Assembly: GCA_025965155.1 (NCBI GenBank)
Contig: JAOPXN010000116.1
Coordinates: forward strand, 1-64,000
Length of the DNA stretch: 64,000 nt
Direction of reading: 5' to 3'
Source: Propionibacteriaceae bacterium
GTDB taxonomy: Bacteria; Actinomycetota; Actinomycetes; Propionibacteriales; Propionibacteriaceae
The notes below the pieces were generated by a model, which did no database searches, had not been told where the DNA came from, and saw nothing but the letters and a program-made list of their open reading frames with translations. Shown piece after piece: positions 1 through 64,000 of the stretch (the first letter of the stretch is position 1; each line of letters opens with the position of its first letter). Made by a program: the position numbers and the translations under genes.

Positions 1-2
1 AC

Positions 3-896
3 CGAGCCGGCGCCGTGGGGGATCTCTCGGTGGTCGACCTGAACTACCCCTTCGTCGGCTTCGAGGGCACCCTGGACGACGTCAAGGAAGCTTTGGCCCG
101 GAACGGCCTGCGTGCCATCGCCATCACCCCCGAGATCTACACCCGCGACTTCATGAAGGGGTCCTTCACCAACCCTGATCCCGCGGTCCGGGCGAAGGCA
201 CTCGAGCTGATGCACGACGCTACCGCGGTAGCCAAGGAGCTCGGCTGCGACTACGTCAAGCTCTGGACCGGCCAGGACGGCTGGGACTACCCGTTCCAGG
301 TCGACTACCACGACATCTGGAACCTCGCGCTGGACGGGGTCAAGGAGCTGGTCGGCGCTCATCCCGACATCAACTTCGTGATCGAGTACAAGCCGCGCGA
401 ACCGCGAGTCAAGATCATCTTCCCGAACGTCGCCCGTACCCTGCTCGCGATCGAGAAGATCGGGCTGCCGAACCTCGGCATCCTGCTCGACTTCGGCCAC
501 TCCCTGTACGGTCTGGAAACGCCCGCCGACGCGGCTCAGCTAGCGATTGACTACAACCGGCTGTTCGCGATCGACGTGAACGACAACATGCGCGGCTGGG
601 ACGATGACATGGTGGTCGGCTCGGTTCACCTGGTCGAGACCTTCGAGTTCTTCCACACCCTGCGCAAGAACGGCTGGCAGGGTGTCTGGCAGCTCGACCA
701 GTTCCCCTTCCGCGAGGACAGCGTGGAGGCGGCCCGACTTGCCATCAGGTTCCTCAAGGCGATCCACCGCGCTCTGGATACGATCGACGACGAGGCGCTG
801 GCCGTCGCACAGCGCAACCACGACGCGCTGGCCGCCCAGCGGCTGGTGCAGAACGCCTTGCTGAGTTCGATGACAGCAGCCGAGGTGTCGTCGTGA
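3..896 (+). CDS. Xylose-isomerase-like TIM-barrel sugar isomerase/epimerase (5' partial)
   Basis: The reading frame is open to the left edge, so the N-terminus is probably cut off. A GTG at 15 would be the first internal start. The protein resembles the sugar phosphate isomerase/epimerase (xylose isomerase-like TIM barrel) superfamily. It has IEYKPREPR, like the EPKPNEPR metal/substrate motif of xylose isomerase, then [13 protein letters not shown] and QLDQFPF, which supply Glu, Asp and His residues of the kind used to bind divalent metal at the barrel mouth. Its stop overlaps the transketolase start (GTGA at 893-896), so it is translationally coupled to a split transketolase. That context suggests it isomerises an aldose to the ketose that, after phosphorylation, feeds the transketolase. 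The substrate is unknown; D-apiose or another pentose is one possibility. Confidence 0.75.
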
Positions 897-1807
897 GTGC
901 CCTCAGCGCTGAACATGCGACGATCCCGGTGATGGGGCGCCTTGCGCCGCATACCGGGCGAACAGAGCTGCTCGCCCATATTGCGGAGGCGGCCAGACAG
1001 ATCCGAATCCAGGACCTGAAGCTGGTGCACTACGCGGGTGCCGGCCACATCGGCGGCGACATGTCCGCGATCGACATTCTGGCAACCCTCTATGGTGCAG
1101 TGCTGAACGTCGGCCCCGACAACGTCGAGGACCCGGAGCGGGACCGCTTCATCCTCAGCAAGGGCCACGTCGCGGGTGCCCTGTACACCACCCTTGCCGC
1201 CTTCGGGTTCATCCCGGTGGAGCAGCTCGCCACCTTCCTCAAGCCGCTGTCGGCTTTGAACGGCCATCCGAACCGCCGCAAGGTGCCGGGGATCGAGGCC
1301 AACACGGGGCCACTGGGCCATGGCCTGCCGATCGCGGTGGGTCACGCGCTGTCCGCCAAGCTGGACGTGTCGCCGCGGCGCACCTACGTGCTGGTCGGAG
1401 ACGGCGAGCTCCAGGAGGGCAGCAACTGGGAGGCCATGATGGCCGCATCCCAGTACCAGCTGGACCGGTTGACGGTGGTCGTCGACCGTAACCGGCTGCA
1501 GCAGGGGGCGACAACCAAGGAGACCAACGATCTGGATCCGCTGCAGGACAAGGCGGCCGCCTTCGGCTTCGCGGTCGTCGAGGTGAACGGCCACGACCAT
1601 GGCGAGCTGCTCGACGTGCTGTCCTCGGTGCCGTTCCGTCCGGGCAAGCCCACCTTCGTCATTGCGCACACCCACAAGGGGCACCCCATCTCCTACATGA
1701 GCAACAATGTCGCCTGGCACCACAAAGTGCCGTCCACGGCAGAGTTCGAGCTTGCACTTGAAGAGCTGGAGGCGGCCGCCCACCCTCGCTTTGCTAAGGA
1801 GCTGTGA
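893..1807 (+). CDS. Transketolase, N-terminal (thiamine diphosphate-binding) subunit
   Basis: 304 residues, matching only the N-terminal half of a normal transketolase. [10 protein letters not shown] and [10 protein letters not shown] carry the family His residues around the cofactor pocket. The thiamine diphosphate/Mg fold begins at about residue 169 with [13 protein letters not shown] and ends with the Asn of VVDRNRLQQ. The partner half is encoded immediately downstream, so the pair should assemble into one enzyme moving a two-carbon ketol unit between sugar phosphates. The start overlaps the upstream isomerase stop by 4 bases. Split transketolases are often catabolic, pathway-specific enzymes rather than the housekeeping pentose-phosphate enzyme; assigning it to a particular sugar is inference. 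Confidence 0.92.
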
Positions 1808-2781
1808 TGACCGAAATCCTGACCAGGAACGAGTCGCTGCGGGACAGGCCCAGGTTCGACTGCCGCGACAGCTACGTCAAGACCCTGTCCGAGCTGGCCG
1901 AGCACGACCACCGGATCGTCGGCGTGGTGAACGACTCGGTCGGATCCAGCAAGCTGGACGCCTTCAAGAAGTCCTTCCCGGACCGGCTGATCAATGTGGG
2001 CATCGCCGAGCAGGACATGGTCGGAGTTGCCGCCGGTCTGGCCAACGGGGGACGGATACCGTTTGTCTCCGCGGCGTCCTGCTTCCTGACCGCTCGAGCG
2101 TTGGAGCAGATCAAGGCCGATGTCGCCTACTCCAACCGCAATGTCAAGCTGTGTGGGATGAGCCCTGGAATGGCCTACGGCGACCTGGGGCCGACTCACC
2201 ACTCCATCGAGGACATAGCCTGGCTCCGCGCCATCGACAACATGACGATCATCGTGCCGGCCGACCCGGTGGAGACCGCGGCGGCGCTGCGTTGGGCTGC
2301 CGAGTTCGACGGCCCGGTCTTCATCCGGGTCAGCCGGATGGGGGTGCCGCAGGTCAACGCCGACGACTACGAGTTTCGTCCCGGTCGCGCGGTGACCCTG
2401 CGCAACGGTGGCGACGTCACCGTAATCTCGAATGGAACCGTGGTCTGGCGGGCGCTGGTGGCCGCGGAGCTGCTCGCCGATCAGGGCATTGAGGCCAGGG
2501 TGATCTCGATGCCGACGGTGAAGCCACTGGATGTCGAGGCGATTGTGGCGGCCGCCGCTGAGACGGGCGCCATTGTGACCGCCGAGGAGGCCACCAGCAA
2601 AGGCGGCCTTGGAGGTGCGGTGGCGGAGGCGGTTGTTGAGAACCATCCGGTGCCGATGCGGATCCTCGGCGTCCCCGAGTTCGCCCCGACCGGCTCCGCG
2701 GGCTTCCTGCTTGACCGGTACGGCATGTCGCCGGAGGGCATCGCCGACGCGGCCCGGGCGACGATGGCCCGGGTCCGCTGA
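1807..2781 (+). CDS. Transketolase, C-terminal (pyrimidine-binding) subunit
   Basis: 324 residues covering the Pyr domain and C-terminal domain of transketolase. GIAEQDMVGVAAGLA (Glu near residue 67) holds the catalytic glutamate that activates the thiamine aminopyrimidine. YGDLGPTHHSIEDIA carries the substrate-site histidines. I chose the ATG at 1807, which shares one base with the preceding stop (TGATG), because AAGGAG at 1796-1801 sits 5 bases upstream; a GTG at 1804 is possible. It needs the preceding subunit for activity. It is the last gene of this operon on the plus strand; the next gene converges from the other strand 16 bases away. Confidence 0.92.
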   Translation: MTEILTRNESLRDRPRFDCRDSYVKTLSELAEHDHRIVGVVNDSVGSSKLDAFKKSFPDRLINVGIAEQDMVGVAAGLANGGRIPFVSAASCFLTARALEQIKADVAYSNRNVKLCGMSPGMAYGDLGPTHHSIEDIAWLRAIDNMTIIVPADPVETAAALRWAAEFDGPVFIRVSRMGVPQVNADDYEFRPGRAVTLRNGGDVTVISNGTVVWRALVAAELLADQGIEARVISMPTVKPLDVEAIVAAAAETGAIVTAEEATSKGGLGGAVAEAVVENHPVPMRILGVPEFAPTGSAGFLLDRYGMSPEGIADAARATMARVR

Positions 2782-2797
2782 CCCGAGTGGTAAGGCG

Positions 2798-3364
2798 CTA
2801 GTCGTGGCGCCGCTTGCGTACTCGCTTGACGGCGGCGCAGGCGGCGCCGGCGGCCACCACCCACGGGCCCGCGACGATGATCGGGTCCAGCCACATGTGC
2901 TTCAGATCAGCACGGTTGTGACCGAAACGGGACCGAATACCGTGCCGGGTCAGCTCACTCAGAACGCCGGTCTCGGTGATCGGGTTGTCGGGATGCAGAG
3001 TCGCGAACGAGCGGAGGTGGTTCTCCACCGCATCGACCCTGTCTGCAGCCAGCAGGATCAACCAGTGCGCGGCGCGTCCCTCGCTGTAGCCGTAGGCGTA
3101 CTTCCGCATGGCTCCGGACACACCCTTGGGCGGACAGGCGGTGCCGAACACAGGGGTGAGGAACTTGTGCTCGACGGACCGCTCCCGCGGCCACTTCTCC
3201 TCCTGGCGCTCCGGAAAGTCCCAGTGGGCACCGGTCGGCTCGAAGCGTTCCCTCGGTACGGAGGGGCGGTCCCTCGGGTCCAGGTCAACACCCCAGCCCG
3301 GGATTTTCGCTCGTAGCTCATCAGTGGAAAATGAGATCTTTGGCTTGTCTGCGGTGTACGGCAT
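2798..3364 (-). CDS. Conserved hypothetical protein with C-terminal membrane anchor
   Basis: 188 residues starting MPYTADKPKISF. A frame extension upstream of this ATG lies antisense-inside the dehydrogenase gene and was discarded. The body is hydrophilic and rich in Trp, Arg and Pro, without a recognised catalytic motif. A hydrophobic stretch near the C-terminus (IIVAGPWVVAAGAACAAV) is followed by KRVRKRRHD, which fits a single C-terminal membrane anchor with the body in the cytoplasm. The gene starts 11 bases after the alcohol dehydrogenase stop, so the two are probably cotranscribed and may act together. The function is not known to me. Confidence 0.8.
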   Translation of the reverse strand: MPYTADKPKISFSTDELRAKIPGWGVDLDPRDRPSVPRERFEPTGAHWDFPERQEEKWPRERSVEHKFLTPVFGTACPPKGVSGAMRKYAYGYSEGRAAHWLILLAADRVDAVENHLRSFATLHPDNPITETGVLSELTRHGIRSRFGHNRADLKHMWLDPIIVAGPWVVAAGAACAAVKRVRKRRHD

Positions 3365-3375
3365 GATCCTGCTCC

Positions 3376-4524
3376 TCACTCGGCGCTGGGCACGACGAGC
3401 GTCTTGATGCACTTGTCGAGCTTTGACGAGAACATGTGATAGCCCTCCGCGATGTGCTCCAGCGGGACGCGGTGCGTCACGACCTCGCTCGGCTTGAGGT
3501 AGCCGTTCTGAATGTGCTCGAACAGGCGGGGCCACTGGCGCTTGACCGGACACTGGTTCATGCGGAGCGTGAGCCCCTTGTTCATGGCGTCTCCGAACTT
3601 CACAGCGCTGAAGATCGGCCCGTAGGCACCCACGACGGACACGGTCCCGCCCTTGCGAACCGAGTCGATGGCCCAGTTGAGCGCCACCGGGGAGCCGCCC
3701 TGCAGCTTGAGCTTCGCGGCGGTGACCTGTTGGGTGAAGTTGCCGTCGGCCTCAGCCCCGACCGCGTCGATGACTACATCTGCTCCGAGGTAGTCGGTGA
3801 CCCGCTTCAGGTGCACCACAATGTCGTCGTACTCGGTGAAGTTGTAGGTCTGGGCGTGGGCGAAGTCGTGGGCCTTCTCAAGCCGGTAGTCGAGGTGGTC
3901 GACCACGATGACTCGCCCGGCGCCCATCAGCCAGGCCGACTTGGCAGCAAACAGCCCGACCGGCCCAGCCCCGAATACGACGACGGTGTCGCCTTCGACG
4001 ATGTCGCCCAGCTGCGCTCCGAAGTAGCCGGTGGCGAGGGCGTCGGTGCACAACACGGCGTCATCGTCCTCCATCCAGTCAGGGATGATGCTGGGCCCCA
4101 CGTCTGCGAACGGTACCCGGACATACTCGGCCTGGCCGCCGTCATAACCACCACAGGTGTGGGAGTAGCCGTAGATGCCTCCGACCGCCGTCGCGTTCGC
4201 ATTAACGTTATGGCAGTTGGAGTACAGACCTCGGGCGCAGAAGTAGCACGAGCCGCAGTAGATGTTGAACGGCACCATCACGCGGTCTCCGCGCTTGAGG
4301 TTCTGCACCGACGATCCGACTTCATCGACAACCCCGATGAACTCGTGGCCGAAGGTCATGCCTACCCGGGTATCTGGCATCATGCCGTGATAAAGGTGCA
4401 GATCCGAGCCGCAGATGGCCGCTAACGTCACCCGGACAATCGCGTCATTTGGATGCTCTATCGTGGGCATGTATTTTTCTTCGGCCCGGACCTTGTATGG
4501 CCCCCGGTACACCATCGCTAGCAT
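3376..4524 (-). CDS. Zinc-dependent alcohol dehydrogenase, formaldehyde-dehydrogenase-like
   Basis: 382-residue medium-chain dehydrogenase. The catalytic zinc site is read from C38 (ICGSDLH) and H60-E61 (FGHEFIG). The structural zinc lobe has C90, C93, C96 and C104. The Rossmann nucleotide-binding motif VFGAGPVG is at about 184-190, followed by IVVDH, whose acidic residue suggests NAD preference. The long insertion with VVIDAVGAEADG and LQGGSPVALNWAIDSVRKGG is typical of the glutathione-independent formaldehyde dehydrogenase-like group. The start is set by GGAGG 5 bases upstream of the ATG. It is first gene of a two-gene unit with the anchored protein downstream. The true substrate (formaldehyde, alcohol or sugar alcohol) is not decided by sequence. 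Confidence 0.9.
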   Translation of the reverse strand: MLAMVYRGPYKVRAEEKYMPTIEHPNDAIVRVTLAAICGSDLHLYHGMMPDTRVGMTFGHEFIGVVDEVGSSVQNLKRGDRVMVPFNIYCGSCYFCARGLYSNCHNVNANATAVGGIYGYSHTCGGYDGGQAEYVRVPFADVGPSIIPDWMEDDDAVLCTDALATGYFGAQLGDIVEGDTVVVFGAGPVGLFAAKSAWLMGAGRVIVVDHLDYRLEKAHDFAHAQTYNFTEYDDIVVHLKRVTDYLGADVVIDAVGAEADGNFTQQVTAAKLKLQGGSPVALNWAIDSVRKGGTVSVVGAYGPIFSAVKFGDAMNKGLTLRMNQCPVKRQWPRLFEHIQNGYLKPSEVVTHRVPLEHIAEGYHMFSSKLDKCIKTLVVPSAE

Positions 4525-4873
4525 TAACGCCTCCGAGACCTGGATCCCTGCGAGAACTGCTCACTGTCGGCAAGCGTCACACGGTCCGGCGGACCCGGTC
4601 AAGGTCTTGTGTACCTAATGTTGGGTGTCAATAGTTGCCCAGCCAGTCGGTAGCGTGAAAGGTTCGTGCCATGCTCAGGTGCACGCGAAGGAGGCCCCCT
4701 TCTTCTCGCGGACCTGTGTTGCGACTCCAGATTTCGATTGCGAACACACCGATAATCCCCGGTGGAGATCGCTACTCCAGGGGGGACCTCATTCCCACTG
4801 ATGATCAGCTTCAGCACCAAGATCAACAGACGAGAAGCCGCTCACTGTGAGATGAGCGGCTTCTCGGCGTTGA
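4525..4873. other. Intergenic region between alcohol dehydrogenase and lsr2
   Basis: 349 bases without a convincing gene. It holds the upstream region of the dehydrogenase and, at the right end, the lsr2 terminator hairpin (4832-4865). An imperfect GC-rich inverted repeat lies near 4684-4712. Short frames here have no ribosome binding site and no family resemblance. Confidence 0.6.
4832..4865 (-). terminator. Hairpin terminator of lsr2
   Basis: GAGAAGCCGCTCA at 4832-4844 pairs perfectly with TGAGCGGCTTCTC at 4853-4865, giving a 13-bp stem and an 8-base loop. It begins 8 bases beyond the lsr2 stop. No clear T-run follows, which is common for actinobacterial terminators. Confidence 0.75.
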
Positions 4874-5197
4874 TCAGTGAGCGGCGTGGTAGGCGGCTCT
4901 CACCTCTCGGCTGACGCGACCACGAGCTGACACTTTGTACCCGTTCTGACCCGCCCACTGTCGAATCGAGGCAGGGTCCTCGGCGCCCTGTGCAGCGCCA
5001 CGGTTCGAGCGCCCGCCGACGCGCTGGGCGCGCTCGATATACGGGGAGAGGGCAGCGTCGAACTTCGTTGCGTTCTTGTCGCTGAGGTCGATGGTGTAAT
5101 CGACACCGTTGTAGCTGAAGGCGACAGTCTGCCCTCCTTCCGAAATAACCTTGCCATCGATGTCGTCGATGAGCACTACCTGTGTGCGTCTGGACAT
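4874..5197 (-). CDS. lsr2: Lsr2 family nucleoid-associated protein
   Basis: 107 residues with the Lsr2 layout: an N-terminal dimerisation domain (MSRRTQVVLIDDIDG to about residue 60) rich in beta strands, a short linker, and a C-terminal DNA-binding domain (DPASIRQWAGQNGYKVSARGRV). The R-G-R triad at 92-94 is the AT-hook-like element that enters the minor groove of AT-rich DNA. Lsr2 silences horizontally acquired or AT-rich genes and is the actinobacterial counterpart of H-NS. It is a single-gene unit ending in a strong hairpin, with a long upstream region. The family assignment is firm. Confidence 0.95.
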   Translation of the reverse strand: MSRRTQVVLIDDIDGKVISEGGQTVAFSYNGVDYTIDLSDKNATKFDAALSPYIERAQRVGGRSNRGAAQGAEDPASIRQWAGQNGYKVSARGRVSREVRAAYHAAH

Positions 5198-5606
5198 TCC
5201 TGCAACCCTCCTAGTTTCCCCGAGTACCTGACATACGGCATCTTAAAGCCGCTGGTGCACACTAGCGCCAATATGGGTAAATTACTAACTCGTTTCACCC
5301 GAAGTTTGGAGCTGGGCATACCGCGTAAAGGGGCCAGGGTCGTACCCGAGCTCATCTAATGTGAGTGGGTGCCGCCGATGGGAGCGCTCCAAGCACCTGC
5401 TTGCGAAAAGTGCCGCCGTCCTCCCGGCTGTTCGGGGCGCTTCTCGGCGGGCCCCCCGCTCCTACCAGAGTAGAAATGCTGTGCGCACCAGCCCCCTGTT
5501 GGACCACAACCAGCCAACGGATGTCATCCCACAAGCCACAGTTTGAGCCATCAGGTGAACTGGAGAGCTTGGACCGCTCTGCACCGTCGGTGTGTTGTAA
5601 CGTGGA
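5198..5606. other. Gene-poor region between lsr2 and the NmrA-like gene
   Basis: 409 bases. The left part should carry the lsr2 promoter, since lsr2 is transcribed leftward. Overlapping short frames on both strands lack ribosome binding sites, have low-complexity Arg/Pro/Ser translations and match no family I know. I see no RNA gene or long repeat. Confidence 0.55.
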
Positions 5607-6473
5607 ATGATCATGATCTTCGTAACAGGTGGGACCGGCACTGTCGGCTCGGCACTCCTGAGCAAGCTTCGCCAGCGCGGTGCCCGAGTCCGCGCTTTGG
5701 CGCACTCAGCCGATGGGCGGGCGATGATAGAACGTGCTCAGGGCGAGGCCGTCCCGGGCGACTTGGACCGGCCGGAGAGTCTGCAGACCGCCATGGCGGG
5801 ATGTGACCGCATGTTCCTGCTCTCTCGGGCCCATCTTGATCAGCCGGCTCGTGAAATTGCCGCCATTGACGCCGCACGGCGGGCGGGAGTCAAACACGTT
5901 GTCGCCCTGTCCATAATGGGCGCAGACGCTAACTCGACTGCCGTGTTCGCCCGTTGGCACGCCGAGATCGACGACCATCTGGTTCGCTCCGGGCTCGACT
6001 ACACGATTTTGCGGCCGGCGGGTTTCATGCAGACGCATCTGTGGCCGGTGAGAACCGTGCGGTCACAGGGGCGCTGGTTTGGCATGAGCGGTGACGGCGC
6101 GGCCGGATTCATCGATGCTGACGACGTCGCTGCGGTGGCGGCCGAAGTCTTGACAAGCCCGGGGCACGAGGGTTCCCTGTATGAACTCACCGGACCTGCG
6201 GCGACCAGTATGCCGGAGGCCGCCGCAGTGTTGTCTGACGTCATCGGCCGCCCGGTGACCTATGTCGATCTGCCGGCCGAGGAGTTCCGCGCCCGGTTGA
6301 CCGGTGGCGGTATACCCGATTTTGTCGCCGACGCCGTGGTCAATCTGTATCAGGTGATTCGAGCAGGCCACGCGGCAACTGTGACCAACTCGGTACAAGA
6401 GGTGCTGGGGCGGCCGGCACGGAGCTACCGTGAGTTCGCCGAGACCCACAAGACTGCCTTCCGCACGATGTGA
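5607..6473 (+). CDS. NmrA-like NAD(P)-binding SDR (atypical short-chain dehydrogenase)
   Basis: 288 residues, or 286 if the second ATG at 5613 is used, which gives the more typical beginning MIFVTGGTGTVGSALL. The N-terminal GGTGTVG is the Rossmann dinucleotide motif. The following RVRALAHS and GDLDRPESLQTAMAG segments are typical of NmrA/YwnB-like proteins, and the catalytic Tyr of true SDRs is not conserved. Such proteins are redox sensors or quinone/flavonoid reductases. TAACGT at 5598-5603 could be a -10 element close to the start. It stands alone on the plus strand, separate from the downstream oxidase gene. The substrate is unknown. Confidence 0.85.
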   Translation: MIMIFVTGGTGTVGSALLSKLRQRGARVRALAHSADGRAMIERAQGEAVPGDLDRPESLQTAMAGCDRMFLLSRAHLDQPAREIAAIDAARRAGVKHVVALSIMGADANSTAVFARWHAEIDDHLVRSGLDYTILRPAGFMQTHLWPVRTVRSQGRWFGMSGDGAAGFIDADDVAAVAAEVLTSPGHEGSLYELTGPAATSMPEAAAVLSDVIGRPVTYVDLPAEEFRARLTGGGIPDFVADAVVNLYQVIRAGHAATVTNSVQEVLGRPARSYREFAETHKTAFRTM

Positions 6474-6618
6474 CAACCGCGCTTGACCGCCACCAGCTGC
6501 GCGGTCGGCGGATCGGTTTCCCCGTGTAAATTGGGGATTGCATCGTGTCAGCCTTTCGTTGATGCTGGTTCTACAGCGGGCGGTTTCAGGGGATCCGCTG
6601 TTTCTTCCGGGGGGAAGC

Positions 6619-8097
6619 ATGGACAGACGTGACCTGATCAGGTTCGGCCTGCTTGCGGGCGCCGCTGCTGCGGTGCCGGTGGGGCGGGCTTCGGCAAGCG
6701 TGTCGGAGTGGTTCTTGGAACAGCCGGTGGACAGTCCCCGGGTTGCTTCCTTCACAGTGCCGTTACGTATACCGCCGGTGCTGCAGCCGACACGGAGCGA
6801 TGCGACCACCGACTACTACGAGATCACGCAGCGAGAAGCGAGCGTACAGATCATTCCAGGGCTGCGCCCGACGCCGGTGTGGACCTACAACGGTGTCGTG
6901 CCCGGCCCCACCATCGTGCAGCGACAGGGGAGGGATGTCCGCGTTCGACAGCACAACGCGTTAAAGGTGCCAGTAAGCACTCATCTGCACGGAGGCGACG
7001 TTCCGGCCACCAGCGACGGACACCCGCTCGATCTCATCCAACCCGGCAAGTACAAGGACTACTACTATCCGGGCCTGCACGCGCCGGCACAGTTGTGGTA
7101 CCACGACCATTCCATTCATGACACCGGCCGCAATGTCTACCTGGGTTTGGCCGGGAACTACCTAGTTACCAGCGACGCCGAGGATTTGCTACCACTGCCC
7201 AAGGGCCAGTTCGACGTGCCACTCACAGTGCAGGACAAGTTCTTCCTCGCTGACGGCTCGATCGTGTACCCGCGACACGACGCGCTCCGTCCACTTGATC
7301 AAGGCGTCTTCGGTGACGTGATCTTGGTGAACGGCACACCCAAGCCCTTCTTCCGGGTGGCGCGGCGAAAGTATCGCTTCCGGTTCCTGAACGGCTCCAA
7401 CGCCCGCGTCTACCGCTTCAAGCTGAGCACCGGCGAGCCGTTCACCGTTGTCCAGACCGAAGGCGGCTTCCTGCCGCATCCGGTGTCCGTGCCCGACTTC
7501 GAGCTCGCATCGTCCGAGCGGTTGTCAGTTGTGGTTGACTTTTCTCGCTATCCCGTCGGGTCGAAGATCGTGCTACGCAATGTGATGGGCGACGTGCCGG
7601 GCGACCCGTTCGGTGAGGACAAGACTCGCGAGGTGATGCGCTTCGACGTCGTGAGCGACGCAGCCGATCCGAGCAGGGTGCCCGCCGATCTGCTCCCGCT
7701 GCCAGAGGATATTCGGCCGGAGGAGTCGGTCGCCACCCGCACGTTCGAGTTCGCCCGCAACGGCGGGCAGTGGACGATCAATCACAAGCCCTATGAGGAA
7801 CGCCGCATCGACGCGTTCCCGAAGCTCAACACAGTGGAGATCTGGCGTTTCGTTAATGGTGGTGGTGGATGGTGGCACCCGATCCACGTACACCTGGTCG
7901 AGTTCCTGGCGCTCTCTCGGACCGGGCGAGGGCTGCAGCCCTATGAACGCGGGCTCAAGGACACTTTGCTCCTGAGATCAAACGAAACTGTCACGGTCGC
8001 GATGCGGTGGAACCACTTCAAGGGTCTTTACGTCCTTCACTGCCACAATGTCGAACACGAGGACTTCGACATGATGGCCAACATCCAGGTCGTCTGA
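6619..8097 (+). CDS. Tat-exported multicopper oxidase (CotA/bilirubin-oxidase-like)
   Basis: 492 residues from the ATG at 6619, chosen because GGGGGGAAGC precedes it and the protein then begins with a twin-arginine signal (MDRRDLIRFGLLAGAAAA, cut near RASA). Four copper-ligand blocks are present: HLHGG (H122, H124), WYHDH (H162, H164), HPIHVH (H420, H423, H425) and HCHNVEHEDFDMM (H474-H480). These form the type 1 copper and the trinuclear cluster. The three-cupredoxin order and EHED(F/Y)DMM ending match CotA-type laccases, which oxidise phenols, bilirubin or metals and reduce oxygen to water outside the membrane. A small membrane protein follows 3 bases later, so the two are likely cotranscribed. 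Confidence 0.93.
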   Translation: MDRRDLIRFGLLAGAAAAVPVGRASASVSEWFLEQPVDSPRVASFTVPLRIPPVLQPTRSDATTDYYEITQREASVQIIPGLRPTPVWTYNGVVPGPTIVQRQGRDVRVRQHNALKVPVSTHLHGGDVPATSDGHPLDLIQPGKYKDYYYPGLHAPAQLWYHDHSIHDTGRNVYLGLAGNYLVTSDAEDLLPLPKGQFDVPLTVQDKFFLADGSIVYPRHDALRPLDQGVFGDVILVNGTPKPFFRVARRKYRFRFLNGSNARVYRFKLSTGEPFTVVQTEGGFLPHPVSVPDFELASSERLSVVVDFSRYPVGSKIVLRNVMGDVPGDPFGEDKTREVMRFDVVSDAADPSRVPADLLPLPEDIRPEESVATRTFEFARNGGQWTINHKPYEERRIDAFPKLNTVEIWRFVNGGGGWWHPIHVHLVEFLALSRTGRGLQPYERGLKDTLLLRSNETVTVAMRWNHFKGLYVLHCHNVEHEDFDMMANIQVV

Positions 8098-8100
8098 ATC

Positions 8101-8652
8101 ATGGCGAACCAGGTTGTCACTGCACCGACAACGAGACCTAGACTGCGTCGGCTTGCTGCGGTTGCATGTTTACTCGGTGCTGAAGCCATACACGTAGCTG
8201 TCCTGGACGAGCACATGGAGGAGTGGCTGCCGGCTGGACTGTTCTTCTTCTGCGTCGCTGTCCTGGAAGGAGCGGTCGCGGTCGCGCTGCTTACCGCGAC
8301 CTCGTCCCGAGTAGAGCGTACGGCGATCTGTCTCAGCCTTGGCACGCTGGCGTTATGGCTGACCTCCCGAACCGTCGGGCTACCGATAGGGCCGATGAGC
8401 GGCCATCCGGAGCCCGTAGGCCGAGCAGACGCTGTTGCCAGCGCGCTCGAACTCACAACAGCTCTCGTACTGCTGCGGACAACAGTCGTGCCGAAGGCAA
8501 TCCCATGGGGACCTTCGAGCTACCTCCGCGCCGCCTTGATAATGGCAGCCGTCACGGCGTCTACCACCCTCGGCGTGACCTCAGAACACGGACGACTACA
8601 CACCCCACCGGACCTCACGCCCGCGGTGCCCCCGCAGGCACGATCGAGGTAA
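8101..8652 (+). CDS. Hypothetical four-helix membrane protein, partner of the multicopper oxidase
   Basis: 183 residues with about four hydrophobic segments (around LAAVACLLGAEAIHVAVL, GLFFFCVAVLEGAVAVALL, ICLSLGTLALWLTSRTVGL and ALIMAAVTASTTLGV). The second and third are separated by a short charged loop (SSRVERT), and the C-terminal tail is Pro-rich. EAIHVAVLDEHMEEW is notable: His, Asp, Glu and Met clustered at the membrane edge could bind metal. The ATG lies 3 bases after the oxidase stop, so it is in the same operon and may help in copper supply or anchoring; that role is inference. I do not recognise a named family. Confidence 0.8.
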   Translation: MANQVVTAPTTRPRLRRLAAVACLLGAEAIHVAVLDEHMEEWLPAGLFFFCVAVLEGAVAVALLTATSSRVERTAICLSLGTLALWLTSRTVGLPIGPMSGHPEPVGRADAVASALELTTALVLLRTTVVPKAIPWGPSSYLRAALIMAAVTASTTLGVTSEHGRLHTPPDLTPAVPPQARSR

Positions 8653-8674
8653 GGTCCGGCCGGCGCGTCGGTCC

Positions 8675-8917
8675 TCAGGTAACGGCGGGACCGCTTTCAT
8701 CGCTGCCCGAGAGCCGCTTGATGAACTCGTGACACTTCGACGCTCGGTCGGAGTCCTCCTTCATCACCTGCTCGAAGAAGTCGGCGATGTCATCCTGCTT
8801 GGCATTGCGGGCGTCACGGACGTACTGCCCGTAATCATGTCCCGCCTTCAGGGAGTGGTACTGGACACTGATCAGGTCGTAGGTTACGTCATCGAAGCCG
8901 GTTTCACCGGTGGCCAT
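8675..8917 (-). CDS. Small conserved helical protein (ferritin-like helix pattern)
   Basis: 80 residues. The start is fixed by AAAGGAGG placed 5 bases before the ATG at 8917; a longer frame reading lacks such a site. The protein is acidic and helical with heptad-like spacing: DDVTYDLISVQYHSLKAG, YVRDARNAKQDDIADFFEQV, EDSDRASKCHEFIKRL. The arrangement of Glu, His and Tyr residues resembles a short ferritin-like or rubrerythrin-like two-helix unit seen in small actinobacterial proteins, but a full set of metal ligands cannot be claimed. It is a single gene converging on the oxidase operon. Unknown function, possibly stress related. Confidence 0.8.
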   Translation of the reverse strand: MATGETGFDDVTYDLISVQYHSLKAGHDYGQYVRDARNAKQDDIADFFEQVMKEDSDRASKCHEFIKRLSGSDESGPAVT

Positions 8918-9046
8918 GATGCCTCCTTTGGATGGGTCTGTATTCAGTATGGTCACCTCCGACAAGGTTGGCCAGACCCTTCTGGGGCAACTATGGGTCG
9001 CTAGAGATGAGGTTTCAATAACCTGCTATCGAGGTAGGTCCAATAG

Positions 9047-9514
9047 GTGGAGAACATCGTCGAGGTTGTCGTCGAGACGCCGCGCAGCAGCAGGAACGTC
9101 TACGAAGTGGACGATCGTGGCCAGGTCCGGTTCGACCGTCGCCTGCCCGGCTCATTCGCATTTCCAGCAGATTATGGCTACATAATCGGCGCGACCGGGT
9201 CCGATGGGGAACCGTTGGACGCCCTGGTGCTCATGCCGGAAGCGACGTATCCAGGGGTGCGCGTCCGGGCTCGGGTGGTTGGAGTGTTCTGGATCATGAC
9301 CGGTCACGGCAGGGAGGCGAAGCTGGTCTGTGTCCCGGACGGCGATCCCGCCTACCGGGATGTGACGGAGCTGGCGCAGTTGCCGGAGCACCAGCTCCAA
9401 GAGATCGGACACTTCTTTGACATCTACCGTGACCTCGACCCGGGTAAGGACGTCCGATGCGATGGCAGAGATGACGCGGCCGCGGCAATCGCTGTGGTGG
9501 AACGAAGCAGCTGA
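9047..9514 (+). CDS. ppa: Divergent family I inorganic pyrophosphatase
   Basis: 155 residues, close to the family length. Strand and site motifs match soluble PPase: ETPRSSRNVYEVD, RFDRRLP, PADYGYI, DGEPLDALVL, AKLVCVP and FDIYRDLDPGK. Against my recollection of E. coli PPase, D67 is Glu here (DGEPLD for DGDPVD), D97 is replaced in the MTGHGRE segment, D102 is Glu (REAKLV for EDAKLV) and K142 is Arg. The metal-binding carboxylates are therefore partly changed, and activity on diphosphate is uncertain. The start is a GTG with no clear ribosome binding site. It is monocistronic and followed by a hairpin terminator. A paralogue specialised for another phosphate ester is an alternative. Confidence 0.85.
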   Translation: MENIVEVVVETPRSSRNVYEVDDRGQVRFDRRLPGSFAFPADYGYIIGATGSDGEPLDALVLMPEATYPGVRVRARVVGVFWIMTGHGREAKLVCVPDGDPAYRDVTELAQLPEHQLQEIGHFFDIYRDLDPGKDVRCDGRDDAAAAIAVVERSS

Positions 9515-9524
9515 ACCGAGCAGC

Positions 9525-9553
9525 GAGCGACCGGCTCAATGAGCCGGTCGCTC
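9525..9553 (+). terminator. Hairpin terminator after the pyrophosphatase gene
   Basis: GAGCGACCGGCTC (9525-9537) and GAGCCGGTCGCTC (9541-9553) form a perfect 13-bp stem with a 3-base AAT loop, 11 bases after the stop codon. It could also serve the convergent catalase gene. Confidence 0.8.
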
Positions 9554-9711
9554 CTACCGCACGATTGTGGTGTCCACCCGGCAGACGCCTCTCGGCGAGT
9601 GGCGCGCTCGTAGCGGCAAAGGGTGAGGCCCGGGGTCATGGACCGAGTGGCACCGCCAGGTATAAGGCCTCCGCCCATCCGTCTATTCCGGATTGGCCAG
9701 AGATTTTCGGC

Positions 9712-11373
9712 TCAACGCTCGACCACGACGTGCTCGTTGGGCACACAGTGAGTCATGGTCAGGCCCTCGACGTCGCGTGGACCGTTCTTGCCGAGGTTGC
9801 TGAGGCGCTCCAGCTCCTTGTCGTTCAGCGTCTGGGAGGCCAGTGGCTCCAGCTGCCGCACATCGTCGGGCGAGATACCGAGCCCCTCACCCACCCGCAA
9901 TCCGAGTTCGTCCTCGACCATGAGGAAATGCCAGACCATCCTCTCCTGGACCTCCCGGGTTGCCTCAGAGATGAGGGTGACGAAGTTATGAACGAGGTCG
10001 TCACGCTCCCAGTCCTGCATCAGCCGGAACCGCTGACCCGCCTGCTCGTAGTCATTAGTGCGCGGAATCCGCTTTCGGGTCAGCCGGCCGACGATCGTGG
10101 GACCCTGCTCGTCGTGCGTGGGGTATGTCCCCTCTCGAAGCCCACCCATGGTGGACGGCTCGTAGTTCACGTGCGGGTTCTGACCTTCGCCCAGGTCGAC
10201 GCCGTAGGACATCTGACCGCCGCGCTGGTTCGTGGCCACGCGGGCGTTCTTCGGGCTGTTCACCGGAAGCTGGAGGTAGTTGGGCCCGACCCGATAGCGC
10301 TGGGTGTCGCTGTAGCTGAAGGTCCGGCCAACCAGCATCTTGTCGTCAGAGAAGTCCAGCCCGTCGATCAGCACGCCCGTGCCGAACGAGATCTGCTCGT
10401 TCTCGTTGTGGTGGTCGCTGACGTTGCTGGTCAACGTCATCGTGCCGACCAGCTTGGGTACGAAGTCCTGCTCGGGCCACGTCTTGGTGTCATCCAGCGG
10501 GTCGAAGTCCAGCTCGGGGTGCTCCTCGTCGCTCATCATCTGGACGTAGAGGTCCCACTTCGGGTAGTCGCCGCGCTCGATGGCGTCCCACAGGTCTCGA
10601 GATGCGTGGCCAAGATCGATCGCCTGGATGTTGGCTGCGTCGGCTGCGGTGAGACTCTTCACTCCCTGATGCGGCTGCCAGTGGTACTTGACCAGCTTAG
10701 TCTCCCCAGCCGCATTGACCCATTTGTACGTGTTCACACCGAATCCCTGCATGTGGCGGTAGTTCAGCGGGATGCCGCGCGGGCTGAAGAGGTTCACGAT
10801 CATGTGCATCGCCTCCGGAGTCTGCGACATGAAGTCGAAGATCCGGGCCGGCTCCTGCCGGAACGTGATCGGATCCGGCTTGAGGGAGTGGATCACATCC
10901 GGAAACTTGATGGCGTCACGGATGAAGAAGACTCCAAGATTGTTGCCAACGAGGTCCCAGTTGCCGTCTTCGGTATAGAACTTCACCGCGAAGCCGCGCG
11001 GGTCCCTCGCTGCCTCCGAGGAGTCCCGACCGCCGATCACGGTGGAGAAGCGGATCGCCAGATCAGTGCGTTTCCCGGCCTCGGCGAACGGCTTCGCCCG
11101 CGTGTACTGAGCTATCGGCTCGTCGCCCCATTGGCCGGTCGCTTCGAAGTATCCGTATGCCACTGCACCGCGGGCGTGCACCACGCGCTCGGGGATGCGC
11201 TCCCGGTCGAAGTGGCTGATCTTCTCCAGGAACTGGTAGTTCTCCAAGGTGGCCGGACCGCGGGCGCCTACGGTTCGCTGGTTCTGGTTGTCGTAGACCT
11301 GGTGACCTTGTCTGTTCGTCAGGACGGGGCGGTCGTCGCCAGGATCGGAACTCTTGCTCGCTACGTCAGTCAT
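9712..11373 (-). CDS. Monofunctional haem catalase
   Basis: 553 residues. The ATG at 11373 is preceded by AAGGAAA at good spacing; a longer frame upstream is not supported. The distal haem His is in RVVHARGA (H66), the distal Asn in [11 protein letters not shown] (about 145-146), and the proximal haem Tyr in [14 protein letters not shown]. The ending [20 protein letters not shown] continues past the core, giving a mid-sized catalase rather than the 750-residue large type. It decomposes hydrogen peroxide in the cytoplasm. It is transcribed alone, and its promoter must lie in the 11374-11543 gap. The LuxR-type gene upstream reads in the same direction and could be its regulator, which is inference. 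Confidence 0.96.
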
Positions 11374-11543
11374 TGCAGTTTCCTTCATCTGAGTTGTCGT
11401 GTAGGGGTACGGCCGGCCGCGCAGTGCTGATGGACGGGTCAGCACCCGCCTTTCAGCTCGTCCGACCGGGTGATCGGGCTGCGCCTCAACCAATCCCTGT
11501 ACCCGTCGGCCGGTGGTCGAAACAGCCCAAGCCGATTGAATTG

Positions 11544-12257
11544 TTATTGGGTCGAGTCTGGTAAATGCTTCCGCGCCCAGCTGGCTGCGCTGGTGCGGTT
11601 GGTCACGCCGATTCGGCGGAAGATGTTGCCGACGTGCACCTTGACGGTCCTGGGGCTGATGCCCAGTCGGTGACCAATCTCCTTGTTGCCAAGCCCTTGG
11701 GCCACGAGTGTGAGCACTTCGCTCTCACGCGCAGTCAGCGAAGGATCTTCAGCCGTGCCCTGATCGGGCCTACTGGGAAGCAGCGCCTCGGCAACCCTTG
11801 GATCGAGCGTGGCGGACCCCAGTGCAGCCGCCCGCACGGCGGCAATCAGGCTCTGCGGGTCACAGTCCTTGAGAAGGTACCCGATGGCGCCGGCGGCCAG
11901 AGCGTCAACGACGCGGTCTTGTTCGAAGAAGGAACTGAGGACGACGACGCGAGTCTCGGGTCGCTCGGCCAGCAGCCGTCGGGCGGTCTCGGGCGCCGCC
12001 TGGTGGGGCGTTGACAGATCCATCAGCACTACATCCGGTTTCAGGTCGCGCGCCAGCTGCACCGCCTCGTCAGCGTCCCCGGCTTGACCGACGATGTCGA
12101 AGGACTCCGCTGCCTCCAGGAGTGCGGCCAGTCCGGCGCGCACGAGCTGATGCTGGTCGACGATCATCAACCGGATCACGAAGGAGCCTGAGGCCGCCGG
12201 GAGCTCAGTTCGCCGCCGAGTGCCGGCTGGCCCGAGACGATCGGTGACATTGGTCAT
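11544..12257 (-). CDS. LuxR/NarL-type response regulator
   Basis: 237 residues from the ATG at 12257; a GTG at 12179 directly before [10 protein letters not shown] is an alternative because the first 26 residues are not conserved-looking. The receiver domain has the phosphoacceptor D80 (VVLMDLSTP), the Ser of VVVLSSFF and the Lys of YLLKDCDP. The usual acidic pair reads D-Q (VDQHQ) rather than D-D, so phosphorylation may be altered. The C-terminal LuxR helix-turn-helix runs [24 protein letters not shown] onward. No histidine kinase is encoded nearby, so this is an orphan regulator. The targets may include the adjacent catalase, but no operator was identified. Confidence 0.9.
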
Positions 12258-12527
12258 TCCCGAGCCAGCCCGGTACCAGAGCAAGCCTCGAACAGCTCAG
12301 CGCCGGAGCGCCGAACTCTGCCCTCGGATGGACACCGTTGCCACCTCACTGCTGGCCCCTTGGTCGTTGGTTGACGTTTGCAGCCTTTACCAGCCAGAGC
12401 ACTACTCGCAATGGACCTTTGGTTCTAGTACCCGGCATGAGGGACATCGTTGACGAACGTTGCTTGATGAGGCGGTCGCAGCCCTAAACATTGACTAAAT
12501 GTCAAGGCGTGGATGAGTTCGTACGGT

Positions 12528-13253
12528 CTAGATGCCTCTGGAAGGGAGGGCGACTTTCCGGGAGCCACAGCTGCCGCTCATGACAGAGGAAAGCCTGGAG
12601 CGCTCGGCCGAGTCGACACTGAGCCGCCAGCGATACTTCACCTGCACCCACTGGATGGCGTAGGTGCACTGGGCACCTACCCGTGGCGGTAGCCACGCCG
12701 CTGGGTCCCGGTCGCCCTTCGACTGGTTGACGTTGTCCGTTACTGCCACCAGGCTCGGCCAGAAGGCCAGGTCGTTGGCATAGCGGCTCCGGTTGGGAGC
12801 CGACCACTTCCGAGCACCGGACTCCCACGCCTCCTTGAGCGCAACCACGTGGTCGATGTCGACGTCTGACGCCTTGGTCCAGGTGGCGCCGTCGTACGGG
12901 GAGTACCACTTGCCGGTGGCCACCGTGCAGCGTCGGCTCGAGCCGTATCCGGGGGTGCCGGTCGACTCGCTGATCAGGATCTCAGCGCGGGTGTCTTGGC
13001 AGTCGCCGTCGGCGTCGATCCAGTGCTTGAAGTAGCTGCGCTGATAGCTGGTGTGACCTTGCTCGGGTGCCACGGACAGTTTGGACATCAGTGTCCGCGC
13101 GCTGATGGTGCTGGCCGACGCGGGGGCCGCGCTGGCCAACGACGGCAGCGAGGCGCTGACCACCGCGGGCAGCGCGGCCAGGACTAGTGCCCCGGCGAAG
13201 CTGGCAACGATCTTCAGACCTAGGGCCGACCCGACGGTGACCCGCCGCCTCAA
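12528..13253 (-). CDS. Secreted HNH-type nuclease (DUF1524/GmrSD C-terminal-like)
   Basis: 241 residues with an N-terminal signal peptide: MRRR, a hydrophobic core LKIVASFAGALVLAALPAVV, and a cleavage region around SAAPAS. The mature domain contains SDVDIDHVVALKEAWESGA, the DHVVAL form of the beta-beta-alpha-metal HNH nuclease site, followed by N-x-x-KGDRDPAAWLP, the family's second conserved segment. Secreted proteins of this family are extracellular nucleases in many actinomycetes. The start codon overlaps the stop of the Excalibur gene (ATGA, 13250-13253), so the two are translationally coupled. The Excalibur partner is expected outside the membrane too, pointing to joint action at the cell surface. 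Confidence 0.92.
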   Translation of the reverse strand: MRRRVTVGSALGLKIVASFAGALVLAALPAVVSASLPSLASAAPASASTISARTLMSKLSVAPEQGHTSYQRSYFKHWIDADGDCQDTRAEILISESTGTPGYGSSRRCTVATGKWYSPYDGATWTKASDVDIDHVVALKEAWESGARKWSAPNRSRYANDLAFWPSLVAVTDNVNQSKGDRDPAAWLPPRVGAQCTYAIQWVQVKYRWRLSVDSAERSRLSSVMSGSCGSRKVALPSRGI

Positions 13254-13546
13254 CGCTTCTCGCAGGCAATGCCGTCGTTGTCGCGATCGAGGTCGTACTC
13301 GCGTCCTCCCGCCTTATGCGGGCCGTTGTTGAGGTTGTAGATCTTGGTGCTGATCTTGAAGTTCGTGACCTTTTTTCCGCTGGTTTTGTCAACGGCGCCT
13401 TGCTTACCCACGCCGTGAGCGTAAACCTTGTTCAGAGCATTGCAGTTTCGATACGATTTTGCCCCCACAGCCTCAGCCGGTGGGGCAACAGATCCGAAAA
13501 GAATGGCCGTGACGGCGGTGCCGACCAAAAGGGGCCGTATGTGCAT
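13250..13546 (-). CDS. Secreted Excalibur calcium-binding domain protein
   Basis: 98 residues. A signal peptide (MHIRPLLVGTAVTAILFGSVAPPAEA) is followed by YRNCNALNKVYAHGVGK and a C-terminal DLDRDNDGIACEKR, the Excalibur motif with its DxDxDGxxCE calcium loop and paired cysteines. GGAGCG lies at good spacing before the start. It is the first gene of a two-gene operon with the secreted HNH nuclease. In other proteins Excalibur is often fused to nucleases or surface enzymes, so here the two parts appear as separate coupled genes. A role in calcium-dependent nuclease activity or localisation is inference. Confidence 0.93.
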   Translation of the reverse strand: MHIRPLLVGTAVTAILFGSVAPPAEAVGAKSYRNCNALNKVYAHGVGKQGAVDKTSGKKVTNFKISTKIYNLNNGPHKAGGREYDLDRDNDGIACEKR

Positions 13547-13621
13547 GATGCGCTCCAGCGGTTAAGGTTTCGCGCTGAACCATAACCCAGGCGGATCTAC
13601 TGACAAAATCGCCCCGATTTG

Positions 13622-14209
13622 TTAGCGGGCCACCCAACCGAAGAACTTGCGCTTCGCTGGCGCCCAGTCCACAACATCGGGCCCGCGGTACTCGTAATGG
13701 CCTCGGACCGAGACGCGCACGGAGCCCGGGTTGTGCATGCAGGAGCGTGGTACCGAGATGGAGACCCGGTCAGGCGTGAAGATGTCGGCGTTGGCGCGCA
13801 GCCCGGGGCAGCCCACCAGCTTGCCCTTGTCGCGGAAGGAGCCAACGCGTACCAGGCCGAACCCGTCGCTGTTCGGGTACACCTCCACCTTGTACTCAGG
13901 GCCGCGGTTTTTAGGCACGGTGTCGAGCCAAAAGCGGAAATAGTCGCCCGACTTCAGCCGGCCGGGCCGAACCACCACGGTGACGCGGTTGGCGCCGTTC
14001 TTGACCCGGACAGTCGTGATGTCCGCTTTAACGCCTGTGTCGCCCGCCTTGTCGCGGAACGTCTCGGTATCAGCCTGCGCCGGCTGCAGGACCGCCACCG
14101 ACGCCAGGAGCGCCACCGCACCAACGGTGACGCCCCGCCGGATATGAACCACCATTGAGCGCCCGGGTTGCTTATGCCGAGGCGGCTCAGGCGTGATCGG
14201 CACCATCAT
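13622..14209 (-). CDS. Secreted hypothetical protein
   Basis: 195 residues from the ATG at 14209, chosen for GGGTGAG upstream. A shorter start at 14155 would give the compact signal peptide MVVHIRRGVTVGAVALLASV. Cleavage is likely after PAQA. The mature part begins with DTETFRDKAGDTG and is beta-rich (DITTVRVKNGANRVTVVVRP, DYFRFWLDT, EYKVEVYPNSDG), with two Cys that could form a disulphide. It looks like a small beta-sandwich exported to the cell surface. The preceding 57-residue gene overlaps its start, so they are cotranscribed. No known family recognised. Confidence 0.82.
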   Translation of the reverse strand: MMVPITPEPPRHKQPGRSMVVHIRRGVTVGAVALLASVAVLQPAQADTETFRDKAGDTGVKADITTVRVKNGANRVTVVVRPGRLKSGDYFRFWLDTVPKNRGPEYKVEVYPNSDGFGLVRVGSFRDKGKLVGCPGLRANADIFTPDRVSISVPRSCMHNPGSVRVSVRGHYEYRGPDVVDWAPAKRKFFGWVAR

Positions 14210-14360
14210 GTTTCTCACCCTGTACAGATGGTCCGGACCGTCGGTTGAGCGAGCTGCCTTGCCGCCACCGCGCAAGATTCTGTCGGGCGGCCTGCTCGCG
14301 ACTCACGATCTCGGCGAAGTGGTTGACCGCGAGGTTCTGGCTGTGCACTGAGTTGATCAT
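14187..14360 (-). CDS. Small 57-residue protein with strong ribosome binding site
   Basis: A short frame starting ATG at 14360 and ending at 14187, encoding MINSVHSQNLAVNHFAEIV and 38 further residues. A GGAGGAG ribosome binding site lies about 8 bases upstream, the best such site in this neighbourhood. The N-terminal half is amphipathic and helical with His and Arg/Gln residues (SREQAARQNLARWRQ); the C-terminal half is basic and polar. Its end overlaps the start of the secreted-protein gene by 23 bases in another frame, suggesting coupling. Tiny actinobacterial proteins with this H...A...R-rich helix are common and of unknown function. Confidence 0.6.
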   Translation of the reverse strand: MINSVHSQNLAVNHFAEIVSREQAARQNLARWRQGSSLNRRSGPSVQGEKHDGADHA

Positions 14361-14725
14361 GACAACGCTCCTCCATGCCGGTCAGTAGTGCTTACTGATG
14401 ACAGAGGAGGCGCAGCGCCCGGAAATACCAACCGTTGGTGCTGAATCTTGGCCGTAGGGCATCGTCGACCGGCATCGATTGGGTCGGAGGTCGATCGGTA
14501 CTCGCGTCGTCGGTGAATGGCCTCGGTCGTGCACGCAACGACTGGCGGGCCTCACGTGGGCAGTGCTGGCTAATCTCTTGGTCATGTCTTGTCCCCCCCG
14601 GAACCGGGTCTCAACTTGAGACCTTATTAAAGACAGTATGACCCCGAAGGCTCCCGCGTAATGCGCATTTAAGGGGTACCGGCATCCCCAAATGTGAGGG
14701 TGGGTACCCGCGTGCCGGCCAAGTC
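14361..14725. other. Regulatory intergenic region with a perfect palindrome
   Basis: 365 bases without a convincing gene. It contains the palindrome at 14607-14623 and, on the minus strand, an AT-rich stretch (TTTAATAAGG) that could be the -10 region for the small gene at 14360. Confidence 0.55.
14607..14623. promoter_or_regulatory. Perfect palindrome, candidate MarR operator
   Basis: GGTCTCAA-C-TTGAGACC, eight-base arms around a single base. It lies next to an AT-rich promoter-like stretch on the minus strand and 103 bases downstream of a MarR gene. TTGA/TCAA half-sites are typical for MarR proteins; the regulator pairing is inference. Confidence 0.45.
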
Positions 14726-15241
14726 TTATTTTTGCAGCTCCGCACCGCTGACGGTGGAGGTGCAGATGGCGCGGCTGATGACGCCGAGCTGTTTGATCTC
14801 GTCGGCCGTGAGGGGGTTGAAAAGATGCCGCCGGACGGCGGCGACATGCTGCGGTGCGGCGGCGACGAGCACGCTGAGTCCCTCATCGGTGAGGACGGCA
14901 AACTGCGCCCGACGGTCGGTCGGGTGAGACTCCCGGCGGACCCAACCGGAGGCTTCCATCCGGTTCATCGCATGGCTGATGCGGCTGGCGGAGGAGTGGA
15001 GCCTCGCCGCAAGCTCGCCCATTCGGAGCGTCCGCTCCGGCGCCTCGGACAAGGTCACCAGGATCGAGTAGTAACCCAGTGGCATCCCGGCGTCATTTTG
15101 CAGCTGGCTCTCCAGGGCTGCGAACACGGCTCGTGTGCTTTCAAGGAAGGCCTGCCAGGTCGCCTGCTCCGTGGCATCCAGCCACTGGGCGTCGAGACCC
15201 GCAGACCGAGGCTTAGGTGGCCTGCTTGCGTTGTCACCCAT
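14726..15241 (-). CDS. MarR family transcriptional regulator
   Basis: 171 residues. The winged-helix region spans about 55-125: GYYSILVTLSEAPERTLRMGELAARL, recognition helix SSASRISHAMNRMEASGWV, and wing RRESHPTDRRAQFAVLTDEG. Dimerisation helices lie at both ends (EQATWQAFLESTRAVFAALE at the front). It is a clear paralogue of the MarR protein at 55773-56282, sharing the SSASR.SH core. Members sense phenolics or oxidants and repress neighbouring efflux or detoxification genes. A bulged dyad lies 76-108 bases before its start, and a perfect palindrome lies downstream at 14607, either of which might be its operator. Confidence 0.92.
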   Translation of the reverse strand: MGDNASRPPKPRSAGLDAQWLDATEQATWQAFLESTRAVFAALESQLQNDAGMPLGYYSILVTLSEAPERTLRMGELAARLHSSASRISHAMNRMEASGWVRRESHPTDRRAQFAVLTDEGLSVLVAAAPQHVAAVRRHLFNPLTADEIKQLGVISRAICTSTVSGAELQK

Positions 15242-15316
15242 AAAGGCTTACCCCCGGCAAGTCGTATCTGGCCGCAGCGCCGCGCTGCCCGCCACACCAG
15301 GAGTCCAGAGAACGTC

Positions 15317-15349
15317 ACGGTGATGTAACAATGTTAACGATCACACCGT
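15317..15349. promoter_or_regulatory. Imperfect dyad upstream of the MarR gene
   Basis: ACGGTGAT (15317-15324) faces ATCACACCGT (15340-15349), a match with a two-base bulge, around a GTAAC-AAT-GTTAA inner repeat. It lies about 76 bases before the MarR start on the minus strand and could be an autoregulatory site. Confidence 0.3.
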
Positions 15350-15405
15350 TGAACGTGCAACTTCTGACTATTGAGGTAGCACACATCACAGAGCCAGTGG
15401 CCGGT

Positions 15406-15597
15406 TTAAGGGTTCGGCTCAGTCGCGGCCCCGCGTGCCAGCGCCACTGTCGTTTCGGTGAGCCCCAAGCCGCTGTCGATCCGGTAGCCACCGCCTGAGC
15501 CGCCCCCGTTTCCACTGGGACAGCCCGACAGCAGGAACGCTAGGGAGGCGACGAGCACCACCAGGGTCTTGGACCTTGCGCTGCGCCGATGCAACAT
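15406..15597 (-). CDS. Small lipoprotein
   Basis: 63 residues. The signal is a type II peptide: MLHRRSARSKT, hydrophobic LVVLVASLAFLL, then lipobox LLSGC, so Cys26 should be lipidated and the short Gly/Ser-rich mature part (PSGNGGGSGGGYRIDSGLGL) would sit on the outer face of the membrane. GGGAGG lies 8 bases before the ATG. It begins 75 bases after the quinoprotein dehydrogenase stop on the same strand and may be cotranscribed with it. The mature domain, of only 37 residues, is too short for an enzyme. It could be a remnant of a longer gene or a genuine small surface protein. Confidence 0.65.
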   Translation of the reverse strand: MLHRRSARSKTLVVLVASLAFLLSGCPSGNGGGSGGGYRIDSGLGLTETTVALARGAATEPNP

Positions 15598-15671
15598 CGC
15601 AACACCCTCCCTCTCAGCTATCCGAGTTTAGGTCCGTGGCGACGCCAGCAGCAAGGCCCTCGACGACGCGG

Positions 15672-17183
15672 TCAGTTAGTAGTGATATGCAGCACGTCGC
15701 CGGTTGCGCCGGGTTCAAACACCAGGGCGTACAACTCGCGTGAGGCGTCCTGGCCGAAGCCGATGAGCTGGACATCGAGCGGACCCTTCCGCAGTTCAAC
15801 CACCTTGTGCGGACCCGTCTTGGTGCCGGAGGTGGCGAACAGCCGACCGTGGGCATTGTTCAGCCGCCGGGAGGTGTCGCCGAAGATGTACTGCCCTGCC
15901 AGCGCTGGGGACTCGGTGCCCCGGTAGACATAGCCACCGATGATGGCGGTGCCGTCGTCATGGTCATACTGCGCCACCGGGTCGACGAAGTCTTTGAGGC
16001 CCGGAGCGTTGCGGGACACGAAGGCGTCCGAGCGAGCACCCTTGAGGTCGAACGCGGAGGGCTGGAACACGAAGCTGCCCTCCTTGACCCGCCAGCCGTA
16101 GTTGCCGCCGGCGTGTACGACGTCGACCTCCTCGATGTCGTTCTGGCCCACGTCACCCACCCACAGCTCTGGCAGCGCCGGGGGCGTGGGTGCAGGGTCC
16201 GCCGCGTCGAACGAGATCCGGAACGGGTTGCGGAAGCCCATGGCGAAGATCTCCGGCAGCTCGCCCTTGGGGTGATCATGCACGAACGGGTTGTCGGCGG
16301 GAATGCCGTACTGCTTGTTGGCCGAGTCGTTACCGCTTGGGGCGATGCGCAGAATGTCGCCGAGCGGGTTCGTGGGGTTCTGCCCGTTGCCGTCAGGGCC
16401 GTGGCCGAACATCGGCTTGCCGTCGAAGTTCTCCTGGCAGTTCTGGTCATCGGCGCCACCGCCGTCACCGAAGGCGATGTAGAGCATCCCGTCCGGCCCG
16501 AATGTCATGTCTCCGGCGTTGTGGTTGGCCTGGGGCTGGTCCACGGTGAACAGCACCTTGGATGCCGCCGCAGCCTCAAAAGTTAGCGGGGAGGTGGTGG
16601 CCACGTCCCATTCGCGTACCACGCTTCGGTGGTCTGGCTGGACGCCCTTGAGGTCACACTGTCCCTGCGGATCGGGTGGCAGCGGGAAGGTTGCCGGTAT
16701 CCCGGGATCAAACGCTTCGGATGTGTAGGTGTAGAGGTGGGGAGTGTTGCTGGTGGCAAAGTCGGGGGAGAAGGCAGCCCCAAGGAAACCTCGTTCGTCC
16801 TTCGGGTCGACAGGCCCGACCAGCAACTGGCTGACGTCGAGCACCGTGGGCACCGTGGCTACCGGACGTCGCGCCTCCAGGTCCAGTTCCTTCAGCCGAC
16901 CCACCTGGTCGACGAGATAGAGCATGGTCGGCCTGCCGGGCGCCGTGATCCCGGCAAGTGGAGCGATGATGTCACGCGTCACCGACTCCAGGCCCACCTG
17001 AACCGGTCCCTGCGGGACGTCAGGCAGCGGATCGCCGATCTTGTCGGGCCCCTTTGCAGCCGCGGGACCAGCCACCATCAGTGCCGCGGCAAGCACACCG
17101 ACTGAGGCTCCGGCGACGCGGGCCTTCTTTGGCAGAGACGAGCTGCCGGGTGGCTTCGGACGGCGTACGGATGTGTTCGGCAT
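15672..17183 (-). CDS. Secreted PQQ-dependent glucose/sorbosone dehydrogenase (GSDH)
   Basis: 503 residues from the ATG at 17183, which follows GAGGAGACC; a longer frame lacks a site. A signal region (KKARVAGASVGVLAAALMV, cut near AAAKG) precedes a six-bladed beta-propeller. Characteristic segments are ERGFLGAAFSPDF, NHNAGDMTFGPDGMLYIAFGDGG, IFAMGFRNPFRISFD, ELWVGDVGQNDIEEVDVV and GGNYGWRVKEG. These match soluble quinoprotein glucose/sorbosone dehydrogenases that bind PQQ and calcium and oxidise aldoses outside the membrane. A small lipoprotein gene follows. No PQQ synthesis genes are in this window. A second, shorter relative is encoded at 26234-27379. Confidence 0.92.
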   Translation of the reverse strand: MPNTSVRRPKPPGSSSLPKKARVAGASVGVLAAALMVAGPAAAKGPDKIGDPLPDVPQGPVQVGLESVTRDIIAPLAGITAPGRPTMLYLVDQVGRLKELDLEARRPVATVPTVLDVSQLLVGPVDPKDERGFLGAAFSPDFATSNTPHLYTYTSEAFDPGIPATFPLPPDPQGQCDLKGVQPDHRSVVREWDVATTSPLTFEAAAASKVLFTVDQPQANHNAGDMTFGPDGMLYIAFGDGGGADDQNCQENFDGKPMFGHGPDGNGQNPTNPLGDILRIAPSGNDSANKQYGIPADNPFVHDHPKGELPEIFAMGFRNPFRISFDAADPAPTPPALPELWVGDVGQNDIEEVDVVHAGGNYGWRVKEGSFVFQPSAFDLKGARSDAFVSRNAPGLKDFVDPVAQYDHDDGTAIIGGYVYRGTESPALAGQYIFGDTSRRLNNAHGRLFATSGTKTGPHKVVELRKGPLDVQLIGFGQDASRELYALVFEPGATGDVLHITTN

Positions 17184-17453
17184 GAAGGTCTCCTCGGGCA
17201 CGGGTGCTGGAGCATGCGTCGTATCTCGGCGACATCCCCTCACGCCGCGTGCTGGAGCACAGAATTGTGGTTGAGATGAGCAACACGGCTCCCCATCAGA
17301 GCTCGCAGCCTGCTCCGCTTATCCGAGCATCGGCTGCTCCTCGAACGGGGCGCAATAGTGCGATGGTCGTAGTACCTGCTCAATCGGCGCGCTTCAGTCC
17401 GTGGCGACGGGGTAATTCACCGGGACCGTTCGCCGCATTCGCAGGGAGGAAAG

Positions 17454-18461
17454 TTGCTTACCCTGAGCCCTCTGGTGTGGGCGGTGACTATCGGTCTGAT
17501 TCTGGCTCTTCTTGCGGTCGACCTCGTGCTCGCCGCGGTACGGCCACACCGGGTCGGCTTTCGTGAAGCGGCAGCCTGGTCGATCTTCTACGTCGCCGTC
17601 GCCGTCGCCTTCGGCATCTGGTTCACCGTCGCCTACGGAGGAAACTTCGGCACCCAGTTCTTCGCGGGCTACATAGTCGAAAAGAGCCTGTCGGTCGATA
17701 ACTTATTTGTGTTCGTGATCATCATGAGCACGTTTGCCGTGCCTGAGGAGCACCAGCACAAGGTCCTGACCTTCGGCATCATCTTGGCCCTCATCATGCG
17801 TGCCATCTTCATTGCCGTTGGCGCCGCGCTGCTGTCGCTGTTCTCATTCATGTTCTTGCTGTTCGGGCTGCTCTTGATCTACACCGCGGTCCAGCTGTTC
17901 CGACATCGCGATGAGGATCCCGACGTTGAGGACAACGTGGTGATTCGGACCGCCCGCCGGGTTCTGCCGATAACGCCGACGTACGTGGGAGGCCGCCTGC
18001 TGACGCGGGTCGACGGTCGGCGGATGGCAACCCCACTGGTTCTTGTCCTGCTTGCGATCGGCAGCATCGACCTGCTGTTTGCTCTTGACTCGATCCCGGC
18101 GGTGTTCGGGGTCACGTCCGAGGCCTACATCGTCTTCGTCGCGAACGCATTTGCGCTACTCGGCCTGCGGGCGCTGTTCTTCCTGGTGAAGGGCCTATTG
18201 GACCGCCTGGTCTACCTGTCCACCGGCTTGTCCATCATCTTGGCGTTCATCGGCGTGAAACTGATCCTGCATTGGGCCCACGTCGACATCGACCCTCGGG
18301 TACCGGAGATCTCCATCACCGTCAGCCTGAGCGTCATTGTTGGAGTGCTTCTCATCGTCACCGTCGCCAGCCTGGTCAAGACTCGCCGCGACCCTGCCGC
18401 CCGGGCTCACGCCGGATCGCTGCGAGCGTCCGACCCGAACGTCGATCACCCAGATCAGTGA
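17454..18461 (+). CDS. TerC family integral membrane protein (metal ion export)
   Basis: 335 residues with about nine membrane segments. The start is a TTG preceded by GGGAGGAAAG. Family landmarks are EKSLSVDNLFVFVIIMSTF and SIDLLFALDSIPAVFGVT, whose membrane-embedded Asp and Asn residues are the conserved ion-binding positions of TerC/Alx proteins. Relatives export manganese or confer tellurite resistance, and some work at the secretion machinery for metalloprotein loading. The C-terminal tail (RRDPAARAHAGS...) is cytoplasmic and basic. It is a single gene on the plus strand. I looked for a yybP-ykoY-like manganese riboswitch in the 270-base upstream gap and could not recognise one. Confidence 0.93.
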   Translation: MLTLSPLVWAVTIGLILALLAVDLVLAAVRPHRVGFREAAAWSIFYVAVAVAFGIWFTVAYGGNFGTQFFAGYIVEKSLSVDNLFVFVIIMSTFAVPEEHQHKVLTFGIILALIMRAIFIAVGAALLSLFSFMFLLFGLLLIYTAVQLFRHRDEDPDVEDNVVIRTARRVLPITPTYVGGRLLTRVDGRRMATPLVLVLLAIGSIDLLFALDSIPAVFGVTSEAYIVFVANAFALLGLRALFFLVKGLLDRLVYLSTGLSIILAFIGVKLILHWAHVDIDPRVPEISITVSLSVIVGVLLIVTVASLVKTRRDPAARAHAGSLRASDPNVDHPDQ

Positions 18462-18702
18462 GCAGTTTTGAGGAAAGACTGCGGGTTCGCTGAGCATCCG
18501 GTGCGGGGCAGCAGCGCGACTCGGAAGGTTGGCCCCTGAGGCTACCTGCATGACTAACTATCTCGGGCGGACTGGTGCGGCGGCGAAGGGGAACGGAGCC
18601 CGGCGTGTATCACCTGTGCCGAGAAGCGGCACCCTACGGCTGGTTACGTCTCCGCCTAACCGCCGCCTTCAGCTCCACACCCAATGACGGGAGAAGCCAT
18701 TC

Positions 18703-19041
18703 ATGTCTGTCGATTTCGTGGTCCCGCAGGCCACTGCCTCCAGCCCCGGGCACGGATCCCTGGTCCCGCTTCGCCAGCCCCACACCGTGCTGGACGGCCA
18801 GCAGGCGTTCATCAGCGACTGCGCGAGGGTCATGCTGAAGGCGAGCGCAAGCGGTCAGCGGCTGGTGGTGGCGCTGTACCTGGCGCTGACCTATCACGTC
18901 GCCGCCGTGAGCACCGCCGAGGACGGCACTGTCCATCTGACCTGCTGCGAATGTCGTTCGGACGGTCGCGAGCCGGGGGCCCAGTACCCATGTCCGACCG
19001 CGCAGCAGGCGTTCTGGGCGCTGGATGCAGTGCTGAGCTGA
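18703..19041 (+). CDS. Hypothetical protein with C-terminal cysteine cluster
   Basis: 112 residues. GGGAGAAG precedes the ATG at good spacing. The N-terminal third is polar, the centre (ASGQRLVVALYLALTYHVAAV) is a moderately hydrophobic helix, and the end contains CCECR followed by YPCPTAQQAF, four cysteines that could bind zinc or form disulphides. No signal peptide or convincing membrane segment is evident. It sits alone between TerC and a converging DUF4386 gene. I do not recognise the family. Confidence 0.7.
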   Translation: MSVDFVVPQATASSPGHGSLVPLRQPHTVLDGQQAFISDCARVMLKASASGQRLVVALYLALTYHVAAVSTAEDGTVHLTCCECRSDGREPGAQYPCPTAQQAFWALDAVLS

Positions 19042-19076
19042 GGGGTGCACGCTCGCCGCGAACTGTGATCCAGCTG

Positions 19077-19835
19077 TCAGACCACCGACTCGGTCGCTGC
19101 CTTCCTGCGGGAATCTGCGGTGGCACGGAGGGGGAGCAGGATGGCGAGGCCGAGTGCGGCGACCCACAGGCCCCAGCCGGAGCTGCCCAGCAGACCGGCC
19201 AGGTCCCAGACCGGGAATCCAGGTACGGCCGTGGCGAGGACGTCGCCCTGGTTCAGCAGGTACAAGGCGCTGACCAGCAGCCCCGCAACGCCGACCCACC
19301 GTGGCAACAGCCTGTCGCGCAGAATCAACACACTGATGGTGACCGACCAGGCCACCGCCAGCAGCTGGCCAAGGTGCTCGCCGAGGAGCGCGCCGCCGAA
19401 CTGGTGCTGTGCAGTCCAGGCGGCGTCCACGGCTGCCTTCGTACTGGCGTCTCCGCCGGCGTAGGACTGTGCCAACGGTGGGACTACGAACACCCAGCGC
19501 AGAAACCCGGCCAGCGAGAGGACCACCGAGGTGGCGCCGACCCAGGTAGCAGCGCGCATCACGGGGTCCTCAGCCCGCCCCAAAGCCGCCGGAAGAAGCA
19601 GCACGGGGACAGCCAGGATGGCGTACGTCCACGCCGTGGCAAACCAGGTCCAGATCAGGCTCGTGCCACCGGCGACGAAGCTTGGTAGCACCACACTCGC
19701 CGGCTCGCGAAGGATGTCGGGCCAGTCGAACGTCGAGGACAGGACCGACGCCGCCACTGCGAAGGCGACAGCGCCGAGAATGAATAAGACGCCCGTTGTC
19801 CGGCGAACGTTGCTGCTCGCGTCTGTCGATGTCAT
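19077..19835 (-). CDS. DUF4386-like integral membrane protein
   Basis: 252 residues from the ATG at 19835, preceded by GGGGGAAGCC; the open frame extends upstream but antisense to the response-regulator gene. Six or more hydrophobic helices are visible: VLFILGAVAFAVAASVL, WAYAILAVPVLLLPAAL, VVLSLAGFLRWVFVVPPL and others. The layout and the L-x-R-W-V-F and H-x-F-G-G-A-L-L-G-E-H segments resemble DUF4386 membrane proteins. The function of the family is unknown. Its promoter region is shared with the divergent receiver-domain gene at 19986, so the two may be regulated together. Confidence 0.8.
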   Translation of the reverse strand: MTSTDASSNVRRTTGVLFILGAVAFAVAASVLSSTFDWPDILREPASVVLPSFVAGGTSLIWTWFATAWTYAILAVPVLLLPAALGRAEDPVMRAATWVGATSVVLSLAGFLRWVFVVPPLAQSYAGGDASTKAAVDAAWTAQHQFGGALLGEHLGQLLAVAWSVTISVLILRDRLLPRWVGVAGLLVSALYLLNQGDVLATAVPGFPVWDLAGLLGSSGWGLWVAALGLAILLPLRATADSRRKAATESVV

Positions 19836-19985
19836 GGCTTCCCCCGCCGCCAGCCTAACCGCTTCGGACGGCTCCGTCCGAGAAAAGTTTGGTCGAGCTG
19901 GGCGGCATTGCTTCAGCGGGCCCCCTTTTGGGCCTAGACTGCCGGAAGGCAATGATGCCTGAGAGTTTCCGGGGGGAAATCGGCA

Positions 19986-20585
19986 ATGAGTGAGAACTTC
20001 GTTGGCAACCACGCGTGCGGTGAGGTGCCCGCATCCCAGATAACGACGATCGTGATCGTTGACGACAACGCCATGTTTGCCAGCCTGCTGTCTGCGGCGC
20101 TGAACAGTGCGCCTGATCTGCGGTGCGTCGGCACGGCATCGACCTCGGCGGAGGGCATCAGCGTGACTGCCGCCCTCAAGCCGGACATCGTCATCATGGA
20201 CATTCAGATGTCCGGGCAGGACGGACTGGTGGCGACCAGCCAGATACGTGAGGCCGCTCCTGACACCGTGGTTGTCGTGGTGTCCGCCCACCACGACGCA
20301 GCCTGGGTTGCCCGTGCCGCCCAGGCGGGCGCGGCAGCATTCGTCGCGAAGAACGGCATGCTGAAAGAGATGACGGATGTACTCCGGCGCGTGAGGTCAG
20401 GCGAGAACCTCCTGGACCCTCCGCGAGCAGCCCGACCGAGCCTGGCGGCCAGCCCGAAACGTGAACCCGTACCCGCCCTCGACGCCCAGCCCCGTGGCGC
20501 TACGCGTGTTCCTGGCAACAGCAGACACACCGGTCGTGGCCTCACCAGGGCGCTCCGCTCCAAGCTGCACGCGGCCATGAGCTGA
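19986..20585 (+). CDS. Single-domain response regulator with basic C-terminal tail
   Basis: 199 residues. The receiver domain spans about 20-135 with the acidic pair D26-D27 (VIVDDNAM), phosphoacceptor D72 (VIMDIQMSGQDG), the Ser of VVVVSAHHD and K122 (FVAKNGM). Instead of the expected LuxR helix-turn-helix, the remaining 60 residues are Pro/Arg/Ser-rich and probably disordered (PRAARPSLAASPKREP, RGLTRALRSKLHAAMS). GGGGGGAAATCGGCA precedes the start. No histidine kinase is nearby. It may act by protein-protein contact, or be a degraded NarL-type regulator that lost its DNA-binding domain. The divergent neighbour is the DUF4386 gene. Confidence 0.88.
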   Translation: MSENFVGNHACGEVPASQITTIVIVDDNAMFASLLSAALNSAPDLRCVGTASTSAEGISVTAALKPDIVIMDIQMSGQDGLVATSQIREAAPDTVVVVVSAHHDAAWVARAAQAGAAAFVAKNGMLKEMTDVLRRVRSGENLLDPPRAARPSLAASPKREPVPALDAQPRGATRVPGNSRHTGRGLTRALRSKLHAAMS

Positions 20586-20627
20586 GGCTGGATTCACCTT
20601 CGAGCAGTCGACGGTGTCGGGCTGAGG

Positions 20628-21728
20628 TCATGGGTTGATTGCCCAGAAGATGAAGGCCGCCAGCAAGACGAGATGAACTCCGCCCTGCAGCCGGGTCGCT
20701 CGACCGGGCACGACGGTCAGCACGCTGACAATGACTGTCAGCGCCAGCAGCACCATCTGTGTCGGACCAAGACCGAGCAGCAGCGGCCCCTCTAGCCAAA
20801 TTGTGGCCACAGCGATGGCCGGGATGGTCAGCCCGATGCTGGCCATCGCGGAGCCGAGCGCGAGGTTCAGACTGATCTGGATCCGGTTCTGCCTCGCGGC
20901 CCGAACGGCTGCGAGGGTCTCAGGTAGCAGGACCAGCAATGCGATGACGACGCCGACGAATGACGGCGGGAAACCCACGGCCTCCACGCCGGCCTCGATA
21001 GCCGGGGACTCCACTTTCGCCAGCCCGACAACGGCTACCAGCGAGATGACCAACAAGATCAAGCTTGTCCGGGCAGCGTGCGCGCTCGGAGGCTCCGCAT
21101 GCTCATCAGCCGCCACCGTCCCACCGCCCGGCGCCACCGGGAGGAAGAAGTCACGGTGCTGGACGGTCTGGGTGACGACGAACATCACGTACAGCAGCAG
21201 CGATGCCACCGCGGCGAACGCCAGCTGGGCGGGAGAGAACTGCGGCCCTGGCCTGCTGGTGGTGAAGTTCGGAAGCACCAGGCTCAAGGTGGCCAAGGCT
21301 GCCACCGTGGCGAGGGCCGCGCCGGTGCCCTCGGCATTGAACAACGTCACCCCGTATCGCAGCGCGCCGACCAGCAAGGAGATGCCAACGATCCCGTTGG
21401 CCGTGATCATCAGCGCAGCGAACACCGTGTCCCGCGCAAGCGAGGCGGTCTCAGGTCCCCCGGACACCATCAAGGTGACGATCAACGCCACTTCGATCAA
21501 CGTGACCGCGACGGCGAGAACGAGAGATCCGAAGGGCTCACCCACCCGATGCGCAACGACTTCAGCGTGCTGAACCGCAGCCAGGACTGCGGCTGCCAGG
21601 ACCACTGACACCGCCACCACGAGCACCGGACCCAGATGGCGCCCCCAGGTGAGCCCCAACACCACTATCGCGACGATGGGCACCACCGTCGTCCAGGAGA
21701 TTCGAGGCATGCGCTTCTGGGTGACCAT
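20628..21728 (-). CDS. Calcium/proton antiporter (CaCA family, ChaA-like)
   Basis: 366 residues from MVTQKRMPRISW; frame sequence upstream of 21728 runs antisense through the neighbouring gene and was rejected. About eleven membrane helices in two repeats are seen. The conserved alpha-repeats are GEPFGSLVLAVAVTLIEVALIV and the second-half VLLPETLAAVRAARQNRIQISLNLALGSAMASIGLTIPA, where the Glu residues (LIEVAL, LLPETL) form the ion pathway. Relatives exchange Ca2+ or Na+ for protons. The gene starts 25 bases after the phosphoribosyltransferase stop on the same strand, so the two form an operon. Confidence 0.92.
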   Translation of the reverse strand: MVTQKRMPRISWTTVVPIVAIVVLGLTWGRHLGPVLVVAVSVVLAAAVLAAVQHAEVVAHRVGEPFGSLVLAVAVTLIEVALIVTLMVSGGPETASLARDTVFAALMITANGIVGISLLVGALRYGVTLFNAEGTGAALATVAALATLSLVLPNFTTSRPGPQFSPAQLAFAAVASLLLYVMFVVTQTVQHRDFFLPVAPGGGTVAADEHAEPPSAHAARTSLILLVISLVAVVGLAKVESPAIEAGVEAVGFPPSFVGVVIALLVLLPETLAAVRAARQNRIQISLNLALGSAMASIGLTIPAIAVATIWLEGPLLLGLGPTQMVLLALTVIVSVLTVVPGRATRLQGGVHLVLLAAFIFWAINP

Positions 21729-21753
21729 GCACCAACCTTTCCAGATCGGCCTC

Positions 21754-22428
21754 CTAGCCCGACGAACCGGCTGGTCGATCCCGCTGCTGCAACCGCCGTG
21801 CCGCCGCGTCCAGCAGGTCCACCACCTCATCATCAGTGGTCTGGGAGAAGTCGCGGTAGTGGCAGCCCACCCCGACGAAGTGCGCCGGAGTTGAGACACA
21901 GACCACCTCATCGGCACCCGGCAACCCACGTAGCGCGTCGGCCGGGGCCACTGGTGCGGCCAGAACCACTTTGGTAGCGCCCAGCTGTCGCGCGACCATG
22001 CAGGCCACCCGGGCTGTTGAGCCGGTAGCAATGCCATCGTCGACTATGACGGCGACGCGGCCGTGCAGGTCGACCCGTTCCCGGCCTGGGCGCAGCCGGG
22101 TCACCCGTTCCTGCAGGCGGACGGCTTCTCGTGCTTCAACTGTGCGCAGCTCCTGTTCGCTGACCCGTGAGCGCGCCAGCAGGTCGGCGTTGTGGATTCG
22201 AGCCCCTCCTTCACCGATCGCGCCCATGGCGAGCTCAGGCTGGCGCGGGAACCCGAGCTTGCGGACAATGATGACGTCGAGCGGTGCGTCCAGAGCCTTG
22301 GCCACCTCGAAGGCGACGCGCACTCCGCCGCGCGGCAGACCTAGGATGACGACCGGTTCACTGCGCAGATAGTCAAGCCGCCGTGCCAGCTGACGACCCG
22401 CGTCAGCACGGTCCACGAACTTGGTCAT
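21754..22428 (-). CDS. Phosphoribosyltransferase domain protein
   Basis: 224 residues starting MTKFVDRADAGRQLA. The type I PRT fold is recognised from VVILGLPRGGVRVAFEVAKAL, the DVIIVRKLG strand and the PRPP-binding loop VIVDDGIATGSTARVA. The C-terminal part ends in VCVSTPAHFVGVGCHYRDFSQTTDDEV, as in the small actinobacterial PRT proteins often placed beside dienelactone hydrolases or stress genes. The true substrate is unknown; many of these are not nucleotide salvage enzymes. It is the first gene of a unit with the CaCA antiporter. The upstream dehydrogenase gene ends about 67 bases before it on the same strand. Confidence 0.88.
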   Translation of the reverse strand: MTKFVDRADAGRQLARRLDYLRSEPVVILGLPRGGVRVAFEVAKALDAPLDVIIVRKLGFPRQPELAMGAIGEGGARIHNADLLARSRVSEQELRTVEAREAVRLQERVTRLRPGRERVDLHGRVAVIVDDGIATGSTARVACMVARQLGATKVVLAAPVAPADALRGLPGADEVVCVSTPAHFVGVGCHYRDFSQTTDDEVVDLLDAAARRLQQRDRPAGSSG

Positions 22429-22495
22429 CCTTTGATCGTCCAAGCAGGCCCGGTGCGGCGCAAGTGTCTGCAGTCCGGACCCTAGCTGCGGCCGA

Positions 22496-23473
22496 TCAGT
22501 AACCGACGGCGAGATCCACAACGTTGGTCATCGGCTCGTCGGCGGCAAACCGGCGGATGTTGTCCACAAACAGGCGAAGCCCTCGGTCTCGCCCGGCGGG
22601 GGAGGAGCCTGACATGTGAGGGGAGACGACCATAGTTGGCAGAGCCCACGCAGGATGATCGCTCGGCAGCGGCTCCGTCGTCCAGGCGTCCAGCGCCGCG
22701 CCGCCCAGGGTCTGCTCGCGCAGCGCCTGCACTAGAGCGTCCTCGTCGATTGTTGCACCGCGGCCCACGTTCAGCAGCCAGGCGCCAGGCTTGAAGCTGT
22801 CCAGCTCGGGAGTGCTGATCATCTTCGTGGTTTCGGCAGTGAGCGGGAGAGTCGATACGACGAAGTCGGCGTCGGGCAGCAGGTCACGCCACGCGTCCCC
22901 TTGGACCACCCGTTCGGTGTGATCGACCGGGCGGCCCTTGCGGTTGGACCCCCAGATCCGCATCCCGAAGGCCGCTGCACGGCTAATGATCTCCTGACCG
23001 ATACCCCCGGTGCCGAGCACGAGCAGCGTCTTGCCGTAGAGCTCATCTGCCGGTATGTCGTCCGCCCAGCGGCGCTCGTGCTGGGCCTCCCGCACGAGAT
23101 GGGTCTGCTTAACGGCGGTCAGCATGGTGGTCAGCACCCACTCGGCGATGGGGATGGCGAAGACGCCGGCGGCATTGGTCAAGGTGATCTTCCGCTCGGC
23201 CAGCTCAGCCAGCGGCCATCGTTCGATCCCCGCGCCAGGGCTGTGCAGCCAGCGCAGCTTCGTCGCTTGGTCCAGCAGCGTCTGGAACCCGTCGTCGTCG
23301 AGGTCCCATCGGATAGCGGCGTCCGCCGCCGTCAGATCGGCACCGGCCGCCTTCGAGTCAACCGCCAGCAGCTCGACATCGGCAGACCCTGGGCGGGTGC
23401 GGCTGTCCGGCACCTCGTCCAGCAAGGACTGGATGTCATCGACGATTGACTGGCTGACTACAACCCTGACCAT
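22496..23473 (-). CDS. D-isomer-specific 2-hydroxyacid dehydrogenase
   Basis: 325 residues. The NAD-binding motif is LVLGTGGIGQEIISRAAAFGM (about residues 152-170). Catalytic residues are read from VGRGATIDED (Arg), the Glu of TTEPLP and the His of VVSPHMSGSSP. Substrate-side segments include WLHSPGAGIERW and TNAAGVFAIPIAEWVL. It resembles the glyoxylate/hydroxypyruvate reductase-like branch that reduces 2-keto acids with NADH or NADPH. A TATGCT hexamer lies exactly 6 bases before the ATG, indicating a leaderless transcript and supporting the start at 23473 over a longer frame. Confidence 0.93.
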   Translation of the reverse strand: MVRVVVSQSIVDDIQSLLDEVPDSRTRPGSADVELLAVDSKAAGADLTAADAAIRWDLDDDGFQTLLDQATKLRWLHSPGAGIERWPLAELAERKITLTNAAGVFAIPIAEWVLTTMLTAVKQTHLVREAQHERRWADDIPADELYGKTLLVLGTGGIGQEIISRAAAFGMRIWGSNRKGRPVDHTERVVQGDAWRDLLPDADFVVSTLPLTAETTKMISTPELDSFKPGAWLLNVGRGATIDEDALVQALREQTLGGAALDAWTTEPLPSDHPAWALPTMVVSPHMSGSSPAGRDRGLRLFVDNIRRFAADEPMTNVVDLAVGY

Positions 23474-23479
23474 GCCGGG

Positions 23480-23485
23480 AGCATA
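23480..23485 (-). promoter_or_regulatory. -10 element, leaderless start of the 2-hydroxyacid dehydrogenase
   Basis: TATGCT on the minus strand followed by 6 bases (cccggc) and the ATG at 23473, so transcription should begin at the A of the start codon. No clear -35 is seen. Confidence 0.45.
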
Positions 23486-23507
23486 TCGACGGCCGCTTCG
23501 TTCAGGG

Positions 23508-24845
23508 TCACTTGTCCAAGGGCACACCCCGCCGTTCGGGCAGACCCCAGGTGGCGAGAGCTGCGACGCCGAAGAAGACGGCGAACACAGCGAAGACCAC
23601 CGTGTTGCCGCCTAGATCGCTGAGCATCGGCACCGACAATGGCGCAAGAATGGAGCCAATTCGGCCAAACCCGGTGGCCCAGCCCGAGCCCGTCGCTCGG
23701 AAGGCGGTCGGATACACCTCCGGAGTGATGGCGTACAACGCTCCCCACGCACCAAGGTTGAAGAACGAGAGCGCGACGCCACCGGCCACCATCGTGGTGG
23801 TGCTGTCAGCCGTGCCGAAGACGATCGCCGACGCGGCAGATCCGATCAAGAACACCGACAGTGTGGGCCGCCGCCCCCAGACCTCCACCAACACCGCGGC
23901 GGCTGCGTAGCCCGGTAGCTGCGCCAGGGTGATGAGAAGTGTGAAGCCGAACGACCGGACCAGGTCCAGCCCGGATGCCACCAGCAACGTGGGCAGCCAG
24001 ATGAATGCTCCGTAGTACGAGAAGTTGATGCCGAACCAGACCAGCCACAGGCAGGCGGTACGCGGACGCAGTGCGGCGCGCCAGAGCACTCGCGGACCGG
24101 GAACGGGCTCCGGCTCGGTCCGCTGTGCCGCGGGCGGGCTCTCCGGGGACGCAACGCCCGCCGACCGCTCGAACCGCCGCACTGCCTCCTCGGCCTCGCC
24201 CAGCCGGCCGCGCGCTTCAAGAAAGCGCACCGATTCCGGGAGCCCGAGCCGCACCACGACCGCATAGACAGTGGGGGCTGCTCCGAGGGCCAGGGCCCAC
24301 CGCCAACCGTTGGGTGACGTCGGGATGACGAAGTAGCCGATCAGCGCGGCGAAGACCCATCCAACCGCCCAGAACGCCTCCAGCAGCACCACCACCCGTC
24401 CACGGATCTTGGCTGGGGCGAACTCACTCACCAACGTTGCCGCAACCGGAAGTTCGGCACCGAGGCCGAGTCCGATCAAGAACCGGAAGACAAGGAGCGC
24501 CGCCACCGACCAGGACAGCGCTGCTGCTCCGGTGGCGAGGCCGTAGATCAGCAGCGTGACCGCAAAGACCTGACGACGCCCGATCCGGTCGGCGAGTAGA
24601 CCGCCGATGCTGGCGCCGATCGCCATCCCGATGAAGCCGATGGAGCCGATCCAGGACAGCGTGGTGGTATCGAGCTTCCACTGGACGGCCAAAGCCGCCA
24701 TGACGAAGCTGATGAGCCCTACGTCCATCGCGTCGAGCGCCCAGCCGATGCCTGACCCGACGACCAGCCGGCCGTGCTGTCTGCTGAACGGAAGTCGCTC
24801 GAGCCGCTCGCTGCGGCTCAGTCTCAGCTCAGTAGGCGTGCTCAT
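23508..24845 (-). CDS. MFS transporter, sugar/organic-acid type
   Basis: 445 residues with twelve membrane segments. GLLADRIGRRQV is the MFS motif A after segment 2, and GLGLGAELPVAATLVSEFAPAKIRGR carries the sugar-porter/PcaK-like motif. The N-terminus (RLERLPFSRQHGRLVVGSGIGWALDAMDVGLISFV) resembles NiaP-like and aromatic-acid carriers. A long central loop (RRFERSAGVASPESPPAAQRTE) separates the halves. The substrate is likely a small carboxylic or aromatic acid, not a polysaccharide fragment. It lies 34 bases upstream of the 2-hydroxyacid dehydrogenase on the same strand, but the latter seems to have its own promoter. Confidence 0.9.
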   Translation of the reverse strand: MSTPTELRLSRSERLERLPFSRQHGRLVVGSGIGWALDAMDVGLISFVMAALAVQWKLDTTTLSWIGSIGFIGMAIGASIGGLLADRIGRRQVFAVTLLIYGLATGAAALSWSVAALLVFRFLIGLGLGAELPVAATLVSEFAPAKIRGRVVVLLEAFWAVGWVFAALIGYFVIPTSPNGWRWALALGAAPTVYAVVVRLGLPESVRFLEARGRLGEAEEAVRRFERSAGVASPESPPAAQRTEPEPVPGPRVLWRAALRPRTACLWLVWFGINFSYYGAFIWLPTLLVASGLDLVRSFGFTLLITLAQLPGYAAAAVLVEVWGRRPTLSVFLIGSAASAIVFGTADSTTTMVAGGVALSFFNLGAWGALYAITPEVYPTAFRATGSGWATGFGRIGSILAPLSVPMLSDLGGNTVVFAVFAVFFGVAALATWGLPERRGVPLDK

Positions 24846-24893
24846 GTAGGAGTTGTACCCCGAGACCGGGATAAGACATCAGCGGCCCAGAGC

Positions 24894-25337
24894 TCAGCGA
24901 CGCCGCCAGCCGATCAGGGCCCGGGTCACCGCCAGCAGCACGAAAAGGAGCTCGGCTACCAGTGTCACCAGCTGCGGGCCGTCCCAGATCTGCTCACGTA
25001 CCCCCGGCATCGGTCCGATCTGCGGAATACCGGGCCCATGGGCCACGATCAGCGCTCCCGCGGTGCCCGCCATCACAAGCGCGCCCACCAGCCAAACCAA
25101 TGGCGTGTCTCTAAGGAGCAGCCATACCGCAACCGCGGCGGTCAGAATGGCCTGGGCGACGAACTGTTTACCCAGGTTGAGCCCCGGCTGACTGGCGCCA
25201 TAGGAGGGTGCCAGCACGCCGTGCACCACCGCGGACACCAGCAGGGCGGCGACGCCTGCGTACCGAAGCACCCGGACGGTCGCGCTGGATGAGCCGCGCT
25301 GGCGAAGCCGCTTCGCGGAGCTGGTTTCGGTTGACAT
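24894..25337 (-). CDS. Four-helix integral membrane protein of unknown function
   Basis: 147 residues. AGAGGA precedes the ATG. Four hydrophobic helices are apparent: VLRYAGVAALLVSAVVHGVLA, KQFVAQAILTAAVAVWLLL, LVWLVGALVMAGTAGALIVAH and VTLVAELLFVLLAVTRALIGW. The first helix ends with His (VVHGVLAPSYG), and a second His follows helix 3 (AHGPGIPQIGPMPG), which might bind haem or metal. The overall pattern recalls small DoxX-like or DUF4383-like membrane proteins, but I do not assign it. It is transcribed alone, divergent from the DUF72 gene. Confidence 0.75.
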   Translation of the reverse strand: MSTETSSAKRLRQRGSSSATVRVLRYAGVAALLVSAVVHGVLAPSYGASQPGLNLGKQFVAQAILTAAVAVWLLLRDTPLVWLVGALVMAGTAGALIVAHGPGIPQIGPMPGVREQIWDGPQLVTLVAELLFVLLAVTRALIGWRRR

Positions 25338-25424
25338 GGATTCCTCTTCTCGCAGCGCGGCCCCCGGCAGGCGGGCCCTCTAACTCTCAAGACGAACGGC
25401 GCGGTCGCGGAGTTCACACCGGGC

Positions 25425-25430
25425 TACGCT
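25425..25430 (+). promoter_or_regulatory. -10 element, leaderless start of the DUF72 gene
   Basis: TACGCT followed by 6 bases (ttgtcc) and GTG at 25437. It decides the start: GTG at 25437 rather than the in-frame TTG at 25431. Confidence 0.45.
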
Positions 25431-25436
25431 TTGTCC

Positions 25437-26180
25437 GTGGCAGGGCCTACGCTACCGATACGGATCGGCACCTCGGGCTGGTCCTACGACCATTGGCAAG
25501 ACGTCTTGTATCCAGCTGGACTGCCGCCCCGTGACCGGCTTGCCCGGTACACGGCCGCTTTTGACACCGTCGAGCTGAACGCCAGCTTCTACCGCTGGCC
25601 CTCCGCCAGCACGTTCGCGTCGTGGCGCCGCCGCCTTCCTGAAGGCTTCGAGCTGACCGTGAAGGCGCCGCGAGGGTTGACGCACGGGAAACGTCTCTAT
25701 GCGCCGGAGGCATGGGTCCAACGGATCGTGGCCTGCTGGCACGAGCTGGGGGATCGGCGCGGCGTGCTGTTGGTGCAGCTGCACCCACAGCATGTCCGCG
25801 ATGACGCTCGGCTGGACTACTTCCTGAGGTTGCTGCCGCCGTGGGTCAAGGTCGCTGTGGAGTTTCGGCATCCGAGCTGGGTGGATGACACCGTCTTTGA
25901 GCTGCTGGTCCGCCATCGCGCGGCGTACTGCGTCATGAGTGGCGCCGGACTTCCCTGCGTCCTGCGGGCCACGACCAACTGGGTCTATCTGCGGTTTCAT
26001 GGCCCAGACCACCAGCATCTGTACGCGGGCTCGTACAGCGACGCCGATCTGTCGTGGTGGTCTGACCGCATCGCGGAATGGCGGCGCAGCGGGCTGAGCG
26101 TGTACGCCTACTTCAACAACGACGGCGGCGGCAATGCGGTGCGGAACAGCCTCCGGCTGCGCGAGCTCGCCGCCGCCTGA
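25437..26180 (+). CDS. DUF72 family protein
   Basis: 247 residues from the GTG at 25437. The DUF72 TIM-barrel pattern is clear: IRIGTSGWSYDHWQDVLYP at the start, FDTVELNASFYRWPS, GFELTVKAPRGLTH, VKVAVEFRHPSW and VYLRFHGPD, ending in VYAYFNNDGGGNAVRNSLRL. Conserved Glu, Asn, Lys, Glu-Phe-Arg-His and Asn residues sit at the barrel mouth as in sugar-isomerase folds, but the reaction of the family is not established to my knowledge. It is monocistronic and close to, but distinct from, the quinoprotein dehydrogenase gene that follows 53 bases later. Confidence 0.92.
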   Translation: MAGPTLPIRIGTSGWSYDHWQDVLYPAGLPPRDRLARYTAAFDTVELNASFYRWPSASTFASWRRRLPEGFELTVKAPRGLTHGKRLYAPEAWVQRIVACWHELGDRRGVLLVQLHPQHVRDDARLDYFLRLLPPWVKVAVEFRHPSWVDDTVFELLVRHRAAYCVMSGAGLPCVLRATTNWVYLRFHGPDHQHLYAGSYSDADLSWWSDRIAEWRRSGLSVYAYFNNDGGGNAVRNSLRLRELAAA

Positions 26181-26233
26181 GGAGCCCTAGACTGACCGGG
26201 GGACCGCTCATTCTCAATGAGGAGGACTGTTCG

Positions 26234-27379
26234 ATGCCTCGAACTCGCACCCGCACTGTGGTGGCCACGGCGCTTACCACCAGCTCGGTCCTCGTCGCCG
26301 GTGCCCTTGTCGGCGTGACGACGCCGGTCGCCGCGCAGGCGGCGCCGCGGGTCAAGGTGACCCGGGTCGTCGGCGGCCTGTCGATTCCCTGGGACGTCAG
26401 CTGGATCGGCAGCCTGATGCTGTTCGACCAGCGGGCCGGCGGCGTCTGGTCAAAACGGGGCAGCGCCGGCCCGAAGAGGGTGACGATGGCGTTGCCGCGC
26501 ATCTTCCACCAGAGCGAGGGCGGCATGATGGGGATGGTGGCCGACCCGCGCGCGTCCACGAACAAGCTCTTCTATACCTGCATGGCCGTCGCCCGGGCGA
26601 ACGGTAGCCCACTCGACGTAGAGGTGTGGAAATGGAAGCTGACCGGCGACACGAAAGCCGTGCGGGTGAAGAAGCTGATCACGGGTATCCCACTGAGTAC
26701 CGGACGGCACAGTGGCTGCCGGCTGCGGTTCCGGTCGGCCCAGATGCTGTATGTCGGCACCGGGGACGCAGTCCGGGGAACCAACCCGCAGAATCTGCAG
26801 TCGCTCGGCGGGAAGATCCTGCGGGTCCGTAGCGACGGGTCGATCCCCAGAACCAATCCGTTCTACAAGCGTGGCGGCAACGCCCGCTACGTCTGGAACT
26901 ATGGTCACCGCAATGTCCAGGGTCTGATCAAGCGGCCGGGCAGGAGCGAGCTGTGGTCGGTCGAACACGGCCCGGCCCGTGATGACGAGATCAACCTGGT
27001 CTGGAAAGGCAACAACTACGGCTGGTCCCCGACGCCTGGGTATAACGAGTCTCGTCCCATGACGGATAAGAGGCGCTATTCCGATGCCAACGGCGCGAAA
27101 TGGAACTCCGGCTCCCCGACGGTGGCCACCAGCGGTGGCACCTTTATCGGCGGTTCGCGCTGGGGGTCTTGGAACGGCAAGCTGGCGGTGGCCATGCTCA
27201 AGGGTGAGGGCATCAAGCTGTTCTCGATCAGCAAGGCCAACAAGATCACCACGGAGCAGACCGTGTTCGGTGGCTACGGGCGAATCCGTACGGTTGCCCA
27301 GGGACCCGATGGTGCTCTGTACTTCACCACGTCGAACGGTTCCAACGACGGGATCTATCGGGTCGTGGCCAATCCCTAG
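26234..27379 (+). CDS. Secreted PQQ-dependent sugar dehydrogenase (GSDH), shorter form
   Basis: 381 residues from the ATG at 26234, placed after GAGGAGGAC; a longer frame runs inside the DUF72 gene. A signal peptide (TVVATALTTSSVLVAGALVGV, cleaved near AQAAP) precedes a beta-propeller: GGLSIPWDVSWIG, GGMMGMVADPR, RHSGCRLRFRSAQMLYVGTGD, WNYGHRNVQGLIKRPG, ELWSVEHGPARDDEINLV and NNYGWSPTPGYNE. These are the blades of aldose sugar dehydrogenases that use PQQ. The GPDG turn usual after the active-site His segment reads RSAQ here. It is single, ended by a very strong hairpin. Function: extracellular oxidation of an aldose; substrate unknown. Confidence 0.92.
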   Translation: MPRTRTRTVVATALTTSSVLVAGALVGVTTPVAAQAAPRVKVTRVVGGLSIPWDVSWIGSLMLFDQRAGGVWSKRGSAGPKRVTMALPRIFHQSEGGMMGMVADPRASTNKLFYTCMAVARANGSPLDVEVWKWKLTGDTKAVRVKKLITGIPLSTGRHSGCRLRFRSAQMLYVGTGDAVRGTNPQNLQSLGGKILRVRSDGSIPRTNPFYKRGGNARYVWNYGHRNVQGLIKRPGRSELWSVEHGPARDDEINLVWKGNNYGWSPTPGYNESRPMTDKRRYSDANGAKWNSGSPTVATSGGTFIGGSRWGSWNGKLAVAMLKGEGIKLFSISKANKITTEQTVFGGYGRIRTVAQGPDGALYFTTSNGSNDGIYRVVANP

Positions 27380-27393
27380 AGAGCAACATCACG

Positions 27394-27429
27394 CGCCGCG
27401 GGATGGGTCCGAGGACCCATCCCGCGGCG
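27394..27429. terminator. Strong bidirectional hairpin terminator
   Basis: CGCCGCGGGATGGGTCC (27394-27410) pairs perfectly with GGACCCATCCCGCGGCG (27413-27429), a 17-bp stem. It stands between the converging quinoprotein dehydrogenase and GH127 genes and can stop transcription from both sides. Confidence 0.9.
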
Positions 27430-27446
27430 TAGCTACTGCGTGGCGA

Positions 27447-29444
27447 TCACTCGGCGGGGATCCACACCCGCATTGCGCCCTCTTCGCGGTTGCCCCAGAG
27501 GAAGTAGGGCACAGCCGCCAAGGTGGTGGGCTCGGTTCCCGAGGCAGCCTCAGTCGCCGGCGCGCCGTCGACGCTGTAGGGCCACCAGGAGCCGTTGGAC
27601 CGAGGCCGGCCCACCGCCTGCGCCTTGATGGTGGTTATTCCGCCCAGCAGAGTCTCATCCCGCTCGACCACCGGGTCACTGCTGGTGTCGATGATGATGT
27701 CATCGAGCCGCTGGCCCGGGTTGTCGACCGCCTCCAGGCAGTACACCAACGGGCCCCGCTCCAAGGCCACGGCACCACGTGCGGCATCGACCCGCGGGTC
27801 GGCCCGGGTGAACCGTACGTCGAGCGGAAGGTCGAGCAGAACCTCGTCTCCGGCAGCCCAGTCACGCGTCACGGTCAGCCAGCCGGCCTTCTGCTCGGTT
27901 GCCACCGGCTCACCGTTGACCTGCAGCGTGCAGCTGGTCGCCCAGTGCGGTACGCGGAGGCTCAGACCCCAGGTGCCACCTGGAGCGGACTCGGTCACGA
28001 TCCGCACCCGCCCATCCCAGGGGTAGTCGGTGTCGACACGCAGACTCGCCTCGCCGCCGCCGACCGCGGCAGAGTAGGTACCGGGGATGTACTGGTGCAG
28101 CCGCACCTCTGAGGCGCTGCTGAGCACTACGTAGTGCTCGAGTGAGGCGAGGGTCCGCATCACGTTGGGCGGGCAGCAGGCGCAGCGGAACCAGGTCTTG
28201 CGGCTGTAGTCGCCATCATTGCCGCCCACCATGTGCCCCTCACGGACCTGCAGCGGGTTCGCGTAGATGAACTTCTGGCCGTCGAGGGAGAGTCCGCCCA
28301 AGAACCCGTTGTACAGGGTCCGCTCAATAAGGTCGGCGTAGCGGGCTTCCCCGGTGATCATCAGCATCCGCCAGGAGAACATGATCGAGGCGATGGCCGC
28401 ACAGGTCTCGCAGTAGCTGCGTTCGTTCGGCAGCTCGTACGGGTCCCCGAACGCCTCATCCGTGTGGTGGGCTCCCACGCCGCCGGTCAGGTACGTCTTG
28501 GTCGCGACCATCTCGCTCCAGAGCCGCTCGGCCGCCTCGCGCAGCGACTCGTCGCCAGCTTCGACATAGAGGTCGGCGACACCGGCGAGTAGGTAGAGCT
28601 GGCGGACCGAGTGACCCTCGACCGACTGAGCTTCCCGTACCGGTGAATGGTCCTGCCAGTAGTGCATTCCGAAGCGGTCTGGACCGAGCAGCCCGTGGCC
28701 GCGCCGGTCGATGAAGTACTGTGCGGTCTCCAGGTAGGAGTCCTTACCGGTCTCCCGGAAGAGCTCGACAAGTGCGGTCTCAATCTCGGGGTGGCCGCAG
28801 ATCCCGTCGACCTTCCCCTCGTCGGTGCCGAAAGACTGCACGATCAGGTCGGCGAACTTTCCGGCCACGTCCAGCAGCCGGGCATCACCCGTGGTGCGGT
28901 GCAGTGCGATCGCGGCCTGGATCAGGTGTCCGGCGCAGTAGAGCTCGTGTCCCCACTGCAGATGGATGAAACGCTCGCCGGGAAACCGCACCTGGAAGTG
29001 CGAGTCCAGGTAGCCGTCGTCCTCCTGGGCGTCAGCCAGCAGCTTGTACGAGGCCTCCAGGAACTCCTGCAGCCGGGCGTTTGCGGCGTCGCTCAGCTCG
29101 GGGTCTGCCAGCGTCCATCCGATAGCCTCGAGCCACTTGTAGAGATCGCTGTCGAGGAATGGCAGGTCGTTGACGTACTCGCCGCTCGTCTGGCCCGCGG
29201 CCAGCTCGAGGTTGTGGAAGTTTCCGGCCTCATGCAGGTGGTCCCAGGCTTCGAGCACACTGATGTCTCGGTTCACCTGCCGGCGGTCGGCCCACAGACC
29301 GGCCGAGATGACCCCCTGAGTGGCGGGCCGAAAGGCGACCCGGCTGTTGTCGGTGAGCTGGATTGGTCCCGGCTGCGATGAACCGCGGTCATTCATGGGC
29401 ATTCCTGTCGTTGTGGTTGTCGTTTTACTTGTTGTGCTGGTCAT
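27447..29444 (-). CDS. GH127 beta-L-arabinofuranosidase-like glycoside hydrolase
   Basis: 665 residues, cytoplasmic (no signal peptide). The (alpha/alpha)6 barrel of GH127 is recognised from QTSGEYVNDLPFLDSDLYKWLEA, HELYCAGHLIQAAIA, and the zinc/catalytic residues: Glu and Cys of RSYCETCAAI (about 345) and the CACCPPN pair (about 415). In the characterised Bifidobacterium enzyme a Cys is the nucleophile and a Zn with three Cys and a Glu supports it. The product would be L-arabinose from an imported beta-L-arabinofuranoside. The start abuts the permease stop; a Thr-rich leader makes the ATG at 29396 an alternative with better AGGA spacing. It is last gene of the ABC operon. Confidence 0.93.
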   Translation of the reverse strand: MTSTTSKTTTTTTGMPMNDRGSSQPGPIQLTDNSRVAFRPATQGVISAGLWADRRQVNRDISVLEAWDHLHEAGNFHNLELAAGQTSGEYVNDLPFLDSDLYKWLEAIGWTLADPELSDAANARLQEFLEASYKLLADAQEDDGYLDSHFQVRFPGERFIHLQWGHELYCAGHLIQAAIALHRTTGDARLLDVAGKFADLIVQSFGTDEGKVDGICGHPEIETALVELFRETGKDSYLETAQYFIDRRGHGLLGPDRFGMHYWQDHSPVREAQSVEGHSVRQLYLLAGVADLYVEAGDESLREAAERLWSEMVATKTYLTGGVGAHHTDEAFGDPYELPNERSYCETCAAIASIMFSWRMLMITGEARYADLIERTLYNGFLGGLSLDGQKFIYANPLQVREGHMVGGNDGDYSRKTWFRCACCPPNVMRTLASLEHYVVLSSASEVRLHQYIPGTYSAAVGGGEASLRVDTDYPWDGRVRIVTESAPGGTWGLSLRVPHWATSCTLQVNGEPVATEQKAGWLTVTRDWAAGDEVLLDLPLDVRFTRADPRVDAARGAVALERGPLVYCLEAVDNPGQRLDDIIIDTSSDPVVERDETLLGGITTIKAQAVGRPRSNGSWWPYSVDGAPATEAASGTEPTTLAAVPYFLWGNREEGAMRVWIPAE

Positions 29445-30302
29445 TTACTTCAGTGCTCCGCTCAGCATGCCGCTGACGTAGTAACGCTGGAGCAAGACGT
29501 AGATCACGATGCAAGGGATGATGGTGAGGGCGACGCCGGCCTGGAGTGAACCCCAGTTGACGGTGCCGAACTGGCCGCTGGATACCAGGGTCAACGTCAC
29601 GGGCAGGGTGAACTTGTCCTGGTCGGTGATCAGGATCAGTGCAGCAAAGAACTCGTTCCAGCTCGCGAAGAACGTGAGCAGTGCAGTGGTGATCACCCCG
29701 GGCAGGACGATGGGCAGCAGGATATGGCGTAGCCCGCCGAAGATACCGCAGCCGTCCACCTGGCCAGCCTCCTCCAAGGTGTGCGGCACGGCAGCGAACG
29801 AGTTACGCATGATGAACAGCCCGAAGGGCAGGTTGAACGTGACGTAGACGATCACCAACCCGAGCAGGGAGTTGTTCAGTCCCAGCGTCTTGAGCACCAT
29901 GAACAGCGGCGTGATGATCGCCTGGAACGGGATCATGAAGGTAGCGAGGATCAGGAAGAACAGAATGCCGCTGCCGGGAAACTTGGCGCGGGCCAAGGCA
30001 TAGCCGGCCAAGGTGGCGACCAGAACGGTCCCCACGGTTGCGGCGAGCGTCACGACGACGCTGTTCGCAACATTGCCGAACACGTTGAGACCTTGGACAC
30101 TCGCCAGCCGTGAGAAGTTCTCCAGGGTTGGCGCATTCGGGAACAGCGTCGGCGGGATCAGCCCCTGCTCGGCCGGCCCCTTGAGAGCCATTCCCAGCAT
30201 GACGTAGATCGGGTACAGGAAGACCAGCGCCAGACATACGCATACCACCCACCAAGCGATGTGGGGCATGCTCGATCGGACATCTTTCATATAGCGCGTC
30301 AT
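29445..30302 (-). CDS. ABC sugar transporter permease (MalG type)
   Basis: 285 residues, six membrane segments. The cytoplasmic coupling loop EEAGQVDGCGIFGGLRHILLP matches the EAA motif that docks the ATPase. The N-terminal IYVMLGMALKGPAEQG and the ending LLQRYYVSGMLSGALK are typical of carbohydrate uptake CUT1-type MalG permeases. It forms the membrane channel with the permease encoded just upstream and receives substrate from the lipoprotein binding protein. No ATPase gene is in this operon, so a shared MsiK-like ATPase elsewhere is expected, as is usual in actinomycetes. The stop is immediately followed by the GH127 start. Confidence 0.95.
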   Translation of the reverse strand: MTRYMKDVRSSMPHIAWWVVCVCLALVFLYPIYVMLGMALKGPAEQGLIPPTLFPNAPTLENFSRLASVQGLNVFGNVANSVVVTLAATVGTVLVATLAGYALARAKFPGSGILFFLILATFMIPFQAIITPLFMVLKTLGLNNSLLGLVIVYVTFNLPFGLFIMRNSFAAVPHTLEEAGQVDGCGIFGGLRHILLPIVLPGVITTALLTFFASWNEFFAALILITDQDKFTLPVTLTLVSSGQFGTVNWGSLQAGVALTIIPCIVIYVLLQRYYVSGMLSGALK

Positions 30303-30317
30303 CGACAGATCCTCGCC

Positions 30318-31274
30318 TCAGTGGTGGTCGGTGTTACGGAGCAGGAGCATCTGGAATGCACTGACGACTGCCAGGATGGCCATCAAGAACACCGACAGGG
30401 CAGCTCCATAGCCTAACTTGAACGAGATGAACGAGTTTCGGTAGATGGAGTACACCGCGGTGATGGTCTGGTTCGACGGGCCGCCGCCGGTCATGATGAA
30501 GAACTGGTCGAAGGCCAGCAGCGAGCCGGCCACCGAGAAGACCAGCACCAGGGCGAGGGTCGGCCGCAGCAGCGGCAGCGTGATGTGCAGGAATGACTGC
30601 CAGCGGCCGGCTCCGTCGATCCGAGCGGCCTCCACGACCTCGTCCGGGATCGACTGCAGTCCCGAGAGCAGCAGCAGCATCTGAAGCCCGACGACCTTCC
30701 AGGTCACCATCGCGATCACCATCAGCAGGGCTGTCCACATACCGGCGAAGATGTTGGAATCGCGGTCCACGATGCCAGCTCTACGTAACAGGTCGAACAG
30801 CGGCCCGATCTGGGACTGCCCGAGATAGAGCCAGAGGAAGGAGCCGGCCGCGAAGCCGATACACACCGGCATGAAGAAGATGGACTGGAAGACTCCGGCG
30901 GCTCTGACCTTGCGGCGAACCAGCATGGCCAGCCCGAGGCCGAGGACGAACAGGATCGGCGTGATCACCAAGGTGTAGAGCAGGGTGAACTTGAGCGCCG
31001 TACCGAATGCCGGGTCGTTCAGTGCGCGCTGGTAGTTGTCCAGCCCAATGAAACGGTGCTTGCCGAGCAGCGGCCAGTTGTGCAGTGAGATCCAGAAGGT
31101 CATGATCAAGGGCACCAGGAAGAACGTACCGATCAAGATGATGGCCGGACTGGCCATTGCCAGTCCGATCAGCTGCCGTTTCCGACTGGCCCGAAGGCCT
31201 CGCCTGCGCCTCGGCGTACCGACGGCAGCGTTGGCTGGTTCAGTGACAGCCAGCCCATTTGCTATTGAAGTCAT
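30318..31274 (-). CDS. ABC sugar transporter permease (MalF type)
   Basis: 318 residues from MTSIANGLAVTE, with GTGGAGA upstream; a longer start is possible. Six membrane segments follow a basic N-terminus (RRRRGLRASRKRQ). The EAA loop reads EVVEAARIDGAGRWQSFLHITLP. Segments such as FWISLHNWPLLGKHRFIGLDNY and GGPSNQTITAVYSIYRNSF are typical of MalF-like CUT1 permeases. It pairs with the 285-residue permease encoded 15 bases downstream, both acting with the binding protein encoded just upstream. Confidence 0.95.
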   Translation of the reverse strand: MTSIANGLAVTEPANAAVGTPRRRRGLRASRKRQLIGLAMASPAIILIGTFFLVPLIMTFWISLHNWPLLGKHRFIGLDNYQRALNDPAFGTALKFTLLYTLVITPILFVLGLGLAMLVRRKVRAAGVFQSIFFMPVCIGFAAGSFLWLYLGQSQIGPLFDLLRRAGIVDRDSNIFAGMWTALLMVIAMVTWKVVGLQMLLLLSGLQSIPDEVVEAARIDGAGRWQSFLHITLPLLRPTLALVLVFSVAGSLLAFDQFFIMTGGGPSNQTITAVYSIYRNSFISFKLGYGAALSVFLMAILAVVSAFQMLLLRNTDHH

Positions 31275-31355
31275 GGTTTCTCCACTCGAGCCGATCATCT
31301 GGTGGGCCGGTGCGACCGGGGCGGCGCAGTGAACGGCCGCCCCGATCGGTACTGA

Positions 31356-32633
31356 CTAGCCGCCGTCGATCAACGCTTGGGCGGCCTTCTGGCCGTTGGC
31401 CTGCGCGGCGGCGATGTCTCCGCCGAACACAGCATCGTTGATCATCTTGATCCAGGGACCGTTGTTGTCGTTGAAGATCGGGTTCTCCACCACGCTGTAG
31501 GGGGTCTTGCCGATGCCCATCAGCCGCCCGAACACCGCATAGTGCTCGCCTTGGGTGTTGTAGATCTTCTCGACCAGGTCGGTCCGGACCGGCACGCTAC
31601 CGTTCTTGGCCAGGAAGCTCTGCGCTTCCTCCTCGGTCGCCCACTTGACGAAGTCCTTGGCGCCGGCCTCGTTCTTGGTGCCGGTGATCACCGAGATGAC
31701 GTCACCGCCCGCGAAGGACCCTTCGCTTCCGTCCTTGCCCGGGATCGGTGTGACTCCGAAGTTGACCTTCGCCTTCTCCATGGTTGGGATCGCGAAAGCT
31801 CCGAGCGGGGTCATGCCAACCTTGCCGCTGGTGAACAGCGGGATCTGTTGGGTCCCAGCGTCGTTCTTGGCGGCGCTGGGGATCGACCCGTCGGTCCACA
31901 TGTCGCGGTAGAGCTGCAGAGCGTCGGTGACCTGTGGGGAGTCGAGCGTTGCTGTCTTGCTGTCCTCGGACAGGACGTCGCCGCCGCTGGCCCACACATG
32001 CGGGGTGAACTCGAACACGTTGCAACCACCGCAGGCTCCGGCGAACGTGAAGCCGTAGTAGTCGCTGCCCAGTGCGCGGATCTTCTTCGCCGCGTCACGG
32101 ATCTCAGCGAACGTGGTCGGGGGCTTCTCCGGGTCGAGTCCGGCCTTCTTGAACAGATCCTTGTTGTAGTACATCGCCGAGGCCTCTGCCGTGAACGGCA
32201 GCGCGTAGGTGACGTCCTCATAGGCAGACAACCTGCGGTGGGAGGGGCTGAGCGCGTCCTTGTACGGCAGCGCGTCCGCCATCTCGGTGATGTCCTCGAG
32301 GGCTCCGGCCGAGGCGAAGTAAGGCGCATAGACCAGGTCGATCGATGAGACGTCGGGGCCTGAGCCCGACGACGCAGCGGTACCAAGCTTCTGGACAAAG
32401 CTCGACGCGGGGATGATGGTGACCTTGGCCTGGACCTTGTGGTTGGCGTTGTAGAGCTTGACCAGTTCGCTCATGAAGCCCTGCTGCGAGTCGCGAGCCC
32501 AGATACTGATCGTCCCGGTGGGCTCGGCATCGCTTGATGCGCCGGCGTCTCCTCCTTCCGATCCTCCGCATGCCGTGGCGAGCATCGCGAGACTCGCGAC
32601 CACGGCCGCGACTCCCAAAACTCGGTTTCTCAT
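31356..32633 (-). CDS. ABC sugar-binding lipoprotein (CUT1)
   Basis: 425 residues. The type II signal is MRNRVLGVAAVVASLAMLATACGG with lipobox ATAC, so the mature protein is tethered outside the membrane. The body is a cluster-1 extracellular solute-binding protein: ISIWARDSQQGFMSELV, SSIDLVYAPYFASAGALEDIT, ALPFTAEASAMYYNKDLFKKAGLDP and GSVPVRTDL. It delivers the oligosaccharide to the two permeases downstream, and the GH127 enzyme in the same operon suggests an L-arabinofuranose-containing ligand. It is first gene of the unit, divergent from the LacI gene, with a palindromic operator between them. Confidence 0.95.
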   Translation of the reverse strand: MRNRVLGVAAVVASLAMLATACGGSEGGDAGASSDAEPTGTISIWARDSQQGFMSELVKLYNANHKVQAKVTIIPASSFVQKLGTAASSGSGPDVSSIDLVYAPYFASAGALEDITEMADALPYKDALSPSHRRLSAYEDVTYALPFTAEASAMYYNKDLFKKAGLDPEKPPTTFAEIRDAAKKIRALGSDYYGFTFAGACGGCNVFEFTPHVWASGGDVLSEDSKTATLDSPQVTDALQLYRDMWTDGSIPSAAKNDAGTQQIPLFTSGKVGMTPLGAFAIPTMEKAKVNFGVTPIPGKDGSEGSFAGGDVISVITGTKNEAGAKDFVKWATEEEAQSFLAKNGSVPVRTDLVEKIYNTQGEHYAVFGRLMGIGKTPYSVVENPIFNDNNGPWIKMINDAVFGGDIAAAQANGQKAAQALIDGG

Positions 32634-32700
32634 AACTGGGGCCTCCTGGCGCCGTCGTTGCCGCTGGATACCGTTGTCTCGCTGTCCTAGGATGGAAACA

Positions 32701-32720
32701 CACGGAAATCCATTTCTGTG
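32701..32720. promoter_or_regulatory. Candidate LacI operator of the GH127 system
   Basis: CACGGAAATCCATTTCTGTG is a 20-base inverted repeat with one mismatched pair (CAC-R-GAAAT / ATTTC-Y-GTG). It lies midway between the divergent SBP (start 32633) and lacI (start 32806), where one site could control both. TTGACA at 32722-32727 adjoins it. Confidence 0.65.
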
Positions 32721-32805
32721 GTTGACAGTACTGCTTCGGCCAAGCGCTGGTCAAGGCGGTTGTGGTAGAGATTGGGCTCACATTTCCGGACCTTTGGAGG
32801 TTGCC

Positions 32806-33828
32806 TTGCCCCGCACGGAGTCCTCCACGCCCACGGTCCGAGACGTGGCTCAGCTGGCGGGCGTCTCGCCTGGCACCGTGTCGAAGGCGCTGAACGGTCG
32901 CGGACAGCTCCGCGAGGAGACGCGACAACGCGTTCAAGATGCTGCGGACAAGTTGGGCTTCCACCCGAACCAGCTGGCCAAAAGCCTGATCGAGGGGCGT
33001 ACTTATACCGTTGGGGTGCTGACAACGGCCAGTTTCGGCCGGTTCACCATGCCCTTGATGACAGGGATCGAGGACAGCCTGGGCGCCGGTAAGGTCTCGA
33101 CCTTGTTCTGCGACAGCCGAGGGGATCCGCTCCGTGAGCGCCACTATCTCCAGGAGCTGCTGAGTCGCCGGGTAGACGGCCTGGTCGTCACTGGTCGGAA
33201 GCCCGACCCCCGGCACTCCCTCGGCCGGTTGCCCATCCCGGTCGTCTATGCCCTCACTCAGTCCGAGGACGATGGCGATCTGTCCATGACCTACGACGAC
33301 CGGCAGGGCGCCGAGCTAGCCACGAACCACCTAATCGCCGTCGGACGGAAACGGATTGCCTACGTCAGCGGCCCTACCCGCCACTTGTCCACCCGGCTTC
33401 GTCAGCAGGGGACCGAAGACGCGCTGGAGGCAGCGGGGATGAAGCTGGACCCCCGGGATGTGCTGCTCGGGGAATGGAGTGAGGCGTGGGGACGTACCGC
33501 GGCGGGGATCCTCATTCGACAGGCCGAGCCCATCCCGGTGGACGGCATCTTCTGTGGCAGCGACCAGATCGCACGGGGAGTTGCCGACGGGCTCCGCGAG
33601 GCCGGGGTGGACGTTCCGCGCCAGGTGGCGATCGTCGGATTCGACAACTGGGACGTGATGGTCCAGGGCTCGCGCCCGCCCTTGACCACCATCGACCCCA
33701 ACCTGACCATGCTGGGACAGCTCGCCGCTAACCGACTGCTGAACGCTATTGACGGCGGCGAACTCGGCTCTGGGCATATTCTGCGACCGTGCGACCTGGT
33801 CCTGCGGCAGTCTTCGATGTCAAGTTGA
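32806..33828 (+). CDS. LacI family transcriptional regulator of the GH127 operon
   Basis: 340 residues from a TTG at 32806, selected because GGAGG (32796-32800) is 5 bases upstream and the helix-turn-helix TVRDVAQLAGVSPGTVSKALNG then starts near residue 10. The minor-groove hinge follows (LGFHPNQLAKSLIEG). The effector domain is periplasmic-binding-like: YTVGVLTTASFGRFTMPLMTGIEDSL, SRRVDGLVVTGR, GRKRIAYVSGP, DGIFCGSDQIARGVADGLREAG and VAIVGFDNWDVM. It probably represses the divergent import operon until an arabinofuranoside-derived sugar binds. A serine hydrolase gene overlaps its 3' end. Confidence 0.95.
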   Translation: MPRTESSTPTVRDVAQLAGVSPGTVSKALNGRGQLREETRQRVQDAADKLGFHPNQLAKSLIEGRTYTVGVLTTASFGRFTMPLMTGIEDSLGAGKVSTLFCDSRGDPLRERHYLQELLSRRVDGLVVTGRKPDPRHSLGRLPIPVVYALTQSEDDGDLSMTYDDRQGAELATNHLIAVGRKRIAYVSGPTRHLSTRLRQQGTEDALEAAGMKLDPRDVLLGEWSEAWGRTAAGILIRQAEPIPVDGIFCGSDQIARGVADGLREAGVDVPRQVAIVGFDNWDVMVQGSRPPLTTIDPNLTMLGQLAANRLLNAIDGGELGSGHILRPCDLVLRQSSMSS

Positions 33829-34841
33829 TCGAGCAGTCAGTGGCCCGAATTGCCGCGGAGTCGCAGTTCTCCGGGGCGGTCCGGGTGGACCGTGGTGCGC
33901 AGACCGAGCTGGCTACCGCCTTCGGGTATGCAGATCGGCGCCACAAGATCGCCAACACGGTGCAGACGCAGTTTGCGATTGCTAGCGGTGTGAAGGGCCT
34001 CACCGCACTGGCGGTCGTGAGCCTGATCCAGGACGGGCTGCTGTCGCTGGACAGCAGGGCACGCTCGGTGCTTGGTGCGGACCTGCCGCTGATCGACGAT
34101 GCGGTAACCATCGAGCAGCTACTCGCGCACCGGTCAGGCATCGGAGACTACTTCGACGAGGACGCCGACCAGGAGATCACCGACTACGTGTTGCCGATCC
34201 CGGTCCACCGACTGGACCGGACCGAGGGATACCTCTCTTTGCTCGACGGGCTACCGGCCAAGTTCCCTCCCGGAGAGCGGTTCTCGTACTGCAACAGCGG
34301 CTACGTCGTCCTGGCGTTGGTCGCCGAGCGGGTCAGCCGCGTGCCGTTCGCCGACCTGGTCCTGCAGCGGGTCTGCCAGCCGGCCGGAATGGAGGACACG
34401 GCGTTCCTCCGGTCCGACGAGCTTCCCGGTCGCGCGGCGGTCGGCTACCTGTCGACGGGGGATGCCTCGCGGACGAACGTCTTGCATCTGCCGGTTGTGG
34501 GCAGCGGCGACGGTGGGATCTACTCAACCGTCGCGGATCTGCACTCCTTCTGGACCGCACTTTTCGCCGGCAGGGTGGTCTCGACGGACTGGGTGTCGCA
34601 GCTGATCCGACCGCGTAGTGACGTGCCGGCTGAGTCGATGCGATACGGGCTGGGCTTCTGGCTGCACGCCACGGGCGCCGCGGTGATGCTGGAGGGATAC
34701 GACGCCGGGGTGTCGTTCCGGACCGTTCACGATCCTGGCGCCGCCCTTACCCATACGACGATCTCGAACACCTCCGACGGCGCCTGGCCACTCACCCGGC
34801 ACCTGGACCAGTTGCTCTCCAATGAGCCAAATGCAGATTAG
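33789..34841 (+). CDS. Beta-lactamase-class-C-like serine hydrolase
   Basis: 350 residues from a GTG at 33789 that overlaps lacI by 40 bases; a TTG at 33825 (TTGA overlap with the lacI stop) is an equally plausible start. The SxxK nucleophile motif is S66-G-V-K69 (FAIASGVKGLTAL) and the YxN motif is Y167-C-N169. HRSGIGDYF and the C-terminal FRTVHDPGA region fit the beta-lactamase/DD-peptidase/esterase fold (PF00144). No signal peptide is seen, so it is cytoplasmic. Being coupled to the LacI gene, it may be an esterase that removes acyl groups from the imported oligosaccharide; that is inference. Confidence 0.85.
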   Translation: MRPGPAAVFDVKLIEQSVARIAAESQFSGAVRVDRGAQTELATAFGYADRRHKIANTVQTQFAIASGVKGLTALAVVSLIQDGLLSLDSRARSVLGADLPLIDDAVTIEQLLAHRSGIGDYFDEDADQEITDYVLPIPVHRLDRTEGYLSLLDGLPAKFPPGERFSYCNSGYVVLALVAERVSRVPFADLVLQRVCQPAGMEDTAFLRSDELPGRAAVGYLSTGDASRTNVLHLPVVGSGDGGIYSTVADLHSFWTALFAGRVVSTDWVSQLIRPRSDVPAESMRYGLGFWLHATGAAVMLEGYDAGVSFRTVHDPGAALTHTTISNTSDGAWPLTRHLDQLLSNEPNAD

Positions 34842-34912
34842 TTGACCGCCGCAATAACTCAAATCGTCAACCAATGCTTGCCGTTGGAGGCGCCCCGGGG
34901 TCGACCAAGTAA

Positions 34913-34931
34913 AACGGTATAGCAACGGTAT
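34913..34931. repeat. Tandem 8-base repeat in the protease upstream region
   Basis: AACGGTAT occurs at 34913-34920 and again at 34924-34931, an 11-base period that places both on one face of the helix, about 110 bases before the secreted zincin gene. It might be an activator site; a chance repeat is possible. Confidence 0.25.
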
Positions 34932-35037
34932 GTGACCAGGATCGCATTTTCCCTTTACCTGGATGGACCGGAAGCCCTAGCCTCAGGTTCTGGCGTCGGC
35001 GCGGACCGGCGATTTCCGTTTTCGAGGGGGGAACCTC

Positions 35038-37047
35038 GTGAGTCGTACAAGGCAGTGCTGTTCCGGTTTAATGGTGACGTTATTGGTAGGCGCCATGATT
35101 ATTGTTGCCGCGCCGACGACCAGTGCGAAGCCGGCAGCCAAGCCGCTCACCGCAGGAGAGCAGCAGGCGTTGAGGGCTGGCCTGCAGGTGGCGCCGAAGG
35201 GCAGGGGGATCAAGTCCAAGTTCTCGTTGGCCCAGCCGAACCCCTACCTGGCCAATGTGGTCGACGTGCGGAAGGTTGACTACTCGGTGTGGAACCGCCG
35301 GCTGGGCGTCAAGGGCGACCTGCGGGCCGCCTCGGCTAAAACCAAAGCGGCGAAGGTCAAGGCTGCTGGTCACGCACTGGCGGCCGCAGTGGTCCATGAC
35401 GAAGAGGAACCTGCAGGCACCCTCGGAGCCAACGACTCGCAGCCCAACGCCGAGCTGATCACAGGCTTCGGCACCGGAGCGGGCCGCAACGCACGCGTCC
35501 GGGTGCTTGGTCAGCTGACCGACCTGACGCCGTCACCGAGTGTCCTGGCTCCGGGCAAGGAGGACGACGGGCAGCTGGACCGGGCCGTTGACACCAAGAT
35601 CAGCGACTTCGGCTCCGTCCGCACGACAGGCGTGCTCGGCGACGGGCCGCACGGCAAGAATGGTGATGCCAGCAACGACTTCGACTTCTACACGCTGACG
35701 TCGGTTGCGGGATCGACCATCACGCTGGACACCTCAGAGGCCTCAACTGCGCCCACCGACACGGTTGTCGCCGTGTACGACGCGGCGGGGAAACTGCTCG
35801 CCTCCGACGATGACGGCGGCACCAGTCCAGCCAGCAGCCGGCTGGCCTTCAAGGTGCCAACCGACGGCAGGTACTACGCGCTGGTGGCGGGTTTCTCGGG
35901 TAGTCCGTTCCCCGCCGACCCGAACGACTCGGGTAGCGGCACCGGAGGTGCGGCCCAGGGACCCTACAGGCTCACCGTGTCCTCGGCTCCGGCTGACCTT
36001 GACTACTTTGCGATGGACCTCAAGCAGGGAGATGTGGTCGGGGCCACGGTGACGGGCACAGCGAACAAGCTGACCATGTACCGCATCGATGGAACCCAGA
36101 TGGTCGGCAATCGTGGAGTCGACGCCTCTGCCTTGTACCCCCCGCAGTCGCCGCTGCCCGGTGGCGGCAATGCCACGCTGGCCTATGTGACGGAGGAGAG
36201 TGGCCGGTACGCGATCGAGGTGGATGGCCGGCCGGGCCTTTATGACGCGACGGTGGAGGCGTACCGTCCCGGCTCGGAAATCGACAGGTCACGACGGATC
36301 CAAACCCTGTTTCTCGACTTTGACGGGGAGCGGGTGAATACCGGGATCTGGGGTGGCCCCGGCGTACGGACGTTGTCCCCGTTCTCCTCGTTTATCTCCA
36401 GCTGGGGAATCAGTCGTTCTGAGGAGGCGAGCTTGGTCAAGAAGATCACGGCCGGCGTTCGAGAGAACGTCCAAAAGGACCTGATCAAGCGTGGTCTCAA
36501 CAAGAACCTGGCCGTACGAGTAATCAGCTCCAGAAATCATGCCGACCCGTTCGGTGCCGCGAACGTGTCTCGGGTGATTGTGGGCGGCACCAGTCAGCAG
36601 TCGGGGATTTCAACGATAGGAATTTCGCAGTTCATCGATCCGGGCAACTATGGGCATGAGGACAGCGCGTTGGTGTTGCTGGATATCGTCAGCGGGCCTG
36701 CCGCAGGGGAAGCGTCGCTGAACCACTACCTGAAGCCATCGAGCAACCGGGTCGCTTTCGTATCCCGGGCGATGTCTAACGTGATCTCGCACGAAGTTGG
36801 CCATCTGATTGGTAACTACCACACCGATAACATGGACCCTCAGCACTCGCTGATGGACGCGGGCGGTGTCGGCTTCGCCAACCTGTACGGCACTGGCCCG
36901 GACCTGGTCGGCGGTACTGCGGATGACGAGGACGTCGACTTTACTGTGGACACCTACAGCCCTACGGAGCCTTTCACGGGCAAGGAGAACACGCTTAACG
37001 TCTCGGCATGGGCGTACGTCCGGGGTAGTCGGGTCGCTCAACCGTAG
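35038..37047 (+). CDS. Secreted zinc metalloprotease-like protein with PPC domain
   Basis: 669 residues. The GTG start follows GAGGGGGGAACC. The signal peptide (LMVTLLVGAMIIVAAP, cut near TSAKP) exports it. The central part (about 200-300) is a beta-sandwich resembling the bacterial pre-peptidase PPC domain: NDFDFYTLTSVAGSTITLDT, DTVVAVYDAAGKLLASDDDGG, GRYYALVAGF; a second similar segment follows near 320-410. The C-terminal catalytic region has H585-E586, H589 and H595 (HEVGHLIGNYH), the metzincin-type zinc signature, with the preceding LFLDFDGERVNTGIWG segment. It should be an extracellular peptidase acting after removal of the pre-peptidase region. The family is not one I can name. Confidence 0.85.
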   Translation: MSRTRQCCSGLMVTLLVGAMIIVAAPTTSAKPAAKPLTAGEQQALRAGLQVAPKGRGIKSKFSLAQPNPYLANVVDVRKVDYSVWNRRLGVKGDLRAASAKTKAAKVKAAGHALAAAVVHDEEEPAGTLGANDSQPNAELITGFGTGAGRNARVRVLGQLTDLTPSPSVLAPGKEDDGQLDRAVDTKISDFGSVRTTGVLGDGPHGKNGDASNDFDFYTLTSVAGSTITLDTSEASTAPTDTVVAVYDAAGKLLASDDDGGTSPASSRLAFKVPTDGRYYALVAGFSGSPFPADPNDSGSGTGGAAQGPYRLTVSSAPADLDYFAMDLKQGDVVGATVTGTANKLTMYRIDGTQMVGNRGVDASALYPPQSPLPGGGNATLAYVTEESGRYAIEVDGRPGLYDATVEAYRPGSEIDRSRRIQTLFLDFDGERVNTGIWGGPGVRTLSPFSSFISSWGISRSEEASLVKKITAGVRENVQKDLIKRGLNKNLAVRVISSRNHADPFGAANVSRVIVGGTSQQSGISTIGISQFIDPGNYGHEDSALVLLDIVSGPAAGEASLNHYLKPSSNRVAFVSRAMSNVISHEVGHLIGNYHTDNMDPQHSLMDAGGVGFANLYGTGPDLVGGTADDEDVDFTVDTYSPTEPFTGKENTLNVSAWAYVRGSRVAQP

Positions 37048-37098
37048 GCTGGCAAAATGGACCTACCTTCATCTGATTCGCAAAGTGTGAAACCCGCG

Positions 37099-37104
37099 TA
37101 GCGT
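37099..37104 (+). promoter_or_regulatory. -10 element, leaderless start of the ABC exporter operon
   Basis: TAGCGT followed by 6 bases (cgaagt) and the ATG at 37111. There is no ribosome binding site before this start. Confidence 0.45.
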
Positions 37105-37110
37105 CGAAGT

Positions 37111-38022
37111 ATGACGGGGATCGTCGATGCGCAACGCCTGGTCAAGACCTTCGGCCGGGTACGAGCTCTGGACGGCCTCGATCTCTTCGTGCAGGAGGGG
37201 GAGGTGCACGGCTTCCTCGGACCCAACGGGGCAGGAAAGTCGACCACGATTCGGGTCCTGCTCGGCCTGCTCCGGCCGGGCGGAGGCTCGGTGTCGGTTG
37301 TCGGCCTCGATCCGTGGCGTGATGCGGTCGAGGTGCACCGTGAGATCGGTTACGTCCCCGGGGAGGTGGCGCTGTGGCCCAACCTAAGCGGGGGGGAGGT
37401 CATCGACCTGCTCACCTCACTACGCGGCGGAGCCGACCGGGGCCTCCGCGCAGAGCTGCTTCGCGACTTTGACCTCGACCCCCGTCGCCGGGCGCGGGCG
37501 TATTCCAAGGGGAACCGACAGAAGGTCGCGCTGGTTGCTGCTTTTGCACGAAGGGCGCGGCTCTACATCCTGGATGAGCCGACGAGCGGCTTGGACCCAT
37601 TGATGGAGTCGGTGTTCCGCCGACAGATTGAGCGGGTCCGAGCCGAAGGTGCGACGGTGCTGCTGTCTAGTCATATCCTCAGTGAAGTCGAGCAGCTGTG
37701 CGACCGCATCACCATCGTCCGGGCGGGAGTCGCGGTCGAGACCGGCACACTGGCGGCGATGCGCCACCTGACCCGTACCAGCTTCCGGGTCCAGACGGCG
37801 GCTACGGCGGAACGGATAGCCGACCTTCCCGGAGTGCACGACGTTCGGCGCGAGTCTGAGCTGCTTACCTTTGACGTGGACACTGAATGCCTGGCACCGG
37901 TGCTACGCGAGGTCGCCTTGTCCGGCGTCACCGGACTGTCGGTTGCGCCGCCTTCCCTGGAGGATCTGTTTCTTCGGCACTATGGCGACTCCGGTCGGCC
38001 TCGGTCACGGACGAGGGTCTAG
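37111..38022 (+). CDS. ABC transporter ATP-binding protein (DrrA-like exporter ATPase)
   Basis: 303 residues. Walker A GPNGAGKST is at 37-45, the signature reads YSKGNRQKVALVAAF, Walker B is LYILDEPTSGLDPL, and the H-loop is LLSSHILSEVEQL. A C-terminal domain of about 80 residues (VQTAATAERIADLPGVHDVRRESELLTFDV) is typical of drug/polyketide exporter ATPases. It energises the membrane subunit encoded immediately downstream (the next start is 3 bases after its stop). A GbsR-like regulator ends the operon, so this is a regulated efflux system. The cargo is unknown. Confidence 0.95.
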   Translation: MTGIVDAQRLVKTFGRVRALDGLDLFVQEGEVHGFLGPNGAGKSTTIRVLLGLLRPGGGSVSVVGLDPWRDAVEVHREIGYVPGEVALWPNLSGGEVIDLLTSLRGGADRGLRAELLRDFDLDPRRRARAYSKGNRQKVALVAAFARRARLYILDEPTSGLDPLMESVFRRQIERVRAEGATVLLSSHILSEVEQLCDRITIVRAGVAVETGTLAAMRHLTRTSFRVQTAATAERIADLPGVHDVRRESELLTFDVDTECLAPVLREVALSGVTGLSVAPPSLEDLFLRHYGDSGRPRSRTRV

Positions 38023-38024
38023 TC

Positions 38025-39623
38025 ATGTGGCGACTGTTGTGGGCGGACGCGCGGCGTGACCGACGGCAGCTCCTGATCTGGCTCGTCGGGATCGCCTTAG
38101 TGGTCGCAGGCAGCGCGGGCGCAGTGTCGTCGGAGTTCAGCTCCGAACAGGCCCGGGCCGGCCTACTCGCGGTCGCACTGGCGACCCCGTCGCTGCTGGC
38201 TCTGCGGGGCCTTCCCAACGGTTCGGGACTAGGCGCGCTGATCTTCTTCCAGATCTTCGCGTTCGTGGCAGTGGTGGTGGGGCTGCTGAACACCTTTCTG
38301 GCCACCCGGCACGGACGTGCTGACGAAGAGCGCGGTCGGCGCGAGCTGGTCGCGGCCGCGCCGCTGCGGCGCACGGCACCGGTCACGGCAACGCTCATCC
38401 ATGGCACTGTGCTCAACGCCGTCGTTGCGGCGGTGGCTGCGGGCGCGCTCATTGTCAACGGTCTGGACGCTGTGGGAGCAGCCGTGACTGGTCTCGCCGT
38501 GGGCGTCACCGGGTTCGTGTGTCTTGGCTTCGGTCTTCTGGTCAACCAGCTGACGCCAACGTCACGGGCTGCGAACGGAATCGGCGCCGCATTCGTCGGT
38601 TCCGCCTATGCCGCGCGGGCAGCTGGTGACGCCCTCGGGTCACCGGACCTCGCCAACCTCAGCCTGCGCAGTGCCTGGCCGTCGTGGATTTCGCCCATCG
38701 GGTGGGGGGAGCAGACGCTTGCGTTCAGCGACAACCGGCTGTGGCCGCTGCTGCCTGGCCTCGGCCTCGGCGCCGCCACGGCGGCGGCTGCCTTGCTCGT
38801 ACAGTCGCGTCGAGACATCGGTGCCAGTCTGCTACCCGAGCGTCGGGGTCCCGCCGCGTCCGGGGCGCTTCGCGGCAATCTTGCGCTCAGCTGGCGGCTC
38901 CAGTGGCCATCACTGGTCGGATGGGTAGTCGCTGGCGCGCTGCTCGGGCTCCTCACCGGAGGCCTCGCAACCGCCGTGGCCGACGCCACCCTGGGCAACC
39001 CCCAGATCACTGACGTGTTGCAGAGCCTGGCACCAGGTGGTGGCGGCGACATCACCGGCATCTTCATCGCCGCGCTCATTGGCCTTGTCGTGATCTTGGC
39101 GGCCGCGGCCGGCATGCAGGGTGTGTTGCGACTCCGGGATGAAGAGGAGGAGGGTCATGCGGAGCTGGTGCTGGCCACCGCGGTCCGGCGCAGTACCTGG
39201 CTGCTCGACGCAGTCATCGTCGCAGTGGTGTCGGTTCTTCTCGTACTCGCCGCAGTCGGGTTGACTGCTTCACTGAGTTTCCTGCTGAACGGTGACCGCT
39301 CGCACGCCCGCGCGGCAGTCAGCCAGGCAGCCGCCGGCGTACCGGCCGCCCTCGTGTTCGTCGGCCTGGTGGCGCTGCTGGTGACCGTGCTGCCGCGGTT
39401 CGCGGTCGCGTTCGGGTGGGGCCTCTTCGGTGTGGCGGTCGCCATAGGCCTGCTCGGCGCACTACTCCGGCTGCCCGCTGCGGTCCGAAACCTCAGCCCT
39501 TTCAGCCACGTACCTACAGTGCCTATCGAGAGCTGGACTTCGACGCTGCTGCTTCTGGCGCTGACCGTGGCGCTGACTGCGCTGGCGGTGGTCGCGGTCC
39601 GGCGAAGGGAGCTGGTCATATGA
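38025..39623 (+). CDS. ABC exporter permease (polyketide-antibiotic exporter type)
   Basis: 532 residues from the ATG at 38025. About twelve membrane helices in two halves are seen, e.g. LLIWLVGIALVVAGSAGAVSS, LIFFQIFAFVAVVVGLLNTFL, WVVAGALLGLLTGGLATAV and ALVFVGLVALLVTVLPRFAVAFG. The cytoplasmic loops RHGRADEERGRRELVAAAPLRR and RLRDEEEEGHAELVLATAVRR are the repeated landmark of the large TnrB/ExpZ-like exporter permeases. It works with the upstream ATPase. Its stop overlaps the start of the GbsR-like gene (ATGA, 39620-39623). Confidence 0.93.
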   Translation: MWRLLWADARRDRRQLLIWLVGIALVVAGSAGAVSSEFSSEQARAGLLAVALATPSLLALRGLPNGSGLGALIFFQIFAFVAVVVGLLNTFLATRHGRADEERGRRELVAAAPLRRTAPVTATLIHGTVLNAVVAAVAAGALIVNGLDAVGAAVTGLAVGVTGFVCLGFGLLVNQLTPTSRAANGIGAAFVGSAYAARAAGDALGSPDLANLSLRSAWPSWISPIGWGEQTLAFSDNRLWPLLPGLGLGAATAAAALLVQSRRDIGASLLPERRGPAASGALRGNLALSWRLQWPSLVGWVVAGALLGLLTGGLATAVADATLGNPQITDVLQSLAPGGGGDITGIFIAALIGLVVILAAAAGMQGVLRLRDEEEEGHAELVLATAVRRSTWLLDAVIVAVVSVLLVLAAVGLTASLSFLLNGDRSHARAAVSQAAAGVPAALVFVGLVALLVTVLPRFAVAFGWGLFGVAVAIGLLGALLRLPAAVRNLSPFSHVPTVPIESWTSTLLLLALTVALTALAVVAVRRRELVI

Positions 39624-40123
39624 CCTCCGACGACATGCTTACAGACCTCGTGGATCGGGCAGCCAGCGAACTGGCCGCGAACGGCTTTCCGGCCATGCCC
39701 GCCCGCGTCATTATGGCGCTCACCGTGAGCGAGGAGGGACGGCTCACGGCTGAGGAGTTGGCTGAGCAGCTAGCGGCAAGTCCGGCATCGATCTCCGGCG
39801 CGGTGCGGTATCTCGGGACCGTCGGATTCCTTCGTCAGACCACCGTCCCGGGGTCCCGCCGCCATCTCTATAGCCTTCCGCTCACTCCCTGGTACACGGC
39901 CTCACTCACCAAGCCGGGTCTGTATCGCAACGTTGCCGAGCTCCTCGCCTCGAGTTCCTCGCAGCTGCCCGACGATTCGGCGGCCCGTGCGCGGCTGGAG
40001 GAGATGGCCGACTTCTTCATCTTTGTCGAGCGACGACTTCCGATGCTGCTTGAGGAGTGGCACCAAGAGCGCGTGTCAGCTAACGCCGGAGAGCGTCTCG
40101 AACCGCCGCCAGCCACGCAGTGA
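39620..40123 (+). CDS. GbsR/MarR-like transcriptional regulator
   Basis: 167 residues. The winged helix is LTAEELAEQLAASPASISGAVRYLGTVGFLRQTTVPGSRRHLYSL. The C-terminal helices (VAELLASSSSQLPDDSAARARLEEMADFFIFVERRLPMLLEEW) form the dimerisation part seen in GbsR-like regulators. It is translationally coupled to the exporter genes and probably controls them in response to the exported compound. The 3' end overlaps the converging dihydroxyacetone kinase gene by 44 bases. Confidence 0.9.
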   Translation: MTSDDMLTDLVDRAASELAANGFPAMPARVIMALTVSEEGRLTAEELAEQLAASPASISGAVRYLGTVGFLRQTTVPGSRRHLYSLPLTPWYTASLTKPGLYRNVAELLASSSSQLPDDSAARARLEEMADFFIFVERRLPMLLEEWHQERVSANAGERLEPPPATQ

Positions 40124-41753
40124 CCGCCACCGCCCCTGGATCGGGATGTCCTTCGACCCGGTCCCCGAGATAGCTCGACCGCCCCCGACGTGCACGCAGC
40201 GCCCGGGTGGAGTCGGCGCCCCGCTGGGCTGCGTCGACGACAGCATCCAGGCCGTCCGGTGCCGCTTCGGCGGCCGGCTGCAGCGCGTCGACCATGGTTC
40301 GGTCGCCCACCGAGGCGCCGCCGAGATCCCGGACGCCGTCGACACCGGCGGCAAAGGCGTCCGGCCAGGACGCACCCGAGGCCAGGGACTCCGCTGCACG
40401 GAGGAGACCGACGGCGTACAACGGACCAGAGGTACCGCCGATGTCCCGCCGCGCGTACTCCGACAGCCGCCGTAGCTGCTCAGCGCCCGAGCCGTCGACG
40501 GGCTGCGCCGCCCACGCTCGGGCTCCGCGCGCCAGCGCCGTGCCCAGGTCGCCGTCACCGACCACCTGGTCCAAGCGGGTGAGTTCTTCCTCCTGGTCTA
40601 GGACCGCTCGAATGGCCGCATCGATTGCGGCTCGGACCACGGGGTCGTGACCGGTGGCATCCAATGGCTCCGGAACGACGCCCGGCGCAGGCACCAGCTG
40701 CAGATGCGGAATCGCTCCGGGGGGACGGCCGGGCCAGGCGCGGGAGGCGGTCGGCGCATCCAGCAGCGCCAACAGATCCGACCCGATCTCATCGTCGGGC
40801 AGTCGTAGCAGTGTGATGGAGACGCCGGCCATATCGAGGCTGGTCATGACCAGCCCCTGCCAGACCCGGACGAGGTCAATGCCGCGCGCCGCCAACTGTG
40901 CCGCTACGGCGCGAGTCACGATGCTGAGCTCCATGGGCGGGGTTGCGCCCGCTGACCCGATCAGCGCCACGACCCGGTCGCCGGCTCCGAGCTGGCGATC
41001 GGTGATGAGGAGCTGGACCAGTTCCGCGACCAGTTCGTCGGCTGGCCGCAGCTTCTCCCGTCGGACACCGGGCTCGCCGTGGATGCCGAGACCTACTTCG
41101 ATCTCGTCCTCACCGAGGGTGAACCCCGGGCCGGATGCGCCGGGGACGGTCACGCCGCTGAGCCCCACGCCGATGGTGCCGAGCCCGGCAGACACGGTAC
41201 GGGCGATTGCGGCCACCTCCTCCAACGACCGTCTCGCATGGGCGGCAGCCCCGGCTGACTTGTGTGCCAGCACGGTGCCGGCCAAGCCACGCCTTCCGGC
41301 ATTTGCGTCGGACTCGGTGATCGCCACGTCGTCGGCGACAACGACCACCTCCACCTTCAGCCCTTCGGCGCGAGCGAGCTCTGCGGCGAGCCCGAAGTTG
41401 AGCCGGTCTCCCGTGTAGCTCTTCACCACTACGAGGCATCCGGCGTCGCCGGTGACCGCGCGGATGCAGTCCAGGACTACATCGACGCTGGGGGAGGAGA
41501 ACACCTCCCCGGAGACGGCGGCGGTCAGCATTCCCGCAGCCACGTAGCCGGCATGTGCCGGTTCGTGGCCGGCTCCTCCTCCGGAGATGACCGCTACCGG
41601 CACGCTGGATCGGTTGTCTGCGGTCACCACCTGCTCGGGACGGACGACGATGAGCCGGTCCTTCATCAACGCCGTCCCGGGCTGGGTCAGTACCAGGCCC
41701 TCCAACGACTCGCGCACCACGTTCCGCGGGTCGTTTATCAGCTTCTTCGCCAT
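40080..41753 (-). CDS. ATP-dependent dihydroxyacetone kinase (DhaK-DhaL fusion)
   Basis: 557 residues from the ATG at 41753, after GAGAGGG. The K domain (about 1-330) has SGGGAGHEPAHAGY and H225 (GLGIHGEPGV), the His that covalently binds the dihydroxyacetone carbonyl. The L domain (about 370-557) has VVGDGDLGTALARGARAW, whose Asp residues hold the Mg-ATP, and GGTSGPLYAVGLLRAAESL. The fused order is that of ATP-dependent kinases, not the phosphotransferase-dependent three-subunit type. It converts dihydroxyacetone or a related triose/ketose to its phosphate. It is monocistronic and divergent from a MarR gene only 38 bases away, a likely regulator. Confidence 0.95.
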   Translation of the reverse strand: MAKKLINDPRNVVRESLEGLVLTQPGTALMKDRLIVVRPEQVVTADNRSSVPVAVISGGGAGHEPAHAGYVAAGMLTAAVSGEVFSSPSVDVVLDCIRAVTGDAGCLVVVKSYTGDRLNFGLAAELARAEGLKVEVVVVADDVAITESDANAGRRGLAGTVLAHKSAGAAAHARRSLEEVAAIARTVSAGLGTIGVGLSGVTVPGASGPGFTLGEDEIEVGLGIHGEPGVRREKLRPADELVAELVQLLITDRQLGAGDRVVALIGSAGATPPMELSIVTRAVAAQLAARGIDLVRVWQGLVMTSLDMAGVSITLLRLPDDEIGSDLLALLDAPTASRAWPGRPPGAIPHLQLVPAPGVVPEPLDATGHDPVVRAAIDAAIRAVLDQEEELTRLDQVVGDGDLGTALARGARAWAAQPVDGSGAEQLRRLSEYARRDIGGTSGPLYAVGLLRAAESLASGASWPDAFAAGVDGVRDLGGASVGDRTMVDALQPAAEAAPDGLDAVVDAAQRGADSTRALRARRGRSSYLGDRVEGHPDPGAVAVTAWLAAVRDALRR

Positions 41754-41779
41754 CAGATCCCTCTCGCCTCGCTCCACGG

Positions 41780-41785
41780 TACAGT
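41780..41785 (+). promoter_or_regulatory. -10 element, leaderless start of the MarR gene
   Basis: TACAGT followed by 6 bases (cgggca) and the ATG at 41792. It lies inside the 38-base gap between divergent dihydroxyacetone kinase and MarR starts. Confidence 0.45.
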
Positions 41786-41791
41786 CGGGCA

Positions 41792-42247
41792 ATGGCTCCC
41801 CAGCGACCGATCGGATACTGGCTGAAGCTCCTCGATCAGCTCATCAACGAGCAGTTCGACAGCATTCTGGAAGAGCACGGTGTGACCAGACGGCAATGGC
41901 AGATGATGAATCTGCTGAGCAGCGGCCCGGCCAGTCGCGGCCAGCTGGATGAGGCGCTAGCGCCGTTCAGCAGTGGGTCTGAGCCGGACACCCTGGCCGA
42001 ACAGCTGTCTGAGCTCGTCGACAGCGGGTGGGTGGTCGGCGGCGAGGACACCTTTGCCCTGACCGAACACGGCCAGACCTCCTTCGGTCGGCTCGGTGAG
42101 GTCGTTGGTCGGAGCCGGGAGACACTCTCACAAGGTATCTCGAGCGAGGAGTACGCCCGCACTCTCGAGGTGCTGGAGCGGATGTCGCGCAACCTGGGAT
42201 GGGATGATCCGGCCGACAATCGCTTCCCCGAGAATCTGCAGAGCTAA
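41792..42247 (+). CDS. MarR-like winged-helix regulator
   Basis: 151 residues. The helix-turn-helix region is VTRRQWQMMNLLSSGPASRGQLDEALAPF and the wing is SGWVVGGEDTFALTEHGQTSFGRL. Helices at both ends (YWLKLLDQLINEQFDSILEEHG, SRETLSQGISSEEYARTLEVLERM) would form the dimer interface. It starts 38 bases from the divergent dihydroxyacetone kinase gene and is followed 4 bases later by CorA, so it may control either. The promoter is apparently leaderless, with no ribosome binding site. Confidence 0.87.
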   Translation: MAPQRPIGYWLKLLDQLINEQFDSILEEHGVTRRQWQMMNLLSSGPASRGQLDEALAPFSSGSEPDTLAEQLSELVDSGWVVGGEDTFALTEHGQTSFGRLGEVVGRSRETLSQGISSEEYARTLEVLERMSRNLGWDDPADNRFPENLQS

Positions 42248-42251
42248 CGCC

Positions 42252-43235
42252 ATGGAGCTGCGCTGGATTGACGCCGCTGGACTGCACGACGCTCAGCTGT
42301 CCGAGCTTTCGGCGCTTCGTACGCGTCCTGACGGGTTCCTCTGGCTGGATATCCCGATCTGGAGCGACGAGGCGGAGGAGATTCTCAGCCAGGAGTTCCG
42401 CTTCCATCCCATGGCAATCGCCGACTCCCGTGAGCGAAACCACGTGCCCCGGGTGCATGTGTACCCCGATCACCTGTTCATGGTGGTCCATGCACCGGAG
42501 ATTGGTACGAGTGGGCACGTGCACTATCTGGAGCTTGATCAGTTCATCGGTGAGAAATTCCTGGTGACGGTGCACGGGCCGATCAACCCCGCCGTCCCGA
42601 TCGAGGCAGCGCTGCGCGAGACCCAGGATGTCGTACGCCGGATGAAGGCCGGCAGGCTTCACCCGACATCCCCCTTTGGGCTGATCTACGCCATCGTGTC
42701 GACTGTGGCGCGCAGGGAGGCGGCGCTGGTTGCCGACCTGGCCCGGCAGGTGGGTCTGCTGGAGCAGCGGGTGATGGCTGCCACCGATGACGAACCGCAG
42801 ATTTTCCTCGGTCAGCTGTTCACGGCGCGGCATGAGCTACTGACGATTCGCACCATGGCGTCTCAAGGCGGCGAGATCTACCGTCGGGCAATCAAGCTGG
42901 CCACCTTCGCTCCGCCGGAGGGCATTGCGCTGCTGACCGATCTGCTCGACCAGTACAACAGGGTCGCGCACATCAGTGAGAGCCAGCTGGACTTCTTGAT
43001 GGGTGTCACCGAGTTCTATCGGGCTCGGACCGACACTAAGATGACCATCGCCGCGGAACGCCTGGCCGTGATCGCGGCCGTCACACTGCCCATCACCGCG
43101 CTCTCGTCGGTGATGGGGATGAACGTGATTGTGAACGACCGCAGCCGGTGGCTGCTGCTGGGCATACTAGTCACTGTCATGATCGTTACGTCAGCTCTGG
43201 TGCTGCGTTGGGCCAGACGCCAGGGGTGGTGGTGA
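42252..43235 (+). CDS. CorA-like magnesium/metal ion channel
   Basis: 327 residues. A large cytoplasmic N-terminal domain with a long alpha-helix is followed by two C-terminal membrane helices. The pore signature G-M-N at 289-291 (SSVMGMNVIVND) ends the first helix, and a basic ending (VLRWARRQGWW) follows the second. The loop has ND rather than the classic acidic YGMN-x-PE pattern, so ion selectivity may differ (Mg, Co or Zn). It follows the MarR gene by 4 bases, and its stop overlaps the DUF1810 start, so these three genes form one unit. Confidence 0.92.
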   Translation: MELRWIDAAGLHDAQLSELSALRTRPDGFLWLDIPIWSDEAEEILSQEFRFHPMAIADSRERNHVPRVHVYPDHLFMVVHAPEIGTSGHVHYLELDQFIGEKFLVTVHGPINPAVPIEAALRETQDVVRRMKAGRLHPTSPFGLIYAIVSTVARREAALVADLARQVGLLEQRVMAATDDEPQIFLGQLFTARHELLTIRTMASQGGEIYRRAIKLATFAPPEGIALLTDLLDQYNRVAHISESQLDFLMGVTEFYRARTDTKMTIAAERLAVIAAVTLPITALSSVMGMNVIVNDRSRWLLLGILVTVMIVTSALVLRWARRQGWW

Positions 43236-43663
43236 GAGTGGACGACCGCTTCAACCTGCAACGGTTCGTGGAAGCACAGGAGAGTGGCGGCACCTACGAG
43301 GCAGCCGTCGCCGAGCTGCGCCGGGGGCGGAAAACGAGCCATTGGATGTGGTTCGTCTTCCCCCAGATCGCCGGTCTCGGACGAAGTCCCATGGCGCGGA
43401 CGTACGCGATCAGCTCGATGGCCGAGGCCAAGGCGTATCTCCAGCATGAGGTTCTCGGCCCTCGGCTGGTCCAGTCAGCCTCGATCGTGGCATCCAGCAC
43501 CGGAGTCGATGCTGAGCAGATCTTCGGCGCCATCGACGCGATGAAGCTCAAATCGTCGATGACCCTGTTCTCACGCGCCGCCCAGGATGAGCCGGTCTTT
43601 CGGGATGTCCTCGATCGCTTCTTCGATGGCCAAACCGATCCGGCCACCGAAGAGCGGCTGTGA
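43232..43663 (+). CDS. DUF1810 family protein
   Basis: 143 residues from the GTG at 43232 (GTGA overlap with the CorA stop); GTG 43238 is possible. The family pattern is FNLQRFVEAQESGGTYEAAVAELRRGRKTSHWMWFVFPQIAGLGRSPMARTYAISSM, then AYLQHEVLGPRLVQ and DAMKLKSSMTLFSRA. DUF1810 proteins are small helical proteins of unknown function, some linked to calpastatin-like names without evidence. It is translationally coupled to CorA, a link that may simply be operon packing. Confidence 0.92.
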   Translation: MRVDDRFNLQRFVEAQESGGTYEAAVAELRRGRKTSHWMWFVFPQIAGLGRSPMARTYAISSMAEAKAYLQHEVLGPRLVQSASIVASSTGVDAEQIFGAIDAMKLKSSMTLFSRAAQDEPVFRDVLDRFFDGQTDPATEERL

Positions 43664-43681
43664 CTCAGACGGATGGCTTTC

Positions 43682-44110
43682 TCAGGACGACCTGAGAGCG
43701 CCGGATACCCCCGCTTTGATCATCTTCTTGCCGATCAGCGGCAGCAGCGCACCGATCAGCTTGCCCTTGATTCCCTTGCCGTGGCGTTGAAGGGTGATGT
43801 CCACCCGGGTACCGCCGTTCTCGGGCGTGAGGTTGTAGTCCCACCGGCTCCCCGGTCCCCACAGGTTGGAGTCGTTCGTCACCGCGGACACCGTCCCGGC
43901 AGCGGCGTCCCAGACGTAGCGTTCGCGCTCCCAGCCGATCTTGTTGCCCTCGGTCACGTCCGCCCAGCCGTCCCCTTGCTCATGGACCTTCAGGTGATCG
44001 TCGTCCACACCGGCCCACGCCTTCGCCCGGGACGGTCCGAAGTCGGTGAGGATGTGCAGCACTTCCTCGGGAGGAAGGGGCGAGGAGACCGATACGTTCA
44101 CGGTTGGCAT
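43682..44110 (-). CDS. SRPBCC (START/polyketide-cyclase-like) family protein
   Basis: 142 residues from MPTVNVSVSSPLPPEEV. The helix-grip fold is read from the beta strand at the start, LPPEEVLHILTDFGPSRAKAW, the central beta strands (GWADVTEGNKIGWERERYVWD, SNLWGPGSRWDYNLTPENGGTRVDITLQ) and the long final helix KGIKGKLIGALLPLIGKKMIKAG. Such proteins hold a hydrophobic ligand in a cavity. No enzyme motif is visible. It is a single gene converging on the DUF1810 gene. Ligand unknown. Confidence 0.88.
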   Translation of the reverse strand: MPTVNVSVSSPLPPEEVLHILTDFGPSRAKAWAGVDDDHLKVHEQGDGWADVTEGNKIGWERERYVWDAAAGTVSAVTNDSNLWGPGSRWDYNLTPENGGTRVDITLQRHGKGIKGKLIGALLPLIGKKMIKAGVSGALRSS

Positions 44111-44180
44111 GGCGGCTCTTTTCGCGAGTTCTGGACCACCCACACTAACCAGTGAGCGCCCCGCACGGCACGTTTGAGCC

Positions 44181-45434
44181 TCAGGCGCCGAGCGCGGTCC
44201 AGGTCTTCTTTGTGACCACACCGGTGGACTTGATGCCGTGAGACCGCTGGAAGGCTTGTACCGCTGCCTTCGTCTGCGGACCGAACCAGCCGTCGGCAGT
44301 GATGCGCAGCCGCTTCTGCAACGCCTTGACCGCGGCGCCGCGGGAGCCGACCTTCAGCACCTTGGTCTTGTACTTGGTCAGGGTGCTCGCGGGCTTGGTG
44401 GTCGGGGTTGGTGCCGGCTTGGCGGTTGCCGCAGTGACGGGCTTGGGGGCATTCGCCTTGAGCAGCGCGCGCCACGTCGTGGCGTTGACCACCCCTGTGG
44501 CCTTGATCTGGTGCGCGGTCTGCCAGCTGTTGACGGCGGCCTTCGTAGCCGGGCCGTACCTGCCATCGGCAGTGATGCCGACCGACCTCTGGACTGCCTT
44601 GACGACCGGACCGGTAGACCCGACACGTAGCTCCATGCCCGAGAACGTGGTCAGCGTCTTCAGGGTGGACGACGCTCCCTTGGGTGCCGTCACCCTCGGA
44701 TAGCTGATGCAGCGGGCCGAGTTGGCGGTCTTGTACGGCGCAGCCCAGTTCAGGTCCGCAGGCCGGCACGGTCCGTAGTCAGGTGCAGCGAGTTCCTTGC
44801 TCCAGAAGGAGGTCCGGCCCATTGCACCCTCCCATGACAAGGAGATGTGGACGTGGTTTCGGTGGCAGCTTGAGTCCCACCCGACCGATGGCTGGGTGGA
44901 GCAGCTGGAGTAGGCACGCCATCCACGGTCGGCGGAGTAGGCGCCCCAGATCTTGTTGTTCCAGATGATGTACATCACTCCGAGGCGGCGGGCGTTGGCG
45001 TACTTGTTGCCCGCGCTGTCGGTCGCCAGCAGCCACTTGATCACGGCGTTCGCCTGGGCCGCCTCCTTGGGCTTGCGCACCGAGACCATCCAGTCAACGG
45101 CGCGGCCTTCGTAGTGCTCGGTGGTGGGAAGCGGGTCGACACCGCAGGTGCGGTCAATCCCGTAGCTCGTGCCGGGGTCGGAGCTGGTCAGCAGCTTGCC
45201 CAGCTTGGCCGCACCTGGCTTCGCGACCGGGTTGCAGGAGGTCGCCGGAACGTATCCCGTCAGGGGCTCGATGCTGGTCGGCAGATCGATCGGTGTCGCC
45301 GGCGCCTTGGCTGTGGCAGCTGCAGCGGCGGTGGGCAGGAGGGCGGACGGTGCGATGGACGAGATCGCCAACGCGAACGCAGCGACGAGACCGGTAACGA
45401 CGCGGGCGCCCACCGTCAATGGGAGTGAGGTCAT
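44181..45434 (-). CDS. Secreted M15-like protein with two peptidoglycan-binding domains
   Basis: 417 residues from the ATG at 45434, after CGGAAG. The signal peptide MTSLPLTVGARVVTGLVAAFALAI exports it. The N-terminal half (about 55-240) has EHYEGRAVDWMVSV and SCHRNHVHISLSWEG, the His/Asp and H-x-H arrangement of zinc D,D-/L,D-peptidases of the M15 clan. Two peptidoglycan-binding type 1 domains follow (LRVGSTGPVVKAVQRSVGITADGRYGPATKAAVNSW and LKVGSRGAAVKALQKRLRITADGWFGPQTKAAVQAF), joined by a Pro/Ala/Thr linker. It probably trims or modifies cell wall. Peptidase activity is inferred from motifs. Confidence 0.88.
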   Translation of the reverse strand: MTSLPLTVGARVVTGLVAAFALAISSIAPSALLPTAAAAATAKAPATPIDLPTSIEPLTGYVPATSCNPVAKPGAAKLGKLLTSSDPGTSYGIDRTCGVDPLPTTEHYEGRAVDWMVSVRKPKEAAQANAVIKWLLATDSAGNKYANARRLGVMYIIWNNKIWGAYSADRGWRAYSSCSTQPSVGWDSSCHRNHVHISLSWEGAMGRTSFWSKELAAPDYGPCRPADLNWAAPYKTANSARCISYPRVTAPKGASSTLKTLTTFSGMELRVGSTGPVVKAVQRSVGITADGRYGPATKAAVNSWQTAHQIKATGVVNATTWRALLKANAPKPVTAATAKPAPTPTTKPASTLTKYKTKVLKVGSRGAAVKALQKRLRITADGWFGPQTKAAVQAFQRSHGIKSTGVVTKKTWTALGA

Positions 45435-45569
45435 TGGGGTTCTTCCGAAGTAGTTGCGGTTACCACACGCGCCGAATGCGTTGACAACCGGGTTCGCCCC
45501 GAGACCAAGCAGAATCCTAGGCGAAACTGTCGCTAGTTCCAATTCGGCGGTTGAGTGCCCTTATGCTGC

Positions 45570-47240
45570 CTAGATCCGGCGGTCATCCTTGCGATACCTC
45601 CGCAGCCAGCGGTAGCCGTAGCCCTCCAGCTCAATCTCAGTGGCACTGGATGCGTCCACCTCGCAGCTCTCGCCGCCGAACAGGTCATGCAGAACCTGTC
45701 CGGCCGCATCCGGCACCTGAAGGGGTACCTTGACCGCGTCGGGGCCCAGGTTGTGCACCGCGATCACCGCCCGCCCTTGCCAGGTACAGGAGTGGGCCAG
45801 GACGGCTCGGTGTGGCTGGTCGATCACCTCGAACTGTCCCCAGCCGAGCTCCGGGCAGTCCCGGTAGCGGTGGATCAGCCGAGTGACAAAGGCCAGCATC
45901 GAGCCCGGATCGCTGCGTTGGGCCACCACGTTCACCTCGGCGGGCCCGAAACCGTCGGTCGCCATTGCGGCATGCAGCCGGTTCGCCGGAGCAGTGGAGA
46001 ACCCGCCGTTTTTTTCAGAAGTCCACTGCATCGGGGTACGCACGGCCGAGCGGCCTTCAGCCTTCAGGTTCTCACCCATACCGATCTCCTCGCCGTAGAA
46101 GATCACGGGTGTCCCGGGCAGGCTGAAGAGCAGGCTATAGACCATCCGCAGCCGCTGTGGATCGCCATCGAGCATCGGAGGGAGTCTGCGCTTAAGGCCT
46201 CGGCCGTAGAGCTGCATCCGCTTCTCCGGTCCGAACGCGTCGAAGACCTCCTCCCGCTGGGAAGGGGGCAGCTTGTCCAAGGTGAGCTCGTCGTGGTTGC
46301 GGACGAAGGTGGCCCACTGCGACTGAGCCGGAATGCTGGGGCGCTGTTTGAGAGCGTTGACCACGGGTTCGGAGTCGGCCCGCGCCAAGGACAGATACAG
46401 ATTCTGCATGCCGACGAAGTCGAACATCATCGAGAGCTCATCGCCGTCCGAGCCGAAGAACTTCAGCTGATGTTGGTACGCCAGGTTCACTTCCCCGAGG
46501 AGGATCGCCTCACCGTTGCGCTGGTTGAGGAAGGAGCGCAGTGACCGAAGATAGTCGTGAGGTTCACCGAACCCGGAGATGGCGTCGGCGGTGAGCCCGG
46601 TCGTCTCGATCAAGAAGGGGACGGCGTCCACCCGGAACCCTGACACGCCCAGCTGCAGCCAGAACCCGATCACCTTGAGGATCTCGTCGCGAACCTTCGG
46701 ATTGGCGATGTTCAGGTCGGGCTGCTGCTTGTAGAACCGGTGGAAGTACCACTCACCGGTCTGTTCGTCGAGCTCCCACAGGCTGCCCTCCTGGTCGGGG
46801 AAGACGACTTCGGCGGAGGTGTCCGGCGGGGGGTCGGACCGCCAGATGTAGAAGTCGCGGAACGGGGAGTCCTTCGACGACCGTGCGGCCTGAAACCAGG
46901 GATGCTGCTCGGAGGTGTGGTTGACCACGAGGTCCGCGATTACCCGGATCCCGCGGTTGTTCGCAGCCCGGATCAGCTCGACAACATCGCCGATACTGCC
47001 GAGCCGTGAGTCCACGCCGAAGTGGTCGGTGATGTCGTAGCCGTCGTCCCGGTTGGGCGTGGGATAGAAGGGCATCAGCCACAGACAGGTGATCCCGAGT
47101 TCGGCGAGGTAGTCAATCTGCTCGTGTAGTCCGGGAAGGTCGCCAATCCCGTCGCCGTCGGAGTCGAAGAAAGTTTCCACGTCGAGGCAGTACAGGACCG
47201 CATTCTTCCACCAGAGGTTGCTGTTTTCTACCTGGCTCAT
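45570..47240 (-). CDS. GH13 alpha-glucosidase/trehalose-synthase-like enzyme
   Basis: 556 residues from the ATG at 47240, which overlaps the LLM gene stop (ATGA). The GH13 triad is nucleophile D205 (GFRVDAVPF), acid/base E250 (AILLGEV) and D317 (FVRNHDELTL). N-terminal conserved regions are LMPFYPTPNRDDGYDITDHF and ADLVVNHTSEQHPWF. The overall sequence is nearest to trehalose synthase/maltose alpha-D-glucosyltransferase-like and oligo-1,6-glucosidase-like subfamilies, without the maltokinase domain. It lacks a signal peptide, so it acts on cytoplasmic sugars. It is the last gene of a coupled three-gene operon with a membrane protein and an LLM oxidoreductase. Confidence 0.92.
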   Translation of the reverse strand: MSQVENSNLWWKNAVLYCLDVETFFDSDGDGIGDLPGLHEQIDYLAELGITCLWLMPFYPTPNRDDGYDITDHFGVDSRLGSIGDVVELIRAANNRGIRVIADLVVNHTSEQHPWFQAARSSKDSPFRDFYIWRSDPPPDTSAEVVFPDQEGSLWELDEQTGEWYFHRFYKQQPDLNIANPKVRDEILKVIGFWLQLGVSGFRVDAVPFLIETTGLTADAISGFGEPHDYLRSLRSFLNQRNGEAILLGEVNLAYQHQLKFFGSDGDELSMMFDFVGMQNLYLSLARADSEPVVNALKQRPSIPAQSQWATFVRNHDELTLDKLPPSQREEVFDAFGPEKRMQLYGRGLKRRLPPMLDGDPQRLRMVYSLLFSLPGTPVIFYGEEIGMGENLKAEGRSAVRTPMQWTSEKNGGFSTAPANRLHAAMATDGFGPAEVNVVAQRSDPGSMLAFVTRLIHRYRDCPELGWGQFEVIDQPHRAVLAHSCTWQGRAVIAVHNLGPDAVKVPLQVPDAAGQVLHDLFGGESCEVDASSATEIELEGYGYRWLRRYRKDDRRI

Positions 47241-48202
47241 GATGCGCATCTCAGCTGGGGAAGGACGTCAGCGCCGAACCGGTCAATGAACGGCTGCTGT
47301 TCCTGGCCGACGTGGTGCAGGTAGATTTCATCGAAGCCTAGTTCGGCAAGATCGTGTAGCCACTCAGCGTGTCGACCAAGATCATCGGAGATGCTTACTA
47401 CCTTCGCTACCTGCTCCGAGGTGACCTGCTCGCTGACCACATCGAAGTGCTCCGGCGTCTCCAGATCCCAACACACGGGCGGCGGGAAGATGTTGCTACG
47501 CCACTGATCATGAGCGATCCGCGTCGCCTCCGCCCGGTCCGGGTGCCAGGACAGATGCACCTGGACTGCGATTGTTCCGCCGCCACCGGCCGACCGATAG
47601 GCGTCAAGTACGGATCGTAGGACGTCGGCGGGCTGGTTGATGGTAATCAGCCCATCCGCCCACTGGGCCCCCTCGGCGGCGGTGGCCGGGGTGACCGCAG
47701 GAGCCAGTAGCTTCGGCCGCTGGTCCGGGAGGGTCCACAACCGCGCACGGTCCACCGACACCAGCCCCCGGTGCGAGACGGTGTCCCCGTCCAGCAGCCG
47801 TTGGATGACCTCGACGCACTCGCGCAGCCGCGCCTGCCGTACCTCCTTCCGTGGCCAGCCATCGCCGGTGATGTGCTCGTTGGAGTTCTCACCGCTCCCC
47901 AGCGCCGCCCAGAACCGGCCGGGGAACATCGCGGCGAGGGTGCCAATCTTCTGGGCGTGCACGGCCGGGTGGTACCGCTGACCCGGCGCGGTGACCACGC
48001 CCATCCGCAGTGTGGTGCTGGCCAGTGCCGCGCCGAGCCAGGCCCACGCGTAGCCGGAATGTCCCTGCCGTTGGCTCCAAGGCCCGAAGTGGTCCGAGCA
48101 CATCGCTGCATCGAAGCCGGCGGCTTCGGCCGCTTGCACGTCGCGGAGCAGTTGGGCGGGATGGATCTGTTCGTGCGAGGCGTGGAACCCGATGAGCGTC
48201 AT
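47237..48202 (-). CDS. LLM-class flavin-dependent oxidoreductase
   Basis: 321 residues from the ATG at 48202, preceded by GGAGGG at about 10 bases. The bacterial luciferase-like TIM barrel is recognised from IGFHASHEQIHPAQLLRDVQAAEAAGFDAAMCSDHFGPWSQRQGHSGYAWAWLGA, TTLRMGVVTAPGQRYHPAV, FPGRFWAALGSGE and LGFDEIYLHHVG. Members use F420 or FMN. A subgroup encoded beside GH13 enzymes in actinomycetes uses FMN rather than F420, to my knowledge, and this operon fits it. The start overlaps the upstream membrane-protein stop (ATGA, 48199-48202). Confidence 0.92.
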   Translation of the reverse strand: MTLIGFHASHEQIHPAQLLRDVQAAEAAGFDAAMCSDHFGPWSQRQGHSGYAWAWLGAALASTTLRMGVVTAPGQRYHPAVHAQKIGTLAAMFPGRFWAALGSGENSNEHITGDGWPRKEVRQARLRECVEVIQRLLDGDTVSHRGLVSVDRARLWTLPDQRPKLLAPAVTPATAAEGAQWADGLITINQPADVLRSVLDAYRSAGGGGTIAVQVHLSWHPDRAEATRIAHDQWRSNIFPPPVCWDLETPEHFDVVSEQVTSEQVAKVVSISDDLGRHAEWLHDLAELGFDEIYLHHVGQEQQPFIDRFGADVLPQLRCAS

Positions 48203-48840
48203 CTGGCGGTGAACCCTCCTGAGTGCGTCTGGCTGGACACGGTCAGCATTCCACGAGCCTGGAGCTGGCCGATGGCGAGACCGGCGCACACGGCGCCTAG
48301 CGTCCCGAGCGCGAGGTCTCCCAGTGTGTCTGTGTAGGCAGTTGCTAGCTCTGGCGATCCGCGGACGAACGCCACGTACTCGCCCAGCTCCCACAGCACA
48401 GCCGCGGTGACGCCGAAGCCGAGCGCGCACATCAGCAGCACTCCCCGTGACAGCGCCGGCCGCTGGAACGTTCCCACGAGCAGCGCCCCGGCGGTCAGCA
48501 AAAGCCAGTTGAGGAAGTGCATCAGGTCGTCCCACCAGACGACCGTGTCGAAGAGGTTCAGCCGGTTGCCCAGCAGGTCAAGGAACCAGGGGAGCGTGAT
48601 CAGCAGATCGGCTGCCCACGGATACCCTCTCGCCGGCGTCGATCCGTCGGCCACGGCCCGCCGACGGCCGGACAGCCGCCACCACACAGGCACCACGGCC
48701 GCACCGAGCGGATAGATCACCAACCGCGCGGTGCCGGCCTTCTCCTTAACTCCGGAAAGGTCCGGCCAGACTAGAGCGGACACGAGCAGCGCCAAGAGGA
48801 ACACCTTGGCGGCCAGATCCGCCCACTTGAGTACGCGCAC
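48199..48840 (-). CDS. Integral membrane protein (YjdF/DUF2238-like)
   Basis: 213 residues from a GTG at 48840. About six membrane helices. The conserved acidic positions of the YjdF/DUF2238 group are visible: WWDDLMHFLNWLLL, ALWELGEYVAFVRG and TAYTDTLGDLALGTLGA. These Asp, Glu and His residues lie at helix ends and might bind metal. First gene of the operon with the LLM oxidoreductase and GH13 enzyme, both overlapping by 4 bases with their neighbour. The function is unknown; a transport or sensing role for a metabolite handled by the two enzymes is inference. Confidence 0.82.
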   Translation of the reverse strand: MRVLKWADLAAKVFLLALLVSALVWPDLSGVKEKAGTARLVIYPLGAAVVPVWWRLSGRRRAVADGSTPARGYPWAADLLITLPWFLDLLGNRLNLFDTVVWWDDLMHFLNWLLLTAGALLVGTFQRPALSRGVLLMCALGFGVTAAVLWELGEYVAFVRGSPELATAYTDTLGDLALGTLGAVCAGLAIGQLQARGMLTVSSQTHSGGFTAR

Positions 48841-48921
48841 CTCTCAGATGCTGGCACATCTCCGGCTCCGACGATGACGACGTCGCCATCTACGCCGGTT
48901 GGCTACGCAACAATGGCGATC

Positions 48922-49995
48922 ATGGACGACTTAAGAAGGGGAGCAGCCGGTGATGAGCTCCCGAGCTTGGGCCTCGGCGTGGTGGCGCACGGGGCCGGTG
49001 ATCTCCGGGTGCAGCAGGTACAGATCAGACCACCCGGTCCGGACGAGGCACTGGTCGAGATCGTGTACGGCGGAATCTGCGGCTCCGATCTTCATTACTG
49101 GCAGCACGGCTCGTCTGGCACCTCCATCCTTCGGGCGCCGATGCTGCTCGGCCATGAGATCGTCGGACGGGTGCTGCGGCCGGCCCGCGACGGGTCCGGT
49201 CCGTCGGCAGGTACGCCGGTGGCGGTGCATCCTGCCCGGCCGGACCCCGGAGACGGCAGGGTGCGCTTCCCGGCGGACCGGCCGAACCTGTCCCCGGCAG
49301 GCACCTATCTGGGGAGCGCGGCGCATCTGCCGCACACCGATGGAGCCTTCGTGAAGTATGCATCGCTGCCCGGGCGGATGCTGAGACCGCTGGATCGTGA
49401 GCTGCCGATGCGGACCGCCGCCCTGATCGAACCAGCCGCGGTGGCCTGGCACGCAGTCGCCCAAGCCGGCCCGGTCGCCGGCCGCCGCGTTCTGGTGATC
49501 GGTTCCGGTCCCATCGGCGCGCTGGTTGTGGCGGTCCTGAAGCGTGCCGGCGCCACCGAGATCGTCGCGGTGGATCTGCATGAGCATGCGTTGCAGATCG
49601 CCCGTAGGGTTGGGGCCACTCATACGATGCTGGCGGCCGACACCGCAGCAGTCGATGCGGTGGACGCCGATGTGGTGATCGAGTCGTCGGGCAGTAGGCA
49701 AGGCCTGGCCTCGGCGATCCGCGCGGCTACCCGCGGCGGCCGGATCGTGATGGTCGGCATGCTGCCCTCAGGCGACCAGCCGATCCCCGTGGCGACGGCG
49801 ATCGTCCGGGAGCTGCAGCTGGTCGGCTCCTTCCGGTTCAACGACGAGATCGACGAGGTGATCGCCGCCCTCGAGGACGGGTCCCTGCAGATCGATCCCG
49901 TGGTGACGCACGAGTTCGATGTGACGGACGCTCTCGAGGCGTTCCAGACCGCGCTCGACCCCGCCCGCTCGGGCAAGGTGCTGCTCCGGTTCTAG
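48922..49995 (+). CDS. Medium-chain polyol dehydrogenase (L-idonate 5-dehydrogenase-like) lacking structural zinc cysteines
   Basis: 357 residues from the ATG at 48922 (48913 is also possible). Catalytic zinc ligands are the Cys of GGICGSDLHYW and the His-Glu of LLGHEIVGR; the nucleotide motif is VLVIGSGPIGALVVAVLKRAG followed by VAVDLHEHA, the Asp favouring NAD. Where relatives have a four-Cys structural zinc lobe, this protein reads AVHPARPDPGDGRVRFPADRP and contains no Cys. It should oxidise a sugar acid or polyol C5/C2 hydroxyl. It is 15 bases upstream of the mannitol 2-dehydrogenase gene, suggesting linked polyol catabolism. Confidence 0.85.
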   Translation: MDDLRRGAAGDELPSLGLGVVAHGAGDLRVQQVQIRPPGPDEALVEIVYGGICGSDLHYWQHGSSGTSILRAPMLLGHEIVGRVLRPARDGSGPSAGTPVAVHPARPDPGDGRVRFPADRPNLSPAGTYLGSAAHLPHTDGAFVKYASLPGRMLRPLDRELPMRTAALIEPAAVAWHAVAQAGPVAGRRVLVIGSGPIGALVVAVLKRAGATEIVAVDLHEHALQIARRVGATHTMLAADTAAVDAVDADVVIESSGSRQGLASAIRAATRGGRIVMVGMLPSGDQPIPVATAIVRELQLVGSFRFNDEIDEVIAALEDGSLQIDPVVTHEFDVTDALEAFQTALDPARSGKVLLRF

Positions 49996-49998
49996 CGA

Positions 49999-50004
49999 TA
50001 TGTT
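49999..50004 (+). promoter_or_regulatory. -10 element, leaderless start of the mannitol dehydrogenase
   Basis: TATGTT followed by 6 bases (gatcag) and the ATG at 50011. It would allow independent expression from the upstream dehydrogenase gene, whose end it overlaps. Confidence 0.4.
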
Positions 50005-50010
50005 GATCAG

Positions 50011-51480
50011 ATGACCGCTGACTCGCTTCTCACGACAGCCTCCGCCGACGTGGCGACACCGGACTACGACCGGACGGCCCTGACGGCCGGGATTCTTCAT
50101 TTCGGCGTGGGGGGCTTCCACCGGGCCCACCAGGCGCTGGCCATCGACCGGCTCCTCAACGCCGGCACTGCCCAGGAGTGGGCGATCTGCGGGGTCGGGC
50201 TGATGCCCGGCGACCGGCGGATGGCCGACGTCCTGCGTGCCCAGGACGGGCTCTACACCCTGGTCGAGAAGCACCCGGACGGGCACCGCGACGCGCGGGT
50301 GATCGGCTCCATCGTGGACTACCTCTTCGCACCGGACGATCCAGAGGCCGTGCTGGAGCGTCTAGCCGACCCGGCTACCAAGATCGTCTCGCTCACGGTG
50401 ACCGAGGGCGGCTACAACATCTCCCCGGTCACCGGCGAGTTCGACCTCCGCAATCCAGCTGTCGCAGCTGACCTTGCTGGGACGGCCGCGCCGCGGACCA
50501 CGTTCGGCTTGATCACCGAGGGGCTGCGCCGGCGCCGGGACCGCGGGATCCCTGCCTTCACGGTGATGTCCTGCGACAACATCCAGGGCAACGGACATGT
50601 CGCGCAGCGGGCTTTCGGCGCGTTCGCCTCCGCGCTCGATCCCGAGCTCGCGCAGTGGATCGAGGACAACGCACGCTTCCCGAACTCCATGGTGGACCGG
50701 ATCACGCCCGTGACTACCGACACGGACCGGGCCGAGATCCGCGAGCAGTTCGGCATCGACGACGGTTGGCCGGTGGTGGCCGAGCCGTTCTTCCAATGGG
50801 TCCTGGAGGACTCGTTCGCCGACGGTCGTCCGCCCTACGAGGACGCCGGCGTCCAGGTGGTGGCTGACGTGGAGCCGTACGAGCTGATGAAGCTTCGGTT
50901 GCTAAACGCCTCGCACCAGGCCCTGGCGTACTTCGCGCATCTGAGTGGATACCAGTACGCGCACGAGGCCGCCGCCGACCCGGTGTTCGCCAAGTTCCTG
51001 CTGGCATACATGCACACCGAAGGGATACCGACGCTGCGGCCCGTGCCGGGCATCGATCTGAACGACTACACCGCCACCCTGATCGAGCGGTTCTCCAACC
51101 CTGAGGTCAAAGACACCGTGGCCCGGCTTGCAGCGGAGTCGTCCGACCGGATCCCCAAGTGGCTGGTGCCGGTGATCATGGACAACCTGGCCAACGGTCG
51201 TCCGGTGCGGCTGTCCGCCGCCATCGTCGCCAGCTGGGCTCGGTACGCCGAGGGTGTGGGCGAGAACGGGGACCCGATCGTTGTGGTGGACCGGCTGGCT
51301 GACCAGCTGACGGCTACCGCGCTGACCCAGCGAGAGGACCGGACGGCCTTCATCCGCAACCGCGAGCTGTTCGGCGACCTGGCGGACCAGCCTCGTTTCG
51401 TGGAGGCCTACCTGGATGCGTTGGACTCGCTCTACGCCCGCGGCGCTCACGCCACCGTAGCGGCGTTGGCCCGAGCCTGA
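50011..51480 (+). CDS. Mannitol 2-dehydrogenase (long-chain polyol dehydrogenase)
   Basis: 489 residues, a normal length for this family. The N-terminal Rossmann segment is GILHFGVGGFHRAHQALAIDRLL; the catalytic K-x5-N-x2-H is K294, N299, H302 (KLRLLNASHQAL). SLTVTEGGYNI, SCDNIQGNGHVAQRAFGAFA and DRITPVTTD are family landmarks. These enzymes are zinc-independent and oxidise D-mannitol to fructose, or D-arabinitol/sorbitol analogues, with NAD. The preceding idonate-like dehydrogenase may supply or use the same polyol pool. The precise polyol is not fixed by sequence. Confidence 0.93.
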   Translation: MTADSLLTTASADVATPDYDRTALTAGILHFGVGGFHRAHQALAIDRLLNAGTAQEWAICGVGLMPGDRRMADVLRAQDGLYTLVEKHPDGHRDARVIGSIVDYLFAPDDPEAVLERLADPATKIVSLTVTEGGYNISPVTGEFDLRNPAVAADLAGTAAPRTTFGLITEGLRRRRDRGIPAFTVMSCDNIQGNGHVAQRAFGAFASALDPELAQWIEDNARFPNSMVDRITPVTTDTDRAEIREQFGIDDGWPVVAEPFFQWVLEDSFADGRPPYEDAGVQVVADVEPYELMKLRLLNASHQALAYFAHLSGYQYAHEAAADPVFAKFLLAYMHTEGIPTLRPVPGIDLNDYTATLIERFSNPEVKDTVARLAAESSDRIPKWLVPVIMDNLANGRPVRLSAAIVASWARYAEGVGENGDPIVVVDRLADQLTATALTQREDRTAFIRNRELFGDLADQPRFVEAYLDALDSLYARGAHATVAALARA

Positions 51481-51507
51481 ACAGCTTGGAGTGTCAGATG
51501 CGGTGAC

Positions 51508-51513
51508 TACCAT
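51508..51513 (+). promoter_or_regulatory. -10 element, leaderless start of the SNF2 helicase
   Basis: TACCAT followed by 6 bases (cgctgc) and the ATG at 51520. TTGGAG at 51486-51491, 16 bases upstream, may be the -35. Confidence 0.5.
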
Positions 51514-51519
51514 CGCTGC

Positions 51520-54500
51520 ATGGCTGGGTCATGGCGGGCGTTGCTCGACAACGACGCCATCGTCGCGATGGCAGGCCACGAGGCGTTCGCCCGTGGCCTC
51601 GTCTACGCACGCTCCGGCCATGTGATGGGGGTCGGCTACGACCCCGAGACTCAAGTTGTCACCGGACGCGTCCGCGGCAGCCACCGGGAGGCCTACTCCA
51701 CGTCGGTCCGGCTCGCCTCGGACGAGCCGGGCGCGCCACGGGCTCACCGCGGCCACTGCAGCTGCCCCGTGGCACTGGACTGCAAACACGCTGTTGCGGT
51801 TCTGATCGTGGCCCGGACGGTCGAGCAGGTCCAGCAGCAGATCGACCGGGCGCCCTGGGAACGCGTGCTCGGCAGGCTGGTGGCGGCCCCCGATCCGGTG
51901 CCGCCGGCCGCCCGCGTTCCGCTCGGGCTGGAGTTTGAGGTGCAAACGCTACCGGGGCTGCGGGGCTACCCGGGGCGCCGGGAGCTTAGGGTCCGACCGT
52001 TGCAGCGGGGCCGGAGTGGCCGATGGGTCCGCAGCGGCGTGTCCTGGGATGAGCTCGACGTCTCCTCCGGCCTGCATCCACCCGAACAGCGCGAGTTGCT
52101 GCTGCAACTGCGATCCGCGGCCGGACCGGCGGCACGCTTCGTCTATCCGAAGACCCCCTGGATGACAATGAACACCGTGGGAGGCAGCATCTGGTCGCTG
52201 CTCGCCGACGCCCGTGAGATCGACCTGGCTCTGATCGGGCCGGGGCTCGAGCAGCCACCGCTGGAGGTCGTCGAGGAAGCGGCGGTGGTGGAGCTGGAGG
52301 TGAACCGCGCCCCGCAGGGCGGTCTCCAGCTGCAGCCGGCCCTGCGGGTCGGCGCCCAACCGATCTCGCTGGCCGCCATCGGGTTGCTGGGGGAACCAGC
52401 GCACGGGCTGTTCTTGTCCCACCCCGACGATCCGCTGCGACTACTCCGGCTCGAGTCGCCGCTGGGTCACGAGCTGCGACAGCTGGTGCTGGACTCACAC
52501 CCGGTACGGATCCCCGCCGCGGACGAGGACCGGTTCCTGTCCGACTACTACCCGCGGCTACGCCGTAAGGCGAGCGTCGTCTCGCACGACCCCACAGTCC
52601 AGCTTCCGGAGTACGTAGCGCCGGTGCTCCACCTGAAGGCTTCCTTCCGGCCAGAGCATCGGATCCGGTTGGACTGGTCCTTCCGTTACCGAGCGGGTGA
52701 TTCCAGCCGGTTCTTCGACCTCGACGCGAGTGTGGACAGCCGTACCGTGCGGGACGCCGCGGCGGAACGGGCGCTGGTCACCGGTCTGCCGCTGCCGTAC
52801 CGCCGGATGCCGCAGCTGGCGGCGGACGGATCCGGCTCGCCGCGGACGAATGCGGAGTACCTGCCGGCTGCTCATGCGCTGCTGGCGGACCTGGATGCCG
52901 TCCACTTCGTGGAAGAAGTGCTGCCGGGGCTGGCGAAGTGCGGTGTCGAGGTCGAGCTGATCGGTGAGGTGCCCGACTATCGACGGCTGGACGACGCGCC
53001 GCTGGTGGAGCTGTCGACCAGCGACGACGACGGTTCCGACTGGTTCGACCTGCACATCAAGGTGTCCGTGCAAGGAGAGGTCCTCCCGTTTGACCAGCTG
53101 TTTGTTGCGCTGAGCCGTGGTGATGACCATCTGATCTTGGACAGCGGGGTCTACCTCGAGCTGGATCGCAAGGAGTTCAGCCGGCTGCGCACCCTGATCG
53201 AGGAAGCGCGGGCGCTGCAGGAGGGCGACGACACTGAGACGCTTCGCATCAGCACGTACCAGGCAAGTCTGTGGGAGGAGCTGCTCCAGCTGGGTGTCGT
53301 CGTGGAGCAGGCAGACCGCTGGTCGAAGACCGTCAGCGGGCTGATGGATGCGACCCTGGTCGAGCCGGTAGACGTGCCCGCGACTCTGCAGGCCGAGCTC
53401 CGCCCGTACCAGCTCGACGGGTATCGGTGGCTGTCCTTCTTGTACGACCACGGTCTGGGTGGCATCCTGGCCGACGACATGGGCCTCGGGAAGACGCTGC
53501 AGGCGTTGGCTCTGATCTGCCGATGCAAGCTCCTTCGTCCCGACGGCGGGCCGTTCGTGGTGGTGGCGCCCACCAGCGTGGTGCCCAACTGGGCCAACGA
53601 GGCGGCTCGGTTCGCTCCGCATCTTCGAGTGGTGACGGTCGGGGCGTCGCAGGCCAAGAGCAAGCAGAAGCTGTCCGAGCTGATAGCCGGCGCCGACGTG
53701 GTGATCACCTCATACACCCTGCTTCGGATCGACTTCGATGGCTACCAATCGGCCCGATGGGCCGGAATGATCTTGGACGAGGCACAGTTCGTCAAGAACC
53801 ACCGGGCCAAGACATACCAGTGCGCTCGGCGGCTGTCCGCCGGATTCAAGCTGGCCATCACCGGCACGCCGCTGGAAAACAGCCTGATGGACCTGTGGTC
53901 GCTGCTGTCCATCGTCGCCCCTGGGCTGTTTCCTCATCCGGACCGGTTCTCCGAGCACTATCGCAAGCCGATCGAGCGAGGCCACGACGCCGATCTGCTG
54001 GCGCAGCTGCGCCGGCGGATCCGACCGTTGATGCTGCGTCGGACCAAGGACCTTGTCGCGGCGGACCTTCCTCCGAAACAGGAGCAGGTCATCGAAGTCG
54101 TGCTGGAACCGAAACATCTACGGCTGTACCAGACCTATCTCCAACGGGAACGGCAAAAGATCTTGGGTCTGATCGATGACATCGACACCAACCGGTTTAC
54201 GATTCTGGGTTCGTTGACCCGGCTGCGGCAGCTGAGCCTGGACCCAAGTCTGGTGGATGAAGCCCACGCCGGCGTTCCGGCCAGCAAGATCGACGTGCTG
54301 GCGGAGCATCTCAACGAGGTAGTGCAGGAGGGCCACAAGGCGCTGGTCTTCAGCCAGTTCACCGGGTTTCTGCACAAGATCAGGAAGCGACTTGAGGTCG
54401 AGGGAATCAGCTACGCGTATCTGGACGGCAGCACCCGGAACCGCGGTGCAGTCGTGGAGGAGTTCCGGTCCGGGTCTGCGTCAGTTTTCTTGATTAGCTT

Positions 54501-54783
54501 GAAAGCCGGCGGGTTTGGGCTGAACCTCACCGAGGCTGACTACTGCTACGTGCTGGACCCGTGGTGGAACCCGGCCGCGGAGGCGCAGGCGGTCGACCGG
54601 ACGCATCGGATCGGCCAGACCAAGACGGTCATGGTGTACCGCCTGGTGGCGCAGGGCACCATCGAGGAGAAGGTGATGGAGCTCAAGGCACGAAAGTCCA
54701 AGCTGTTCGACTCGGTGCTTGGCGACGATGCGCTCGGCGGTGCCGCTCTGACCGCGGAGGAGATTCGAGGTCTGCTCGGCTGA
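51520..54783 (+). CDS. SNF2-family helicase with N-terminal SWIM zinc finger
   Basis: 1087 residues. Near residues 80-92, HCSCPVALDCKHAVAVL is a SWIM zinc finger (CxC...CxH). A middle region of about 500 residues has no recognised motif. The SNF2 ATPase core starts with ELRPYQLDGYRWLSFL; motif I is DDMGLGKTLQAL (about 652), motif II is DEAQFVKNH (about 753), motif III is ITGTPLENSLMDLWS, and C-terminal motifs are VFSQFTGF, LDGSTRNR, LISLKAGGFGLNLTEADYCYVLDPWWNPAAEAQAVDRTHRIGQ. It translocates on double-stranded DNA, probably in repair or remodelling. It is monocistronic. Confidence 0.95.
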   Translation: MAGSWRALLDNDAIVAMAGHEAFARGLVYARSGHVMGVGYDPETQVVTGRVRGSHREAYSTSVRLASDEPGAPRAHRGHCSCPVALDCKHAVAVLIVARTVEQVQQQIDRAPWERVLGRLVAAPDPVPPAARVPLGLEFEVQTLPGLRGYPGRRELRVRPLQRGRSGRWVRSGVSWDELDVSSGLHPPEQRELLLQLRSAAGPAARFVYPKTPWMTMNTVGGSIWSLLADAREIDLALIGPGLEQPPLEVVEEAAVVELEVNRAPQGGLQLQPALRVGAQPISLAAIGLLGEPAHGLFLSHPDDPLRLLRLESPLGHELRQLVLDSHPVRIPAADEDRFLSDYYPRLRRKASVVSHDPTVQLPEYVAPVLHLKASFRPEHRIRLDWSFRYRAGDSSRFFDLDASVDSRTVRDAAAERALVTGLPLPYRRMPQLAADGSGSPRTNAEYLPAAHALLADLDAVHFVEEVLPGLAKCGVEVELIGEVPDYRRLDDAPLVELSTSDDDGSDWFDLHIKVSVQGEVLPFDQLFVALSRGDDHLILDSGVYLELDRKEFSRLRTLIEEARALQEGDDTETLRISTYQASLWEELLQLGVVVEQADRWSKTVSGLMDATLVEPVDVPATLQAELRPYQLDGYRWLSFLYDHGLGGILADDMGLGKTLQALALICRCKLLRPDGGPFVVVAPTSVVPNWANEAARFAPHLRVVTVGASQAKSKQKLSELIAGADVVITSYTLLRIDFDGYQSARWAGMILDEAQFVKNHRAKTYQCARRLSAGFKLAITGTPLENSLMDLWSLLSIVAPGLFPHPDRFSEHYRKPIERGHDADLLAQLRRRIRPLMLRRTKDLVAADLPPKQEQVIEVVLEPKHLRLYQTYLQRERQKILGLIDDIDTNRFTILGSLTRLRQLSLDPSLVDEAHAGVPASKIDVLAEHLNEVVQEGHKALVFSQFTGFLHKIRKRLEVEGISYAYLDGSTRNRGAVVEEFRSGSASVFLISLKAGGFGLNLTEADYCYVLDPWWNPAAEAQAVDRTHRIGQTKTVMVYRLVAQGTIEEKVMELKARKSKLFDSVLGDDALGGAALTAEEIRGLLG

Positions 54784-54864
54784 GATCTGTTCTCATCACC
54801 CCCAAAAGGGGCCGGAGAAGCCGGATCGTGGCCGCTGTCACAGGTAGGAGTGGGAGGGCTGAAC

Positions 54865-54870
54865 TAGAAT
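54865..54870 (+). promoter_or_regulatory. -10 element near the LysR start
   Basis: TAGAAT followed by 8 bases and the GTG at 54879, consistent with a leaderless or near-leaderless transcript. Confidence 0.4.
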
Positions 54871-54878
54871 CAAGTCTT

Positions 54879-55769
54879 GTGGAACTGCGTCAGTTAGAGC
54901 ACTTTATCGCCGTTGCGGATGAGCAACACTTCACCCGCGCGGCGGAGCTGCTCCACATCTCCCAGTCCGGGCTTTCCGCTTCTGTACGGGCGCTCGAGAC
55001 CGAGCTTGGGACCGACCTGTTCCTCCGCAGCACCCGCCGGGTCGAGCTCACCCAGGCCGGCCAGGCTTTCTTGACCGAGGCGGTCCGGACCGTGCACAGC
55101 GCCGCGGCTGCTCGCAATGCGGTTGAAGCTGTCCGTGGCGTGCTCCGTGGGACGATCAGTGTCGGCACCGAGCAGTGCCTCGGCGTGATCAACCTGCCGA
55201 GCGAGCTGGCGGCGTTCCGTTCGCGGCATCCCGGCGTCGAGGTGCGGCTGACCTTCGAGGGATCCAGCACGCTTCTCGATCGGCTGCTGTTGGGGCAGCT
55301 GGACCTGGCGCTGATCGCCGTCTGCGGGGCCAACCCACGCGGGATCGAACTTGCTCCGCTGTGGTCGGAGGGCTTTGTTGTCCTCTGCCATCCAGGCCAC
55401 CGGCTGGCGCACTACCCATCGCTGGCGCTGGAGCAGCTGGCGGGGGAGGTGTTGGTAGGTTTCCTGCCGGGGTGGGGTGCACGGGTGCTGACCGAGCAGG
55501 CCTTCGCCGCCGCCGGAATCAAACACCGAGTGGCCATGGAGGTCAACGACGTGAACACTCTGCTCGACCTGGTCGGGCACGACCTAGGTATCGCCATCGT
55601 GCCGGAACACTTCGCCCGTAAGCGGCCGGCCACTCTCCGGGCGGTCCCGGTGGCGGGCGATCTGCTGCAGTGGCAGGTGGCTGCGGCGATGCCGGTGAAG
55701 GCGAGCGCTGCCGCGGCCGCACTGATGGACCAGTTCGCCACCTCGCAGGAACCGACTGCGGCTGCGTAG
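54879..55769 (+). CDS. LysR family transcriptional regulator
   Basis: 296 residues from a GTG at 54879; the long open frame upstream runs into the helicase gene. The N-terminal helix-turn-helix is RQLEHFIAVADEQHFTRAAELLHISQSGLSASVRALETELG. The effector-binding domain (about 90-290) has the usual two lobes, beginning GTISVGTEQCLGVINLPSELAAF. LysR regulators normally control a divergent gene; here the helicase lies head to tail upstream, so the target is not obvious. The next gene on the right converges. Confidence 0.93.
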   Translation: MELRQLEHFIAVADEQHFTRAAELLHISQSGLSASVRALETELGTDLFLRSTRRVELTQAGQAFLTEAVRTVHSAAAARNAVEAVRGVLRGTISVGTEQCLGVINLPSELAAFRSRHPGVEVRLTFEGSSTLLDRLLLGQLDLALIAVCGANPRGIELAPLWSEGFVVLCHPGHRLAHYPSLALEQLAGEVLVGFLPGWGARVLTEQAFAAAGIKHRVAMEVNDVNTLLDLVGHDLGIAIVPEHFARKRPATLRAVPVAGDLLQWQVAAAMPVKASAAAAALMDQFATSQEPTAAA

Positions 55770-55772
55770 CGC

Positions 55773-56282
55773 TTATGGCCGCGGGGCTTCGGAAGGACGC
55801 GGGTCTGGAACGTGGCTGCGTCCACTCACCGGTGTGATCCCATCGGCGATCTTTTGCAGCCCGACTCTGAGCGGGGCCAGGTCGTCGGCGTCAAGGATGT
55901 CGAAGATGAGGTCGCGGACATACTTGGCGTGCAGCGGTGCAAGACGAAGCACCGTGTCCAGACCGGCGTCGGTGAGGAACGCCAGGGTGGTGCGACCGTC
56001 ATGGGGAGAGGGCTGCCGTACTACCCACTCCCGTTTTTCCAGCCGGGTGATGATGTGCGACATCCGTGAGGCCGACGAGTTCGTCCTCGCCGCGAGCTCA
56101 CTCAGGGTCAGCGTGCGATCGAGGTTCTCCGACAGCATTGCCAGCACCAGGTATTCGGCGAAGGTTATCCCGCCGTCTCGTCGCAGGTGCTGGTCGAGGT
56201 TGCCTTCCAGCCGCATGGCGACGTTAACCAGTGCTATCCATGTTTCCTGCTCAACCCTGGTGAGCCAGGGAGTGTCCGCCAT
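55773..56282 (-). CDS. MarR family transcriptional regulator
   Basis: 169 residues. The winged helix is FAEYLVLAMLSENLDRTLTLSELAARTNSSASRMSHIITRLEKREWVVRQPSPHDGRTTLAFLTDAG. It is a paralogue of the MarR protein at 14726-15241 (same length of domains, shared SSASR.SH recognition helix). A TAGGGT hexamer 6 bases before the ATG suggests a leaderless transcript, and an ACTTGA/TCAAGT inverted repeat lies 51-66 bases upstream. The gene ends 3 bases from the convergent LysR stop. The aldo/keto reductase gene upstream, in the same orientation, is its likeliest functional partner. Confidence 0.92.
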   Translation of the reverse strand: MADTPWLTRVEQETWIALVNVAMRLEGNLDQHLRRDGGITFAEYLVLAMLSENLDRTLTLSELAARTNSSASRMSHIITRLEKREWVVRQPSPHDGRTTLAFLTDAGLDTVLRLAPLHAKYVRDLIFDILDADDLAPLRVGLQKIADGITPVSGRSHVPDPRPSEAPRP

Positions 56283-56288
56283 GCAATG

Positions 56289-56294
56289 ACCCTA
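56289..56294 (-). promoter_or_regulatory. -10 element, leaderless start of the MarR gene
   Basis: TAGGGT on the minus strand followed by 6 bases (cattgc) and the ATG at 56282. Confidence 0.45.
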
Positions 56295-56332
56295 TCGAAG
56301 GTCTTGACACAACACGCGCAACTAAGTACCTT

Positions 56333-56348
56333 ACTTGAAGGATCAAGT
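56333..56348. promoter_or_regulatory. Inverted repeat, candidate MarR operator
   Basis: ACTTGA-AGGA-TCAAGT, six-base perfect arms, upstream of the MarR gene's -10. TTGA/TCAA arms recall the palindrome near the paralogous MarR gene (14607-14623). Confidence 0.5.
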
Positions 56349-56388
56349 CTTCGATCATCGAACGAGATTTTGTGTCGTCGGGGAGGGG

Positions 56389-56425
56389 TTAGTGCCTCCC
56401 GCTCTGGGGAAGCGGGAGGCACTAA
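56389..56425 (-). terminator. Hairpin terminator of the aldo/keto reductase gene
   Basis: TTAGTGCCTCCCGCT (56389-56403) and AGCGGGAGGCACTAA (56411-56425) form a perfect 15-bp stem with a 7-base loop, starting 20 bases beyond the reductase stop on the minus strand. It isolates the MarR gene from upstream transcription. Confidence 0.85.
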
Positions 56426-56445
56426 TCGTCAGCTAGCTCGGTCAA

Positions 56446-57417
56446 CTACCAGGCGTAGTCCTCGGGCGCCGGCTTGTGACCGGGAAAGATCTCATCCAGC
56501 CGAGCCAGCGCGTCAGCGTCCAGCTTGACGTGGACTGCCCGGATTGCGGCGTCTAACTGCTCCTGCGTACGCGGGCCGATGATCGGGCCGGTGACGGCAG
56601 GCTGGTGCAGCAACCACGCCAAAGCGATGTCGCCCGGCTCATGGCCGAGCTCCTCGGCGAAGTTCTCGAACTCCTCCAGCTGGTCGCGGTGCTTGGCGAC
56701 ACTCTCCGCGGCACGCCCCTCCAGCCGGCGCTTGCCTTCGTTGGCCTTCTTGATCACCCCGCCGAGCAGGCCACCCTGCAACGGAGACCACGGGATGACG
56801 CCCAGCCCGTAGTGCTGCGCGGACGGCAGTACCTCAAGCTCGACGTCGCGGACAAGCAGGTTGTAGATGGACTGCTCGCTGACCAGCCCGGTGAAGTTTC
56901 GCCTCGCCGCGGCGGCCTGAGCATCGGCGATGTGCCAGCCGGCGAAGTTGCTACTGCCGGCATAGACGATCTTTCCTTGCTGGACTGCGACCTCCATGGC
57001 CTGCCAGATCTCGTCCCACGGCGTCTCCCGGTCGATGTGGTGGAACTGGTACAGGTCGATGTAGTCGGTCTGCAGGCGCTTCAGGCTGGCGTCGAGCGCC
57101 CGCCGGATGTTGAGAGCCGAGAGCTTGTTCTCATTGGGCCAGGTGCCCATCTCGCCGTAGAGCTTGGTGGCCAAGACAGTCTTCTCCCGGCGGCCGCCGC
57201 CGCTGGCAAACCACCGGCCGACGATCTCCTCGGTCCAACCGCGGTGGTCGACACCGCCGTACACGTTCGCAGTGTCGAAGAAGTTGATGCCCTGGCTGTG
57301 CGCCGAATCCATGATGCTGTGCGCGTCGGCTTCTTCGGTCTGCGGGCCGAAGTTCATAGTGCCGAGGCAGAGGCGTGAGACTGTGAGGCCGGTCCGGCCA
57401 AGATGTGTGAATTCCAT
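56446..57417 (-). CDS. Aldo/keto reductase
   Basis: 323 residues. The AKR barrel is recognised from RLCLGTMNFGPQTEEADAH, INFFDTANVYGGVDHRG (Asp and Tyr of the catalytic tetrad), VLATKLYGEM (Lys), DYIDLYQFHHID (His) and the C-terminal NADPH-binding segment AIRAVHVKLDADALARLDEIFPGHKP. It reduces aldehydes or ketones with NADPH. The protein resembles the general YghZ/IolS-like groups; the substrate is unknown. It is monocistronic, ended by a strong hairpin. Confidence 0.94.
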   Translation of the reverse strand: MEFTHLGRTGLTVSRLCLGTMNFGPQTEEADAHSIMDSAHSQGINFFDTANVYGGVDHRGWTEEIVGRWFASGGGRREKTVLATKLYGEMGTWPNENKLSALNIRRALDASLKRLQTDYIDLYQFHHIDRETPWDEIWQAMEVAVQQGKIVYAGSSNFAGWHIADAQAAAARRNFTGLVSEQSIYNLLVRDVELEVLPSAQHYGLGVIPWSPLQGGLLGGVIKKANEGKRRLEGRAAESVAKHRDQLEEFENFAEELGHEPGDIALAWLLHQPAVTGPIIGPRTQEQLDAAIRAVHVKLDADALARLDEIFPGHKPAPEDYAW

Positions 57418-57559
57418 GTCTAGCAGCCTGGTTCATCACGGCCAGGAATGCCAACAGTAGTTTTCCATGGCATTAAGAAGCAGCGTTGCATAATGGCTGG
57501 CGACCAACGACTGCGAGGATCGCCGTGCTCCGGTGCTTGCATCGTCCCCGAGACCGATA

Positions 57560-57565
57560 TACGGT
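57560..57565 (+). promoter_or_regulatory. Candidate promoter of the GH130 operon
   Basis: TACGGT as -10, with TTGCAT at 57537-57542 as -35 and a 17-base spacer. The LacI operator starts 5 bases after it, so bound repressor would block initiation. Confidence 0.4.
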
Positions 57566-57569
57566 CGGC

Positions 57570-57581
57570 TAAACCGGTTTA
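57570..57581. promoter_or_regulatory. LacI operator of the GH130 operon
   Basis: TAAACCGGTTTA, a perfect 12-base palindrome with the central CG step typical of LacI-family operators. It lies 19 bases before the LacI start codon, in front of the whole operon, so the repressor is expected to regulate its own synthesis and the importer and GH130 genes. Confidence 0.75.
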
Positions 57582-57599
57582 ACCCACAAGGAGGTGGCG

Positions 57600-58679
57600 A
57601 TGGGCGACCCCAAGCCAACTATCGCCGACGTGGCCAGAGCCGCGGGGGTCAGCAAAGGCCTGGTCTCCTTCGTCTTCAACGACCGTCCCGGAGTCGCGCC
57701 GCAGACCAGAGCCCGGATCAGGGAGGCGGCCGCGGCCATCGGGTGGCGGCCCAGCCTCAGTGCCCGCTCCCTGTCAACCCGGACGTCGTTCGCCCTCGGT
57801 CTCGTGGTCCGCCGCGACCCACGGGTCATTGCCGCCGACCCGTTCTTCCCGGCCTTCATCGCCGGCGTCGAGATGGGGCTGACCGGAGAGGGGAGGATCC
57901 TTGTCCTCAGTGTGGTGCCGGACGCGGACACGGAGCTTCGCACCTATCGGAGGCTGGTCGCGGATAGCCGGGTCGACGGGGTTTTTCTGACTGACCTGCG
58001 ATATGACGACAGACGACTGGCGCTGCTCGCTGAGCTGGGGCTGCCGGCGGTGATGATCGGTCATCCGGACCGCTCCAGCGCCTTCCCGGTGGTGAACCTG
58101 GACGACGCACATGGCGTTCGCCAGTCAGTGGCCCACCTGGTCGGGCTTGGGCACAGCCGGATCGCCTATGTCGCCGGCGAGCCGCAGATGGTGCACGGTC
58201 GGCGGCGCCGCGACTCCTTTGTCGACGCCATGACCGGAGCCGGACTGCACCCGGATCGGGTGGTGGACACCGACTTTTCTGCCGCCGCCGGGGCCGCGGA
58301 GACCCATCGGCTACTAGACGCTGCCAGCCCGCCGACTGCCATCGTGTACGCCAGCGACCCGATGGCTATCGCCGGTATGGGAGTCGTCCACCAGCGAGGC
58401 CTCCGTGTTCCCGCCGACATCTCGATCACCGGCTTCGACGGGACTGACCTGGCCCGCCACGTTTATCCCAGCCTGACCACCGTGGTTGCCGACCCGGCGG
58501 CCTGGGGCCGCGAAGCGGCCAGAACGCTGCTTCAGCTCATCGCCGTAGCAGAGGCGCCGAATCTGGAGCTGCCCGCGGCGGAGCTCCTCGTCGGTGCCTC
58601 CACCGGACCCCCCAGCCACGCTGACCGAACGCCCTACCCCGCACATTACAAGGAGACACCGTGCGTCGACGCACTCTGA
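57600..58679 (+). CDS. LacI family repressor of the GH130 operon
   Basis: 359 residues from the ATG at 57600, with AAGGAGG 5 bases upstream; GTG 57594 is too close to it. The helix-turn-helix is TIADVARAAGVSKGLVSFVFND, followed by the hinge IGWRPSLSARSLS. The effector domain contains SFALGLVVRRDPRV, SRVDGVFLTDLRYDD, GHSRIAYVAGEPQMVHGRRRRDSF, TAIVYASDPMAIAGMGV and ISITGFDGTDLARHV. The C-terminal tail is extended. It overlaps the SBP gene start by 19 bases. The ligand is probably a mannoside or its breakdown product, judged from the GH130 enzyme. Confidence 0.95.
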   Translation: MGDPKPTIADVARAAGVSKGLVSFVFNDRPGVAPQTRARIREAAAAIGWRPSLSARSLSTRTSFALGLVVRRDPRVIAADPFFPAFIAGVEMGLTGEGRILVLSVVPDADTELRTYRRLVADSRVDGVFLTDLRYDDRRLALLAELGLPAVMIGHPDRSSAFPVVNLDDAHGVRQSVAHLVGLGHSRIAYVAGEPQMVHGRRRRDSFVDAMTGAGLHPDRVVDTDFSAAAGAAETHRLLDAASPPTAIVYASDPMAIAGMGVVHQRGLRVPADISITGFDGTDLARHVYPSLTTVVADPAAWGREAARTLLQLIAVAEAPNLELPAAELLVGASTGPPSHADRTPYPAHYKETPCVDAL

Positions 58680-59953
58680 AGAGCTTCGCCCTGCTAGCCG
58701 CCCTAGGCCTGTCGCTGGGTGGCTGCAGCGGCGGCGACGGTGACAAGGGTTCCGATGCAGTCACCGCCCGCGGCCCGATCACCATCTGGTACTCCAACAA
58801 CGAGGCCGAGGTGGAGTGGGGCAAGGCCATGGTGAGCAGCTGGAACGCCGCCCATCCGGACGAGGAAGTGACGGCTCAGGAGATCCCAGCCGGCAAGAGC
58901 AGCGAAGAGGTCATTGGTGCCGCCATCACCGCCGGCACCGCGCCGTGCCTGGTGTTCAACACCGCTCCGGCCGCCGTCGGCCAGTTCCAGCGACAGGGCG
59001 GCCTGGTGAACCTCACCAGCTTCGGTGACGGCGAGGCCTACATCAGCGCGCGCACCGGGGCGGCGGCGGACCAGTACAAGGCTGCTGATGGAGGCTTCTA
59101 CCAGCTGCCCTGGAAGGCGAACCCGGTGATGATCTTCTACAACAAGGACCTGTTCAAGAAGGCCGGACTGGACCCGGAGAAGCCAAAGCTCGCCACCTAC
59201 GATGAGTTCCTGAGCACCGCCAAGACTTTGAAGCGCACCGGCGCCGCGCCGTACGCCATCTATCCGTCGCCGACAAGTGAGTTCTTCCAGACCCAGTTCG
59301 ACTTCATCCCGCTGTTCTCTGCCGCGAGCGGCGGCCAGCAGATCGTGGCCGAGGGCAAGGCGACCATCGCCGACCAGGCTGGGATAGACGTCGGCGAGTT
59401 CTGGAAGTCGATCTACAGCGCCGGTCTGGCCGGCAAGGAGCGGTACCAGGGCGACTCGTTCGCAGACAAGAAGGCGGCTATGGCCATCGTCGGCCCGTGG
59501 GCAGTGTCGGTCTACAAGGGAAAGGTGAACTGGGGCGCGGTGCCGGTGCCGACCAAGAACGGCGTCCCCGCCGCCGAGACCTACACCTTCAGTGACGCCA
59601 AGAATGTCGGGCTGTTCACCGCCTGCAAGAACCAGGGGACCGCGTGGGAGGTGCTGAAGTTTGCCACCGGCCCGGAGCAGGACGGGGAGCTGCTGGCCAA
59701 GACCGGTCAGATGCCGCTGCGCGAGAACCTGCAGAGCGAGTACCCGGACTACTTCGCCAAAAACCCGGCCTACAAGCAGTTCGGCGACCAGGCGTCGCGG
59801 ACGGTGGAGGTTCCCGGCGGGCCGCACACGGTGGAGATGCTGCAGACTCTCCGTGATGCCTACACCAAGGCAGTCATCACCGGAGACGGTGATGTCACCG
59901 AGGCGCTCAAGGGGGCGGCCGAGAAGATCAATGAGCTTGCTGCCCAGAAGTAG
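58661..59953 (+). CDS. ABC sugar-binding lipoprotein
   Basis: 430 residues from a GTG at 58661 within the 3' end of lacI; AAGGAG lies about 6 bases upstream. The lipoprotein signal is MRRRTLKSFALLAALGLSLGGCSGG with lipobox LGGC. The body is a CUT1-type binding protein: ITIWYSNNEAEVEWGKAMVSSW, APCLVFNTAPAAVGQF, QLPWKANPVMIFYNKDLFKKAGLDPEKP and AMAIVGPWAVSVYKG. It captures the oligosaccharide for the two permeases that follow. It is distinct from the binding protein at 31356-32633, although the YYNKDLFKKAGLDPEKP segment is shared. Confidence 0.95.
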   Translation: MRRRTLKSFALLAALGLSLGGCSGGDGDKGSDAVTARGPITIWYSNNEAEVEWGKAMVSSWNAAHPDEEVTAQEIPAGKSSEEVIGAAITAGTAPCLVFNTAPAAVGQFQRQGGLVNLTSFGDGEAYISARTGAAADQYKAADGGFYQLPWKANPVMIFYNKDLFKKAGLDPEKPKLATYDEFLSTAKTLKRTGAAPYAIYPSPTSEFFQTQFDFIPLFSAASGGQQIVAEGKATIADQAGIDVGEFWKSIYSAGLAGKERYQGDSFADKKAAMAIVGPWAVSVYKGKVNWGAVPVPTKNGVPAAETYTFSDAKNVGLFTACKNQGTAWEVLKFATGPEQDGELLAKTGQMPLRENLQSEYPDYFAKNPAYKQFGDQASRTVEVPGGPHTVEMLQTLRDAYTKAVITGDGDVTEALKGAAEKINELAAQK

Positions 59954-60833
59954 AGCGATCCTGATCTTGGGGAGGCATCCGCTGGGCTGGCTGTTCAGCG
60001 CTCCCTATCTGGTGTTCGTGCTGGCCATCTTCGCCTACCCCCTGGTGTTCGCCGGCTACATGTCGTTCCACGACTACTTCTTCGCCGCGCCGGGTGCGCA
60101 GGTGGAGCGACCGTTCGTCGGGCTGGCGAACTATGTCCAGCTCTTCTCCGACCCGGCCGTACGGCGTTCGTTCGTCAACGTGGCCATCTTCTTGGTGATC
60201 AACGTCCCGTTGACGGTGGTCATCTCACTGCTGCTCGCCACGCTGCTGAACCAGGTCACCCGGTTCCGCACCGCACTTCGCGTGGCCTACTACGTCCCGT
60301 ACGTCTCCGCCAGTGTTGCGGTGGTGGCCGTCTGGCTTTTCCTGTTCAGTGGCACCGGCTTGGTGAACAACGTGCTCGGACCACTGGCTCCGGAGCCAAC
60401 CTGGTTGATCAACCCGCACTGGGCCATGCCATCGATCGCGTTGTTCGTTACGTGGAAGCAGATGGGCGTCTACATCCTGCTTTACCTGGCGGCCTTGCAG
60501 AACGTCCCGAGGGAGCTGTACGAATCCGCTGCCACCGATGGTGCCAGCCGGATCAGGTCCTTCTGGAACGTGACAGTGCCCGGCGTGCGCCCGGCGACCG
60601 TTCTGGTGCTGCTGCTCTCCACCGTTGTCGGGTCGAACCTGTTCACCGAACCTTACCTGCTGACGGGGGGCGGCGGCCCGAACGGCGCGTCCAGCTCGCC
60701 GGTGCTGATCATGTACCAGCAGGGGATCGAACAGGGCAAGCCGGGCTACGCCGCCGCGATCGGGATCGTGCTGGTGATCGGCACCTTGGTGATCGCCGCA
60801 CTCCAGAACCGCTTCGCAGGAGGGAAAGACTGA
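59931..60833 (+). CDS. ABC sugar transporter permease (MalF type)
   Basis: 300 residues from the ATG at 59931, overlapping the SBP end by 23 bases. Six membrane helices; the EAA coupling loop reads ELYESAATDGASRIRSFWNVTVP. PFVGLANYVQLFSDPAVRRSF and GGGGPNGASSSPVLIMYQQG are typical of MalF-like permeases. It forms the channel with the permease encoded directly downstream (TGATG junction at 60831-60835). The ATPase is not encoded here; a shared multi-sugar ATPase is expected. Confidence 0.95.
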   Translation: MSLLPRSRAILILGRHPLGWLFSAPYLVFVLAIFAYPLVFAGYMSFHDYFFAAPGAQVERPFVGLANYVQLFSDPAVRRSFVNVAIFLVINVPLTVVISLLLATLLNQVTRFRTALRVAYYVPYVSASVAVVAVWLFLFSGTGLVNNVLGPLAPEPTWLINPHWAMPSIALFVTWKQMGVYILLYLAALQNVPRELYESAATDGASRIRSFWNVTVPGVRPATVLVLLLSTVVGSNLFTEPYLLTGGGGPNGASSSPVLIMYQQGIEQGKPGYAAAIGIVLVIGTLVIAALQNRFAGGKD

Positions 60834-61666
60834 TGTCGAAACCCCAGTCCATCCTGCGCGGCGTCGTCCTCTTCACGGGGGCCGTAGCTTTTGTGTTCCC
60901 GTTCTACTACATGATCATCGGCTCCCTGCAGGAAGCACCCGATCCCACCGTCACTGGCGCGTTCCCGCACCCCGGCAACCTGACCGGGGCCAACTACACC
61001 GCCATCGACCAGCGGGTGAACCTTTTCCGAGCACTCGTGAACTCAGGCATCTTCACCGGCGGTGTCATTGCCTGCACCGTCGTCTTCGGCGTGCTCGTCG
61101 GGTATGCGCTGTCGGTTCTTGAATGGCGGGGCCGGAGCGCGACATTTGCTCTTGCGCTGCTGGTGCAGGTGGTGCCGTTCCAGCTGCTGACTGTGCCGCT
61201 CTACGTACTGGTGGCCCGCAACTACGGCCTCGCCGACAACTACCTCGGCATGATCTTGCCGTTCGCCATCAACTCCACGGCGGTGCTGATCTTCCGGCAG
61301 TACTTCCTCCAGGTGCCGAAGGAGCTGTTCGAGGCGGCACGGATCGACGGCGCTTCCGAGTTGGGCCTGCTGACCCGGGTAGCACTGCCGCTGGTCCGGC
61401 CCGCGCTGGTGACGGTGATCTTGCTGACCTTCATCGGGCCCTGGAATGAGTTCCTCTGGCCGTTCCTGATCACCAAGGATGCCGACATGCAGCCGCTGGC
61501 TGTCTCCCTGGCGAACTACATCAGCAATGTCGCCGCGTCGGCGGCGAACCCGTTCGGAGCGATGCTCGCCGGAGCAGTCGTCCTTGCCGCGCCCGTGGTG
61601 ATCTTGTTCATCGTGTTCCAGCGCTACTTCACCTCCACCGACCTTGGCTCAGGCGTCAAGGGCTGA
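60833..61666 (+). CDS. ABC sugar transporter permease (MalG type)
   Basis: 277 residues from the ATG at 60833. Six membrane helices with EAA loop ELFEAARIDGASELGLLTRVALP. VFPFYYMIIGSLQEAPDP at the N-terminus and VFQRYFTSTDLGSGVKG at the end are MalG hallmarks. The gene is coupled to the preceding permease and followed 33 bases later by the GH130 enzyme. Confidence 0.95.
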   Translation: MSKPQSILRGVVLFTGAVAFVFPFYYMIIGSLQEAPDPTVTGAFPHPGNLTGANYTAIDQRVNLFRALVNSGIFTGGVIACTVVFGVLVGYALSVLEWRGRSATFALALLVQVVPFQLLTVPLYVLVARNYGLADNYLGMILPFAINSTAVLIFRQYFLQVPKELFEAARIDGASELGLLTRVALPLVRPALVTVILLTFIGPWNEFLWPFLITKDADMQPLAVSLANYISNVAASAANPFGAMLAGAVVLAAPVVILFIVFQRYFTSTDLGSGVKG

Positions 61667-61699
61667 GCCACCCACCGCACCGATTCGGAGCCGTAGAAA

Positions 61700-62782
61700 A
61701 TGACCGAGAACCCATCCGTCAAGGCCCAGGACTTCCCTTATCAACTGACCAGGCTCGGGGTGATCATGACTCCTGAGCCCGGCAACCCGCTGGAGACAGA
61801 GGGGGTGCTGAACCCGGGCAGCGGGCGCGGTCCGGACGGCGAGGTCTACCTGCTGCCGAGGTTGGTGGCCGCCGGGAACGTCTCTCGGATCGGGCTAGCC
61901 AAGGTAGTGACAGTGGACGGAGTGCCGACGTCGGTGCAGCGCGAGGCGGTGGTTTTGGAACCGGACCGAAGCTGGGAACGCGGAGCAGCCAACGCCGGCG
62001 TCGAGGATCCGCGTACCACCTGGATCGAGGCGCTGGGTCTGCATGTGATGACCTACGTCGCCTTCGGCCCCCTGGGCCCACGGACCGCGATCGCCACCTC
62101 GACCGACCTACGTACCTGGACCCGGCTGGGGCCGGTGCTGTTCGGCTACGACGACGACCTCGACTGCGACCTCAACCTGTTCCACAACAAGGACACGGTC
62201 TTCTTCCCCGAGCCGGTCACCGCGCCGGACGGGACACCAAGCCTGGCCGTGCTGCACCGCCCGATGTGGGACCTGGGGGAGACCAGGCCAGGGGAGGGTG
62301 ACCGTCCACCGGCCGGCATCCCGGACACCCGGCACAGCATCTGGATCTCCTTCGTGCCACTCGCTGCGGTGCAGGAGGACCTCGGCGCGCTCGCTTTCTG
62401 GCGTCAGCACCGGTTCCTCGCCGGCCCCCAGTTCGACTTCGAGGAGCTGAAGATCGGCGGTGGTCCGGCCCCATTGCGGGTGCCGGAGGGCTGGCTGCTG
62501 ATCCACCACGGTGTCACCGGCGAGCTGGTACGAGCGTTCCAGCAGCAGCAGAACGTCAACTACGCCGCCGGCGCCATCATCCTGGACGCGGAGAGGCCAT
62601 GGCGGGTGCTGACCCGAACCTCGACGCCGCTGCTGGAGCCGGTGACCGAAGAGGAGAGGTCAGGCATCGTCCCGAACGTTGTGTTCCCGACGGCCATCGA
62701 GGAGATCGACGGGGTGCACTACCTCTTCTACGGCATGGCCGACTCCAAGATCGGAGTAGCCCGGATCGACGGGTTCAGCTAA
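61700..62782 (+). CDS. GH130 beta-mannoside phosphorylase/hydrolase-like enzyme
   Basis: 360 residues, cytoplasmic. The five-bladed propeller of GH130 is read from the start TPEPGNPLETEGVLNPG, the motif GVEDPR (100-105), DCDLNLFHNKDTVFFPE, AVLHRPMW and LLIHHGVTGE, ending in VFPTAIEEIDGVHYLFYGMADSKIGVARI. GH130 enzymes break beta-mannosides; some are phosphorylases giving mannose 1-phosphate, others hydrolases. Which applies depends on Arg/Lys/His phosphate ligands that need an alignment to call. As last gene of the operon it processes the imported oligosaccharide. Its 3' end overlaps the opposite-strand MFS gene by 123 bases. Confidence 0.93.
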   Translation: MTENPSVKAQDFPYQLTRLGVIMTPEPGNPLETEGVLNPGSGRGPDGEVYLLPRLVAAGNVSRIGLAKVVTVDGVPTSVQREAVVLEPDRSWERGAANAGVEDPRTTWIEALGLHVMTYVAFGPLGPRTAIATSTDLRTWTRLGPVLFGYDDDLDCDLNLFHNKDTVFFPEPVTAPDGTPSLAVLHRPMWDLGETRPGEGDRPPAGIPDTRHSIWISFVPLAAVQEDLGALAFWRQHRFLAGPQFDFEELKIGGGPAPLRVPEGWLLIHHGVTGELVRAFQQQQNVNYAAGAIILDAERPWRVLTRTSTPLLEPVTEEERSGIVPNVVFPTAIEEIDGVHYLFYGMADSKIGVARIDGFS

Positions 62783-64000
62783 CCCAGGGTCGGACGTGAC
62801 CGGGTCGGGGCTGACCAGGTAGCGCTGGGACAGCTGGCGGTAGTATCTACTGTTGAGGGCAACCATGGTGAGGGCCACGCCGAGGATCCCGCAGAGCACG
62901 AAGACCAGCGCGATGCCACGGTCGGGACCCGTCCCGAACCAGGGCCCGATCAGCTCGGCTCCGAGGCCGTCGGTCATGAACGGAATGAAGGCGAACTGGG
63001 TGATGGGTCCGATCAGGAACGCGGTGAGCGGCGACGCCGCCTGCTCGACGCTCTGGGCAAACCCGAACACCCGGCCCTGCCGCTCGTAGGGAACCACTCG
63101 CTGCAGGATCGTCTGCTCGGCCGCCTCGATGTACGGCACGACGAACATGTAGATGTACATGCCGACGGCGAGTAGGAGGGCCGAGGTGCGGAGCGGGAAC
63201 AGGCAGGTGATCGTCCACAACAGGAGGTTGGCCAACAGCAGCAGGCGTACCGGGTTGCTGGTCAGGCCGGTCCTGGCGATCACCAGGCCGCCGAAGATGA
63301 ACGCCGTACTCAGCACGCCCCAGAGCAGACCCCACGCCTGCACCGACATCATGGACAGTCCGTAGGCGTCCATCAGGGCCATAAAGGCGCCGCCGAGAAG
63401 ATTGTTGAAGGTTGAGAAGAAGATCAGAGCCATCAGCCCCGGGGTCCGGTGGACGATCTGGATGGTGCCGCGCAAGTCGACCTTTCGGTGTTCGTCGCCG
63501 GCGGACGCCGGCTCTGGTTCGGCGACGGTGACAAAGCTCAGATGGACCAGGGCCAGCAGCACGACGGCCATGGCCACCAGCAGCACGTAGAACATGCCGC
63601 CAGCACCGACCAGCAGACCGCTGATGACCGAGGTGACCAGGAAGGAGACACCGAAAGTGGTGCCGACCAGGCCGTTGGCCCGGTCGCGGCGGTCCTCGGG
63701 AATCAGCACCGTCACCAAGGTCGGTAGCGCGATGCCTCGGATGTTGCCGGCGATCACGCCCAGCATCAACGTGACGATGAACACCCACAGGATGGGGCTG
63801 GCCGGATCGGTGAACGCGTCCTTCGGAGTGAGCTGGTAGATGACGAAGCACATGGCGTACAGAACCAGGGAGACCAGCGCCGACATCTGCATCATGGTCT
63901 TCTTGCGATGGTGGTCGACCAGGCTGCCGAACCAGATGCCGGTCGTCGCGGTCGCGACCAGGAAGATCCCCGCCACCATGCCGGTGGCGAACACCGACCT
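62660..64000 (-). CDS. MFS transporter (5' partial, runs off the right edge)
   Basis: The frame is open to the window end; at least 446 residues are present and the N-terminal membrane helix is missing. GSLVDHHRKKTMMQ is the motif A loop after helix 2. About eleven further helices follow, with IPEDRRDRANGLVGTTFGVSFLV and VPYERQGRVFGFAQSVEQAASPLTAF as landmarks of the MFS_1 efflux/uptake type. The charged C-terminal tail of about 50 residues is encoded antisense to the end of GH130, so the last 123 bases of the two genes overlap. Cargo unknown; it may move a sugar or product linked to the GH130 operon. Confidence 0.88.
   Translation of the reverse strand, partial: RSVFATGMVAGIFLVATATTGIWFGSLVDHHRKKTMMQMSALVSLVLYAMCFVIYQLTPKDAFTDPASPILWVFIVTLMLGVIAGNIRGIALPTLVTVLIPEDRRDRANGLVGTTFGVSFLVTSVISGLLVGAGGMFYVLLVAMAVVLLALVHLSFVTVAEPEPASAGDEHRKVDLRGTIQIVHRTPGLMALIFFSTFNNLLGGAFMALMDAYGLSMMSVQAWGLLWGVLSTAFIFGGLVIARTGLTSNPVRLLLLANLLLWTITCLFPLRTSALLLAVGMYIYMFVVPYIEAAEQTILQRVVPYERQGRVFGFAQSVEQAASPLTAFLIGPITQFAFIPFMTDGLGAELIGPWFGTGPDRGIALVFVLCGILGVALTMVALNSRYYRQLSQRYLVSPDPVTSDPGLAEPVDPGYSDLGVGHAVEEVVHPVDLLDGRREHNVRDDA

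Follow-up and report, generated by a model that had tools for sequence, protein, structure and literature searches.

A divergent family I pyrophosphatase paralogue with a remodelled active site, maintained beside an ordinary pyrophosphatase in Actinobacteria

In textbooks, family I pyrophosphatase stands as an example of an enzyme with an almost unvarying active site. Within the window, the whole stretch of 64,000 nucleotides of a Propionibacteriaceae contig that was analysed here, we found a gene for a divergent homologue of this enzyme at 9047..9514 on the forward strand, a GTG-initiated open reading frame of 155 amino acids with a match to PF00719. Upstream, on the same strand as this gene, lie genes for an NmrA-like protein (5607-6473) and a multicopper oxidase (6619-8097), followed by an unmatched frame (8101-8652). 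A small reverse-strand frame of 80 residues (8675-8917), which has only a sub-threshold DUF2383 match, stands just before the pyrophosphatase gene. Downstream, the reverse strand encodes a catalase (9712-11373) and then, at 11544-12167, a response regulator of the LuxR type.

The protein matched the PF00719 profile with an E-value of 3.9e-37 and 127.8 bits, exceeding the curated cut-off of 23.5, and its best match among solved structures was the Mycobacterium tuberculosis pyrophosphatase (E 4.3e-39). An AlphaFold model made with 29 related sequences as input had a mean pLDDT of 91.3 and could be superposed on M. tuberculosis pyrophosphatase (4z70) with a Z score of 25.7 and an rmsd of 1.4 Å over 154 residues, at 46% identity. 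Each of the best 50 entries in the structure comparison bears the title of an inorganic pyrophosphatase or phosphatase (Z 23.2-25.7). As modelled, the protein has the pyrophosphatase fold. Against the NCBIfam equivalog, which has a cut-off of 200, it scored 111.3 bits and the Escherichia coli enzyme 321.3; this cut-off was dropped as a discriminator since the ordinary pyrophosphatase of the same genome, given without its N-terminus, falls below it too (168.2 bits).

Residues are numbered here by E. coli Ppa (K-12 gene), and M. tuberculosis Ppa was also aligned. Relative to E. coli Ppa, the window protein carries K29V (Val18, 9098..9100), Y51F (Phe39, 9161..9163), D67E (Glu55, 9209..9211; DGEPLD for DGDPxD), D97T with E98G (Thr85-Gly86, 9299..9304), D102E (Glu90, 9314..9316), and K142R (Arg128, 9428..9430), all coordinates being on the forward strand. 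It therefore differs at 7/16 of what we take to be the conserved polar active-site positions and lacks the full set. The residues E20, E31, R43, Y55, D65, D70, K104, and Y141 are kept, among them D65 (Asp53, 9203..9205, forward strand), the expected M1 ligand, and D70 (Asp58, 9218..9220, forward strand), the expected M1/M2 ligand, each of which is Asp in 56/56 aligned rows. D67E and D102E are conservative and keep a carboxylate; D97T is a real loss of an acid. In E. coli pyrophosphatase, D97 is presumably an M3 ligand and D67 presumably serves in water activation. The original prediction had named changes at D67, D97, and D102 plus Arg for K142, and all four are real in the alignment, but its list was incomplete, as K29V, E98G, and Y51F had been missed. 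It had also allowed that the acids might be present at shifted positions. They are not merely shifted, because no gap interrupts the alignment between D97 and K104 and there is no acid between residues 66 and 89 of the window protein. The available text of PMC8900733 describes D-(S/G/N)-D-P-ali-D-ali-ali as the signature of pyrophosphatases; it is broken in the window protein, which reads D-G-E-P-L-D-A-L with Glu in third place.

A second PF00719 gene is present in the same genome (G000:C70:13639-14097; 190.5 bits), and it carries the usual K29, D65, D67, D70, D97, E98, D102, K104, Y141, and K142. The original prediction had suggested that the window gene might be a paralogue and that a canonical ppa be sought in the same genome; the search found this one, so the window gene is not the only pyrophosphatase gene there, and its position in a separate clade in trees also bears the suggestion out. 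Furthermore, an ordinary ppa accompanies the variant in 13/13 carrier genomes examined (G000, G551, G552, G553, G244, G173, G115, G151, G729, G810, G878, G638, and G766), a count that leaves out carriers G1556, G1561, G1465, and G1471; in G244 the ordinary copy ends at the contig end, ahead of K142. Separately, two closely similar ordinary pyrophosphatases (L043 and L050) occur together in G176, which belongs to the window's family.

A scan of species genomes returned four relatives of the window protein, three of which are variants: those of an uncultured Propionibacteriaceae MAG (89% identity), Motilibacter deserti (77%), and Geodermatophilus obscurus (73%). The remaining one, from Colwellbacteria (37%), keeps K29, D67, D97, D102, and K142. 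Genome searches added G244 (65%), clade B from the family to which G553, the G. obscurus genome, belongs (G729, G810, G878, G638, and G766), and clade C from the window's order (G173, G115, and G151). In a tree of 56 rows (clade A, 5; B, 4; C, 3; D, 4; ordinary, 40), clades A, B, and C were joined with support of 100/99 on a stem of 1.06 changes per column, the bootstrap being rough and not quite settled, and clade D was their sister group (99/93). A, B, and C still formed one group after removal of 23 active-site and neighbouring columns (SH-aLRT 95), in a tree made by a quick method with the two most distant rows left out and with a long-branch warning. Since the group is recovered without the active-site columns, one origin would suffice for A, B, and C. 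G638 (L083, L089, and L060), G810 (L080, L090, and L059), and G878 (L084, L091, and L061) each contain three family I homologues, one ordinary, one with clade D residues, and one of clade B.

The combination of Thr or Val at position 97 with Glu at 102 was found in 12/12 rows of clades A, B, and C (Thr in 9 and Val in 3), in 0/4 clade D rows, and in 0/40 ordinary rows, where both positions are Asp throughout (40/40 each). The window protein bears this mark, as do five of five members read later (L094 from G766, L100, L101, L103, and L104). Other changes are less uniform: D67E occurs in 8/12 clade rows (Asp in 40/40 ordinary rows) and Y51F in 11/12 (Tyr in 39/40 ordinary rows). Position 142 is Arg in 8 clade rows, comprising all those of A and C, Lys in 3, and Glu in 1, the last four all in clade B, and is Lys in 40/40 ordinary rows. 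K29V is confined to the window protein and that of the MAG (row MAG75), K29 being kept in the other 10/12. Because K29 is kept in ten and K142 in three of the 12 clade rows, changes at these lysines do not, on this alignment, define the clade. Position 44, next to R43, is Arg in 12/12 clade rows and 0/40 ordinary rows, and in four of the five later rows; L094 is incomplete and could not be judged there. E20, D65, D70, E102, K104, and Y141 are identical across 12/12 clade rows. The substitution pattern is found again among relatives belonging to several actinobacterial families and, judged from these sequences, is thus more than chance. The open-access literature, to which our search was confined, yielded among the papers listed none on such a paralogue clade; PMC12187853 and PMC8602919 each mention Geodermatophilus together with inorganic pyrophosphatase, and the strings D97, D102, and D67 are absent from the accessible portion of the review PMC11210485.

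Overall, the variant is sparsely distributed. At E 1e-42, a match was found in 3/394 genomes of a class sample (own included), in 1/396 genomes of a phylum sample (the window's own), and in 4/298 genomes of the order of G553 (G553 included). The family of G553 gave matches in 9/112 genomes at 1e-40, six being variant and three clade D (G886, G906, and G841), and the window's family in 4/197 at 1e-39, two of these being the variants of the window's own genome and of the MAG and two being ordinary enzymes (G127 and G1409). With a clade C query at 1e-45, 7/197 genomes of the family of G173 matched. Within the same genus, the variant was present in 2 of 20 genomes listed, own included. This sparse distribution suggests horizontal spread or repeated loss. 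A mobile-element origin was rejected, as identity of at least 60% was found in 0/120 matching plasmid records and 0/9 matching phage records.

The patchiness in the genus and class samples is what a decaying or useless gene copy might also leave, yet the frame is open, the motif is conserved over several families, and dN/dS across seven variant pairs ranged from 0.069 to 0.233. These values were obtained by the Nei-Gojobori method with our own script and are rough, as several dS values were near or above 1. Between the window gene and that of the MAG, its nearest relative, dN/dS was 0.069, and the ordinary genes that accompany this variant pair in the two genomes gave 0.018; between G115 and G151 it was 0.106 for the variant pair and 0.148 for the ordinary pair. 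By these comparisons the variant is thus under purifying selection, which, together with the retained metal acids, makes decay very improbable. We found that 9/16 active-site columns are invariant within the clade compared to 27/126 other columns (Fisher p 0.005). Among columns conserved in the ordinary rows, 7/16 at the active site and 37/78 elsewhere are changed in the window protein. By this count change has been no faster at the active site than elsewhere in the protein, and the lack of an excess of change there counts against a reading of altered function.

Gene neighbourhoods were compared in 13 flanking regions, with a home-made gene caller and then with all open frames of at least 80 codons; the caller had missed some window genes, and among them and in the MAG75 and Geodermatophilus regions the pyrophosphatase genes themselves. 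The neighbours differ among relatives: in the MAG they encode a CBS-domain protein and a member of the phosphotransferase family, in Motilibacter a short-chain dehydrogenase and a STAS protein. Clade C shows long synteny common to G115 and G151. A conserved operon was rejected, as no neighbour common to the clades stands at a fixed place in the 13 regions. Cross-clade matches besides the pyrophosphatase were few and mostly weak, comprising ABC-transporter ATPases at 29-40% among three regions (Geodermatophilus, G638, and G729), a response regulator common to the window and the G173 region (42%), a dehydrogenase in the Motilibacter and G173 flanks (28%), and three further pairs (32-54%), and for this reason gene context does not point firmly to any substrate.

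Two of these neighbourhoods have features of their own. The CBS-domain protein of the MAG (L003:5502-6014, forward strand) follows the variant gene, and no CBS-domain neighbour was seen in the other flanking regions compared; some family II pyrophosphatases are regulated by CBS domains, according to the available text of PMC11210485. In G638 (L073:9255-13677), the clade B gene (9744-10370) adjoins an HTH-TOBE regulator on one side and, on the other, genes for a solute-binding protein, a permease, and a TOBE-bearing ABC ATPase, then a MobA-like protein. This cluster looks like possible molybdate uptake genes, a setting seen only in G638 among the 13 regions, as far as examined.

Published mutants bear on what the substitutions may do. 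In the accessible part of PMC6770254, Asp66, Asp68, Asp98, and Lys143 of Acinetobacter pyrophosphatase (by numbering, E. coli D65, D67, D97, and K142) coordinate divalent cations or PPi, and K30R and K143R (by numbering, at K29 and K142) each lose almost all activity. PMC5507929, in its available portion, describes a Toxoplasma pyrophosphatase in which M1 is held by three Asp, one of them also holding M2, and mutants of the Plasmodium enzyme whose residues D203, D235, D198, and K136 we equate with E. coli D70, D102, D65, and K29. There, D203N lowers activity about 600-fold and K136R raises Km 40-fold, while, according to the authors, kcat fell only about 5-fold with D235N and about 6-fold with D198N. 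A study of yeast D117E is cited in the accessible text of PMC8386120.

Given that D65 and D70 remain in the window protein, with an acid also at 102, and that both lysines and D97 are lost, we expect weak or absent diphosphatase activity with the metal pair still bound. Some diphosphatase activity could remain, because the Plasmodium D235N and D198N changes were mild. A slow or conditional true pyrophosphatase, active for instance when another metal takes the place of Mg2+ or when the cell is stressed, would fit that mildness at two metal ligands (PMC5507929, available portion), the remaining M1/M2 acids, the conservative nature of D67E and D102E, and the retention of K142 in 3/4 clade B rows. 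We nevertheless consider it unlikely: D97 is lost clade-wide, the window protein has lost K29 and K142 as well, the corresponding Acinetobacter K30R and K143R changes left the enzyme nearly inactive, which disfavours ordinary PPi hydrolysis, and the ordinary ppa in every one of the carriers checked should make the variant dispensable for PPi removal.

The original prediction had offered another substrate or an inactive regulator as alternatives, and either may hold. Our best explanation, to which we give an even chance, is that the variant is a maintained paralogue without efficient diphosphate hydrolysis whose metal site is used on a different phosphate compound. A diverged paralogue of the soluble family I pyrophosphatase is kept beside the ordinary ppa, with E20, E31, R43, K104, Y141, and the fold retained; D65, D70, and the Glu at 102 would hold the central catalytic metal pair. 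Loss of the D97 acid and replacement of both K29 and K142 would make diphosphate hydrolysis inefficient, and the retained metal site may hydrolyse or bind a different phosphate compound. Going further, it is possible, if less probable, that the clade is a distinct Actinobacteria enzyme family derived from pyrophosphatase that kept the metal pair, dropped D97, remodelled the lysines, and cleaves another diphosphate-containing molecule, with Arg44 helping to hold that molecule.

The same losses could instead point to a pseudo-enzyme, catalytically dead, whose role would be to bind some phosphate ligand or to mix into the ordinary Ppa hexamer and regulate it. The window protein has both K29 and K142 changed, where each single Arg change inactivates the Acinetobacter enzyme, and its fold appears intact in the AlphaFold model and its superposition on 4z70. 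H136, F137, F138, and D143 are kept around a putative oligomer-contact helix, the helix near H136-D143 being, we assume, part of the oligomer contact. Against this, the six residues that are identical in all 12 clade rows are not obviously needed by a dead subunit, and no gene neighbour is common across the clades in the 13 regions, and we regard such a protein as doubtful. Altogether, an altered function is likely, and a changed phosphate substrate or ligand seems more likely than a dead shell. As a lineage maintained in nature with the D97 acid gone and, in part, two key lysines as well, the clade offers a ready experiment that could separate the residues needed for chemistry from those needed for PPi specificity. 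Furthermore, variant genes annotated automatically as "inorganic diphosphatase" may be mislabelled.

Among known systems, M. tuberculosis Rv3628 (PDB 4z70 and 1wcf) resembles the window protein in fold and in E20, E31, R43, Y55, D65, D70, K104, and Y141, and the window protein differs from it by K29V, Y51F, D67E, D97T, E98G, D102E, and K142R. A second comparison is provided by clade D, the second pyrophosphatase of the Geodermatophilus obscurus family (L044, L062, L063, and L065, and by residues L089-L091). This sister group has W94 and A103 in common with the majority of the window's clade; unlike that clade, it keeps D67, D97, and D102 and has Glu for K142 in 7/7 rows read. Its E98 is variable and two rows carry K29R, so it is another natural active-site variant. 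Finally, E. coli pyrophosphatase D97N (PDB 1mjz) and Acinetobacter K30R (PDB 6ki7) were engineered at sites that are naturally changed in the window protein; these are single laboratory changes, whereas the window protein carries several together, and inherited.
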